Shown here: piece after piece, positions 1 through 64,000 of the stretch
Position numbering within the stretch: the stretch's first letter is position 1
Layout: each line of letters opens with the position of its first letter
DNA from: Mesostigma viride
Lineage: Eukaryota > Streptophyta > Mesostigmatophyceae > Mesostigmatales > Mesostigmataceae
NCBI GenBank assembly: GCA_009746045.1
Contig: RPFO01000065.1
Coordinates: forward strand, 9,000,542 to 9,064,541
Direction: 5' to 3'
DNA length: 64,000 bases
Position numbers and translations under genes: made by a program
Notes under the pieces: generated by a model
Told to the model about the DNA's origin: nothing
The model's input: the letters and a program-made list of their open reading frames with translations, nothing else
Database searches by the model: none

Positions 1-137
1 TTACAGATCAGAGTGAAGGCACCCCATGAAACATAAACAAAGCCAACACTAGCAAGTGTCGATACCACGAAATTCGACAAAATAACTACAGCTGGCATTG
101 GGCACTCCACACCGGTCGCGGAACGAAGTAAAACAGC

Positions 138-2341
138 CTATTGTCCGTGCTGCGCCGCATGTGAGTTGCAGCCCACGGCGGCGGCGCAAGATGTCAGCCA
201 TAGCCCGGGTAAGCGGTACCGAAAGGCGTTGGCGCGCCAGCTAGTACGATCGACGTCCAGGTCCGCGCCAAGCTGCACGCACACACCAAAAATCACATTT
301 CGCGCCACTTTTCGGGTCCTTCTTACGAGGCTACATTTTGGCGGGGCTCGGACCGTTGTGAGGGGCCCGCTGGCCCTCCAGGTCCAGGCGGTCCTCCCGT
401 CCGGAGCCGGCAGCACTCCTTAAAGAAGCCGGCGGTGAGGGTCCCCATGGCCCCGAACTCTGGACAAGATGTACAAAGGGCACCATGACGATGGTGCCCG
501 ACGTCGCCATTGGCCGTGAGCTTGGCCTGCTCATGCAGCCCGGCCGATCTGCCGTGTAGCTAGCCCACCACCTGGGATGCACCAACCACATGGCTAAGAG
601 CCAAGGGGCGAGCCACAGAAACGTCAATGAGCAAGTGCCGGCCGCCTCGATCCCTCAAAGTCCAGAACCACGATGTCAGGTCGGTGGTTGGGGGAGTATA
701 AAGCTGCGCCGTCCGCATCCTCTGACCGGATGTTTGCGTGTGGGAAACCGGAAAACGCGGAACGGACCATGGCAGAGCCCTACCGTCAGGAGGACAGTGT
801 GCAAGTATGTACAAGCTACCAATTCTGACTGATTCTGTTGGCCACCCATGCATGCATGACAGGTAGTGGATCCCAGTGGGGTCCATTGTCCAAGGCCTGC
901 CCGCGCAGCTGCCACAGGGCCGCCTGGCCTGCGGGGACAAGAGGTTGCGGGGCAAACAATTGGTGTCGCAGCGCTAGCTACTGGATAGTGACTGGGCGCC
1001 ACTGAACAATTGGCGGGGGGCCATGGGGAGAGTGCGGATCGAGGTAAGCCGAGCCCACACTATATGCATGCAACGAGAGTGAAAACAGCCGTGGATGCGC
1101 GACCCTGAGCGTTGAGGTAATCAAAAAGAGCCATCCAAACCGCCGTACACGTGCAGAATACGTACCCGCGTAGTTTTTGTGGTGTAATTGGGTGCAGGGA
1201 ATGCTGCGCGGGGGATAGGACCGTGGCGACTGAGGGAGCTAGTGCCCCGAGGAAGGCGGCGTTCGGGCGGCCTAGAGCGGTACGTGCGGAAGGTCTAGTG
1301 CAGGCCTGCTGGATCGATCTCAGCATAAGCATCCTGGATGCCGTGCCGGCGGTGATGAGAGGGTACTGCTCAAGGGGCTGGCGGGGTCCAAGATGCATGT
1401 CAGGCACGTACCGCCGAAGCCAAAACTTAAGGGGAAGGAGCCTCAGACAGATTTCCGCCCACCACTGTTCCGCCCACGAAGTGAGCGACAGAGCCCCAAA
1501 ACGCCTCCGGGGCAAGCGGCTGGCTCAGCACGGGTTAGACCTAAGACCGCAGCCGCGCCTATCCGGCCGGGCAGGGAAGTGATGCAGATAGGTCTAATAT
1601 GAGCCGGTAGATCGATCGGGGCCGGGAACCGGCCAGCCATGCGCCAATTGCCGACGTACGTACTGTATACTGGATGCGTTAGTCGTGGCCCTTGACGGCG
1701 ACCAGCCAGACCTGGGTGGGGAGGGCGCCTCAGAGCGAATAAGCGACGCGAGTGTGCGCGCAAAACCAGAGACGGCAGCCCCTTGGTCTGCGAATTGATG
1801 AAGGCGAGCAATCTGAATGGCAGGACCTCGGCGGTGCGCTCCTCGATGGCCCGGCCCGCAGGGCGTCGATGACATAATATTTTCGGCCCCGATATCAGGT
1901 TTGCCGACCCGCCCGCGACCGGAACGCCGAGGACGTCCAGCCCATGGAGACGTTCGCTCCGGCCCGGCCAGGAGCTGCCGCGGTAAGCCCGAGCAATCGC
2001 CCTGGGGCGAGTACACCGCGCATTTGGCCAGGGTCAACTCGAGGTTGACGGCAGCCACCGACGGCCGTCTGCAGGGCCAGAAGGGACGCGTTAATTGGTG
2101 TCGTGCACGGTGCCCATGACTCAGAGGTAGACGTCACCGAGGTATGCCAGGATGGCAACCGCCAGGTGAGCGGCGTGGAGCCGCGTGGACCGCGCGGATC
2201 GAGGCAAACCTGTAGTAGGGGGGCAGCAAAGTACAGGGGCCCCAGCCAGGGGCCGGGGCGCCCTGCTGGGTGTCGGACCTCGACAGCAAGTCGATCGGCG
2301 CGCGTGCCGTCCTCCATAGTCGGTAAACCCCCACGGGACAA
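138..2341 (-). pseudogene. Decayed copy of a non-LTR retrotransposon (RT plus restriction-like endonuclease)
   Basis: Read on the minus strand, broken frames here match the intact reverse-transcriptase ORF at 3274-5659. Around 1,900-2,340 are RT pieces, including a segment like AAVNLELTLAKCAVYSPQGD. Around 560-955 is a zinc-knuckle and endonuclease piece containing HLLIDVSVARPL. Around 331-450 is the end-of-protein motif REDRLDLEGQ. The order is collinear with the intact copy but no frame stays open, and stops and indels are frequent, so this is a dead copy. Its 3' end is not clear; homology fades at the left edge of the window. The family assignment is secure by comparison within the window. 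Confidence 0.75.
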
Positions 2342-2399
2342 TTAGGCGGCTCCCCCAGTACTGCTCACCTTCCCCCGGCTCCCCTGCATGATGAGGACA

Positions 2400-3051
2400 A
2401 GCAGCGATTCCTCTCTCGTCGCATGCAAGAGGTTGCACGACCTAGCTCACCTGGATGCTGGGCCGGCGACGACCTGGCCCCCGGCCGCGCTCAGCAGCAG
2501 TGCTCAGTGACGCGACCTGTGGCCTGAATACCTCCACCACAAGCAAGACCCCCAGATCGAAGCCCAAGGTGTACTCTAGGGCCGGCGGGGACCTGATGAT
2601 CAACCACAAGATGTTGACGCCCCCAGCGGGCCGGCTAGAATAGCCCAAGCTTAAATCATTGGTAGTCACTGCCGCCATATGGCAGCCATGCCTAGAAGTG
2701 GCCATGTATGCCTACGTGATGGGCCCACACCCGCCCTTACTATAGCCGTAGCAATTTCGAGTCATGCTTTGCCCATGCAGGGAGTTACTCTCTGCTGAGA
2801 GGCCATGTGTACCCCAGCTATAGCCTAGCCACATACCTTCCACCCCATATGTCATGCAGGCCTTCTAGGCCCTCTCCTCAATTAAGCCGCCTTGTGTGCC
2901 TGTGCTTGTTTAGGAGGCATGAACCATCATGGCGCGGTGCAGGTGCACCTTGTGCACCCAGAGCAGGTGATCGTTGTACACCCTACACCTGCAGGTTGTC
3001 GCCCTGATTGTATTACAAACCCATCGATGCCCCTTTCTCAGGGCTATGTGT
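2400..3051 (+). mobile_element. 3' end of an ORF1-only LINE-like retroposon, truncated
   Basis: At 2,455-2,643 a plus-strand frame gives a damaged version of the ORF1 C-terminus found intact elsewhere in the window (a GGDLMINHK-type ending). It is followed by a noncoding 3' UTR to about 3,050. That UTR matches, in reverse, 34,732-35,010 (same order of blocks: Met-less CATGCAGG..., CACCTTGTGCACC, CCCTTTCTCAGGGC). The homology stops just before the terminal hairpin and TTAA tail seen in other copies, exactly where the 3' end of the minus-strand retrotransposon begins. This suggests the larger element inserted at or next to this copy's 3' end. Confidence 0.65.
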
Positions 3052-3273
3052 TACATATATTCATTGAGAATGATAGATTACGGAGGTGAGATAGGCATGC
3101 AACATAAGGAAAAACCCGATAACTGGGAGAATAACCCTGAAGAAATTAATAGTAATCTGACACAGACATCCAAGGATCACGCCATGCAGCGGCACAAGGT
3201 ACAACTAACTATACATCACAAAACTACACGCAGCAACAGCGCTGCCGGCCCACCATGCAGGCCTGGAAGGGAT

Positions 3274-5659
3274 CTAGACCGCATGGGTCGCGACAAAGTC
3301 GGCCCGGGTGCGGCGGAATAACACATCAGCCACGGTGCGAGTGAGGGCGAGTGACAGACGCTGCCGCCAATACGAGGACCACGTGCGGGCCGACCACGGG
3401 GCGGTCTGACCCTCGAGGTCGAGGCGGTCTTCACGGCGCTGGCAGCACTCGTGGAAAAACTCCGCTGTCTTGGGGCCCATGGCCCCGAACTCCTCAAGGA
3501 CAAAGGGGATGACCCGGTGGGGCCCCACATTGCCGTAGGAGGCAAACTTGTCGCGCTCAGCCACAGCGGCAGCAGCGCCGGCATCCACAGCCGCCCGGAG
3601 GATGTGGCGACCGGAAAGCGGCCGAGCCACGGAGACATCGATGAGCAGGTGGCAACCCTGCCCGTCGTAGTCAAGCACGGTAATGTCGGGGCGGTGGTTG
3701 GGTGAGTAGAGGGCGGCCCCATCCGCGTCCTCGCACTTGATGGTGGAGTGGGGAAAGACCGACCGAACCATGGCACACACCACCCGGAGGAGAGCGGTAT
3801 GGAGATAGAGGAACCAGTTCTGGTTCTGCTGGCCACCCATGCACGCGATGTAGTGCGTCCCAGTAGTATCCAGAGCAAGCCCGCAGCTGCCGCAGGACGC
3901 ACCCGCCGTGATGAGAGGTTGCGGGGCAAAGAGCTGGTGGCGGAGAGCGATGGCGTAAAGGGCCGGAACCAGTGTGAACAAAGGGCTCATGGGGAGGGCG
4001 CGCAGGAATGCGGACCCCACGCTCCCCTCAAGGGAAACGGAGTGAAGCCAAGCCTTCCCCTGATCGTTCAAGCTCGCATGCAGACCCATCCAGTCGGCAC
4101 AGTGTAGTATACCCGCGTAGGTCTTTTGTTGTTTTTCATGAACGCAGGCAGGGAAGACACTAGGACTGACGACAGTGGACACGCCGGGCGTGCCCCGGGG
4201 CAGGCGACGGTGGACGGCCTGAGCGGGGCGGACGAGGTCGCAAGCCTGCTGGATCCCGAGGTAAGAATCCTGCACAGCCTGCACAAAGGGGAAGGGGGAT
4301 GGGGTGACCAAGTCGGGAATGGCGCTGACGGCGCTGGGGACCAACCGGCGGATCTCCGCCCAGGCCTGAGCAACAGAGCCAAGGAAGGCGGCGGGGGCGA
4401 GGCGGGCGGCGCGGGTGAGCCCACACCCGCCCATGCGGCAGGGGAGGGTGGCCAAGCGCATGGAGTGAGCTGGCAGGCTAGGGCCGGGGAGGAGCACCTG
4501 CAAGGCGGCCTGAATGCGCTCGTCATGGCCTTCCGCGGCAAGCCGCACCAAGTGGGGGGGAGCGCCACGGAGCCAGTGAACCACCCGCGGGTGGGCGCAA
4601 AACCACAGGAGGAGCCCTTTGGTCTGGGGGTCCTTGAGGCGCGCCCAAGTCTCGAGGACATGGGTGCGCTGTTCCACGGTGGCCCGGAGCTCCTCTTCGA
4701 CGTAGTCAGGGTCACCCACAGGGACGCCCAGGCACGAGAAACCACGCGCCCGCGCCAATGCCCCCGGGATAGCCGCGGGGAAGCCAGAGCAGTCCCCCTG
4801 GGGCGAAAAGACTGCACACTTGGGGAGGGTGAGCCGAAGGTTGATGGCCGCCATGGCCACTTCAAGGGCAGCCAGGGCGGCAACCACAGCGTCGGCCGGG
4901 CCAAGGGCATGGATATCGTCCATATAGGCGAGGAGCACGACATCCGGGTGCGCAGCGTGGACACCTTGGAGAGCCTTGTGCAGCGGGGCAGACAGGTAAA
5001 AGGGGCCGAGGGGGTCACCTTGCTGGGTTCCCGTGCGGGAAGCGATGTCGGCGAACGTCCCATCCTCCATGAGGAAGGAGAGTTGAGTGGGTTCGCCGTA
5101 GCAGGCTGCTGTCCACGCAAGAAGGTCAGGGAACGCCTCGCCGACGGCCTCAAAGATGCTAGCCTTGGTGACAGCATTGAACGCATTGTGGCAATCCACC
5201 TTCAGCGCCACATGGGTCGGATGCGTCTCGAGGTAGGCCTGAACTGTGTGCACGATGATGTCGCTGCCCCCTTTGGTGGCGACGCCAAGCTGGGCCGCGA
5301 CGGACTCCTCAGTATCACTCCGGTTGGGGCAGAAGTAGGCGCGAAACTCGGGGGCCTTTTGGCGACAAATGACCTTACTCACCAGCTTGCGTAGGACCTC
5401 GCCGCAAGCAATGGGACGAACGCGGCCAGCAGGCGGGGGGACGTCGTCTTTCAGGAGGGCAATGAGGCGTGCCCCAGCCAGCCAAGGGCGCGCCGCGGGG
5501 GCCAGGGACCCCGCGGCCAAGTCGGCAGCAGCCTCAAAGAGTGCGGTCGCCCCGCCATGGCCCGCCATCACGGAGAGGTGCTCGTAGCGCCAGCCTGAGG
5601 GGCCGGTGGAGGAGGCGTTCGGCAGATCCTTCAGCACAGCCGTGAAGATGTCCAGGTCC
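3274..5659 (-). CDS. Reverse transcriptase with C-terminal restriction-like endonuclease (3' part of split ORF)
   Basis: The frame is open from the hAT insertion point to a TAG at 3,274-3,276, about 795 codons. It shows RT motifs in order: RLIALLKDD near residue 60, a CHNAFN palm motif near 150, TQQGDPLGP near 205 and the catalytic YMDD box near 240. Next comes a thumb-like region. The C-terminal third holds a CxxC...H...C knuckle (CGSCGLALDTTGTHYIAC, near 585-600) and a nuclease signature RPDI...HLLIDVSV near 645-665, with a following basic residue. These features fit target-primed reverse transcription by R2-like elements, where the nuclease nicks DNA and RT copies from the nick. There is no ATG at the upstream end; the first candidate start (5,637) is GTG, because the true frame continues upstream across the transposon insertion. 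The domain itself looks undamaged. Confidence 0.85.
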
Positions 5660-6177
5660 AGGACAATCAGAGTGAGATCGTACGTTATACGCGTTATACG
5701 GTCACGGTGGAGTATAATGTATAATACGGTATAATGCGGTATAATACGGTATTATACGTTTTCGTACGGACACACTCAGAATACTCTGATTTTACACATT
5801 TTAAGACACCCACCATCAATCCACATGTTTTTAACACTGTTTTGGACATAATCCAAGGTTGCCCTACCCTCGGCTATACTCTATACGGTGGATATTGTGG
5901 ACACGATCGATGTATTGCATGTAATACTGAGAATGTAAACGTGCGCATGCATAATTGTGTGTATGTGTATATATGTGGCTTTATATTGGTTATGTTTACT
6001 TGGGTGCCTTCACTTTGATGCAAGTAATTATATATTTTAATATATATATGTGGCTGTGCATGCACGCAAATACTACAGTAGTATACAATTAATGCATGTA
6101 GTATGTTTGCATGGTGCGATGCTATGTGAATATACTGAGCTGCATGTGACTACAGGTGTGTGACTCGTGGTGTGCAT

Positions 6178-6248
6178 TAATTAATTAATTAACTGAATTA
6201 ATTAATTAATATTAATTAATCTCGTGTCCCCGTTGGGGAACCACGGAG
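6178..6248 (-). repeat. Retroposon tail: TTAA repeats beside a CAAC-loop hairpin
   Basis: AT-rich TTAA/AATT repeats (6,178-6,220) abut a hairpin at 6,221-6,248. On the minus strand the stem CTC-GTG-CCCC pairs with GGGG-CAC-GAG around a CAAC-type loop. It belongs to the same hairpin family as those at 19.8, 22.7, 23.4 and 33.0 kb, and marks the 3' end of a minus-strand retroposon, here inside the hAT element. The upstream body of this insertion is not recognised. Confidence 0.6.
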
Positions 6249-6527
6249 GCTAAACAGGTGGGGATGTGATAAGTAACTCACATATTCTCACCTTCCATAC
6301 AACAACCTTGTTTTCCAGCAGGCTGAAGAGCATGACAGGCGTCTATGAGCTCGCCAGCTCCTTGCAACGGTGATGCCGCTCCCAGGCAGCTAGGGTCCTT
6401 GACTACGCAATATAGAATGTCTACCGTGTGAAAACCTCCATACAGGAAGCGTAGCAAAGCCAGATAACTGCCCGATCAATTCTGGGTAGCTTTAGGAAGC
6501 ATGGCATACGCAGCGTAAGGAAAACCA

Positions 6528-7189
6528 TTGAAAGCTGCGGAAAATCTGATAGCACAACTGCAACAAGTGGAGAACAAAATAGCAAGAAAAACCCAGAAAC
6601 GGCGCAAAAAGTTTCATGCCAGGTTCATTAAGAGCGCAAACAGACTGGGCGGTGACATGCGGCAAATCAACGTACCACGGCCGGCATTATTTCCTACCCA
6701 GGCGCGCAAGAAAAGCCAGCCAGCCATGGATGGATTAACCGCGGATCGCGCAGGCCTGAACGAAATCATTTTAGAAATGACAGGAAATGGCCGCAGATCG
6801 AAGATGCTTAGGTTATTTTCATGGTGTCCGTTACTAAACGGCTCTTGCTGCATCAAAATAACCCACGAATGTCGAGTTCTACCGTCGCAGGCACACATGC
6901 TAGATTATTCATCGCGGCCAAATTGACGTTGGATGAGACCCCCGTGCAAATCTGTACCAACAAAGGCAGCGAATTTGCAAATAGTGCAGATCTTGCTATG
7001 AAACATCATAATAGAACATCACTTTTAACCATCGGCTTAATTTTTTCGCCTGTCGCCCGCCGGATTAGCCATATTTTAACGGAACGCACGTCGCCATGGC
7101 CACCTCCGCACGGTGCGCGCACTGTGCACCACAATGTCAAAATAAGATCGCGTCGAATTGTGAAAGTTCAGACGGGTCAGTACTTATAG
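6528..7189 (+). pseudogene. Possible degraded integrase-like fragment
   Basis: Two overlapping frames (6,528-6,926 and 6,821-7,189) sit inside the hAT element. The second contains CTNKGSEFANS, which resembles the DxGxEF region of retroviral-type (rve) integrases, but the flanking catalytic residues cannot be recognised and the frame is broken. The base composition is more AT-rich than the surroundings. This is a weak assignment; it may be captured sequence or chance. Confidence 0.2.
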
Positions 7190-7416
7190 TAGAGATACGA
7201 AATCTGTGGCTTCAAATCGTTGCCCTGTCGTTCTGGCATCCTAGCCGCGCAAAACGTAAAAAAAACGCGGAAAACACGGCATCATACGGTATAATACGGT
7301 ATTATACGTCATTATACGCTAAAACGTATTATAACGTATGAATCATACGCTCAAAGCCAGCGTATTACGTATTATACCGTATTATACCGTATTATACGGC
7401 GTATGATCTCACTCTG

Positions 7417-8954
7417 AGGACAATAGGCGGGGGCGGGGGGGTGGCCGGGGCGGGCACCGCAAAGGCCGGTTCGTCGGGGTGAAGGTCGCGCAAAGCCTGC
7501 AGGGTAGTCGGGGGAGTGGAGGGAGCCAACGCGGTCAGTTCAAGCTTTTGCATGGCCCGGCTCAATTCACCTACCTTCACCAACCGCATGACGTCAGCTT
7601 CCACCCGGGCAAAGGAGGCGGCCCCCGACACCCGGGTGGAGGCCGGAGGCTGCAGCGCCCACAGCCCTTCCCAATCCCCGAGGAGGAACCGCCGGCAGCG
7701 AGCGATGACCGCACCCTGTACGCCACGCACGCCCCGCTCCAACGGCGCTAAGAGGAGCCGGGGGGTGACGAGAAACAGCTTGTGGCCGAGTTCGTCGAGA
7801 GGGTGACTATGCATCCGGGCCAGGGAAAGCAGGGCGCAGCGCGTAAACAAGCTCCGGGCGCGGTGAGGGACGTCCGGGAGCGTCATGCAAGGGTTGCGCG
7901 CACAGGCGGCAAAAGGGAGCGTGGCCAGGAATGCCCAGCCTGCCGAGAGGTCCCCCGGATCGCTCGTACCCTGCGATGCCGGTGGAGGGGCAGGGGCCGA
8001 CCGAGGGGCCGCCCCGGACCGGGAGGCCGGTGCGGCCGCCGGGCCGCCGGGCAGGCCGTTCTGGGGGGTTTGGCGGCGGCACTGCCGCTCATGCTGGTAC
8101 CGCCCGTGGATCGAAAAAATCCGCTGGCAATGGGCTGCCGGGCAGCGGTAGCAGTCCATGGCGCGCATGGCGGCCTCCGTGATGTGGGGGTGGGAAGCCC
8201 GAATGTGCACCAGCAACGAATTCCGGTTGGGCAGGCGCGCGCCACACGGGTCACCAAGGGGACCATCGACTTGGCAATAATGGAAGCCATCTGAGGGGGT
8301 GCGCCCACCCGGTTGGGCCGGCCCGGGTCGAGAGGGGGAGGGGTCGGGAGCACCCTCAGCCAGAGGAACTACAGCTGCAGCGGAACCCAGGGCGGGGCCG
8401 GCCGCCGGGCGGTCAGCAGGGCTCGTGGCAGCCGAGGACAAGACCGGCGCGGGGACGGCCCCCACGGCCGGGAGGGGGGCGCTGGAGGAGGCAGCCAAGC
8501 CGGCGCGCGACCCACGACCACGCACAGGGGAGGCAGGTGTCGGGGCAGGCGCGTGGGACTGGCGGCGCACGGACACGGGCGAGGGCCCCAGCGGGAGAAC
8601 GCCAGGAGGCAAGGGGGAAAGGACCGCGGCCCGGCAAAGGGGGCAGGTGGCGGAGGTCGCGTGCAAGCTCGTGGCGATGCAAGCTTGATGGAAGACGTGG
8701 CCGCAAGCAGGGAGGCGGCAGAGACCGTCACCAGGGCGAGGCAGGTCCAAGCAGATGGGGCAGGAGGGGCCGCTGGCAGTGACATCCACCAAGTGGGCCG
8801 GCCCGTAGTGGGCGGGCGCCGCGTCCCACCCCAGCTCCCAGCTCGGCAGTCGGGCGATCTCATCGGCGGAGAGAAGACGGCGGCGCGGACCAGCAGGGTG
8901 CCAGACATGGGGGATGCCCGCAAGCTCGAGCACATCGTGCAAGATGGCGGGCAC
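7417..8954 (-). CDS. RING- and C2H2-finger part of the retrotransposon polyprotein (truncated by transposon)
   Basis: This part of the retrotransposon polyprotein stays open from the G9 frameshift region to the hAT insertion (about 510 codons). It ends with seven foreign residues encoded by the hAT terminus. Near residues 40-90 is a RING-type finger: CPICLDLP, then an HVFHQAC core, then CPLCRA. After a proline/alanine-rich linker, near residues 220-290, are C2H2-like fingers: a CGARLPNRNSLLVHIRASH segment and CPAAHCQRIFSIHGRYQHERQC-type spacing. C2H2 fingers before the RT bind target DNA in R2/NeSL elements. A RING normally recruits an E2 ubiquitin-conjugating enzyme, so an E3 ligase activity is possible but unproven. 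The first usable start is GTG at 8,954, which supports translation as part of a longer upstream frame rather than as an independent gene. Confidence 0.75.
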
Positions 8955-8968
8955 GGCCGCACCCGCGC

Positions 8969-10138
8969 TCAGCTCAAGAACACGCCCCCCCCCGCATCGT
9001 ACAGAACCAGGTCGCCGGCGTGCACGGTGACAGGAGCCCCGAAGTCAACGCGCAGGCGGGCGGCTTGCGCTGGGGTGACCGCCGTAGTCAAGCGCCCGTG
9101 GGCCTGCGCAACAAGGCCGGCCGAGCCGGGCCCGGCAGAGGCAAGAAACGTGTGCAGCTGAGGGCGATCGAGCAAGGCGTGGTCGGTGGCCCCCCCAGCG
9201 AGATATGTCGCACGGGCGGCCTGCTGGGCCTGCACGGCAAGCCCTGTAGCAAAGAGCACCACCGCCTGCGCCACTTGAGCGTCCAGATTCAGGAGCCATT
9301 CTTGGCGCACCGCGGGCAGGTGCCAAGGCAGGCGGCCGCCGGCATGGTAGTCCTCGAGGACAAACCCCCAAAGCGTGGAGGCAAGGACAGGGGGGGAGGC
9401 TGCCTGCAGCATGTGCCGGACACGAACCACAAGGGCACTAAATTCAGGGGGCCGTGGGAGCGTAGGAAACGCCGCGTGCAAGCCGACAGCGTCCAACAGC
9501 AAGGGGCAATACAGCCAAGAGAACGTGGCGTGCCGGAGCGCGCTGACGCCCGCAATGTTGGTGGGGGGCCAAACGGAGAAGTCGTGGGACCCAAGCGCGG
9601 CCGACCAGGGGCCCACCACAGGAGTCGCCGCAGGGTGTCCCACAGCCTCAGGGAGGAGAGCCGCCAGGGACCCCTCAAGCACAGGAGGACGCAGGTCAGT
9701 GGCCACCGCCGTGCTGGCCGGAGGTGGATCCCCAGAGCTAGGCGGGGCAGGGCCAGGGGACCCCGCGGAGGGGCCGGACGTGACGGCGCGGGGAGAGCGG
9801 GAGCACGGTGTGGAACCCTCCACGAGGTCCGCAAGGCCCAGGAGAGGGTCCAGCGAGGGGCTGCGGGAGGGGGCGCGGGCCGAATGGGATCCCGGGGTCG
9901 ACACGGCCGCGCGTCGGGAGCCTAGGGACGGCCGAGGCGGGGCCACGCAATGAGGGCACGCCCAAGGACCCGGGGGAGGCAGCCGGAAGAGGGGCGGGAC
10001 CAAGCAGCGCGTGTGCCAGCCGCATTGGCACGAATCACACACAAGGAGACGGGGGGCATCCTCACCACTGTGGCAGACCTCGCACACAAGCGAGAGTGGC
10101 ACAGGGGCGCCACGACCGCCGTCGTCCAGGTCGCCCAT
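8969..10138 (-). CDS. PHD-finger N-terminal part of the retrotransposon polyprotein
   Basis: This 389-codon frame starts with an ATG at 10,138. Residues about 18-65 form a C4HC3 PHD finger: CEVC, CDSC, a WHTRC stretch and WACPHC. PHD fingers usually read histone H3 tails, so this domain could tether the element to particular chromatin; that is inference. A serine/proline-rich linker follows, then a conserved-looking globular region (residues about 190-380) that I do not recognise. The frame stops at 8,969 just after a run of nine G residues on the coding strand (8,985-8,993). With one extra G, or a -1 ribosomal shift, translation would continue straight into the RING ORF. No separate start is needed downstream, which supports a single polyprotein. 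Confidence 0.7.
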   Translation of the reverse strand: MGDLDDGGRGAPVPLSLVCEVCHSGEDAPRLLVCDSCQCGWHTRCLVPPLFRLPPPGPWACPHCVAPPRPSLGSRRAAVSTPGSHSARAPSRSPSLDPLLGLADLVEGSTPCSRSPRAVTSGPSAGSPGPAPPSSGDPPPASTAVATDLRPPVLEGSLAALLPEAVGHPAATPVVGPWSAALGSHDFSVWPPTNIAGVSALRHATFSWLYCPLLLDAVGLHAAFPTLPRPPEFSALVVRVRHMLQAASPPVLASTLWGFVLEDYHAGGRLPWHLPAVRQEWLLNLDAQVAQAVVLFATGLAVQAQQAARATYLAGGATDHALLDRPQLHTFLASAGPGSAGLVAQAHGRLTTAVTPAQAARLRVDFGAPVTVHAGDLVLYDAGGGVFLS

Positions 10139-10364
10139 CTCCTGCAGGTGCGCCGCGATGCGTAAGGACCGACGCGGCGCAGGGGCGCCACTAGGCAGCG
10201 CATCCCGCGCCCGGGAGGTGCGCGTCGTGAAGGAGGCATGGGGGAGGTGCGTAAAACAACGGAACCGGAAGCGCGGGGGGAGAGCGAGATGCGGACGCGG
10301 GGGGTTTGGGGGGCGTGCCCCCCAAGCGGGGGGTTTGGGGGGCGGCAGCCCCCCAACGCGGGGC
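10139..10364 (-). other. G/C-rich leader between the tandem array and the retrotransposon ORF
   Basis: This is a 226-bp stretch with several G6/C6 runs (about 10,297-10,365) that can form nested hairpins or G-quadruplexes. It lies directly upstream of the PHD ORF on the minus strand and directly abuts the first 230-bp unit, so it is the natural candidate for a 5' UTR. No promoter motif could be identified with confidence. Confidence 0.4.
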
Positions 10365-13300
10365 GGCCGCGGTGCCGCACCTCGGCGCAGGTTTTTTCAG
10401 CTGTGCATGGAGAAAAAAACGTGTCTCAATCCAGGAACCCCCGTCGGTTCATCATGTCAGCCTAGAAAACTGGAGCGGTGGAGCCACAACTAACGGGAAA
10501 GCCGCATTCAAATTCGCCTAGCCCACGGGTCACAATTGGCCGACAGGTAGATGCAGCCAGCCCCGGGCGTGTCGCAGACAGTAATCACTACGTAGGCCGC
10601 GGTGCCGCACCTCGGCGCAGGTTTTTTCAGCTGTGCATGGAGAAAAAAACGTGTCTCAATCCAGGAACCCCCGTCGGTTCATCATGTCAGCCTAGAAAAC
10701 TGGAGCGGTGGAGCCACAACTAACGGGAAAGCCGCATTCAAATTCGCCTAGCCCACGGGTCACAATTGGCCGACAGGTAGATGCAGCCAGCCCCGGGCGT
10801 GTCGCAGACAGTAATCACTACGTAGGCCGCGGTGCCGCACCTCGGCGCAGGTTTTTTCAGCTGTGCATGGAGAAAAAAACGTGTCTCAATCCAGGAACCC
10901 CCGTCGGTTCATCATGTCAGCCTAGAAAACTGGAGCGGTGGAGCCACAACTAACGGGAAAGCCGCATTCAAATTCGCCTAGCCCACGGGTCACAATTGGC
11001 CGACAGGTAGATGCAGCCAGCCCCGGGCGTGTCGCAGACAGTAATCACTACGTAGGCCGCGGTGCCGCACCTCGGCGCAGGTTTTTTCAGCTGTGCATGG
11101 AGAAAAAAACGTGTCTCAATCCAGGAACCCCCGTCGGTTCATCATGTCAGCCTAGAAAACTGGAGCGGTGGAGCCACAACTAACGGGAAAGCCGCATTCA
11201 AATTCGCCTAGCCCACGGGTCACAATTGGCCGACAGGTAGATGCAGCCAGCCCCGGGCGTGTCGCAGACAGTAATCACTACGTAGGCCGCGGTGCCGCAC
11301 CTCGGCGCAGGTTTTTTCAGCTGTGCATGGAGAAAAAAACGTGTCTCAATCCAGGAACCCCCGTCGGTTCATCATGTCAGCCTAGAAAACTGGAGCGGTG
11401 GAGCCACAACTAACGGGAAAGCCGCATTCAAATTCGCCTAGCCCACGGGTCACAATTGGCCGACAGGTAGATGCAGCCAGCCCCGGGCGTGTCGCAGACA
11501 GTAATCACTACGTAGGCCGCGGTGCCGCACCTCGGCGCAGGTTTTTTCAGCTGTGCATGGAGAAAAAAACGTGTCTCAATCCAGGAACCCCCGTCGGTTC
11601 ATCATGTCAGCCTAGAAAACTGGAGCGGTGGAGCCACAACTAACGGGAAAGCCGCATTCAAATTCGCCTAGCCCACGGGTCACAATTGGCCGACAGGTAG
11701 ATGCAGCCAGCCCCGGGCGTGTCGCAGACAGTAATCACTACGTAGGCCGCGGTGCCGCACCTCGGCGCAGGTTTTTTCAGCTGTGCATGGAGAAAAAAAC
11801 GTGTCTCAATCCAGGAACCCCCGTCGGTTCATCATGTCAGCCTAGAAAACTGGAGCGGTGGAGCCACAACTAACGGGAAAGCCGCATTCAAATTCGCCTA
11901 GCCCACGGGTCACAATTGGCCGACAGGTAGATGCAGCCAGCCCCGGGCGTGTCGCAGACAGTAATCACTACGTAGGCCGCGGTGCCGCACCTCGGCGCAG
12001 GTTTTTTCAGCTGTGCATGGAGAAAAAAACGTGTCTCAATCCAGGAACCCCCGTCGGTTCATCATGTCAGCCTAGAAAACTGGAGCGGTGGAGCCACAAC
12101 TAACGGGAAAGCCGCATTCAAATTCGCCTAGCCCACGGGTCACAATTGGCCGACAGGTAGATGCAGCCAGCCCCGGGCGTGTCGCAGACAGTAATCACTA
12201 CGTAGGCCGCGGTGCCGCACCTCGGCGCAGGTTTTTTCAGCTGTGCATGGAGAAAAAAACGTGTCTCAATCCAGGAACCCCCGTCGGTTCATCATGTCAG
12301 CCTAGAAAACTGGAGCGGTGGAGCCACAACTAACGGGAAAGCCGCATTCAAATTCGCCTAGCCCACGGGTCACAATTGGCCGACAGGTAGATGCAGCCAG
12401 CCCCGGGCGTGTCGCAGACAGTAATCACTACGTAGGCCGCGGTGCCGCACCTCGGCGCAGGTTTTTTCAGCTGTGCATGGAGAAAAAAACGTGTCTCAAT
12501 CCAGGAACCCCCGTCGGTTCATCATGTCAGCCTAGAAAACTGGAGCGGTGGAGCCACAACTAACGGGAAAGCCGCATTCAAATTCGCCTAGCCCACGGGT
12601 CACAATTGGCCGACAGGTAGATGCAGCCAGCCCCGGGCGTGTCGCAGACAGTAATCACTACGTAGGCCGCGGTGCCGCACCTCGGCGCAGGTTTTTTCAG
12701 CTGTGCATGGAGAAAAAAACGTGTCTCAATCCAGGAACCCCCGTCGGTTCATCATGTCAGCCTAGAAAACTGGAGCGGTGGAGCCACAACTAACGGGAAA
12801 GCCGCATTCAAATTCGCCTAGCCCACGGGTCACAATTGGCCGACAGGTAGATGCAGCCAGCCCCGGGCGTGTCGCAGACAGTAATCACTACGTAGGCCGC
12901 GGTGCCGCACCTCGGCGCAGGTTTTTTCAGCTGTGCATGGAGAAAAAAACGTGTCTCAATCCAGGAACCCCCGTCGGTTCATCATGTCAGCCTAGAAAAC
13001 TGGAGCGGTGGAGCCACAACTAACGGGAAAGCCGCATTCAAATTCGCCTAGCCCACGGGTCACAATTGGCCGACAGGTAGATGCAGCCAGCCCCGGGCGT
13101 GTCGCAGACAGTAATCACTACGTAGGCCGCGGTGCCGCACCTCGGCGCAGGTTTTTTCAGCTGTGCATGGAGAAAAAAACGTGTCTCAATCCAGGAACCC
13201 CCGTCGGTTCATCATGTCAGCCTAGAAAACTGGAGCGGTGGAGCCACAACTAACGGGAAAGCCGCATTCAAATTCGCCTAGCCCACGGGTCACAATTGGC

Positions 13301-16300
13301 CGACAGGTAGATGCAGCCAGCCCCGGGCGTGTCGCAGACAGTAATCACTACGTAGGCCGCGGTGCCGCACCTCGGCGCAGGTTTTTTCAGCTGTGCATGG
13401 AGAAAAAAACGTGTCTCAATCCAGGAACCCCCGTCGGTTCATCATGTCAGCCTAGAAAACTGGAGCGGTGGAGCCACAACTAACGGGAAAGCCGCATTCA
13501 AATTCGCCTAGCCCACGGGTCACAATTGGCCGACAGGTAGATGCAGCCAGCCCCGGGCGTGTCGCAGACAGTAATCACTACGTAGGCCGCGGTGCCGCAC
13601 CTCGGCGCAGGTTTTTTCAGCTGTGCATGGAGAAAAAAACGTGTCTCAATCCAGGAACCCCCGTCGGTTCATCATGTCAGCCTAGAAAACTGGAGCGGTG
13701 GAGCCACAACTAACGGGAAAGCCGCATTCAAATTCGCCTAGCCCACGGGTCACAATTGGCCGACAGGTAGATGCAGCCAGCCCCGGGCGTGTCGCAGACA
13801 GTAATCACTACGTAGGCCGCGGTGCCGCACCTCGGCGCAGGTTTTTTCAGCTGTGCATGGAGAAAAAAACGTGTCTCAATCCAGGAACCCCCGTCGGTTC
13901 ATCATGTCAGCCTAGAAAACTGGAGCGGTGGAGCCACAACTAACGGGAAAGCCGCATTCAAATTCGCCTAGCCCACGGGTCACAATTGGCCGACAGGTAG
14001 ATGCAGCCAGCCCCGGGCGTGTCGCAGACAGTAATCACTACGTAGGCCGCGGTGCCGCACCTCGGCGCAGGTTTTTTCAGCTGTGCATGGAGAAAAAAAC
14101 GTGTCTCAATCCAGGAACCCCCGTCGGTTCATCATGTCAGCCTAGAAAACTGGAGCGGTGGAGCCACAACTAACGGGAAAGCCGCATTCAAATTCGCCTA
14201 GCCCACGGGTCACAATTGGCCGACAGGTAGATGCAGCCAGCCCCGGGCGTGTCGCAGACAGTAATCACTACGTAGGCCGCGGTGCCGCACCTCGGCGCAG
14301 GTTTTTTCAGCTGTGCATGGAGAAAAAAACGTGTCTCAATCCAGGAACCCCCGTCGGTTCATCATGTCAGCCTAGAAAACTGGAGCGGTGGAGCCACAAC
14401 TAACGGGAAAGCCGCATTCAAATTCGCCTAGCCCACGGGTCACAATTGGCCGACAGGTAGATGCAGCCAGCCCCGGGCGTGTCGCAGACAGTAATCACTA
14501 CGTAGGCCGCGGTGCCGCACCTCGGCGCAGGTTTTTTCAGCTGTGCATGGAGAAAAAAACGTGTCTCAATCCAGGAACCCCCGTCGGTTCATCATGTCAG
14601 CCTAGAAAACTGGAGCGGTGGAGCCACAACTAACGGGAAAGCCGCATTCAAATTCGCCTAGCCCACGGGTCACAATTGGCCGACAGGTAGATGCAGCCAG
14701 CCCCGGGCGTGTCGCAGACAGTAATCACTACGTAGGCCGCGGTGCCGCACCTCGGCGCAGGTTTTTTCAGCTGTGCATGGAGAAAAAAACGTGTCTCAAT
14801 CCAGGAACCCCCGTCGGTTCATCATGTCAGCCTAGAAAACTGGAGCGGTGGAGCCACAACTAACGGGAAAGCCGCATTCAAATTCGCCTAGCCCACGGGT
14901 CACAATTGGCCGACAGGTAGATGCAGCCAGCCCCGGGCGTGTCGCAGACAGTAATCACTACGTAGGCCGCGGTGCCGCACCTCGGCGCAGGTTTTTTCAG
15001 CTGTGCATGGAGAAAAAAACGTGTCTCAATCCAGGAACCCCCGTCGGTTCATCATGTCAGCCTAGAAAACTGGAGCGGTGGAGCCACAACTAACGGGAAA
15101 GCCGCATTCAAATTCGCCTAGCCCACGGGTCACAATTGGCCGACAGGTAGATGCAGCCAGCCCCGGGCGTGTCGCAGACAGTAATCACTACGTAGGCCGC
15201 GGTGCCGCACCTCGGCGCAGGTTTTTTCAGCTGTGCATGGAGAAAAAAACGTGTCTCAATCCAGGAACCCCCGTCGGTTCATCATGTCAGCCTAGAAAAC
15301 TGGAGCGGTGGAGCCACAACTAACGGGAAAGCCGCATTCAAATTCGCCTAGCCCACGGGTCACAATTGGCCGACAGGTAGATGCAGCCAGCCCCGGGCGT
15401 GTCGCAGACAGTAATCACTACGTAGGCCGCGGTGCCGCACCTCGGCGCAGGTTTTTTCAGCTGTGCATGGAGAAAAAAACGTGTCTCAATCCAGGAACCC
15501 CCGTCGGTTCATCATGTCAGCCTAGAAAACTGGAGCGGTGGAGCCACAACTAACGGGAAAGCCGCATTCAAATTCGCCTAGCCCACGGGTCACAATTGGC
15601 CGACAGGTAGATGCAGCCAGCCCCGGGCGTGTCGCAGACAGTAATCACTACGTAGGCCGCGGTGCCGCACCTCGGCGCAGGTTTTTTCAGCTGTGCATGG
15701 AGAAAAAAACGTGTCTCAATCCAGGAACCCCCGTCGGTTCATCATGTCAGCCTAGAAAACTGGAGCGGTGGAGCCACAACTAACGGGAAAGCCGCATTCA
15801 AATTCGCCTAGCCCACGGGTCACAATTGGCCGACAGGTAGATGCAGCCAGCCCCGGGCGTGTCGCAGACAGTAATCACTACGTAGGCCGCGGTGCCGCAC
15901 CTCGGCGCAGGTTTTTTCAGCTGTGCATGGAGAAAAAAACGTGTCTCAATCCAGGAACCCCCGTCGGTTCATCATGTCAGCCTAGAAAACTGGAGCGGTG
16001 GAGCCACAACTAACGGGAAAGCCGCATTCAAATTCGCCTAGCCCACGGGTCACAATTGGCCGACAGGTAGATGCAGCCAGCCCCGGGCGTGTCGCAGACA
16101 GTAATCACTACGTAGGCCGCGGTGCCGCACCTCGGCGCAGGTTTTTTCAGCTGTGCATGGAGAAAAAAACGTGTCTCAATCCAGGAACCCCCGTCGGTTC
16201 ATCATGTCAGCCTAGAAAACTGGAGCGGTGGAGCCACAACTAACGGGAAAGCCGCATTCAAATTCGCCTAGCCCACGGGTCACAATTGGCCGACAGGTAG

Positions 16301-17152
16301 ATGCAGCCAGCCCCGGGCGTGTCGCAGACAGTAATCACTACGTAGGCCGCGGTGCCGCACCTCGGCGCAGGTTTTTTCAGCTGTGCATGGAGAAAAAAAC
16401 GTGTCTCAATCCAGGAACCCCCGTCGGTTCATCATGTCAGCCTAGAAAACTGGAGCGGTGGAGCCACAACTAACGGGAAAGCCGCATTCAAATTCGCCTA
16501 GCCCACGGGTCACAATTGGCCGACAGGTAGATGCAGCCAGCCCCGGGCGTGTCGCAGACAGTAATCACTACGTAGGCCGCGGTGCCGCACCTCGGCGCAG
16601 GTTTTTTCAGCTGTGCATGGAGAAAAAAACGTGTCTCAATCCAGGAACCCCCGTCGGTTCATCATGTCAGCCTAGAAAACTGGAGCGGTGGAGCCACAAC
16701 TAACGGGAAAGCCGCATTCAAATTCGCCTAGCCCACGGGTCACAATTGGCCGACAGGTAGATGCAGCCAGCCCCGGGCGTGTCGCAGACAGTAATCACTA
16801 CGTAGGCCGCGGTGCCGCACCTCGGCGCAGGTTTTTTCAGCTGTGCATGGAGAAAAAAACGTGTCTCAATCCAGGAACCCCCGTCGGTTCATCATGTCAG
16901 CCTAGAAAACTGGAGCGGTGGAGCCACAACTAACGGGAAAGCCGCATTCAAATTCGCCTAGCCCACGGGTCACAATTGGCCGACAGGTAGATGCAGCCAG
17001 CCCCGGGCGTGTCGCAGACAGTAATCACTACGTAGGCCGCGGTGCCGCACCTCGGCGCAGGTTTTTTCAGCTGTGCATGGAGAAAAAAACGTGTCTCAAT
17101 CCAGGAACCCCCGTCGGTTCATCATGTCAGCCTAGAAAACTGGAGCGGTGGA
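10365..17152. repeat. 230-bp tandem array, 29.5 units
   Basis: A 230-bp unit beginning GGCCGCGGTGCCGCACCTCG is repeated head to tail for 6,788 bp (29 full units and a 118-bp partial unit). All the units I read appear identical. Each contains a short A-run and a T-run, a CCAAT-like segment on the minus strand and no conserved coding frame: 230 is not a multiple of three, so an 81-codon plus-strand frame simply recurs with a stop each time. The array abuts the 5' side of the retrotransposon at one end. At the other it is cut by a fragment of the inverted-repeat element also found at 56.2 kb. It may be a satellite, or promoter-bearing 5' monomers of the retrotransposon. Confidence 0.95.
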
Positions 17153-17290
17153 TATATATCTCGATAGAGGCATGCCTCTTATTTAATTTCAAGACCTAGG
17201 TGCTCTTAATTAATCTCGGCCCCCGGCCTCCGCTAATTTGCTAATTTGCTAAATTTGCTAAAAAAGAGCCAATTTCACCCCGACTGGCGT
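17153..17290. mobile_element. Terminal arm of an inverted-repeat element
   Basis: About 135 bp match the right arm of the element at 55,682-56,390: the TATCTCGATAGAGG start, the TTATTTAATTTCAAG block, repeated GCTAATTTG units and the closing CACCCCGACT. Only this arm is present; the left partner is missing. The break point coincides with the end of the 230-bp array. Confidence 0.75.
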
Positions 17291-17335
17291 GAAAAAGTTG
17301 TGTAGATCATTGAATTGAATTGAATTGAATTGTAA

Positions 17336-17439
17336 CATAACTCCGTTGGGAGTATATGTAGCACATAGCCCTTGAGAGGGGGCATGTAGATCATTGATTA
17401 ATTAATTAATTAGGAGCATAACTCCGTTGGGAGTATATG
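17336..17439 (-). repeat. Two CAAC-loop hairpins with AATT-type tails
   Basis: Two nearly identical hairpins lie at 17,336-17,358 and 17,417-17,439. Each has an ACTCC/GGAGT stem and is preceded on the plus strand by (GAATT)n or (TTAA)n repeats. In minus-strand sense each is the 3' end of a retroposon, stem-loop first and simple-repeat tail after. The doubled tail suggests one retroposon inserted into the tail of another, or tail slippage. Confidence 0.75.
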
Positions 17440-19360
17440 TAGCACATAGCCCTGAGAAGGGGCATATGAGCCTATAATACATTCTAAGCTACTTCCTGCA
17501 AGGGTGGGAATGTAAACAACACTTGCTCTAGGTGCACCAGGGCACCCGCACCCTCATGGTCTATCACGCTATGCCCGGGTAAGGGGGGAGCATGCCTGTG
17601 AGGGGGAAGATCATCATGGCTATACAAGAGCTATGGCATGGCTTCTCAGCAGAGAGTGACTCCCTGCATGGGCACAACATTACTAAATAAGGCTAGGCAT
17701 CGTCTGGAGTGTGGCACATCATAGGCACACATGTACATGACTAAAAAGGCTAGGCCTCAGCTGGTATAGTGCCTGTAGTAGGCGGGCATGTACAAGGCCA
17801 CTGTCTAACTATTCTACACTACTGCTGTATTCCCCTAGGCTGGGGCTGGAGTTGCTGGGGCCGCGGTGGTCGAGGGGGTCGCTTGCCAGGGCTTGTGGCC
17901 GACGTAGATGGCCGCCCCCTTCCAGTACACCGGCTGGCCCGCCTTGGTCTGCCGGAGCTGGAGGTAGGTCTGCCATAGCTCCCGTCGTCGTTGTTGCTGT
18001 GCCAGGGTCAAGTCGTCGTCAAGGGTGAAGAGAGTCTTCTCGAGCCGCTTGCGGCGTCTGAGAAAAGAAATCTTGTCCGCCGGGGTCTTAAAGGTGAGAA
18101 GGAGCGGGGGCGGCCCGGCCTTACCCCGCGCGCGGGGAAGGCGGTGGGCGGCCAGCTCGATCTCACCAGTAAGGCCCATGCGATCAAGGATTTCTCTCTC
18201 AAAAACACGCGCAAGCTTCTCGGAATTCTCACCTTCCTCCATCTTGAGATTCTTGACAATGACGTTGAGGCTGCGCTTGGCGAGCTCGGCCTCAGGACTC
18301 GCGGAGGTCAAGCGTCTGCCGCTGGAGCTGGGCTGCGACGGCGGAGGTGGTGGAGGTGGTATGTTGCTTAAGCATGTCCGCCCAGGTCGTGATGGGAGGA
18401 GCGTCGCCGGCCAGGCCAGCCGAGGCGGGCTTGGCGGCAATGTCCTTCACTGCCTGGGCGGTGAGGCCTGCTGTGTTCTGCAAGACCTCGATGGCGATTG
18501 CATTATCCTTGAGGCGCTGGTCGATGTCGCGGAGCTGGGCGGTGATGGAGTCGGTGGAGGCGGAGGGGGGGGGGGGGTGGAGGCGAGGAGGGTGGCGGTG
18601 GCGGTGGGGTGGTGGGAAGCTCAGCAGCCAGCGTGCCGCCAAGTGCCGCCACATCTGCGGCAAGAGGGGTCACGTGCTGCTCGAAAGCTTCCTTGAGGAG
18701 GGTGCGGATGGTGGCTTCGGTGGGGAAGGTGGAGGGGGGCGGGGGGGAAGCCCAGAGCGCGGATTCGGAGCGTCCAGCAAGGGAGCAGAGGGCGAAGCGT
18801 TGAAGCTTGGGGCGACTCATGCGGTGGAGGATTGGGAGAGCCTCGGCGGGGTCGACAAGCTGGCCATTACCAGGCCAGCGGCCGCGGTTGTGGGACGTGA
18901 AGTGCACGCACAGGGTTAGAAGCGAGGCGTGATTGCCGGAAAACACGTCGTCCATGAAGGCGCCTATGCCTTGGCGCCAGTAGCTGGGGTCGTTGGCGTC
19001 AAAGGAGCGCTCTTCCCAGGGCGGCTCAGCAGAGCGACTGCGCTTGGGGTCAGGCGAGGCAGATGGCGAGGCAAGCCCGGGAGGCTGGGCGAGCACCAGT
19101 GCACGACTAGTGTCACCGTTGCCATCTGGGCCGGTGGGCGAAGCTGCAGCCGAAGCTGCAGACGTAGTATCATTGCCGAGCGCAGCCGCCAGGCTGCGTT
19201 GCGTCGAGAGGCGTTTGCTCATCGTATATTGCGTAATGGCTTCGGAAAATTACATCAGCATGTGCGTCGTAGAAAGACGCATCGATTGTGATATTCACGG
19301 CTAAATTCGGTGCTCAAACGTGAAAGTTATGAGCTCCGCCGTCAGCCATGGCTACCTCGT
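17417..19360 (-). mobile_element. ORF1-only LINE-like retroposon ('half-LINE'), copy 1
   Basis: From 5' (19,360) to 3' it has a leader homologous to 36,537-36,670, one ORF1 reading region, a noncoding 3' UTR of about 400 bp and the terminal hairpin with TTAA tail. There is no reverse transcriptase or endonuclease anywhere between the shared 5' end and the tail, and the second copy at 34.7-36.7 kb has the same limits. The structure resembles mammalian HAL1 elements, which keep ORF1 and the 3' end but lack ORF2. The coding region is frameshifted (see ORF1 entry). Confidence 0.75.
17835..19222 (-). pseudogene. LINE ORF1-like protein, frameshifted
   Basis: The ATG is at 19,222; the N-terminus MSKRLSTQRSLAAALG matches MTSKRPPTQRSLADALG of the intact copy at 35,178-36,536. 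The frame is lost in a long G-run near 18,566-18,580, continues in another frame through about 18,300, and shifts again to end near 17,835. The C-terminal part has the shared block LTLAQQQRRRELW followed by PVYWKGAAIYVGHKPW. This resembles the C-terminal domain of L1-type ORF1 proteins, which are RNA-binding chaperones that package element RNA. The two frameshifts mean that no full-length protein is made from this copy unless the homopolymer change is an assembly error. Confidence 0.75.
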
Positions 19361-19605
19361 GGCTCGTGGCATATGTAGATCATATGTCAGTGTTATTATC
19401 AATTGACAGCCAGTGCAGGCCTGATTAATTAATTTATTACTTGATTAGTCCCGGGTCCCCAGCCGTTGCCAGCGCAGGCCTGAAGTCTGGATGACATGGA
19501 CCACAGCGTTCAGTCGTCTTGGATAGTCCTTGCGGCGCCATGCAAAACATCAACCCACCCTCTAGGTCATCTAGTCGCTCTACACGTAAGCCAGGGCTCC
19601 ATAAT

Positions 19606-20195
19606 TTCAATGCACAAGGCTACACATTTCCATCACCATTCATATTCATCATCCTCCTTGATATTCATCATCCTGAACAACTCGAACACGCGGACAAGAT
19701 AACGGCAGGCTCGAGCTACCATTAATTAATTAATTAATTAATTAATTAATTAATTAATTAATTAATTAATTAATTAATTAATTAATTAGACTCGTGCTCC
19801 CGTTGGGGAGTCACGGAGCATTAACCCCGATGGATGGATGGAAGGGTGCAAACAGTCCTACCGGTCTAATCTATCTACATCGGCTACATACTACATCTAT
19901 CTAACAGCATTCTAACGTACTACAACATCTATCTAGGCAGCCGCACGCTGCCCTAGGGGAGCTACCATGGTCCGGATTCTCCCGATTTCTGGCCTGCGCT
20001 GGTTGTCTCCTAGCTTGATAATTTCAATGCACAAGGCTACACATTTCCATGCATCTCACTTCATATTCATCATCCTGAACGACTCGAACATGCGGACAAG
20101 ATAACGGCAGGCTCGAGCTACCATGTTCCGGATTCTCCCGATTTCTGGCCTGCGCTGGTTGTCTCCTTGACATCAAGGAGACAACCAGCGCAGGC
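19606..20195 (-). repeat. Cluster of SINE-like short repeats, with a foldback
   Basis: Three partial copies (about 19,606-19,723, 19,965-20,010 and 20,021-20,170) belong to a roughly 130-bp repeat. In minus-strand sense the repeat begins CAAGGAGACAACCAGCGCAG and continues through GGTAGCTCGAGCC and GTGTTCGAGTC. The last two segments resemble tRNA-type A and B boxes about 30 bp apart, suggesting a tRNA-derived SINE; this is inference. At 20,148-20,195 two copies of the repeat's 5' end face each other as a perfect 23-bp inverted repeat with a 2-bp spacer. Confidence 0.55.
19721..19955 (-). mobile_element. LINE 3' end: (TTAA)n tail, hairpin and 3' UTR
   Basis: A 68-bp (TTAA)n tract (19,721-19,788) abuts a hairpin at 19,791-19,818. 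A 3' UTR follows (19,819-19,955) that matches 23,214-23,349 in the opposite orientation. At 23 kb the same UTR follows an ORF2 C-terminus, so this is the 3' end of that LINE family, truncated before any coding sequence. Confidence 0.7.
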
Positions 20196-20199
20196 GCTA

Positions 20200-20612
20200 T
20201 ATGTATTCATTGAGAATGATAAATTACGGAGGTGAGATTGGCATGCAACAGAAGGAAAAACCTGAAAATTGAAGAACCCTGGAGAAATAAATAGTAATCT
20301 GACGCGGACATCCAAGGATCACGCCAGCTGCTCAAGGTACAACTAACTGTAGACATCACAAAACTGCGACACGCAGCAATTAACATCGCTGCCGGCCCAC
20401 CATGCAGGCCTGGCAGGGATCTCTCGAGACCGCATGGGTCGCAACAAAGTCGGCCCGGGTGCGGCGCGGAATAACACATCAGCCACAGTGCGCGAGGAGG
20501 GTGAGTGACAGGCGCTCCCGCCAATACGAGGACCACGTGCGGGCAGACCACGGGGCGGTGTGACCCTAGCTCGAGGTCGAGGCGGTCTTCATGGCGCTGG
20601 CAGGCGGCGCTA
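20200..20612 (-). pseudogene. 3'-terminal fragment of the endonuclease retrotransposon
   Basis: The segment is collinear with 3,052-3,445: the 3' UTR (ATTCATTGAGAATGATA onward), then the end of the endonuclease ORF up to the REDRLDLEG region. Indels break the frame. It is a 5'-truncated copy, as expected from incomplete reverse transcription, and it defines the 3' end of the family. Confidence 0.75.
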
Positions 20613-20622
20613 TACAGTACGT

Positions 20623-21474
20623 CATTCCCGCGTTAAGTTACGATCGCCGCCAAATTCTGCATGGGCGTCGTAACTTAACGCGGGAACGTAACTTGACGGT
20701 AGAATCAGGCTAGCAGGCAGCAGCCCATCCCCTCCTACTCTGGCGGACTTCTATACGGCACTCGACAGCCCTCGTCAAGCCCAATTCAGCTGCAGCTGAT
20801 ACGATATACTGAGATTAATTAGGATTCGCTGATACTCATTTCCCCTCTCACCTCTTTGGTCCATAATTGGCTAATAAAATATACCCATTTCCCCGAAAAA
20901 ATTCAGCTGCAGCATTAAGGACGGTCAAAGTACGGGATTTCGTACCATTTCTGGATGCGGCGAGGCTGGGCGCTGCGGGATGCTCCAGGGTGATAGGCTG
21001 ATAGCGAGGATGCGCAGCTGCGACTTTGCTAGTTCACCTCAGTTCAGATCCGGCTGAGCTGTTCATCCTGCCGTAGCCTGGCACCAGCTACATATGTTCT
21101 GTGACGCAGTGTTCTGTGTTCCGGAAATCCGGCCGGGTTCCCTGACGAGCTCGGCCTAATTACCACTAATGTGAAGCATTCAGCATGGCCTATTCAGCTA
21201 TCTATACAAGCTGTAACGTCACAATCATAGTTTATAGATAGAGTCATCTCACTCAGGCTTGGCTATCAGCATAGCGGGTCCCCTATTCCGGAGTCCGGGG
21301 CCCGTGACGCGCGTCTGGACCTGGCCAAAAACGGCCTCCTCCGCAGCCAAAAGTAGCCTAACGCTAGGTACAGTTTCAACCCTACCTCAGTGCCGCGTTG
21401 GCAACCAGGTTACGGTCACCGCCCACACTTCGGCGTCGTAACTTATAACGCGGCAACGTAACCTTAACGGGAAT
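20623..21474. mobile_element. Possible small inverted-repeat DNA transposon
   Basis: The left end CATTCCCGCGTTAAGTTACG (20,623) and the right end, read in reverse, CATTCCCGTTAAGGTTACG (to 21,474) form imperfect terminal inverted repeats. Internally, 20,625-20,643 and 20,668-20,686 are a perfect 19-bp inverted repeat. No coding region or clear target duplication was seen in the roughly 850 bp, which otherwise hold no gene. The superfamily is unassigned. Confidence 0.4.
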
Positions 21475-21539
21475 GAGTTCAGGGGAATGACTGTATGTAT
21501 ACGCAGCCACAAAAGCTTGTCCGTGCCATGTGTCAAAGG

Positions 21540-22620
21540 TGAGCAGCAGCGCGAGCGGGGAAGGCCGGGAAGGCCTCCAGCATGAGCTCACCGATGAGGG
21601 CCATGGGGGCAATCGATTTGGATGTGGTTAATGATTTTGTCCGTAAACGCCTGTGCAGGCTTCTCGGAGTTCTCACCTTCCAGCAGGTCGAAGTGCGCTT
21701 GACGATGACGTTATGGCTGCGCTTGTCGAGCTCGGCCTCCTCTCGGAGGTCGAGCGTCTGTTGCTTGAGATGTGCTGCGATGGCGGAGGTGGTACGTGGT
21801 TAAGGTGGCGTGGTTAATTCAGCAGCATGGCGGCCCAGGTCTGGGGGGCCGGAGGAGCATCGCCTGCTGGGCCAGCGGGGGCTGGCTTGGCGCCGCAATG
21901 TCCTTCACCGGCCGCCTGGGCGGTGAGGCCTGCCGTATTTTGCAGGCACTCGCGATGGCGATGGCGTTGTCCTTGAGGCGACAGCTTGAGTCGATGTCAC
22001 GGAGCTGGGTGGTGATGGCGTCGGTGGTGGCCAGCGTTGTTGGCGGTGGAGGGGGAGGCGAGGAGCTAGGGTGGAGGTGGTGGTGGAGATGGTGGGGAGC
22101 TCGGCAGCTGCAGCGTGCTGCCCATGGCTGCCACATCTGCAGCGAGATGGCCGGGGGTCATGTGCTGCTCGATGGCCTCTTGAAGGACGGAGCGGAAGGT
22201 GGCTTCGGTCAAGGGGGAGGGGACCCAGAGCTGGTCTTCGGCAGCGAGGCGCTGAAGGAGGGATCGAGAAGATAGTGGCGAGCTGAAGGCAATCGAGCTA
22301 GGATGAGACCAGCCGGGCCGGCAGGTTGTCGATCAGGTCCACGGTAGGAAAACCGGCAGTCGACCAGTACTCGATCCATATTGCGGCGGAGGCGTGACTT
22401 GGCGTAGAGGTGCACGCAGGCACAGGGCAAGGAGAGAGGCGTGCACGACCCATATGTACAACACGTGCTCTGGACAGGAGCCGTTGATTGCGGGGGCTAT
22501 TGAAAATAGCCGGGCTAGCTGGTTGACGTCAAAGTCACGCTCGGACCAGCTAGCTAGGTTCGCCAGGGCTACTGCGCTTGGGCTCAGGCAATGCCGAGGG
22601 CGAAGCAAGTCCAGGGGGGG
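21540..22620 (-). pseudogene. Decayed LINE ORF1-like copy
   Basis: Short minus-strand frames match pieces of the ORF1 protein in the right order. These include a DAITTQLRDID segment, a PVKDIAA segment near 21,900 and a coding-like stretch at 22,200-22,600 equivalent to the middle of the intact protein. Many indels break every frame. No intact start or 3' end was found; the right side runs into a TTAA-hairpin tail of another element at 22,641. Confidence 0.6.
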
Positions 22621-22640
22621 CGTGGACGACCACCAGTGCG

Positions 22641-22760
22641 TAATTAATTATTTAATTAAACTCGTGCTCCCGTTGGGGAGTCACGGAGCATTAATTAACC
22701 CCGATGGATGGATGTAAGGATGGGTACATCAAGGAGACAACCAGCGCAGGCCAGAAACAT
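22641..22760 (-). repeat. TTAA tail with hairpin, next to a SINE-like 5' end
   Basis: A TAATTAATTATTTAATT tract precedes the hairpin at 22,661-22,688, identical in stem and loop to the one at 19,791. A few bases of the matching 3' UTR follow. From about 22,733 the SINE-like start CAAGGAGACAACCAGCGCAG appears in plus orientation. The join indicates nested insertions. Confidence 0.65.
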
Positions 22761-22946
22761 GCACGCAATCCTACCGGTATAAGCTATCTACGTATGCTAT
22801 CTACAAAACAATCCTATTCTTTATCTACTATGGTGCTCGCAATGAGGACCTGTACCAGGGCATGCCATATATATCACCAGCACCATTAGGCAGCGGCGCC
22901 TGCAGCTAGTAGGGCACCTAGCTCGCACCAACCAGGTAGACGCGTC

Positions 22947-23219
22947 ATGTGGCCGGCCCCCGCAGGACTGCGACCAGCTCAGCCTGGCCGGCACCTCCTG
23001 ACGTGGGCCGGGCCCCCTGATGTTAGACGCCGCAAGGCCCGCACCTTCAAAGAACAGCTAGTAGAGGACATGGGGGGCCTACTAGGCCTCTCCGTGATTT
23101 GGAAGAAGATGATGGACAAGGCCAAGTGGGCCCAGGTCATAGAGGACAACGAGCCCCCCCCTGTGGGGAAGCGCCCGCGTGTGCAAACCCGTGGGAGGCA
23201 CGCCAGACAGCTCCCCTAG
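22947..23219 (+). pseudogene. LINE ORF2 C-terminal fragment
   Basis: The last roughly 90 residues of a longer protein end at a TAG at 23,217-23,219. The stretch RRRKARTFKEQLVEDM...GL...DKAKWAQVIED matches the usual tail of LINE reverse-transcriptase proteins (a W/F-x-LVED...LGL...A.DR..W pattern). There is no RT core upstream, so the copy is 5'-truncated. Its 3' UTR, hairpin and TTAA tail follow immediately. A shorter relative lies at 37,379-37,480. Confidence 0.55.
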
Positions 23220-23400
23220 GGCATCGTTAGGCTGTCTCGATAGATGTCGTAGTTAGAATGCTGTTAGATGGATGTCGTAGGTAGCTGATGTAGATAGATT
23301 AGACCGGTAGGACTGTTTGCACCCATCCATCCATCCATCGGGGTTAATGCTCCGTGACTCCCCAACGGGAGCACGAGTCTAATTAATTAATTAATTAATG
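23220..23400 (+). mobile_element. LINE 3' UTR, terminal hairpin and (TTAA)n tail
   Basis: This is the 3' UTR of the fragment above. It contains GATGG/CATCC repeats and ends in the hairpin at 23,350-23,377 (CTC-GTG-CTCCC, CAAC loop, GGGAG-CAC-GAG) and TTAA repeats at 23,380-23,399. It is the clearest example in sense orientation of the order ORF2 end, UTR, hairpin, tail. Confidence 0.75.
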
Positions 23401-23817
23401 GTGCTCGCGACCCTAGGGTCTTGTCTAGCATGCCTCCCGCGTTTGCAAACACGCTCCTGCCGCCACTGCCGGGGGGGTGTTGTCCTCTATGACCTGGGCC
23501 CACTTGGCCTTGTCGATCCATCATCTTTTTCCACCAGTGCTTTCAAGACTCATGGCACCGCTGCCTTCCGGGCCTGAGGGCGAAGCTGCAGCGGCTGGAG
23601 CTGCATTCCTATTCTTAGGGCTCAGCGCAGCCGCTACCTAGGCTGCGTTGCATGCGTAGAGGAGTGTGTGCTCGTCATAATACTGGATGATAGCTTCGGG
23701 TCGGTGGGAGCCGCGTGGCTATCTATACCTAGGAAGACCTGCATGGAGGGAGACAGATGGTAACAAACAAAAATGTTTATAGAAAAAAACATAACCAAGT
23801 AGGAAGAAGAACACGCG

Positions 23818-23869
23818 CGCGCACACACACACATACACACACACACACACGTACACACACACACACACG

Positions 23870-23903
<34 letters not shown>
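23818..23903. repeat. (CA)n microsatellite
   Basis: Interrupted CA dinucleotide repeats. The surrounding 23,400-24,080 holds no recognisable gene; about 23,420-23,530 carries scraps related to the ORF2 fragment at 23.1 kb. Confidence 0.9.
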
Positions 23904-23905
<2 letters not shown>

Positions 23906-24079
23906 GAAAAATTGTGCTTGCACCAAATACCAAGTCGACGTTTTTTGCATAAAATTGGTTGTCTCGTTTAATGAGTTGTCTCACTTGAAAACACGACGGC
24001 GTGCAGGGCACCCGCACGATCGAACCACATGGTGGTAATCATCTTGAAACTTAGTACAGATGAATACTAAGTAAATTGA

Positions 24080-25206
24080 TTAATTACGCGCGGTCCCGTT
24101 GGGGACACGCAGAGCAGAGAGTGCCGTAGTTAGATTTACATCCCTGTACTACCCTAGCCCTTCCACGGCGTTGGATCACCATGCGTCCAGGAATAGTTGT
24201 CTCACTTAGTATGTTGCACACTAGGAATGGGGCGAAGAGATCCCATCTTCGATCCGTTGACCATGCCCGGAGGCAAGCCACAACCATGCGATCAACTACT
24301 CACGGGGAGAATTCATAACTGCTAAAGAATGTCAGAGTGACATGGCGGGGGCGTTGGCGCTGGCTCAAGAAAGACTGAAGACTGAAGTGTGTGGGATAGG
24401 TAGGCAAGTGCACAGAGGCAACTATTCCCGGCGACATCTACTTCTTTAGTGAATTAACTATTCCTGGATGTGCATGGCGGTCGCATTGTACGTTGCCTGC
24501 CAGATGATAAGAGCAGTCGGTGTCGAAGATGAAAGGCGCGACGATCGCAAGCCGTGGCTGTGTGAAGGAAGATCTGCATATGGAGAGATAGCGGCGAACA
24601 CCAAGTGGCTGACCGGGTGGTGGATGAAAAGAGAGAGCATGGATGTTTTGGAAAATAAATAAAACATGATGTGAAAAAATAAAAAGTTAAAAGGGTTCAA
24701 AATTATATATACACTAGTAATTATAAAGAAGAAAAGGGGGGGGGGGGGGGGGGGGGGGAAGAAGAAGAATAAACAAAGGGGTAAATCTTGAGGTCATAGC
24801 CAGGATACGATGAGGCATAGACGATGTCGGACGAAGGGTTAGAAGTTTTTTGCTTAAGTGCCCATTAAATTAAACTAAATTAAAGGATAACATGACTCCG
24901 TTGGGAGATCATGTAGCACATATAGTCCCTTGCTGGATGGATGGAGGTGGGCGGAGCCGCGAAACGGAGGTGAGCGCCCATTTCCCGGGATCTCCCTCCC
25001 AACAGGGTCAAACGCCTCGTAACCAGCTCACTCAAGTTCAAAAAGTTGCTAAGGGAAAGGGTGTAACGAAGTAGTGAAAAAAAAGGAAGAATTATAAATA
25101 AATAAGGAGCACGGGATAATAAAAGTTAGAGTAAAGATAAAGAAGATAATTACACTTAAAGTAAAGATTAATTAATTAATTAATAGACACGTGACTGCGT
25201 CACGTG
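24080..25206. repeat. Intergenic stretch with three retroposon hairpin tails and a long G-run
   Basis: There is no supportable gene here. Hairpins next to AT-rich tails occur at 24,087-24,110 (GTCCC/GGGAC stem), 24,891-24,913 (CATGA and CTCC paired with GGAG and TCATG) and 25,188-25,206 (CACGTGAC, loop GCA, GTCACGTG; TTAA repeats at 25,168-25,184). Each marks the 3' end of a minus-strand retroposon whose body is not recognised. A run of about 22 G residues lies at 24,738-24,759. Confidence 0.6.
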
Positions 25207-25248
25207 AGCATAAGTCCTCAGTGGGAGGGAGAAAAAGATAAAGAAGAA

Positions 25249-25461
25249 GAAGAAGATAAAGAAGAAGAAGAAGAAGAAGAAGAAGAAGAAGAAGAAGAAG
25301 AAGAAGAAGAAGAAGAAGAAGAAGAAGAAGAAGAAGAAGAAGAAGAAGAAGAAGAAGAAGAAGAAGAAGAAGAAGAAGAAGAAGAAGAAGAAGAAGAAGA
25401 AGAAGAAGAAGAAGAAGAAGAAGAAGAAGAAGAAGAAGAAGAAGAAGAAGAAGAAGAAGAT
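25249..25461. repeat. (GAA)n trinucleotide tract
   Basis: About 200 bp of nearly perfect GAA/AAG repeats. A polypurine tract this long can form triplex (H-DNA). Apparent poly-Glu and poly-Leu frames are artefacts of the repeat. Confidence 0.95.
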
Positions 25462-25489
25462 AAAGTAAAGATAAAGAAGAAGAAATAAG

Positions 25490-27094
25490 ATTAAAGGAAT
25501 AAGCGTACATAAGAAAGAATAGCGATATCTTCATAAGAAAGAATAGCTTTCTATTAACTAGCACATCTGCTTTCACACCAAGGGGTTGCCATGCGAAGCC
25601 GTAGTTGCTTCACTCAATAATATTGAGAGAAGGGGCTAAGCACATGCGCCAGACTGCTTCCGTCATTTGACTACCGTGGCGCTCAAACCCACTGACTAAT
25701 AACGCGCTTACAAACATCAGGCTGGTAATAAGACACGCGGTTTCTTTGGGGAGGCATAGAGCAACCTCTTCATGATGGATATGGGAGAAAACCACCTATC
25801 CTACGGGTCCTTATTTTCCGTGTGTTTGCATAATCTAGTTTAGAGGGCCGGGCCCTTGCCGGCATTGTGAAGTCCAAGGAGTATCATTCACACCGTGCCC
25901 ACTGGCCGGGGGGGGGGGGGGGGGGGGGGAACTTGTGGGCCTCCACAATCTCAAGCGAACTAAACTTGTGCTGCATCATCTTACATACGAATCAACGAAT
26001 GAGAGGCCGACGACTCCCTTGTCTGCAGCTAGTTGATCTTGAAAATTTCGTGCAAGGCCTTTCCAGCGATTGTACCACAGACGGACAGCAAAGGGGCCAA
26101 CCAATTCAGGAATCAGCCCTGATGACGATGGAATTAAGCACTCGCAACTACGCGAAGGCTTGCCTTTGCAAGTTCGTCAGGCACTCTGGCGTAATGGGTA
26201 TATATTATTGGTTATCGATGAACTGTGCATCGAATATGGGCAAAGCAAGACACACAAGGGTGTAGGTGATGTAAGCACTGCAAGATTGAATACGACGACC
26301 GGATTTTGATTGGCAATGGAAATCGAATCATGCACAACTTCGGCATATGCCATACCCTAGGCCTCGCTGCGAGTACGGCCTTCATACTTCAAAACAATCC
26401 ATCAACCCTGGACGTCCACGATCATGCTTGCTCCAACGAATGCGCTCGTTCTTCTTGTGTCGACTGACCACTAATAAACCATTCGTGCATCGATTTTTCG
26501 ACGCCGGCGTGCGACGATCGGTCGATCGCGAATACATAACATGTCTGGTCACTGGTCAGTGGTCAAAGCGACTCACGATGCCAGGCGATGACAAGGGAAA
26601 GGGTTTAAGACTCACTCGGAGAGGATTACGTGGCAGCAAAAGGCGGCTTTGGAGGACGTGTCATTTGCGAACCGCTCTAATGTCAAGTAGCTTCAAGTGC
26701 CTGTCGTTGCTGACACGGCAGGTTGCTACTCCGTAGCCACGAAACTGTACAGTACAAGATCATTTTCTGGATGAGGCAGGGATGAGGTAACGTCGACGTA
26801 GGCGTAGGTATACCCAACGTACACGTGTATCTTCGCGCACGCCAACGGGTGGTGCTGATCCCAGAGACCCAAGCCCGGCATGGCACGAAAGCGTGCGAAG
26901 CTGTGCGAATTCTGGCCCTGACATCAGCAGAAGGCCTGTGATGCGGGCGACGGCAATTCGTTAAGAAATCGCCAATCCAACAGTAAATTGACGTCTGCGA
27001 ACCTTTTCCTCCGTCCTTACTCCCTAGGTTGCGTCATTGTGCATTCAGAAAGACATAAAAAGATCATTACGATCCTGAAAGCTATACTAACAAC
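25490..27094. other. Intergenic region without recognised genes
   Basis: Short frames occur at 25,867-26,309 and 26,347-26,736 but show no convincing domain. A G-run of about 22 bases lies at 25,908-25,929. The last few hundred bases are the upstream flank of the aldolase-family gene at 27,095; no promoter element could be named. Confidence 0.5.
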
Positions 27095-28482
27095 ATGGCA
27101 GCGTTATGTGCCCAGCATTCTATGGCACATTTTGGTGGCTCCGCGGCTTTGAAAAGGTGGTCGGCAGCAGGATGCGGTCGGTCGGCTCTTAAAAACGCGG
27201 GAAGGAAAGCCGAGCCTTTGCTTACAAGCCCCCCAAAGCAAGATGGTTGGAGTTCTCCCCGTTCCTTGGTGCCCCCCTGCCGTAATAGTCTCCCACATAC
27301 GAGGCATAGCACAGGAAACCACCTTCATGCGCCCATCGTTGCCATCCCGACGCCATTTGAGAGTAGCAATAACGCCGTTAATCTACGCGGGTTTGACTAC
27401 ATACTACATTTCCTGGAGGAGAGAGGGGTGCAGTGCGTCCTTGTGAATGGGACATCGGGCGAGTTTCCTTCCCTGACGCTGGAGGAGAGAATACAGGTAA
27501 TGCTAGAGGACAAGAAACGTCTTATAAGTTCCGTCTGTCACCCATGCGCTAGAAACCTGCTTTGTCGCGCATATACTTTCCATGCCCCGCTTGGAATTGC
27601 TGTATGTGCGCTAACTTAAACGCAGAGCACATTTCCTCTGTTGAACGGCTAATATGAGCGATGAGCGCCAGAATGTAGTACACGTCTCTGACCATCCTCC
27701 TGCATAGTAACACCGTCGTCCTTCGCCTTCGCTGTTACTGTCTTCCCTGGCCCTCTTCCTCTGCTGTATGCATACCAAGGAAGCAGACCATGTCTGGTTG
27801 CTCGAGAATGTTCGTGGGGTTAACTCCCAGCACATAAACTTGTAGGGAGTTAACTTGTTGTTTTCTCTTCGCAGCCTGGGTATGTGCCCATGGGCCTATC
27901 ATAAGATCTTTAGGAAGGGCTGACCCAATTCCCTGCAAAGGGCCGAGTCGACCCTTGCCACGAGGGGATGCGGCAGCAGAACTGTGGAATCTCTCCTATA
28001 GACCCGTATGCTCCCCTGTATTGTCGAGGCAAGCAACAAATAGAAAACTCCCCCGAATGCGTGCAGGGAGCTGTTGCCCTGACCTGCCACAAGTCGCGGA
28101 ACCCACCTCCTTTGTTCGCTGGTCGTCACACTCCTGCCTACCCAACAACCATTACAAAACCCCACGCATCTCCCGATGCGTCTTCATGGACTTCCTTGGT
28201 TATTGATGTACTGCCTTCCCACCCAATATCCCAGAAGCCATGCCTGCAGCGATTACAAGTTCACCCCACATACCCATGTTTTATATGCAGATGGTTGTGT
28301 TCCTGACTCTTCCCCGACTGCTTGCCTCCATTGTGACATACACGCACACACGCGCACGCACAACACACACACACACACACACATACACACAATGATGATG
28401 ACCTACCAGCCTACCGGCCTACCGACCTACCAACCATCCATCCAACCATCCAACCATCCATCCATCCAAACAAACAAACAAA

Positions 28483-28559
<77 letters not shown>

Positions 28560-28639
28560 CCACCCACCCACCCACCCACCCACAAACCAACAAACCAACA
28601 AACCAAACCTACCCCACCCAATTTACACACGCGCGCGCG

Positions 28640-28704
<65 letters not shown>

Positions 28705-29536
28705 GCGCGCGTATGCGCACGTTAACACACTTTCATAATCCCCCCCCCCTCCCCCCAAGATCCTGGAGCACTGCCGCAAAGTGTCCAAACTTCAGATCGT
28801 CGTCAACATCTCCTCCTGCTGCATGGGTGACTGCGTGGCGCTCTACCGACACGCCGCGTCGCGCCACCTGGCGGACGCCGCGCTGCTCCTCCCCCCTTAC
28901 TACTTCGCCAACCCGCGCGAGGACGGCACACTCTCGTTCATCCGCCAGGTCATCCACCACTGCGGTTGGAACGCCAAGTCTCCCGGCGAGCCGGGGAAGT
29001 ACCCCATCCCGATCTATTTATACAACTTCCCCTACCACACCCAGGCCACGCTCACGCCCGCCATGTTCGGCGCACTCGCGGCCGAGTTCCCGTCCGATAT
29101 TCTCCCGGGTCTCAAGGACTCGTCGGGCGACATGGCCGCGTGCGATGGGTTCAAGGCGGTTGCAAAGGACCGGCTGATCTACGTGGGCAATGACCGGGGG
29201 GCCTCGAGCGTGCTTGAGCGCGGGCTGGACGGGTCGGTCACGGGCGCCAGCGTGGCCACGATCCAGTACATGGTGGACCTGGACAGGTGTTTCCGCGCGG
29301 GCGACCGCGAGGGCATGGCTAAGTGCCAGGCGAGCGTGGACCAGTGGATCGGGTTCAGCGCCACGCTGCCGCATCTGTCAGAGATCGCCGTCACCAAGGC
29401 GGCGCTGAACGTGATCAGCAAGGGCATCGTCTCACGGCAGGTGCGGCCGCCGCTGGTCACGGCCACGCCGGACGAGTCAAAGGCGATCGCACGGGAGATC
29501 GAGGCCATCGCATCGCGCTCCATGGCCAAGGCATAG
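27095..29536 (+). CDS. Dihydrodipicolinate synthase / N-acetylneuraminate lyase family protein (class I aldolase)
   Basis: Two exons, 27,095-27,496 and 28,760-29,536, are joined by a GT-AG intron in phase 0 to give 392 residues. The core starts near residue 79 ([10 protein letters not shown]). It has the substrate-binding GTSGEF loop at 119-124, the catalytic tyrosine in YLYNFP (Tyr222) and the Schiff-base lysine in GLKDSSGD (Lys253). Family members condense or cleave pyruvate through a lysine imine: dihydrodipicolinate synthase in lysine synthesis, sialic-acid lyase, and 4-hydroxy-2-oxoglutarate aldolase. Residues alone do not settle which. The roughly 75-residue N-terminal extension is basic, rich in Ala/Ser/Arg and nearly free of acidic residues, like an organelle transit peptide. 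The chosen ATG is the first in the open frame. The intron is filled with CA repeats and ends in a C-rich tract before the acceptor. Confidence 0.88.
28340..28758. repeat. Simple repeats in the aldolase-gene intron
   Basis: CA repeats (28,357-28,385, 28,485-28,557 and 28,642-28,700), with CAAC/CCAT/CACC variants between, fill the last 400 bp of the intron. A C-rich polypyrimidine tract follows directly before the acceptor at 28,759. Confidence 0.9.
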
Positions 29537-31320
29537 GGGCTATTTTTTAGGGGCTTTTGGCCGGCTCGATGGCCAACGCATAGGTATAGGGCTATTGATA
29601 GGGGCTCATAAAAAGGGCTATTTATGGCATGGGGCGGGGTGGATGGCCAAGGCTGAAATGAGGTGGGAATCCGCGGGACGCTCACCTATCTAGGCAGACT
29701 CGAGCTTCCATGGGCCGGGACTTCCAGATTGCACATCTGCGCGGGTTGTCTCGCTGACACCGCCAAGGCAGGATACGGCCAAGGCATAGAGAGAGTTGAG
29801 CATTGTATGATTCATGGCCGCATCTTCAGAGTATTTCTTGAGAGTCTTGGAAGTCATGGTTGTCTAGTTAAGACGCTGGGTGAAGGGTCAGGTCTTGGAT
29901 GGAGCCTTGGGCGGACAGGGGGGGGGGGGGGGATGACAGGCACGCCCACTGATATAGATCAAGGCGCGTTGTCCGTCCGTGACCTGGGCCAGCATTAGGT
30001 TTCAGGGAATATGTTGATGCGGGGACGCAGGCCTGTGGCCAGCGGTTGGGCCATGATCAGGGCTCCGGGTACCACGTCAACCAGCTCATGCTGCCATGTA
30101 TTGGCTTTCTTACTTTATGTACAGGAGGGTGCAGGACGTTGTTCTAGTGTTTGTCTGATCTGGTGCGTGACGATCTCCTGTGGAGCCTGCCAACCTTGAT
30201 GTGATCTGTTTTCATCGGAGGGGCTGCGACATGTATATCATAGAGACAACCAGCGCAGTTACGTTGGTACCGTAGAACCACAGTCCTGAGTTCGTCACTG
30301 GGTCCTTTCGTGTCCTACACGATTTCAACATAGGGTTGTAGGTATTGCGGTGGTTCAGAAATGGGGCAATCTTGGGCGTCGCAATGGAACCACCCGCGCA
30401 GGCTTGGATTAAAAGTAGGCTCAAGCCTGCTATATTGTAGCGTTGCAGGTGTACAGTCCAGGTGTGAGGTGTGAAAAGATAGGATCGATTGTAATTAATA
30501 CCGTGCTTGTTTTGAACACAAGTTCGAAAGCCACAAGTTCGAAAAGTACTTGAAATACAAGTGTTGCTAATATGAATATGCATGCATTTGTGGCTGGACA
30601 GATGTGGCTTGTAGGTGTATCATGTTATATTTAAAACTTACTCTGCTAGTAAGTGTAAGTACGTGCGTGCCATGCGCGGGGCATGTAACGGAATACCACA
30701 TGTGAGATCATGTCATTATCAAAGCTTTAATTTGTACATACGATACTGCAAAGTCGACTAAGTATCAAAGAGACAACCAGCGCATGCCAGAAATCTAGAA
30801 GAATCCAGACCTTGGTAGCTCGAGCCTGGTGTAATTATATTATCCGTGTTTGTTGAGTCATGCAGGAAAAATTAAATTATAACATGACTCCGTTGGGAGA
30901 TCATGTAGCACATATTCCCTTGCTGGATGGATGGAGGTGGGCAAAGCCGCGGAACCGAACTAATCTAACTCTAAGCTAATCTAATCTAGAAAACCCTAAC
31001 TATTCTACTCACCAAAGCGCCCCTTCCCCTTTGGGGGGCACGGGGGCTCAAGCCCACATGGGCTGGTGTATGAGCCTGGACAATCGTCTTCCACCTCCTC
31101 TTGTTCTGCATAGCAGTCCAAGCAAGAGAGAGGGAGTGAATGTGATTTTCAAATGGGGCTGGGACCACTAGGTCGGCCAGCAACTGCTGTGGGTAGGTCA
31201 TGACATGTTTGCCTACCTTCTTACGTATTTCCTTGGGGCCAGGCCAGGTCAGGATATGCCGCCTTGGCTGGCCAAGCCGCTGGGGGCCGGCCAGACCGAG
31301 GTCGGTGTCTATACCTGACT
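29537..31320. other. Intergenic region with SINE-like fragments and one hairpin tail
   Basis: No gene recognised. Diverged copies of the SINE-like repeat lie at about 29,680-29,755 (minus), 30,236-30,256 (plus) and 30,770-30,826 (plus, including GGTAGCTCGAGCC). A retroposon 3' hairpin of the CATGA/TCATG type lies at 30,883-30,905. A G-run lies near 29,920. Confidence 0.5.
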
Positions 31321-31329
31321 GGTGCGAGC

Positions 31330-32140
31330 ATTAATTAACTAGAAACATAACTCCGTTGGGAGTATCTGTAGCACATATCCCTGAGAAGGGGCATATGGCC
31401 TATAATACATTCTAGGCTACTTCCTGCAAGGGTGGGAATGTAAGCTACCCTTGCTCTAGGTGCACCAGGGCACCTGCACCCTCATGATCTATCACGCTAT
31501 GCCCAGCTAAGGGCGAGCAAGATGTCCTACGAATGCTATCCTACGCTGTCTAATCTCGTCCGAAATGCGAGGCATGACCTGGTACAAATTAAGATTCTAA
31601 AGATCTATGCGTGGAAAACCCTACATTCAGGGCCTGACGGAGCATCCTGGTTACCATGCCGTCTAGCTTGGCGGCCAGCGTGTCCGGCCGTGAGCGTCCA
31701 TGCCTCATCGCCATAGGTGAGCACTGTGAGGACCAGGACCTTGCTGAGTGCATGCGCTTGCGGTGCTCGCCGAGGGCCTTCGAGTGCCAATAGGTTTTAA
31801 GCGAACGATGACTAGCCCAGGCCAGGCCGATGCGGGTGTCCATGTGCATCGACGGCGGTGTCGGGGAGCATGCTCCCCAGCATGGTTTGAAGCGATGATC
31901 ACGAAACAGGACGTCCGTCCCGTCTAGCAGCCGCGGCAGAGGCGGACGACTGGAAGCCTCAATCACCATCGCCTCAGTTTTGACACTTATCTCCAACCCC
32001 ACCGCCCTCGCCTCCAAGCCCACACAGTCCAGCCAGGTCTGAATGTGCTAGGGGCGAGCGCGATGAGGGTGGTATCATCCGTGTAAATCAGGTCAGACAG
32101 GCGGTAGCCGGGGACAACGCCGCCGTGCTCGCGCTCGTTA
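31330..32140 (-). pseudogene. LINE reverse-transcriptase fragment with 3' UTR, hairpin and tail
   Basis: On the minus strand, 32,048-32,110 encodes RLSDLIYTDDTTLIA, which carries the YxDD catalytic box (YTDD) of a reverse transcriptase. Downstream, in shifting frames, are a GLEISVKTEAMV segment and VLTVLTYGDEAWTLTAGHA, the conserved post-palm region of APE-type LINEs. At least two frameshifts and missing parts make it non-functional. A 3' UTR (31,370-31,540) follows, homologous to that of the half-LINE at 17.4 kb, then the hairpin at 31,346-31,368 and a TTAA remnant. This ties the ORF1-only elements to an RT-bearing partner with the same 3' end. Confidence 0.75.
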
Positions 32141-33068
32141 AGGATGTCCAAGCCGGGCTCGAACCCCTTAAGAGCGGTAAAGGCGACCACCGCCAGGCCC
32201 AGCAACGGGAGGTCACCGACCGCGCTCGCCGCGAGTGCGCCGAGTGGTGCTACGTCGCTTCCTCCAGAAGCCAGGTGAGACGTCAACCTCTCTTGCTGAC
32301 GAGCTCAAGAACCAGCTTCTTACCCTCATGGGCCTGGTAGGTGAGGTAGAACTGCGTGGGTGCCACCGCCTTCCCCACTCACGGGACAAGGCGGCTCCCC
32401 CACCAGTCCTACTCACCTTCCCCTCCCGGCTGAGGATAAGCAGCGGTTCCTCTCTCGTCGCAAGCGGTTGCACGACCTCACCTGGATGCTGGATGACGAC
32501 CTCACCCCCGCTCAGCAACAGCAGCGACGCGACCTGTGGACGGAATACCTCCGCCATAAGCAGGACCCCCAGAAGCCCAAGGTGTACTGGAGGGGCGGGG
32601 ACCTGATGATCAACCACAAGATGTGGACGCCCGCCCCAGCGGGCTAGAATAGCAATAGCCCTAGCTTGTAACCATTGGCGTCACTGCCGCTAAGGCAGCC
32701 CTGCCTAGAATGTTGCCTAGCTGTGCCAACACACCTAGTCACGTGCCGCCAACGCACGGTACCCAACCAGCCATAGCCTTAGCCTAGTCCTAGTACAGCC
32801 ATGCTACGCCCTGGCTATGTTCAGATTACTTGCCCACGCTCCTTGCTATGATATGCTCACATGGGTCTTATTGCACCCACAGACTGCCGGATCGTTAGCG
32901 TGTCCGTTTAGCTAGCGCGCCCGAATGCAGCTGGGGCATGCCTTTGGCATGAAGGAGACTGGGGGTCTCTGCCCTTTCTCCTGTAGTGCACACACAGGGA
33001 TGAAAAGCACTTCGGTGCTCCGTGACTCCCCAACGGGAGCACGAGTTTAATTAATTAATTAATTAGTT
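32140..33068 (+). pseudogene. LINE ORF1 C-terminal copy with 3' UTR, hairpin and TTAA tail
   Basis: Two overlapping frames cover the ORF1 C-terminal half. One has ADELKNQLLTLMGLVGEVEL. After a one-base shift near 32,420, the other has LTPAQQQQRRDLW and KPKVYWRGGDLMINHK, ending near 32,647. A 3' UTR runs to about 33,010, then the hairpin at 33,018-33,045 and TTAA repeats to 33,068. The wording differs from the minus-strand copies, so this is a separate ORF1 subfamily. The left end abuts the RT fragment of opposite strand. Confidence 0.7.
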
Positions 33069-33379
33069 AATCCCCGCCGAGAACTGACCTGGAGAGGTTC
33101 CTTGCCCGGCCAGTCAGCACAGCCATATCGCCTCGCTATATCAGCTGTTCAGCTTCTTCCAGCTAACTAGCTGAAGACGACCTCGTCACTACCGTGAGCT
33201 CCGCAACCCAGCCCGGCCTGCGCACGGCATGCCGGCAGCCGGCAGCCACATCGGCGGGCTTCCTCCCTCTGCAAGGATGACATCCGAGCAGTGCTGGAGG
33301 AGCACGTGACCTGGCCGCTGGCTGAGAAGATGACATCTCGAGATGACCACGGCGCTCAACACCGGGTAGAGGCGGCCAA

Positions 33380-34704
33380 GGTCTCCAGTACGGAAACTAA
33401 GGTCGCCCATGCAAGCTTCAACCTTGATCAGCCCACAGCGCTGCAGACCGCGGCGCAAGCGGCCTCTGATATACGCATGCCGCCCTCCTCTCCTAGCCTC
33501 AACCAGGTGGAGCCGGGCACTCTTGGGCGGCGCCGTGCATATCTCGATCATGAAGAAGCTTGAAGCAATTGCCAATCATGACCGCCCACACCGGCGAGGC
33601 ATGCATGCAGCTGGCCACGCAGGTCCCATGGAAAGATAGCGGCGAAGACGGCCACCATCGCATCCCAGCCTCCCGGCCGGACAGGACCGGCTAGTAGCTG
33701 GCGACCTCCCGCCGCTCTCCTATGCGGACCTCCTGCGGTCAGCGACCCTCAACCACTGACGCCATTGCCATGAAACTCCAGGAGCTGGAGAACCACCGCC
33801 AGACCGAACAAAGGGAGGCCACCGATCGCGCTCGCCGCGAGTGCCGAGTGGTGCGCGCTGCGTCGTTTCCCCCAGAAGCCAGGGGAGACGGCAACCACCC
33901 TTGCCGACAAGCTCAAGGACCAGCCGTTCTTACCCTCATGGGCCTGGTACAGTAGGTGCTCAAGGCCGGTAGAACTGCGCGGGTGCCACCCGGGCTGCCT
34001 TCCCTGGGCACTCACTGACGGGACAAGGCGGCTCCCCCACCAGTCCTGCTCACCTTCCCGGCCCTCCCCTGAGGACAAGCAGCCGTTCCTTTCTCGTCGC
34101 AAGAGGTTTGCACGACGTCAGGTGCCTGGACGCTGGACGACGACCTAGCTTACCCCCGCTCAGCAGCAGCAGCGAAGCGACCTGTGGCCGGATCGAATAC
34201 CTCCGCCACAAGCAGGATCCCCAGAAGCCCAAGGTGTAGCTGGCTGGAGGGGCGGGGACCTGATGGTCAACCACACTGATGTGGACGCCCCGTGCGGGCT
34301 AGAATAGCCTTGTCATTAATTTTTGGTAGTCACTGCCGCCGGCCATGGCAGCCATGCCTAGAATGTTTGCCTACTAGCCTTGCCACCATACCTAGTCACG
34401 TGCACTTCTAACGCACGGTACACAACCAGCCATAGCCTTAGCTTAGCCCTAGCTCGTACAGCCAGACATGCTACTTCAGGTTACTATGCTGCGCCTGCTT
34501 GCCCACGCTCCTTGTTATGATATGGAGTGAGACAACGATGCCTGGACGCATGGCATGCTCACGCAGGTCTTTTTGCACCCACAGACTTTGCCGGATCGTC
34601 TATCGTGTCCAATTGCTGCTGCAATGTGGCATGCTTCTGGCATGAAGGAGAAAGGGGGTCTCTGCCCTTTCTTCCTGTTGTACATATAATTAATTAATTA
34701 ATTA
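33380..34704 (+). pseudogene. Second plus-strand LINE ORF1 copy, decayed
   Basis: Fragments in order include a SYADLL segment near 33,715, KLQELENHRQTEQREATDRARREC at about 33,770-33,850, a VLTLMGLV segment and an LTPAQQQQ-like region near 34,150. It ends near 34,310 with a 3' UTR like that of the copy at 32.1-33.0 kb. The TTAA tail at 34,687-34,704 directly meets the tail of the minus-strand half-LINE, so the two elements lie tail to tail and this copy lacks its own hairpin. Confidence 0.6.
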
Positions 34705-36670
34705 AAATCATAGCTCCGTTGGGAGCATATGTAACACATAGCCCTGAGAAAGGGGCATCTATGGGTTTGTAATACAATCAGGGCTACAACCTGCAGGTGG
34801 AGGATGTACAACTGTCACCTGCTCTGGGTGCACAAGGTGCACCTGCACCGCCATGATGGTTCATGCCTCCTTAACAAGCACAGGCACCCAGGGGGGGCTT
34901 GAGGAGAGGGCCTAGAAGGCCTGCATGACATATGCTCAAGGTGGAGGGTATGTGGCTAGGCTATAGCTGGTGTACACATGGCATCTCAGCAGAGAGTAAC
35001 TCCCTGCATAGGCATCGCATGGCTAAATTCTTAATGCATCATCCATGGGAGGTCCCATTGTAGGCTGGGCGCGGCTAGATACTGAAAGCATCATCCATGG
35101 GGGCCATTATGGGCGCACATGCGCGTGGGCCACTTGCAAAGGCTAAGCCTATCTAATCTACACTACTGGTATATTCCCTAGTCTGGAGTGGCAGGAGGGG
35201 CCTGCCAGGGCTTGTGGTCAACGTGGATGACCGCCCCCCTCCAGTATACCGGCTTCCCCCCTGCACGCTGCCGGAGCTGAAGGTAGGTCGGCCATAGCTC
35301 GCGTCGCCGCTGTTGCTGGGCCAAGGTCAAGTCGTCGTCCAGCGTGAAGCGAGTCTCCGAGAGCTTCTTGCGGCATTTAAGGAACGCCAGCTTGTCCGTC
35401 ATGTACTTAAAGGTGAGGAGCACGGGTGCCGGGCCAGCCTTCCCCCGCGCGCGGGGGAGGCGGACAGCCGACATGTCCAGCTCACCAGTGAGTAACATAT
35501 GGGCGCTTAACTGGCGCTTAACAAGAATGGCGGGCTTAACTGCCTCAAGGAGACTCGTGGAGGTCTCACCTGCCGGCTGGTCGAAGTGCTTGACGATGAC
35601 ATTGTGGCTGCGCTTGTCGAGCTCGGCCGCCTCGCGAAGGTCGAGGGCTTGTTGCTTGATTTGTGCCGCGATGGTGGAGGTGGTGGAGGTGGTATGATGC
35701 TTAAGCAAGTCCGCCCAGGTGGAGGGAACATCACTGGCCGGGCCAGCAGGTGCCGGCTGGGCAGCGATTTCCTGCACCGCTTGGGCGGTGAGGCCGGCGG
35801 TGTCATGCAAGCTCTCAAGGGCGGTGGCGGTGGCTTGAAGGCGTTGGTCGAGGTCGAGGAGCTGGGCTTTGATGTCGGCAGTGAAGGCGGAAACGGCGGT
35901 GGAGGTGGAGGCGGCGGCGGTGGAAATGTGAGGAAGTTCAGCAGTCAGCGTGCCGCCGATTGCTGAAATGTCGGCAGCAAGGGGGGTCACGTGCTGCTGG
36001 AAGGCTTCCGTCAGGATGGAACGGAGTGTGGGGGCGGAGATGGATGGAGCCCAGATCTCGCCATCGGAGCGCTTGAGGAGGGAATTGAGAAGGGTATGCT
36101 GGAGTTGGGGGCGGGTGGTCCCGAAAAGCAGGTGGATGTTAACCCAGCGGATGCCGTCCGGGGTGAGGAGGCGATCGGTGTCGTGGAGATGGAGGCACAG
36201 GTCGTAAAGCGAAGCGTAGTCCCCGTAGAAGATGCATGTCATAGCATCGGACGGAGGCATGTTGTCCCAGTCGTAATCATCGACCTGGAAAGGCCGGGGC
36301 CGAAAGCGCGGTTCTGAGGGGCGTGAAGACCCTCCTGTTTGTCGGGCGCGTTTAGGGTCAGGCGATGCTGAGGGCGAGGCGTTGAGCCCGGGAGGTTGCT
36401 GGGCGACCACCAGTGCACGACTAGGGTCACTGCTGCCTGCCGGACCTGGCGGAGCTGCAGCCTGAGCTGCAGACGGATTTTCATGGCCGAGCGCATCCGC
36501 CAAACTGCGTTGCGTCGGGGGGCGTTTGCTCGTCATATATTGCGTGTTAGATTCGGAAAATTATATCAGCATGTGCGTCTTAGAAAGACGAAGCGATTGT
36601 GATATTCACGGCTAAATTCGGTGCTCAAACGTGAAAGTTATGAGCTCCGACAGCCATGGCTACCTCGTGG
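34690..36670 (-). mobile_element. ORF1-only LINE-like retroposon ('half-LINE'), copy 2, intact ORF
   Basis: Roughly 2.0 kb from a 5' end near 36,670 to the hairpin at 34,709-34,731 and the TTAA tract at 34,687-34,704. The 5' leader (36,537-36,670) is nearly identical to 19,223-19,360 of copy 1. The only coding region is ORF1; the 445 bp after it are noncoding. An intact ORF and clean ends suggest recent mobility, driven in trans by an RT-encoding relative. Confidence 0.78.
35178..36536 (-). CDS. LINE ORF1-like RNA-binding protein
   Basis: Intact 452-residue frame, ATG at 36,536. The N-terminal 100 residues are Ser/Pro/Ala-rich with a basic PDPKRARQTGG patch that could be a nuclear signal. 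Residues about 200-290 contain long Ala/Gln/Leu-rich helices, possibly a coiled coil for oligomerisation. Residues about 300-400 (HNVIVKHF to a PVLLTFK segment) resemble the RRM-like core of L1 ORF1 proteins. Residues about 405-450 (LTLAQQQRRRELWPTYLQLR then KPVYWRGAVIHVDHK) match their C-terminal domain. The family role is coating element RNA and chaperoning nucleic acid during target-primed reverse transcription. Assignment rests on motif spacing, not on a database search. Confidence 0.75.
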   Translation of the reverse strand: MTSKRPPTQRSLADALGHENPSAAQAAAPPGPAGSSDPSRALVVAQQPPGLNASPSASPDPKRARQTGGSSRPSEPRFRPRPFQVDDYDWDNMPPSDAMTCIFYGDYASLYDLCLHLHDTDRLLTPDGIRWVNIHLLFGTTRPQLQHTLLNSLLKRSDGEIWAPSISAPTLRSILTEAFQQHVTPLAADISAIGGTLTAELPHISTAAASTSTAVSAFTADIKAQLLDLDQRLQATATALESLHDTAGLTAQAVQEIAAQPAPAGPASDVPSTWADLLKHHTTSTTSTIAAQIKQQALDLREAAELDKRSHNVIVKHFDQPAGETSTSLLEAVKPAILVKRQLSAHMLLTGELDMSAVRLPRARGKAGPAPVLLTFKYMTDKLAFLKCRKKLSETRFTLDDDLTLAQQQRRRELWPTYLQLRQRAGGKPVYWRGAVIHVDHKPWQAPPATPD

Positions 36671-36699
36671 CCGGAATTCGTGGCTGGTACTCGTTGTAC

Positions 36700-36930
36700 A
36701 TATACAGGGAGATTCGGATACACATTTCCATCACCATTCATCTTCATCATCCTGAACGACTCGAACACGCGGACAAGATAACGGCAGGGGCTGCTCGAGC
36801 TACCATGGTCCGGATTCTCCCGATTTCTGGCCTGCGCTGGTTGTCTCCTTGATATACAGGGAGATTCAGTGCTCCGTGACTCCCCAACACCGCAGCACGT
36901 GTTTAATTGATTAATTAATAGTAGTACTCG
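36700..36930 (-). repeat. SINE-like repeat copy and a degenerate hairpin tail
   Basis: The SINE-like unit runs from about 36,715 to 36,854 and ends at CTGGTTGTCTCCTTGAT on the plus strand. Beside it is a mutated version of the terminal hairpin (36,872-36,905; stem broken by ACACCGCAG) and a TTAATTGATTAATTAAT tail. Confidence 0.55.
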
Positions 36931-37019
36931 GACGTGGCATGCCCATGCGCATGACACGCAAGTACTTTCTTGCTTGACCTCATCAATTAATGAGAGCCAT
37001 ACCCAGGGGTAAGCATTTT

Positions 37020-37480
37020 GTTCTCAAACGCCTTGGCAAGGGACTCAGAGTTCTGACCTGGCAGCTCAGTGCAGGTCGAAGTGCTTGACGATGACGTTGA
37101 GGCTGCGCTTGTCGAGCTCGGCCTCCTCGGGGAGGTCGCGAGCGTCTGTTGCATTGAGCTGTGCAGCTCGATGGCGGCGGATCGATGTACGGGTTAAGCT
37201 AGGTGGTAAATATACGTTCAGCAGCATATGGTGGCCCAGGCCGGTCAGGGTGGGAGGTGCAATGATCGCCGGCTGGGCCAGCGGGCCAGGTTGGCCTGGC
37301 CGCGGCTTAATAATGTCCTTCACCGCCTGGGCGCTGAGGCCTGCGGTATTCAAATGCACACGTGGCCCCTCCGCAGGGCTGCGACCAGCTCAGCCGGGCA
37401 GCCATGCACCTCCTCACATGCATGGGCCGGGCCCAGCAATGCTAGACGCCGCAAGGCCCGCACTTTCAAAGAGCAGCTAG
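37020..37480. pseudogene. LINE ORF1 fragment (minus) joined to an ORF2 C-terminal fragment (plus)
   Basis: On the minus strand 37,060-37,360 encodes ELDKRSLNVIVKHFDLH and SAQAVKDI segments of ORF1. From 37,379 to 37,480 the plus strand carries RRRKARTFKEQLVED, matching the ORF2 tail at 23.0 kb. Both are truncated; the join is a junction of two insertions. Confidence 0.6.
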
Positions 37481-37677
37481 TAGAGGACACCATGATATAT
37501 TACATGGGAAATATTAGTCTACAAGTTACCCTTGGCGCACATGTCATCCACATGCTCGGCAGTATCCACACACGGAATTCAGTCCTGGCCGAACATGACC
37601 AGATCCAGTCCTGGCCTCTCAACGCTGGGCACCTCCATCCACCACCTAGGTCTCGCTTCAGCCAGCCGTAGTATTCA

Positions 37678-37830
37678 ACATGCAAGCCGACTACACATTT
37701 CCAAGTCCACTAATCTCCGTCGTCCCAAACGGTATAGACACACGCCGGGATACAATACAGGCAGGCCCGAGCTTCCATGGTCCGGAGCTTCCAAATTTCG
37801 GGCCTGTTCTGGTTGTCTCTTTGATATTAT
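37678..37830 (-). repeat. SINE-like repeat copy, diverged
   Basis: Same block order as the other copies (an ACATTTCCA-type start, CAGGCCCGAGCTTCCATGGTCCGG, and a CTGGTTGTCTC ending) with many substitutions. Confidence 0.5.
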
Positions 37831-38457
37831 GTCCATCGTGACATGAAGACATAATTACTCATAACCCTAGCACATAGGACAGGCATACTCCCTCCACAAT
37901 CTTACATAACCTGACCAGAACAAGTGACTCTTGTACGTGTACACATTGTATGTAGTAGAACAAACGTTCACAATGAAACTTCAGCGAACCTTCATAGAAG
38001 CTCGCAAACCGGTGCCCCACATGTAACTGGATCATCCATTCTGCACCAACATTTGACAAGGACCATTCCGTTCAGTCTAGACAGTTTACAGTCCGGATCC
38101 CCCATCTTGCAGGTTGATGTAAGGCACGCCATCTAAAGATCAGTACTTCTGTGCATTCAGCATTACCGCCATGGCGCCATCACAGAAGACTATGCACACA
38201 ACCGTCGATGGCATACGCTACTACCTATCCATGGAATAGACCATGGCATGTCCACACGAAATGGCTGCATATGTGCATTGATGCACAACCCCTTCCTGCT
38301 CCTTTGCCAATTCTCTCACACGCAGCGTTGTCGGGATAGTATCCAGCAATCCTGATTCAGGCCCCCCGAAAGCATGCGCGATGAAGGGCAACGGCCCTTT
38401 TCGATCCATGCAGCTGCTGCTCTAGGTGGACCCGTGCGGCTTGGGATGCGTTAAAGA
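37831..38457. other. Intergenic, downstream flank of the TPR-J gene
   Basis: No gene, repeat or clear terminator recognised. It would include the 3' UTR of the minus-strand TPR-J gene ending at 38,458. Confidence 0.4.
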
Positions 38458-41400
38458 TCAATAATAGCCCCACCCTCGGCTGTAGAAGTTCATGTCCCTG
38501 CCCCAACCCATCTTGATCCCACTCTCCTCCATGTCGTACTCGGCGCGCTGCAGACAGGGGGACACGCAGGGCGTCCGACCGGCCAGGTGACAAAGGGACA
38601 TGAGGACAAGAGAGAGTGTCCAATAAGAGGGAGAGTGTGGGTCACACAATGCAAAATATTTGGGTGAAATGATGAACTTCTTGCGTCACAAAACCATCCA
38701 CTTTCTCCTTGCGGCCTCACACCCCCTACCCCACCGATCCCCGCCTCAACTCCCAGCATCCCCCCATAAAAGAAGGGGCTGCCTGACTAGGCAAACGCCT
38801 TGAGAGACCTTCTGATAGCTACCAATGAGACACACAGGCATCGCAAGCATGTCGGGAGGTTGCGGCAGATGCGCCATTACAGTCGTGTGCTGGTGAGGCG
38901 ATACGCAGTCAGATGATCAGACCACACAAGTGTGTGCTTCGAGGCACTACTTTCAAGAGGGACTACTGTCATCCGACAACTAGAACTGCTTCAGCATGCC
39001 TGGGCACCTTATATGCATGCCCTGTGGTGATGGCCGCCTGTAATCTTCCTCGTGCAGCGCCAAGTAGGCACACGGCTGCGTGCTGCGTGGCAGTACAAAA
39101 GCATCCCCTTGTTGATGTCGAGTAGCACACGAGTGCAGCAGCGCTTGTGAAGGCACATGGTTGCGGGCCCCACGATAGCACGAGACGTCAGCATCACCTT
39201 GTCCATGTCGTGCAGCACCGAGTAGGCGCATGGCTGCGTGGCGCGCACCAGTAGTCACAGAGCACGTGTAAGGAACACTAGAAGGTGCCTGCGTGCCGCG
39301 TGGCAGTGCTCACCTTGTCGATGTCGTGCAGCACCGAGTAGGCCTCCTGGATGTACTTGAACAGCCGCTCGGCCTCACTCTTGGCGCCCGCCACCAGCTT
39401 GGCGTCGTAATGCTCCCCGCTGTCACCGCCGACAAGGAAGCTCATGGCCTGTGGGGGGCGGGCGAGGGAGCGGAGGAAATGTGGCATTGGGAGAGGAGCA
39501 ACACGCAATACGACGTCAGGTTTCAGGAAATTTGAATCGCGTCACCATGGCTTCGCAAGGTGGGTGGATTGTGAAAACGTTGCATAGGGCCAAGGAGCAT
39601 GAAGAATTCGGCGTGCTTCAGGTGTTCCGGTATACTGTCGACGACAGACCATTACATGCATATGATTGCAGAGTACACCCCTAGTCCCACGTTTAAGATT
39701 TCAAGGTTTAAGATCCTGAGACCCTGGATTTTGAAATTTCAGGTTTAAGATTGCAGGGCTGGTTTTGGGCAACAGATATGAAAGTAGGTACAAATTGCTG
39801 GTCAGTGGATTGCGATATCGATTATATACTCATGTATACCGCATCAGGTTTAAAATCCTACAGCTCTCAACTTTAAGATCCTCAGCCCTGGATTTGATTT
39901 TAGGTTTAAGATCGCAGCCCTGGGTCGGCCGGACCCCAATCTTAAACGTGGAGCTAGGGGTGTAGGCCATGCATGCTTCGTGGCCACAGCGAGCTGTAGT
40001 TACTTGTTTAGTGTGAAAACAAGCCCAACAAGCATGTCAGAAAGAGGCCGTAACCCGTCGAGGCTGCAGGCAGAGCTTTCCCAGCTGATGCCCGGCAGGT
40101 GACGGCATAAGAGAGGCCAGGGATGCAAGTGCCAGAGTAGGGAGGTGCCCTGCACTTAGCGAGCATTATTCTTTGTCCAGTCTATTGCCATGCACAATCT
40201 TATCTTCGTGCTGTGCATATGTATCGTGTATACTACTATGTATTCTTGCATATGTAAACGATTAGCCTCTGGCCATCTCGCTTTGTGATGAATGAAACCA
40301 ACAGCAGTCCCTGCATCGCAGGTACGACATCGCACGGGCACAAGTATCCGATCGCGCCTGCCCCTCTATGACAGTACGCCCCCGTGTTTGCCATCTAAAT
40401 GTGAGCTCCTTGCTCGCTACCTACATTCGTAGGTCTGTCGCTTCCTACTTGTGGGGGCCACACGCGCTACTTCTGCAGCTCAACTACTGGTAGTTGCACA
40501 ACTCGCCTAGCGTGTTGCTGCAAGGCAACCCCTAGAGTGGGATGTTCTAGACCCAGTTTTCTCAATCCAATGTCTCATTTAGGCCCATTTCGGACCCGAT
40601 TTCCCGGGCCCGATTTCCCGGGCCCAGCTGGTTGGAATCCTATACTGGACCCACCTTGTCCGGGTGGTGCCGCAGCGCCAGCCGGTGGTACGCGCGCTTG
40701 ATCTCGGATTTGGACGCAGACGAGGTCAGCCCGCTGGTGGAGGGCAAGCGGGGCAAGCATAACAAGCGTGGCAAGCATAAAAAGTGTGGCAAGCGTGGCA
40801 AGCGTGGACCAGGGCACGAAATATAATTAGAGTGGGCACGTGCGGGGAAGGGCAGAACAACGCAACGGTTTGAGCGCAAGTAAGCCGTTTGAGTGCCGTG
40901 CGGCCGACGGAATAAGTATGCAGCAATAAGCCAGCAGGCACCCAGTATGTGCCCATGAATGAGGGCAGGTCAGGAAGAAAGGGAGGAAGAAGCAACCGTG
41001 CGGGGAGAGGGGGTGCGGGGAGAGGGAACAGGACCCCAGGCCAGATGACAAGTTCTGGTGCACGCAGCAGCAGACGTGTTCCGGCCTGGCGCCAAGGGCC
41101 ATGGCCACACACGCATGTGGTATGCATGGCTACACCGCGTAGCCGTGCACGCCGCCCACCAAATCGCATCAAGCCCACCATGCCACAACAAGCCATCCTC
41201 CCAATCACCATACATCGCAGTATTGAACGTATCACCATGTCATCGCATCATCGCAGCGCCCACTTCACGAGCCATAGACCATGGTCCGGATTCTCCCGAT
41301 TTCTGGCCTGCGCTGGTTGTCTTCTTGATAGACATATACAGGCAACCGGGACCCGCCGTCGGATCCCCTGTGAAGCCGCTGTCAGATGGCCAGCGCGGGC

Positions 41401-44400
41401 ATGAACTGACTGGCTGAACGCGAGCTCCTGGGCCCCACAACAGGGCCAAACCATCGGACCACTCGCAGCACGCCCATCAAAACAATCACGCCAGTCCGAC
41501 GAAGCCACTCACAGCACGCCCATCATAGCCACCTTAGAAGCAACTGGCAAAACAAGGCCGCCTAACCCCAAGAGAGAAAACTTATCCAATAACTAACCCC
41601 AAGAGAGAAAACCTATCCAATAACTAACCCCAAGAGATAAAACCTATCCAATAACTAACCCCAAGAGATAAAACCTATCCAATAACTAACCCCAAGAGAG
41701 AAAACCTATCCAATAACTCACAGCACCTCGAAGCAGCTACTTGGTAAGTCACGGACGAAACAATTCACCACACAGCAGAACAAAACCATCTAATGGCTCA
41801 CAGCATGTCGTAGCAGCTACCTTAAAAGCAACCTAGCAAACAAGGCCACCAACCCCCTTAAAGGTAAAATAATCACTTGACTCACAGCACGTCGTAGTAG
41901 CTGATCTTGCCGCCGCGCGCGACCCGCTTCCGCGCATCCTTGAGCCGCTTGTCAATCTCCGGTGTGCTGCTGGCGCCGGCACGGCCGCGCCCAAACGAGT
42001 GACCCCTACCTGCCGCCCCCTTGCCCCCCTCGAGCTGCTTCCAGGCCTCCAGGTCCAGGACCACCTCGCTGTAGTCACGCAGCTTCTCGTGCAGGTCCGC
42101 CCGCCGGGAGAGGGCCTGGTCAAGGGGATGTGTGCACGTGTGTGTGTGTGTGTGTGTGTGTGCATATGCGTGTACGTTCATGTGTGTGCACGTGGTTGAA
42201 GCCGTGGGAGAGGCAGGGATAAGGAGGCAGGGGTAAAGGTCTGAGGAGAGAGGGAGGAGGGGAAGGGGAAGGGGAAGGGGAAGGGGAAGGGGCAGGAGGG
42301 CACGGGTAGGGAGGAAGGTTTTAAAGTTGAGTGGTTGAGGGGTGGATGGGTGGATGGGTGGATGGGTGGATGGGTGGATGGGTGGATGGGTGGATGGGTG
42401 GATGGGTGGATGGGTGGATGGGTGGATGGGTGGAGGGGTGGATGGGTGGATGGGTGGAGGGGTGGATGGGTGGATGGGTGGATGGGTGGATGGGTGGATG
42501 GGTGGATGGGTGGATGGGTGGATGGGTGGATGGGTGGATGGGTGGATGGGTGGATGGGTGGATGGGTGGATGGGTGGATGGGTGGATGGGTGGATGGGTG
42601 GATGGGTGGATGGGTGGATGGGTGGATGGGTGGATGGGTGGAGCGGTTGAGGGGTGGATGGGTGGAGCGGTTGAGGGGTGGAGGGGTGGAGCGGTTGAGG
42701 GGTGGAGGGGTGGAGGGGTGGATGGGTGGATGGGTGGATGGGTGGATGGGTGGATGGGTGGATGGGTGGATGGGTGGATGGGTGGATGGGTGGATGGGTG
42801 GATGGGTGGATGGGTGGATGGGTGGATGGGTGGATGGGTGGATGGGTGGATGGGTGGATGGGTGGATGGGTGGATGGGTGGATGGGTGGATGGGTGGATG
42901 GGTGGATGGGTGGATGGGTGGATGGGTGGAGGGGTGGAGGGGTTGAAGGGTGGATGGGTGGGTTGAGGGGTTCACGTTTTACCGCCAGGTCAGGGACTGA
43001 CACGAGGCCTATCTTCATGTCACGGCACCAAGCGGCAGCATTGCTGTCCACTAAGTCCAAAAAGGTAAGAAAACCCTTATTGCTCACGTTTCGTACTCGC
43101 TGAGTGCCTCCATAACCAACGTGGCCCTTTGTGCTCGCGCCTGCTCCTGCGATCACCTTCATGCGAGCGACTATCTACAAAATTCGAATCCGACTGCCTG
43201 AGGAGGTGTTGCCTTGCGATCGCCACAGGTACATCCATGCTTGTGCATATACGCCTTGGTGCCTAGATGGTTTATTGATATGCCATCTTTATGGCCCTGA
43301 ACGCCCATGCTCCACCCGAAAGTACCTGCTGGCACGCCCCTGCGTCTCGTCGGTCCAGTTGTCCTCCCCGGGGGAAAGGAATCCAACCAACTGAAATGTA
43401 GTTGCCGGGTGAAGGCATCGAACAGCACCCATCCGTCACTACAACTATACTGTTCACTATAATTATTGGGGACTTGCCTGGTGAAGCTATCATGACGCCC
43501 ATGCTTGCGCCCCTACATCCTTCGACCTCCATGCTCGTATTTGGTTTGATGGCCCTTCCGTGCCCACGGGTATTTTATTTTATTTTATTTGGTTTCTTTC
43601 CCTCTACCCTAGCGCTATTGTGTGCGTGGGGTCAAGCAAGGCACCGATGGTAGCGCCCGTACATTTGCACAGCTACTGCCTGTAGCTTCGCACAAATGCA
43701 GCCCCCGCCTGTGCGGCACTACTTGCGCCCGTACCTTTGCGTACGTCGGGTCGAGCACAGTGGCCAGTGTGCAGTCGGCGATAGCGTCCGCGATCAGGCC
43801 CAGCGCCTGCACCCACACATCAATCGAACGCGCAGAGGGAGTGCAGGATGGAAAAGTTGGACACACAGAGGGCATGCGTCATGGATCAACCAAACAGACC
43901 ATGGGCATGCGGGTGTGAGGTGATGCGCAAAGGAAAAGGAGGCAGCGTGCACTCAACTCAAGAACCCACAATCCAACTTGGAGGTTACGACGAAAAGAAG
44001 GTAAGCAGCGTGGCTTTATTTGGGAGACTGACCTGATTAGTAAATCACAAGTTTCTTGGTCATATTTCCCACCATGACGAGCATACATAGTAGTATATAA
44101 ATACCAAGGAGGCAACGATAACAAGGAGTAGTATGTAAATACAGCTGTATACAGCTGCCTCAGGCTAAGAGAGCACGGCGCTGGATGCCCACCCCTCCAG
44201 AGGCAGCCTCCTGGCAGACGACGAAAGTAAATGCCCCACTGGTAAATGCTGTCATGTTAGGTAAATGCCATCAGGACCCATGCTATCAGGACAGAGGGAA
44301 GATCGGGAAAGTCCAAACAGACAGAGGATGTAAGAAAAAAAAATAATAAAAATAATTCACATCACGAAATCCCCCCTCCACCTCGTATGCATGACCCCTT

Positions 44401-47400
44401 CCCCCCCGTCCCCAAAGAGGCATAACCCACACGTCCCTTCCGTGCAGCACCAACTCATCATACATCATCCCAACCAGTACTGTTTGTCCCAACCTAGACA
44501 TGTCAGTGTAGTACAGTAATGTAGCTAGAAAACAGCCGCCACCTGCGATACCAAAACGTCCCGCCCACCTGTTCCGCGGCCGCCCGGTTGCAGTAGACGA
44601 TGGCGTTGAAGGGCCGCGGGCGCGAGTCGCACGCCAGCGCGTCGTTGTAGCAGGCGATGGCCTTGTCGTACTCCCCCGAAGAGAACGCACGGTTGCCCGC
44701 AGCCTGCGGGCAGGACGGAAGTCAAACGCGTCAGCCCGTGGTCACCCACGCATGAGGATGGGCGTGCAGCATTAGACATGATGTGGGAAATCAAAGAAAC
44801 CGCATAGACACGGATGAACACCCTGCCATGCCAGCAAGTTGGAAACCAGATGGGTGAGTGGGCGGGATAGAACACCGGGGTGGTGAGTGGATGGATGCAT
44901 GCTGTCACCGTTCAATTGTTCACCACCGATAGCGCCGTTCACAGCACACTAGGCTCGTGTGTATAGCCCAACGAACTGTGTTATAGCCCAACAGTAGGCT
45001 ATAATATAGATAGTTTATAATAAATAGCTTGCGTCATAGCTCGACGAATGGCACCCTGCGTGTAATGCAGGGGGAGAAACAGACGCACCGGTAGACTGGT
45101 CCCAGGAACAGGTGCTCGCAGGTATGGCCAGGGCATTTGATGAGAATGGCATTCACCTGAATGCCCCACATCAACGACGGGGTGCAGTGCACCACATCAA
45201 ACGCCCCCCCCCAGTAGGCAAGCTCGCCCGGTTCGGAAGCTCCTCTTGTGGGCCAGCATCAATAATACTCCAGCAGTAACGTCACACCCACCTTGTGCGC
45301 CAGCATCTTGGACACCGTCTCCTCCAGCTCGTCGCACGCGTGGAGCAGCTCAACCTCCTCCTGCGCCTCCCTGCCACCATCCGCAGGAGCCGCGGCACCG
45401 TTGCCATTACTGCTGCCGCCCCCACCATTTGTGCCAGCAGCGCCACCACCAGCGCCCGCCGCGGCACCATTCGCAGCACCACCCGTGGCAGCAGCAGCAG
45501 CAGCAACGACCACTGGCTCCCACCGCCCCGACAGCCCCTTTACAAAGCGGGGCCCCGCCGAGCCGTCCTGCAAGATATGCGACCGGCACTCGTGTGCGGC
45601 AATGACCGTTCCTTCCATGTGCCCTTGGTGGAAGTTGGCCAGCGACTTGAGCAGCAGCAGGTGCGCGCCGTGCGTGTCCCGTGTCGCGGCGGCACTACTA
45701 GCCAGCACAGCCCCCCCCACACTGGTGCCCCGGACCATGGCCTCCAGCCGCTGGGCAAAGACGGTGAGCCCCTCCGAGCGCGTGCTCAGGAAGCACTCAT
45801 GGACGTACTCGGCTGCCTCACGGTAGTGGCCGATCTGGGCGTGAACAGGGATGTTGAGGTAGTTGAGCATGGGTTATGGCAGAGATAGTTATTACAGATT
45901 CCGATGAGAGGGTTGGTGAGGTGGTGGTGGTAGGAACAGGAGGACGGGCAGGTGCAGGTGGAGGGCGGGGAGGGGAAGGAGGGGGAGGAGGGGAGGGAGG
46001 GCGAGGAGGGCGAGGAGGGCGAGGAGGGCGAGGAGGGGGAGGAGGGGGGAGGAAGGGGGAGGAAGGGGGGAGGGGGGAGCACAGAGGGAGGGTACCTCAG
46101 GCAAGCTGCATGAGAGGTGAAGGAAACAAGGGGAAGAGGCAAGGGGATACGGTTGCCCTACAGACCACAGAGTGCTGGCGCGAAGACATGGTCCTGTCCA
46201 CAGGCGGGAACTGGAGTGTCCCCTAGTCGACACCTGTTCCCGCCATGCGCTTAGTCCGCGGTGGTTTACCCGGGTGACGGACGCTGGTTCTCCAGTGCTT
46301 GTGCTTGCGCTGGTCTCTCCGTGATGATCGCGTGCCCCTTGAGCCACACGTGTCACCAATACACTCGGCGCACTTTCCATTTATAGTTCACCCTGCCGGT
46401 TACCTTGATGAGCGTGCGCCTCTTGAAGCGCCCACTTGCCCCACATCTTACACAGGTCCTTAATTGTAGCATCGAAGGGGTTCACCCAGCCAATTACCTT
46501 GATGAGAGCGCGCCCCTTGAGACGTTCCAGCCGCTTCCAGTGCGGCGCCAGCTTTAGCGCGCGCTCCACCTTGTCCCTCGCTGCCACCAGCGCCTCAAAC
46601 CCGTCCTCCCCAGCAGCATTGCCCCTCGTGGCCGCCGCCGACCCACCGACCCTGCCCCCTGGCGAGCTACCCGCCCCCCCCGCCACCGATGCCAGCAGCG
46701 GCTCCGCTTCTGCTGTCAGACGCGCCAGCACCCCACAGCTCTCACGGCACTCCTCCACCTCGCGGCGAAGGCCCTGCAGGTCGATGGAGCGCAGGGACAG
46801 GGTGGGCGCGTCCACGCGCGCAAGACAGGCGCACAGCTCGGCTTGGGCCTCTGCGATCTGGCCCATCAGCAGCAGGCACCTGGGGAAGGGGGGACAAGGG
46901 GAGGGTGGGGTGGGGTGGGTGGGTGGGTGGGTGGGTTAGTGGGTGGGTGGGTGGGCGGGCGGGCGGGCGGGCGGGCGGCGGCGGGCGGCGGGCGGGCGGG
47001 CGGGCGGGCGGGCGGCGGCGGGCGGCGGGCGGGCGGCGGCGGGCGGGCGGGCGGGCGGGCGGGCGGGCGGGCGGCGGCGGGCGGGCGGGCGGCGGGCGGG
47101 CGGGCGGGCGCGGCGGGCGGGCGGGCGGGCGGGCGGGGGGTGGGTGGGTGGGTGGGTGGGTGGGTGGGTGGGTGGGTGGGTGGGTGGGTGGGTGGGTGGG
47201 TGGGTGGGTAGGTGGGTGGGTCGGGGTTGGGGGTCGGGGACGGGGTAGGGGGGGGGCGGGGAACAAGGGGAGGGAGGGGGCGAAAGGGGGGATAGGGAAG
47301 GTGTAGGTGAAGTGGGGGGGGTGGGGGTGGAATGTGGGGGGTGCATTGAGAGGGGGAGATCATGGAGTTATTGGGCGGTTGAGGACCCAGTCAAGAAAGG

Positions 47401-50400
47401 AATTTGACCAAGACAGGAATTTCACCAGCCAACAGAGGCCGACCGGACATCAAGTTGAATGAAACTGAACCAGACACGCCTATGCACGCACATCCAAAGG
47501 AAAATGTAAATTGAAGGGGAGAAAACCTTTGAAAGGCTTACACAAAAGCTTTGGTTTGGTGCAAGCAACGTTGGGCCTGTACCGTGGCTTTGCGTCCGTG
47601 CGTTGCTTCATGTTGCTTTACGTTGGGCTCACGGTGGCTTTCCGTTGATGTGACCCCTTGGTTCAAGGGTGACCCTACCCTGCCATAGTATATCCCCTTG
47701 ATTCAAGATTGCCTTTGTAAAAATCCGCCATATGATGAGGTGGCCAGATACGCTCAAGCCACAGCCCTTCTGCACAGCCCAGCTTCACAACACCCCACAC
47801 GCCAGCTCCCCACCCATATCAATGGGACAAAACCCCACCCATACGTACCTTCCCGCGCGCACACACAGCCCAGACATAGCACTGACACACCCGTGCACCC
47901 TATGACCTCCATGCCGCCCTGCACGTACTTTCCCGCGCGCAGCATCGCGCGCAGACAGTCCGGATCGTTCCGCAGCGCCTGCCGGCACTCCTGCAGCGCG
48001 TGCGCGGGCTTGTTCAACATGACCAGCGCAGCCGCACGGTTGCTGTGGCACAGCGCCAGCTCGCTGGCATCTGCCCCCTCCTCCCTCAAATGCCCCACGG
48101 CGCGCAGGAACAAGTCCGAGGCTTCCGAATACTGCTTCTGCGAATAAGCATTGCGTGCCTGCTGCCGGATCGTGTCCCCCAGCTTGGGCCGAGACCCCTG
48201 GCCACCGAGCCCGTGGGGGGCGCCTGCCGACGCAGGCCGTTGCGGAGCCGCCCCCCCCACCCCCACGGGCGACACCCCTGCCTGCAAAACCCCCTTAGAA
48301 CCAGGGGACATCATTGCAGGCGCAGGGGCTGACTTGGCCCCACCTGTCCGCCCAAGGACCTTCCAAGACCCGTTCGCACGCATACGGCCCTGCGCCTGTG
48401 CCTGCCCTTGCCCATGACCCAGGCCTTGCCCAACAGCGGCAGTGAACGTCGGCGTCGTCTGGCGGGTGTCCTCCTGAGAGATGGAACCCGGGCCTCTACT
48501 GGCAGCCCCGCTCCCCCGCGCAGGGTCCCCCAGGTTGAGCCTTGCCGTGTTCTCCGCCAGAATGTCGGCTTCCCGCGACGACGACACGGACGGCACCGCC
48601 GGCTCCGACGACACCGACGTAGCTGCGTGGGGCCCATCCTTCGGCTGCTGCGGCGGCTGCTGCTGCTGTGATGACTGCCTGAGGAGCGGGTCCTGCAAGC
48701 CTTGCTCAGCCGTCGAAGCTGCCCCCGGTGCTGGCGGCTTGCGCCGCGCCCCGTCACCGACACCACCGCTGGCCCTGGCACCTCGCCGCGCACCTCGGTG
48801 CATCGCCGACTTGGACTTGGCCCCTGGGGGAGGCGGCGACGACCGGCCGAGCGACAGGCCCACGAACCCAGGCAGCGGGTTGTCCTGCGCCGCCGCTGGC
48901 TCCTGCCCGGCCACGCTCCCCGTCGCGCTTCCGCTACCCCTGGTGCCTGCATCGGCCGACCAGGCGGTGGCCAGCTTTGCAAACCCGGCGGCGAAGGTTG
49001 GGGCAGATGAGGGGGAGAAACCGGGAACGGCAAAGAATGCGGGTGGTGGCGGGAATATAGGTGGTGGCGGAGGGAAGTTTGCTGCCGGCGGCGGGAACGT
49101 GGATGCTGGCGGTGGTGTGAAAGTGGGTGCGGGCGCAGAGGCAGGCCTGCTGATGCCGGCACGAAATACAGGGGTGGAGAAGGACGGGGGGGCGGCTGCA
49201 TGGGTGGCCACGAATGGCATGCTGCCAGCTGTCGCCCCCGCACCCGCGGAGGGCGCCACGCCTCCGGTGGCAAACCAGCCATTGGCCGTGCTGGGCGCTG
49301 GGGCCGCCTGTGCGGTTGTTGCTGTTCCTGTTGATGATGTCAACATGGCTGCTGCACCTGCCGCCGCGGCTGCCGCCGTTGCGCCCGCCGCTGCTGCTGT
49401 TGTTGCTGTTCCTGCTTGTGCTGATGACGTGGCTGCTGATGACAGGGGTGGCGCTGTGGTGGTGGCCGAGGTCGATCTGCCCGATCCTCCGGACAAGGCG
49501 GAAGCCACTGAGAATGGGAAGGAGGGTGCGACAGGTGGCGGCCGTCCGCCACTTGCCTCCGGCGGCGTGCACGGTGGTGAGATATCCATGAAGGAGGGCG
49601 ATGACGAGGACGACACCGCTGCCGCCTGCTCACCGCTCAACCCCTGTTGGCGCCCGTCACCTGCTATTGCGGTTGCTCCTGCTGCTGCAGTCGTGGCATA
49701 CCGTTGCGACCCAACAAAGGGGTTGGTGCTGCTGCCGCTGCCACCACCTCCGCTAGTTGGCCGCTTGGGGTGCACCCCCGCCTTCTTTGGGACCCTGGAC
49801 GTTTTCTTGGGTGGGTGGGCGGAAGCGGTGCCCGCTGGGGGTCCCCGCCCAGGGGCCATGGACAACCCGGCCCCAAAAGCAACCCCAGGTGGAACACTCG
49901 ATGTGGTGCCCGGTGCCAAGGGTATCGAAGAGGCCGCAGGCGCGGGTGCTGGGTGAGAGGATAGTGGATGCGGATTCAAGGGTTGGGTACTGCTGCGGGT
50001 GCTGCTGGCACTGGCAGTGCCCGAGAAACTGGTTGGGATGTCTGATGGAACCGCCGGCTGTGGTTGGCTACTGGCGCCCGACGCACCACCAGCGTCAGCT
50101 TTCCCCGCTGCAGCATCGGCACCCGCTTGTCTGGGTGGCCATAGGGGTGCCTGCGGTGCCCACCCTGGGGCCGCCCCCTGGTCCTTGCCGAGATTCGGGG
50201 GCCAGAATACGAAACACGGAGCGAGGGGCGTCGCGCCAGCTGGCATGCCGGGGCCTGCGGCCGCATTTGACGGCATCACGGACGGAGCGTAGTAGAACAA
50301 CCCGGGGGGGTTCGTGGTGGGGCCCTGGAAACCGGCACCGAAAGTGAAACCTGGGAACGCGGTGGTTGGGTGGGAAGGGCCGCCCGGCTGTCGAGCAGCG

Positions 50401-51284
50401 TTGCCCTCCGCAGCCCGTGCAGTTTGAGGTTGCACGTTTGGTGCAGGGGCGTCGGCCTGCATTGATGGTGTGGTGCGGGGCCCTGGGGAGTGCGAGGGCG
50501 AGGGAGGTGGCACCCTGGACCCCGCCGGCGCCTCCAGGTCGAGATCTCTCGTGGCACAGCTGCTGTCATCCGTGTGTGCTGGCTCTACCGAAGCGGGGCG
50601 CTTGGGTGAGAGCTTGACTTCAGGTCCCTGGTGGGCCCCCTGGCTGCTACCGGGAGCTGTCATTGTGGCCGCCGTGGGCGAGTCTGCAAACCGCTCTCGT
50701 GGTGGAGCCGTGGCGCCAAAGGAAAACGTGGGGGGTGGCGCAACCAGATTCGGCATGGCTCGGTGTCCACCGGTGTCCTCCGCGGAAAACGGTTTCCAGG
50801 ATTCAAGGACGACATCCAAAGGCGGGTTTTGCTGCCTGTCAGTCGTGGAAGGGGCGCGGTCGGCGATGCCGTTTGTAGTCCCCGGAACTTTACTGCGACC
50901 GGCGACGACCTTGCCCTTTCTGCGAACGTGGGTGGCCGCGGTTTTCTCGCCCCCCGTCCGCCCGGCCGCAAACCCCACGCACGGCGGCTGCACGGGCGGC
51001 GGCCGGACAGGTTCGGCGGGAAAGTAACCCGTCGTGGCACGAGGAAAAGCCGCCACCGGGGTAACATTCTGCACACCGGGCATGACTGGAAATTGAAATG
51101 TGGGGAAGGTGGCAGCAGTCGGCTGCATCGAAAAACTCTCGGGAACGTTCGGAGCTGGGGACGGGGCATGACCCGTTGCAGGGACCGTCGGCGATCCATG
51201 ACTCATTCTTCTAACACCGTTCATAGCAGTTCCCCCTGCGTCAGCTCGACCCTCATGTTTTCCCAGGACGGACGCTCCATTCAT
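38458..51284 (-). CDS. TPR and DnaJ-domain co-chaperone with long low-complexity N-terminus
   Basis: Nine exons join in phase with GT-AG introns: 51,284-47,929, 46,879-46,498, 45,834-45,292, 44,703-44,569, 43,806-43,735, 42,115-41,886, 40,733-40,655, 39,448-39,314 and 38,547-38,458, giving about 1,673 residues. Residues 1-1,020 are Pro/Ala/Gly/Ser-rich with scattered FG motifs ([24 protein letters not shown]). TPR helices follow ([76 protein letters not shown]). A C-terminal J domain carries an intact HPD (in LRHHPDK, near residue 1,597) and ends [16 protein letters not shown]. The J domain activates Hsp70 ATPase while the TPRs bind Hsp70/Hsp90 tails. The order resembles DNAJC7 and plant TPR-J proteins. 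A 45-residue segment after HPD is longer than usual. The ATG is the first in frame; an upstream exon cannot be excluded. Confidence 0.85.
39020..39313. repeat. Diverged partial duplications of an exon/splice-donor segment
   Basis: The exon end encoding YSVLHDIDK plus its donor (39,314-39,340) recurs in the adjoining intron. A copy at about 39,198-39,245 (minus-strand SVLHDMDK followed by GTGAT) and a weaker one near 39,045-39,090 alternate with a GCATGGCTGCGTGGC block. The copies create decoy donor sites. Confidence 0.6.
41563..41716. repeat. 31-bp minisatellite, five units, intronic
   Basis: Unit of the form AACTAACCCCAAGAGAGAAA plus ACCTATCCAAT, repeated about five times with an occasional GAGAT variant. 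It lies in the TPR-J intron between 41,885 and 40,734. Confidence 0.9.
42120..43734. repeat. Intron with a 620-bp GGTGGATG minisatellite
   Basis: Within this TPR-J intron, 42,336-42,958 is an 8-bp repeat (GGTGGATG) with sparse GGTGGAGG and GGTTGAGG variants arranged in higher-order blocks. A GGGGAA minisatellite lies at 42,252-42,290 and a GT tract near 42,135. All six frames stay open through the repeat only because the unit lacks stops; none is coding. Confidence 0.9.
46916..47225. repeat. GGGC/GGGT-rich tract in a TPR-J intron
   Basis: About 310 bp of GGGT and GGGC tetranucleotide repeats on the plus strand, with GGC interruptions. Dense runs of three or more G residues could form many G-quadruplexes in the non-template strand of the gene (the gene runs on the minus strand, so its transcript is C-rich here). 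Confidence 0.9.
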
Positions 51285-52060
51285 GCTGTCGAGGTGGGAG
51301 GAAAAGCCCTTCTGCAAATCAACGCAAGTTTAGCGTTGAGTGTCCCGCAGGAGATTCCCGTCACCACATGCGTTGATTCGATCTATTATTTAGGGAAATA
51401 CGCCCGTCTGGACGTGTTGGGGACAGTCAGGCAATAGACTACGGGCATTGGCTCAACCATGGTCTAATGGCGGCGGTCAACCAAATGGCAAGACGCGTTT
51501 CGGATTATTAAAAAAAATATTGCTCGATGGCGTCCTACTTGGCTGCGATGGCAATCCATAAGTTGCACGTCAGCCAAGCATCTCGAGCCCGTCCGATTAC
51601 CTTGGGAACACGTCGTAATTCCTGCACGTTGGAAATAGAGTCTGGTGGCAATACGTTCACTGCATCTAGCTCTGCGGTCTGCGCGTAATAAAACAACAAA
51701 AGATTGATAATATCGGCAATAATTACTGCAATGTTAGTGCAATTGTTACTGCAATGTTGTTGTTGTGGTGGTTGACTTGTTAACTAAGAGCCTTTCCACA
51801 TATGGTGACGAATTAGTGCGAATTAGGAGGACTCGGATTGGTCCGGACCGCAGTTCCAGGCTCGAGGTCTCATTCGGCGCGGCGAATTAGAATGAATTAG
51901 CGGTGAATTAGTCGGGACGGGGTTTCCACATTCAGTTCCGATCCAACGGCGGCGAACAAGTTCCCGCCTTTTTGTGTGCATCATGGCACGTGCTTGACCC
52001 TAAAAGTGAAAACTGCACCCCGTCGCCCAGCATTACACGCCATAACCATCTGGCATCGCT

Positions 52061-52243
52061 GTGATTTTAAGCCTTGCAATGGCTGAGCCGCCGCCTGCGG
52101 CGCTCACGTTTAAGACGCAAGAAGATGTTCTTGAGGCCGAGGTGCGCGGCCAGATCACAGCGGCCTATGCCATACATTGGATTAGGCGCCTTAACGAACT
52201 GAGTCGAGGGAAGCGAGGAGGGGACGCGATGAGCGCCATCTAA
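52061..52243 (+). other. Short ORF near the left end of the Harbinger-like element
   Basis: A 60-codon frame with composition unlike the repeats (AALTFKTQEDVLEAEVRGQ). Harbinger elements usually carry a second, Myb-like gene; this position would suit its start, but no Myb/SANT signature is visible. Confidence 0.25.
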
Positions 52244-52962
52244 GCAGTTGCTTGTCATGTCTATACGCCCGGGCATCTCATGATCTGTCTACCATGCACG
52301 CATTTTCCTTGGATGAATCAAACAGCTTTTGACATTTTAATGGCGACAATGAAGTCCGGCCACGACAATATAGCGCTGCTCAGAGCTTCGTTGCCGAGAA
52401 AGGTTTAAGAGGTGCTTTTTCCGGGCAGATAATGTAACTCTGCCTAGACCCCGGTAGCTTTCAGCACGCGCATATTGCTTGAGGTAAGCGAGCCACGACG
52501 CCTGCAGGTGCTCCTGCCGAGGTGGAGACCTCCGAGAGCACGTGGATTAGGCTCATGCGTCACAGCAGCATCGACCTTCATTCTCCTGGTGTACGTGGAA
52601 GGTCACTTTTCAGGATTAACATATCTGAATGTTGATTGCCTGTTCATTTTCCGTCAATTGAGCAGCGATTGAAACCATGAGCCATGCAAGTGTAAGGTGC
52701 AGAATTCAGTTGATGAACCCAAGCAGGTAATGTGCAAAATAGATGAACCCAAGTAATATGTGCAGATGTTTCGTCCCACTGGCTGTGTGCTATTGCATGA
52801 ACCGTGTAGGCCCTTGGCGTGTACTCACTTGCTGCAACCGTGCCCACAGCTGCTTGTCAATACACGCGGCAGGCACAACGACTTTTGCCGTGAGGTGAAA
52901 CATTTAACTCCCCCACACCTTGCATTTTTCACTCTTTCTTTTCCCTATCCATCCTACCCCCC

Positions 52963-53650
52963 AGCACACACACACGCCCACATACATACACATGCACATA
53001 AATGTTCACACACACATGCACACACGCACGCATACACACATGCACACATACACACATGCACACACGCACGCATACACACATGCACACAAACACGCATGCA
53101 CACACGCACACATGCACACATGCACACACGCACACACGCACACATACACACATGCACACATACACACATGCACACACGCACACACGCACACACGCACACA
53201 TGCACACATACACACATGCACACACGCACGCATGCACACATGCACACACGCACGCATACACACATGCACACATACACACATGCACACACGCACGCATACA
53301 CACATGCACACATACACACATGCACACACGCACACACGCACACACGCACACACGCACACACGCACACACGCACACACGCACACACGCACACACGCACACA
53401 CGCACACACGCACACTCGCACACTCGCACACACACACACGCACACACGCACACACGCACACACGCACACACGCACACACGCACACACGCACACACATGCA
53501 CACTGTGACATACACATGTATGCACACAATATCACACACATGCACACACCCACGTGCGCACATGCACGCTAACACATGCACACAAACATGTGCACACACC
53601 CACGAGCACACGTGCACATGCATACAAACGCACACAAACACAGGCCGACT
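52963..53650. repeat. Interrupted (CA)n / CACACG / CACATG minisatellite
   Basis: About 690 bp of CA-based repeats with ordered ACGC, ATGC and ATAC variants, inside the Harbinger-like element. The long His/Thr and Cys/Val frames on both strands are artefacts. Confidence 0.95.
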
Positions 53651-54841
53651 TGCACACATGCGCCACACACATCAATCCATCACCAATAAACGGGTTGCTT
53701 GGACCCAACGACCTTCTTACTCGCCTGTCCACCCAATGTTCTGCCCATCCTCCCGCCTGCCCGCCTGCAAGTCTGCCACCCGCCTATCTGCCCACCCATC
53801 TGTCAACCTGCCTGCCTGCCTGCTTGTGTGCATGCCTGCGGGCCTGCATGTGCACCTGCGCCCATGCACCTATTATGCCCCCATGGCACATACATGCAGC
53901 CTAGCTAGTTGAGTGTCTCTAGGCACGCGCACATGGGTGGCTACATGGGCATTTGCCTGTGTCTTGGGCTGGGGCGTTGGGCTGATTAGTTCAAGAGTGG
54001 GCGGGAAGACGGTGGTATAATTGGGTGGGTAGGGACGGAGTGGATGGATGATTGGGGGGTTGGATGCGGGTGGGACTCAAGTTAGTGTTAAGTCCAATGT
54101 TGCCTATAGCATCAACAAAAATAAGCGAGAAAGCAGCCTAAATTCAAGGAGCCTACTTTTTGTAACATGTGCCAAACTGCAATTAATGGTTGCAGGCTCA
54201 CAAGCTGCCAGATTCATAACGCACATGGAATGAATTGCATGGTTACAGGACAAGCGTGTGGTTGGAAATCTTACAATGCCTGGCAACGTCTCTTTCATGT
54301 GCCCACTGAGAACCGCTGTTCTTCGACACAAGAAGGCTTTGGCAAGCAACGAGCTTCGGCCAGGGCCTTCATTTCAAGGAACCGTGTGTAAAGCAAGAAC
54401 TCAGGATTTACAAACAGAAACTATACCTAACTTTGCGACCTTCATGCAGTATGTCATGTGCATGGCTATGTAGTATGTGCCAACAATCACAACGAAAACG
54501 TGCGAAATTGCAAACATTGCCATGGAAGGGCAGGAGCCACGCACGCAGCAAATTAAAACGGTTCGTGAACCAGTCTGTCGGGCATAAAGACAGCAAAGTC
54601 TGGCCAGCAATAATGCAGTGCGATGCGAGACAAACTCGGTAAATATGGGCAGGCAGGCGCAGCTCGTCCTCAGCAGTGCTATCTAACGTGACGGCGCCTT
54701 ATTTCCGCGTGCACGGTGCCGAACATGGCACTGGCCTGATTCCAGTTGCAGCAACGCCAGATGCCTTCCCGTCATAGAGCAGAGGCTTCACGTACGTCGC
54801 CATCGTTGGCTACCAATCGCTATGCTTCCCGTGATAATGCA

Positions 54842-55336
54842 CTACGCGTCCGAACAAAATGTCGAGAAAGCAAACAATCTACACGCGAGAGAACTGGGCT
54901 GATAGCTTTTCAGTACTGGTTTTACCGTGCCTTCAAATTCCATTAGCTTACTTAACCATGGCTGACTAATTTTAGCTAACGCGATCAACATACACACTAC
55001 ACGATCAAAGGAATCACGGGTCATGTGAAATGTTGCACGGAAGTCCGCGTCCGTCATGACACCCCCTCGCTTTGCTGATTCCCAAAATCCACGTCCTGCG
55101 GCCCTATCATATGCCCACGGGCGACCGGGCTGCCACCCGCCTCGTCGGTCGTCTGGCTTGTCGTCCATTGCCATCCCCATCATCACTTGTGTGGCGGTTG
55201 CCATGTATTCCGCCTCGCGAGCCGCATTTTCCTGAATAATGCGATCGCGGCCTGCTTCCTGCGTAGCTGCAGGTAGCGCACCAGCACGATGAGAAATATA
55301 ACTATTAGTCTCGCGATCATGGCTACGCACTTTCAT
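54842..55336 (-). pseudogene. N-terminal fragment of a PIF/Harbinger-type transposase
   Basis: A 164-codon frame with an ATG at 55,336, close to the right terminus and pointing inward. Residues about 100-120 (DFRATFHMTRDSFDRVVCML) match the F-R-M-S-R-x-T-F-D-x-L-L pattern that precedes the DDE nuclease in PIF/Harbinger transposases. The catalytic region that should follow is missing; the frame ends at 54,842 and unrelated-looking sequence follows. It cannot encode an active enzyme. Confidence 0.65.
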
Positions 55337-55681
55337 CCACTAACGCGCGGCAGCGATGGTGGCCGCACTGTCTTCCCGGCGTGCACGTGTTCCCCGCCCT
55401 TTTCACGTCGTGTTCCCCGCCCTTTTCGTGCATCGACAAAAAAAAAAAATAATAATTCTGACTGGAACTGGCCGGAACTGCTTTTTTCGAGTTCCAGGAG
55501 TTCCACCCCAGTTCCGGTCGAATTAGCGGTTAATTAGAATTACATTTCTAATTGGACGGCCCAATGTGGAAACCTCTAGTTCCGGAACCGACTGAATTAG
55601 GACCCTAACTCCCCGGAACTGACGAATGTGGAAAGGGCCTAACATTTTTACTGACTAGGTTGTCCCCAGTTTACAAATTAA

Positions 55682-56390
55682 CCAATTTTACCCCGACTCC
55701 CGGAGGGCGCCGCCCGAGATTAAATAAGAGGTACCTTGAAATTAAATAAGAGGCATGCCTCTATCCAGATATATTTTTGGAGGCGAGTTTCTATTGGCGT
55801 TAAGATGTAGTATAGTACGACAACGTGTCAGACCGTATAATTTATTCCGACTTCTACATTCAGTTCACCGCTTGGTCAAAAAAGGATCACTTATATCAAG
55901 GAAACAACAAAGATCACTTATATACCCTACTTCTCCGTAAAATCTCATCGACCGGGTTTCGAAACAACCCACGAACGCCGTAGATGCAGATCCAACGGAG
56001 CAAACAACGTCAAGACCGACGCGGCGCCAAATAGTCGCCACGGTTCCTTTTCTGCGAGCCATTTTACAACGTACGTCGCGCCGCGTCGTGTACCCAAGCC
56101 CTTTTCTGAACGTGAGATCCAAAATCCGCTTGCCAGACCGGGAACTCCGTCCAATACCGTCGTGCATTGAATTGAATTGGAACATAAGTCCTTCTTTCCG
56201 TCACCCTTGACATGTTTTCGTACAATACTACAAATTAACGCCAATAGAAATTCGCCTCCGAACATATATCTCGATAGAGGTATGCGTCTTATTTAATTTC
56301 AAGGTACCTCTTAATTAATCTCGGCCCCCGCCTTCCGCTAATTTGCTAATTTGCTAAATTTGCTAAAAAAGAGCCAATTTTACCCCGACT
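55682..56390. mobile_element. Short inverted-repeat element
   Basis: The left arm (about 55,715-55,820) and right arm (about 56,230-56,335) are inverted copies with matching blocks TTAAATAAGAG, AGGTACCTTGAAATTAAATA, CTCTAT..AGATATAT and TTTCTATTGGCGTTAA. Outside the arms the 17-bp sequence CCAATTTTACCCCGACT is repeated in the same direction at 55,682-55,698 and 56,374-56,390. The right arm plus this outer sequence also ends the 230-bp array at 17,153-17,290, showing that it is part of a dispersed element. The 390-bp centre has no recognisable protein. Confidence 0.6.
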
Positions 56391-57785
56391 TGTTGCCCGC
56401 GCCGAACATGGGCAACAGAGATTTGGAAAGGCCGAGGGCCAGGACACTGAACAGCATGCCATCACAAACCAAAGATACTCAGCGGGGACATGTACGGTTC
56501 CATCATTGGATACACCCGCAAATACTGCAATACAGTAGTCAATGACGAAGTGCCCTGGTCCGTATCTCCTGCGTAGATATAGCTGGTTGCGCTTTACTCT
56601 TTAGTATAGAATACATTAGACATCTGTATACTAAGAAACCGCAGTAAGTATGGCAGTATCCTTCTACAGTACAGTAGCATGAACCTAGGAGCAAATTTCC
56701 CGATAACAATCAAACTTGTCGTGCGCCCCCCCTGCAGCCTTCCTGCTCGACTGCTCGATGAAGCGGCCGTCTGACTGCCTAGGGAGTATGCCAAGGTCTG
56801 CAACGAGGCCTTACGTTTGCATGGGGGCAGCACCATGGGCCTACTGTACTGTACTGTAGCACTGCTACTGTAATAATTCAGCACTCAGCACTCAGCAGTC
56901 AGCAGTCAGCACGTCAGCAGGTTGCCAACTTGCCAGTGGCGCGGCGAAAACAGTGCCCTTCTGTCTTCACCAGTACACGTGTACAACTTCACCAGTACCG
57001 GCCAACTGCGGAACGGGAAATTTGTCAATACAGGCGCACCAGGAGCCAGAGGCAAGCAGGAGGGTTCAAGTGGTTGCTGGGCGACATGGAAAAGGTTGGA
57101 AAAGGTTGCACCGTCAAGTGTACGACAACAGGGAAAAGCGCAGGAATTTAGCGGTTGTGATTCACTTGCAACACCCACACGTTTCAGTACAGGCCTTAAC
57201 AGTGGTAGTATTTTTAGTAGAATAGCGAACTGACAGCGCAGTAGCGTGAGCATTAACAACGTCATAAGTGAAGCATTAACAACGTCCAACCGATCCGCTT
57301 TTCCACACCGGATGAGCCACGAAGATCGTGACATATTGCCTCTGGAGTACGACCCAATCTAAGTTCTCTAGTCTTGATTTTTCACTTTGGCTGCTCTGCA
57401 GTGGAGCCAAGTCGCCTATCCTGCAGAAAGCGGTTGACGGCCCGTAACGTGTGTTGCGTTGTTGGCCCCTCATTGGTGGAAGGCGTGATGATGGGTAGGT
57501 GCGTCGGAGGTTTAGGCCTCGCTGGTTTCGGCAAGGGACACTTATGCGGAATTGTCATGATTGCTACGTGGGGTCTTGTGGTGCGAGGAGGAGCCGAGAG
57601 AAGATAACGAACCCCCCAAGCCGTGAAAGCAGCATCAATCCTAGTTTTATGGTAAATTTAAATAAGAGAATTGTTGTCCCGAGCCTACCGGTGTCGGGAC
57701 TGTGCTTTAGCAGACCCCCCGTCTTCTGGATGCCTAGTTTCGTCGGCTGGCAATGTAGAACGGTCGTCGAATTCATGTAACCAGG
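56391..57785. other. Intergenic region, no recognised gene
   Basis: Only short frames without domains. It forms the upstream flank of the nucleotidyltransferase-exonuclease gene; part could be its 5' UTR or an unseen first exon. Confidence 0.4.
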
Positions 57786-60700
57786 ATGTCGCGGTTCCTG
57801 GTACATGGTCTCCACGTTCAACCCTCAAAAAGCGCCTGTTTGAATGTATGTTTAGGTAGGAGGTCGTTCAGTGCGATAGCTGTCCAAAATCAGGTTAGTT
57901 GCCGGTTGGGGGCCCCAATGCTTCCAGACGTAGGCTATGCCCCGACGGATGGGCGAGTTGTCACTACCTGTCCCGGGCTATGCAGTGCGAGGGCATCCAC
58001 CTCGATCGCAAAGCCTGTCCGGCATCCTGCCGGTGGGGCGACGCGTTCCTTGAAGAGCGGTTTTCTGGGTAGCGAGAACTCTGTTTGTCAGGAAGTTTCG
58101 CTGAAGCGCGACTCTGGCAGCAAGCGTACGCCGGTGGTGGCGAACCTTGGAGGTGCTGGCGTACGTATGGCGTCTGTGCGAAGCGCGGAGGCCTCACTGG
58201 TGGCTCGCACGCTCGAGGAGCAATGGATACGTGAAACGGTGAGCATTCGCGTAGCAACCGCGCTTGAACATCTTGAAGTTCGTGATAGTAAAACGTTCTC
58301 AGGTTCAGGAACGCGCTTTTTTTTAGAAGCTGGCAAGGGTCAGACGGATCGTATGTCCGCAAATATCTAGTATTGGGTATCAACCGTATGCTAGGCTTTT
58401 CCACACATCCCCTTGACAGCTCGTTAATTAAGTTTCAAAGTTCAAAAAGGCGTATTCCATGATTCCCTTAAAATTTTATGCGTGTGTGTCACCCACAGTC
58501 GCTCTTACCATATCTTAATGCTCCTGGTGCCAAAAATGCTCTCACCCTCCCCCCCCTTCCCCCCCCCTGGTCCTTAACCACCACAGGAGATCTACAGCGT
58601 CCCAGCGCCCCTCCCTCTCGCCGCCTGGCTTGACACGCTCTCCCCCGACATCCTCGCAGTGCTGGACAGGATCCACACGCATGGCGGGAAGGCGTACCTG
58701 GTGGGCGGCTGCGTTCGCGACGCGATCTGCGGCGTGGTGCCCCGCGAGGTCGACATCACGACCAACCTGCACCCGGAGCAAATGCTAGAAATATTCGGGG
58801 ACGCGGCCGAGGAGACCGGGTCCCGCTTCGGATGCGTGACTGTCCACCATGGGACCGCGATTCTCGAGATCACGACCCTCCGCCGTGACGGCGACTACAA
58901 GGACAGCCGCCGGCCCGAATCTGTTGTCTACACTGAGTTTCTCGTGGAGGACCTCGCGCGTCGGGACTTCACCATCAATGCCATGGCGGTGTGTGCGCGG
59001 TCCCGGCGGCTGTATGACCCCTTTGGCGGCATGCTGGACGCCATGTCGAACGTGCTGCGCTGCGTGGGCGCCGACCGGTCGCGCCACCTGTCTGAGGATG
59101 GCCTGCGCGTCTGGCGCGCGTACCGCTTCCTCGACGCCGGCCGCAGAGGTGTCAGGTACGTCGAGCGGTCCACCCTGGACGCCCTGCACAATCCGGACGT
59201 TGTCAAGGCGGCCGGCGCGGTGGCGATGGAGCGCGTCTGGAAGGAGCTGTCCAAGATCCTGGTGGGCATCCACGCGTGTGACGTGCTGGCGCTTATGGCA
59301 CGCACGGGTGTGCTCCAGCTGGCGCTCCCCGACACGGGGATTCATGCTGGCAGCCGCGGCGTGGTCGCGCAAAAGTACTTGCTGAGGGAGTGGCGCAAGC
59401 ACCACGCGGCACACCCGCACCACCGGCAGTCGCGCGTGAGCTTCCAGCACCTGCTGGAGGAGCTCTCGGATCGAGAGATGCGTGGCGGCGAGGCGTCGAT
59501 GCTCCACAAGGGGTACCTGCTGGGGGGGCAGCTGCTCCCAAGCACGGCCACTGGTGGCAGCGTCGCTGGAGTTGTGGGTGGCAGCAGCGCCGACGCGTCG
59601 GCTGGTTTCCGCCCCGCGTCCTCCTCTTCAGGGTCTTCCTCTTCCTCTTCCCCCTCGCTCCCAGTCTCGGCATCATCTCTCTCTTCCATGGCCACCGCCG
59701 CTGCCACGGCGACCACCGCGACAGCTGTCCCCATGGCGGCCGCAAGCACGACGGCGGCCAGTCACGCGGCGGCGTCCCATGGGCTTGCGCACGCGCACCC
59801 GCCCGTGTGCACAGAGCCGGTGAACGTGCGCTCCCTGGAAACGATCGCGTGCGGGGAGCCGCTCCCGAGCTGCCACCCGCTGGATCGGGTCGCGCAGAAG
59901 TACCGCAGCTTTGTGGTGCTGGACCTGCAGGCCACGTGCTGCGCCAAGGTGGGTGAGGGGAGGGAGGGTGCGGCGGTGAGCTCGTGTTTGTGATGCCAGC
60001 AGGTATTCTGCGTGTGGGGGTGGGGGGAGAGCAGGGCCAGAGGAGTGCAAGGTCAGGCGTTTCAATGTGATGGCCTTTCCTGTGCTGCATGTAGGTCATT
60101 CCCGTGTCATGTTCCTGCCGACGAAGTCATTGCAATCGTGGCTGGCCGTGCCGTGCTGCCGCCGCCGCTGCTGCTGCTGCCTTGCTGGCGGCGGCTGTAG
60201 CGTGTTTTTAAGAACCTGTTAGCTCGCCATGATGCAACAATGTATGCTGTTGTGATCATGAGAATAGGCTGTTGTGTTCATGCAGGTTAATAGACTTCTG
60301 GTGTTATCACCTTTTTTCTTTCCCCCATCATATCCCACCTCCCTCTAAACCCCCTATCGGCGCACACGCCCACACACATAACACCGAATGTGGTACCTCA
60401 TGCCCGGATCGCTCATTTGCTCTAATCCGTTTTGCCTGTGCGTCTGCCCTCATTCCCACGGCCCACCCACCCCTTCACCAGATGCCCGGTTCCGGCAGCG
60501 AGCTGTCGTGCCGCGAGATCATTGAGTTTCCCGCCATCCTGCTGCAGGCGCAGGAGGACGGCTCGCTGCGCCAGGTGTCCGAGTTCAACACCTTCTGCAG
60601 GCCGGCGCGCCACCCGGTGCTTACGCCCTACTGCCTTGAGGTCACGGGCATCGCCCAGAGCACGGTTGACAAGGGGATCCCGCTGGGGGAGGCCCTGGAG

Positions 60701-63700
60701 AGGTTCACCGGGTGGCTGATGGCGCACGGCGCGGGCTCCGTGGAGGTGCGTGCTGTGCGCGTGGTGTGTGGAGTCAAGGAGGTCTAGGGGGGAAGGGAGG
60801 GGGTTAATTCTGCGGCACAAACAGAGTGTGTCATGAGGTCAAGGCAACCAGTGATGGATGTTGGGTTGTGAAACTCCGTTTCCATGGCATAAACCCGTTG
60901 TTTGTATCGTCGTTGGTAGATGTGTCAGCGCATTGTGGAGTTCATGGCGGATATCCGTACTCCTTTCGGCCCCCTTGGTTACATGGCTGTATCCGCTGCC
61001 CCGCTCGCCTGGTCACCGTCTTCCACAGGACACGGTGGTGGTCACGTGCAGCGACTGGGACATCAAGTCGCTGCTGGCCAAGCAGTGCGAGAGCGAGGGC
61101 CTGCCGCTGCCACCCATCTTTGACTGCTGGGTCAACGCACAGATCAGCTACCGCGAGCACTACTTGCGCCCGCGGTCCAGCCTTCTGCTGGTACGTGCCG
61201 GCACGCAGCCAGGCCGTGCCTTGGCTTTGGCATCGACTGATGCTGCTGAAAACCATTATACACAAATCTTTATCCTGTGTTATCTGGGTGGGTAGCCAGG
61301 GTACGGTTTGCCTGTGCCGGTTCTGAGGCTTGTTGCGGGCACCGTGCCAGCTCTGCTTTCCACCCATCCCATCCTAACATTGCCACCACTGACGTCTACA
61401 GTTCTTCCACAGTCTATTGCGATTGTTAAATAATAAGTAGCCCCGGTTTTCTCATTGCTATGCTCTTATGAGATATTCTTACTCAACCATCAGATATTGT
61501 TATCATCTATTGGCCCCTTCCTGGCGATTGGCATGGGTTTTCTGATCTTTCTGCACCCCTTGGCCCTACCCTCTGACCACCACCACCACCACCCCGGTGA
61601 CCATCAGATGCTGTCGGAGCTGGGACTTCCCTTCAATGGGTACCACCTGCGGGGCATGGACAACGTGCGCGCAGCCGCGGCGGTGGCGTGCCGCCTGGCG
61701 CAGGACGGCTGCGTGTTCACGCCTACCACATGGCGCGACGGGACGTGCCACTACGCGGGAGAGGTGAGGAGTGATGGGTGGGGGATTTTGAGGTGAGGAA
61801 TGATGGGTGGGGGGTTATGACGGGAGGAGGCACATTGTGCATTAGCGGTTTCTCAAGGCAAGGAGAAGCACCCTGGACACCTGTTCCGTAGATAGATATC
61901 ACGTGGTTTTATGGACATCACGTGGCGTGCACACCTGGTGGGACCATTTAACCAAACTTGGTTAAATGCAAGTCGCAATGGTGGCGCATACATGGACATG
62001 TCCACGCGAAAGTGGCCACAATGTCTTGGTGGATGCCATATTTTCCTCGTGATCTGCCTAGTGTCGTGCCTACCCCTCGCCCTCCCCGCTCACCTCCTGG
62101 CACATAATGTCATCACCGCTTTCCTGCCATGGTACCATAACGTGGCATAACATTGTATTTCTCGCAACCCTGTCTCCCCACCGGCGCCACCCGCTTCCCC
62201 TTCTTCCCCACGTGCAGGCGCCCCACCTGGCCATCGCCCGCCTTGCGCTGCTGCTGGGGATGTCGGGCCCCCGCGCGATGGAGCGCGACCTCAAGAACCT
62301 GCGTGTTCGCAAGGATGAGGCCGGCCAGATACAGGCCATCACGCACATGCTGGGGCGGCTGCCAGACCCGGCGTCTGTCGAGGTGAGCCGTGGATGAGGG
62401 AAGAAGGGGGAAAAACCAGATAGCAAGATTGAAGAGGGAGGAAACAGATAGAAGAAGAAAGAGGCCTGGCTTTGCGCTGCCTTAGCGTGACGTTGGTGTA
62501 GAGGTGAGCTCTATCAAATGAATGGGAAGGTAGAAATGGACATGAAACATGAAGAAACGTCCGCGTGGTGAACTGCCTTTGGGTGACGGTGCCCCCTGTC
62601 GCATGCCCCCATGGGAATCTTGCGCATGCCGTCCTACTCCCCCTTGTCCTGCGCTGCCCTATCCCCCACATTTTTCCTTACTATGCCCCACGCTATCCCT
62701 CGCAGCCCGGCCATAACCTGTCCAGTTCTTCTCCCCTGTGCCCTGTCCTACTCGCCCCATGTCGTGTTCTATCACCCCGCGACGTGTTCTCCCCTTTCCC
62801 CCTTGGTAGACTTTCCTGTGCCCTCTCCTAATCTGTCCTGTTCTACTCCCCCTGCGCCCTGCCCTGCTCCACCCCCTGCCCTGCTCCACCCCCTGCCCTG
62901 CTCCACCCCCTGCCCTGCTCCACCCCCTGCCCTGCTTCACTCCCTGCCCTGCCCCCCCCCCCCCCCCCCCCCCCCCCTGCGCCCGCCCCTCAGGAGCTGC
63001 GTGTGTACCGCTGCGTGCTGGGCCAGCACCTGTGCGCGCAGCTGGTGCTGGAGGCGGCATGGGCGCGCAGCCACGCAGAGCTGTCGGGCGACTACTCGGG
63101 CGTGGAGAAGGTGGAGCGCGTGGAGACCGCGCTTCGGCAGTTGCCCGACCTGCGCGCGGGTGGGTCATCGCGGTTGCTGGATAGGCATTGCGTAGGCACC
63201 TCATAATGACTTCTCCTGTTGAACCATCTTAGCTCCTGTGTTTTTCCTGGAGCTAAGGATTCGGCCCTTGTAGTGAGGGGTTGCCTAACTGAAGCCTAGT
63301 GTGTGCTGGTGTCGCACGTCGCACAGGCCAGTGGGTTGTCCTGGTGTCAGTCGTCGCGCCAGTGTCGTCTCTGTGGTTGGTTGCTTGGATGTCTGGACAC
63401 CAGGGTCGCCACCCCGGTCTCTTTGTCCTTGCGCTGGTGCTCTGGCTCCCAACGCGGTGTTCTTATGTTGCTTGTGCCTCCATGTTTGTATCCCATTGCT
63501 TCTCTTGGTGCTATATGCTCGTGTTGAAGCTGTTGCATCTCCTTGATGGGCGCCGTGCGAGTGGTATTGCCATTTGTGTACAAAGGGGGGGTTGGTGACT
63601 TAGGGAGCTGGTCAGCATCCAGCGTGCGCCATATCTAGTGACGGTGGCATAGCCCCTCATTGCTGTGCATACTACACATACTGAGCTAGGGCATGTCGGC

Positions 63701-64000
63701 AGTCACTCAGTGACTGGTGATCATTCACTCAGTCAGGGAGTGGTGATAGAATTCCCCGTGACATGCCTTGGATGGCATGCCACTATCTTTCTTACATATT
63801 TGTTGTCTCTTCGATATCCGTATGTGGGGACCATGACGTGGTTTTGTGCATCCTGCAGGCTCCACGCCCCTTGTCAGCGGCGACTTTCTCATGGAGCGTC
63901 TGGGCCTGCGTACGGGCATGAAGCTGGGCCGGCTCAAGGAGTGGCTCTTCCGCCTGCAGGTGGAGAAGGACCTGGCGTGCCGTGAGGAGGTGTGCGGGTT
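57786..64000 (+). CDS. Class II tRNA nucleotidyltransferase (CCA/poly(A) polymerase family) with embedded ERI1-like exonuclease, partial
   Basis: Exons (GT-AG, consistent phases): 57,786-58,238, 58,587-59,948, 60,482-60,745, 61,029-61,190, 61,608-61,763, 62,218-62,382, 62,994-63,159 and 63,859 to the window edge; over 950 residues, with the end missing. Residues 1-150 are transit-peptide-like (this exon is the least certain). The head domain has motif A LVGGCVRD...REVDITTN (189-211), a flexible loop DGDYKDSRRP (252-261), motif B RRDFTINA, DPFGG and motif D EDGLRVWRAYRF. A neck (VWKELSKILVG) follows, then an Ala/Ser-rich linker (about 470-560). An ERI1-like DEDDh domain then starts at VVLDLQATC (Asp597, Gln599), with CSDWDI (Asp704) and YHLRGMDN (His760, Asp765). 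The transferase body resumes (RLALLLGMSG, about residue 805) and the tail is PLVSGDFLMERLGLRTGMKLGRL. The family adds CCA to tRNAs; ERI1 trims RNA 3' ends. Confidence 0.82.
62870..62978. repeat. Cytosine-rich intron end before an acceptor
   Basis: Five units of a CCCTGCTCCACC-type 15-bp repeat (about 62,870-62,950) run into a C homopolymer of about 26 bases (62,952-62,977), just upstream of the acceptor at 62,993 of the nucleotidyltransferase-exonuclease gene. It acts as, or replaces, the polypyrimidine tract. Confidence 0.85.

Follow-up and report, generated by a model that had tools for sequence, protein, structure and literature searches.

A Mesostigma viride class II tRNA nucleotidyltransferase enclosing an ERI1-type exonuclease fold with a substituted active site

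The stretch of Mesostigma viride DNA analysed here (the window; 64,000 nucleotides of contig RPFO01000065.1) carries at its end a spliced gene for a class II tRNA nucleotidyltransferase that encloses an ERI1-type exonuclease fold, and this nested arrangement is real. The exonuclease fold sits at the junction between the neck and the body of the transferase, and its catalytic pentad is incomplete. The explanation that we favour, tentatively, is a CCA-adding-type transferase that would still add nucleotides, with an ERI1-type insert that would not cut but would hold or select an RNA 3' end, and with relatives that would trim such ends and rebuild them.

The gene lies on the forward strand from 57786 to approximately 64061, with its stop codon 61 bases beyond the end of the window, and its product of 976 residues is encoded by eight exons and seven GT-AG introns of 283-699 bases that keep the frame throughout. 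A first-pass annotation of this DNA had placed the gene at 58587..64000 with every intron in phase. That interval does hold the core of the gene, but exon 1 lies upstream of it and the end lies outside the window; the frame is indeed kept, with introns 1-6 in phase 0, but intron 7 is in phase 1. Retention of any one of introns 1-6 would introduce 3-5 stop codons. The gene model is 100% identical over residues 150-956 to a database protein of 976 aa (P0001), and past the window edge the same contig (L084) supplies the final exon with the stop codon.

Exon 1 (57786..58238) supplies the ATG and an N-terminal extension, residues 1-151, which is predicted to be mostly disordered (pLDDT under 50 for residues 1-133). 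Its first 60 residues include 6 K/R against 2 D/E, and this scarcity of acidic residues hints that the extension is possibly an organelle-targeting sequence. Exon 2 (58587..59948, residues 152-605), defined by the gene model, Pfam and an open frame, encodes the transferase head and neck, a Ser/Ala-rich linker and the first exonuclease strand. The exonuclease continues through exons 3 (60482..60745, residues 606-693) and 4 (61029..61190, residues 694-747) and ends in exon 5 (61608..61763, residues 748-799), being interrupted by introns at 59949-60481, 60746-61028 and 61191-61607. The transferase body starts in exon 6 (62218..62382, residues 800-854; APHLAIARLALLL...), as placed by the gene model and by alignment to standalone enzymes, and continues in exon 7 (62994..63159). 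Read-through along the contig and tail alignment columns place the transferase tail (TPLVSGDFLMERLGL...LGRLKEWLFRLQVEKDL) in exon 8, of which 63859..64000 falls within the window.

Elsewhere in the window, on the reverse strand, there is a reverse transcriptase frame of 825 codons at 3277-5751 (PF00078, 7e-13) and an uninterrupted frame of 1191 codons at 47757-51329 with weak TPR matches close to its end. Two further reverse-strand frames, at 35181-36560 and 18506-19249, begin with a common FSE..TQY..SKR..TQRSLA.ALG, have no Pfam match and are probably copies of one repeated element. An Rfam scan of the window at gathering thresholds gave no match.

Three Pfam domains were found along the protein in the order that the first-pass annotation had proposed: PolyA_pol (PF01743) at residues 187-309 (1e-31, 110.4 bits against a curated cut-off of 23), PolyA_pol_RNAbd (PF12627) at 363-401 (6.3e-5) and RNase_T at 616-773 (1.5e-14). 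The Pfam tail family PF13735 matches weakly (0.29, under its cut-off); the last 170 residues resemble a transferase tail clearly when aligned to standalone relatives. Sequence matches in the PDB are to CCA-adding enzymes for the first part of the protein (E 1.8e-36) and to ERI2 (6.8e-29), ERI3 (3.2e-28) and ERI1 (5.9e-26) for the middle part, and the predicted structure places a CCA-adding enzyme fold around the insert and an ERI1/ERI3 fold across it. The whole therefore has the head-neck-body-tail fold of a class II CCA-adding tRNA nucleotidyltransferase, and the insert belongs with ERI1 both by fold and by sequence family, in keeping with the ERI1 likeness first noticed. The enzymes of Bacillus stearothermophilus (1miv), human (TRNT1, 4x4w) and Arabidopsis (9kma) share the domain order and fold and the GGxxRD, RRDFTxNA and EDxxR motifs, whereas the window protein differs from them in its neck-body insert of approximately 400 residues and in a Glu at the first catalytic Asp. 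The exonuclease resembles the DEDDh exoribonucleases ERI1 (3'hExo), ERI2 and ERI3 across the whole fold at ~28-35% identity, but it is nested in a transferase and has lost an E, an H and one D that its relatives keep.

Within the transferase, the head and the start of the neck occupy residues 160-335 (58611..59138; PF01743 and alignment columns) and the neck residues 336-401 (59139..59336; PF12627 and alignment to standalone enzymes), both with approximate bounds. The insert then comes in two parts. The first, residues 402-586 (59337..59891), comprises a helix at 408-426, a low-confidence helix at 435-451 and a Ser/Ala/Thr-rich linker predicted to be disordered (pLDDT under 50 for residues 429-587), and corresponds to only ~10-25 residues in most of the standalone relatives aligned. 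The second, residues 587-790 (59892..61736, exons 2-5), is the ERI1-type DEDDh exonuclease fold. The transferase part has near relatives that stand alone, class II enzymes of marine archaeal type (P0092, P0105 and L102), which share its C-terminal W-P residues but, unlike the fused protein, have no insert. L102, a Marine Group II archaeal gene, matches the protein in two stretches, one corresponding to residues 159-404 (at 42%) and the other to residues 818-976 (at 37%), and only 93 bases separate them. The exonuclease has therefore been inserted, with approximately 400 residues in all, where neck and body meet, and is not an end-to-end fusion, in agreement with the first reading of the DNA.

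An artefact, in which gene prediction or misassembly joined two genes, is barely credible. A single frame of 471 codons at 58578-59990 (YRSFVVLDLQATC) runs through the head, the neck and the first exonuclease strand with motif I, so the join between head/neck and exonuclease does not depend on splicing, and standalone enzymes, too, combine the head with this body and tail. Sixteen further database proteins carry the same three Pfam domains (17/17 counting the window protein), each as a single protein, and lie on contigs of their own; an assembly error at the join is also contradicted by the length of the contig, 9.78 Mb.

The fused members counted here are a minimum, as ordinary transferases saturate the profile search. 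Among 179 proteins fetched, an exonuclease match was present in 18, namely the window protein, the 16 relatives and P0071, which we kept outside every count of 16, and a protein search with the exonuclease-body region as query returned no members beyond those already found. The one protein with a partial arrangement besides the 16, from Botryococcus braunii in EukProt, has the head, the neck and the start of the exonuclease (LALDIEATC), after which the model runs off. In a transferase tree built with 25 standalone and 10 bacterial proteins picked by hand and with P0010 and P0016 omitted, 14 of the fused proteins group as a single clade (100/96), and adding P0018 lowers the support to 54/32. 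In the exonuclease tree, from which P0016 was omitted, all 15 fused rows apart from P0018 are found together on one side (93/95); P0018, which has a deviant flexible loop, instead joins ERI1 there, at the end of a long branch. Both trees show the same three fused lineages (the window protein; P0006 with P0013-P0015; the rest), suggesting a single insertion event.

We also looked for the nested form outside eukaryotes. A viral origin gained no support, as no exonuclease was seen in any of 80 viral loci, retained out of 533 relatives (tblastn with five exonucleases, E 0.01, over the DNA fetched), and a prokaryotic origin fared likewise (0/80 loci from GTDB genomes, kept from at least 590 relatives, within the DNA fetched). 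No named family with this arrangement was found, as the first-pass annotation had anticipated, and a literature search, which reached few of the subscription journals, turned up no CCA enzyme that encloses a DEDDh or ERI1 domain. Comparable are nucleotidyltransferases with a DHH-type domain (such as P0062, P0063 and P0065) or an HD domain (such as P0019, P0022 and P0026), in which a transferase is also linked to a domain of phosphoesterase type. Those domains belong to superfamilies other than that of the ERI1-type insert, and the proteins are probably end-to-end fusions.

The exonuclease domain had been described as a complete DEDDh domain, and in this respect the description did not hold. 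We placed the pentad by alignment to ERI1 and ERI3, because the printed ERI2 chain (7n8v) has Ala at the aligned H and D, which we take to be engineered. In motif I (59922..59930) the Asp is kept as D597, while the catalytic Glu is replaced by Q599 (CAG, 59928-59930); the catalytic D704, in exon 4, is kept (61059-61061); and in motif III (61644..61664) the His position is L761 (CTG, 61647-61649) and the Asp position N766 (AAC, 61662-61664). In place of D-E-D-D-H the window protein therefore has D597, Q599, D704, N766 and L761. As the changes affect three codons in two exons, a sequencing error is unlikely. The relatives keep the E in 16/16 and the H and last D in 15/16, the exception (P0016) being out of frame there.

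These replacements bear on whether the Mesostigma viride protein could itself be an active trim-and-rebuild enzyme that cuts by way of H760 or D765. H760 lies one residue before the lost His and D765 adjoins the lost Asp, the fold is kept together with D597 and D704, and the pentad of the relatives is intact; on these grounds the neighbouring residues may provide residual or shifted catalysis. Against this, three of the five pentad residues are replaced at positions aligned to ERI1 and ERI3 and conserved in the relatives to the extent given above, and we consider such an enzyme highly improbable. The trimming followed by rebuilding proposed in the first-pass annotation is thus a misfit for the window copy, where E, H and one D are gone, but a reasonable hypothesis for the relatives with an intact pentad.

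The losses belong to the fused gene in particular, since a separate ERI-type gene of the same genome (C1713) keeps DFEATC and GRAHCGLDD, the two motifs traced in it. No further gene of the fused type, with its nuclease intact, was seen among the best PolyA_pol and exonuclease matches listed in the genome (439.9 Mb, 2243 contigs searched). Another ERI-like exonuclease gene, at L101 (G000:C1053:96000-105000), has VVLDLEGQ and a divergent FHHLGMHD and is possibly a further degenerate DEDDh domain, judging from these motifs.

Decay of the exonuclease domain was considered and is not supported, its divergence being like that of intact members. The ratio of exonuclease identity to nine intact relatives over head-neck identity is 0.74 for the window protein, against 0.68-0.78 for five other, intact members. 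The exonuclease tree flags the end branch of the window protein as long (1.55); the protein has no close sister there, and stem lengths in the two intact lineages are similar (1.19 and 1.47). A domain that diverges no faster than intact ones has likely been kept for a use other than cutting. A DEDDh-related fold kept without the pentad has a counterpart in the DnaQ-like MAEL domain, which binds RNA (PMC7968707); its replacement residues differ from those seen here, and the part of that source on which we draw mentions no link between MAEL and a transferase.

In the transferase site, GGxxRD (residues 191-196), RRDFTINA (276-283) and the template motif E321-D322-x-x-R325 are intact, with D322 at 59097-59099 and R325 at 59106-59108. 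The carboxylates E205 (58746-58748), D207 (58752-58754) and E245 (58866-58868), placed like the template residues by alignment columns, are all acidic, but the first catalytic Asp of the DxD is a Glu, which to our knowledge is unusual in class II enzymes. Such a Glu may lower or abolish activity. It is, though, present in 11/15 of the relatives that have the residue (Asp in the other 4/15) and in the standalone P0092 and P0105. A class I archaeal CCA enzyme is described as using Glu59, Asp61 and Asp110 for catalysis (PMC3925840), so a Glu can serve in catalysis within the superfamily. At template position 321 the 17-row alignment has E in 5, D in 11 and N in 1, the window protein itself reading EDxxR; we read human E164 as the equivalent position, where an E164D change is reported to be viable and weaker than wild type (PMC11784652). 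GGxxRD, RDFTxNA, D322 and R325 are identical in every family member that has these residues.

A full pseudoenzyme, with both sites inactive or weak and the protein acting as an RNA-binding or regulatory factor, would account for the Glu at the first transferase Asp together with the lost nuclease site, and the genome has exons of another CCA gene. The intact state of the remaining transferase motifs in the window protein, the invariance just described and the sharing of the Glu with most relatives and with standalone archaeal-type enzymes all argue against this reading, which we regard as distinctly unlikely.

These other exons, on C2023, belong to a eukaryotic-type CCA gene, traced over its first half; they match residues 72-291 of yeast CCA1 and carry LLGRTSSDIDIALDD, FGTPEQDALRRDLTIN and FLDDPLRVLRAVRFG. 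There is a further partial match on C1355. An intron-rich third nucleotidyltransferase-like gene, at L085 (G000:C1912:2562000-2571500), has WVRDRVLGKPPGDIDIATS and an unusual EDAMHRDFTFN motif and is interrupted by long simple repeats. The idea that the fused gene is the organism's sole CCA-type enzyme is unsupported, given the CCA exons on C2023 and the transferase-like gene on C1912; it appears to be an additional transferase of the genome, and CCA addition need not depend on it, because the eukaryotic-type exons are also present. The alga's assembly further contains a contig of ~1.49 Mb (C2011, L082) with bacterial-type genes, a CCA enzyme of its own and an outer-membrane-like protein, which is possibly the chromosome of a Rickettsiales endosymbiont; Mesostigma viride is reported to host 'Ca. 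Megaira', with a chromosome of 1.448 Mb (PMC9098888).

With exons of a eukaryotic-type CCA gene in the genome, the fused protein could instead be a tailing enzyme that places A (or other) tails on organellar or nuclear RNAs, the exonuclease fold recognising the tails. Its head domain is common to bacterial poly(A) polymerases, and TIGR01942 matches at 5.8e-31; the score of 107.8 bits lies below the family cut-off of 305.65, and the PAP sequence signature is absent in 17/17 fused family members. We consider a tailing enzyme unlikely.

For the CCA-adding-type transferase with a non-cutting insert that we prefer, we envisage the following scheme. The transferase scaffold of the protein would bind tRNA, or an RNA that resembles tRNA, and the transferase would add C and A residues to the RNA 3' end. 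From the conservation of its fold, we infer that the disarmed exonuclease at the neck-body junction would not cut but would hold or select that end, possibly in an organelle. Where relatives retain the complete DEDDh site, their insert would cut back aberrant ends, which the transferase would then rebuild.

Transfer RNA 3' ends undergo both shortening and repair, for which nucleases and CCA enzymes are, to general knowledge, distinct proteins. More speculatively, the fused proteins of green algae, and probably of other eukaryotes too, may represent a family of proofreading CCA enzymes not described before, whose nested nuclease would remove RNA 3' ends and whose transferase would rebuild them on one tRNA-binding scaffold, the window lineage being a nuclease-dead sensor of RNA ends; we hold this possible, with some doubt. 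The window protein also illustrates that an RNase_T domain label alone is no proof of a working nuclease. The family offers a natural comparison, on the same scaffold, of intact with disarmed nuclease sites and of Glu with Asp at the first carboxylate, and tRNA 3'-end trimming and repair could be studied in one molecule that carries both nested folds.
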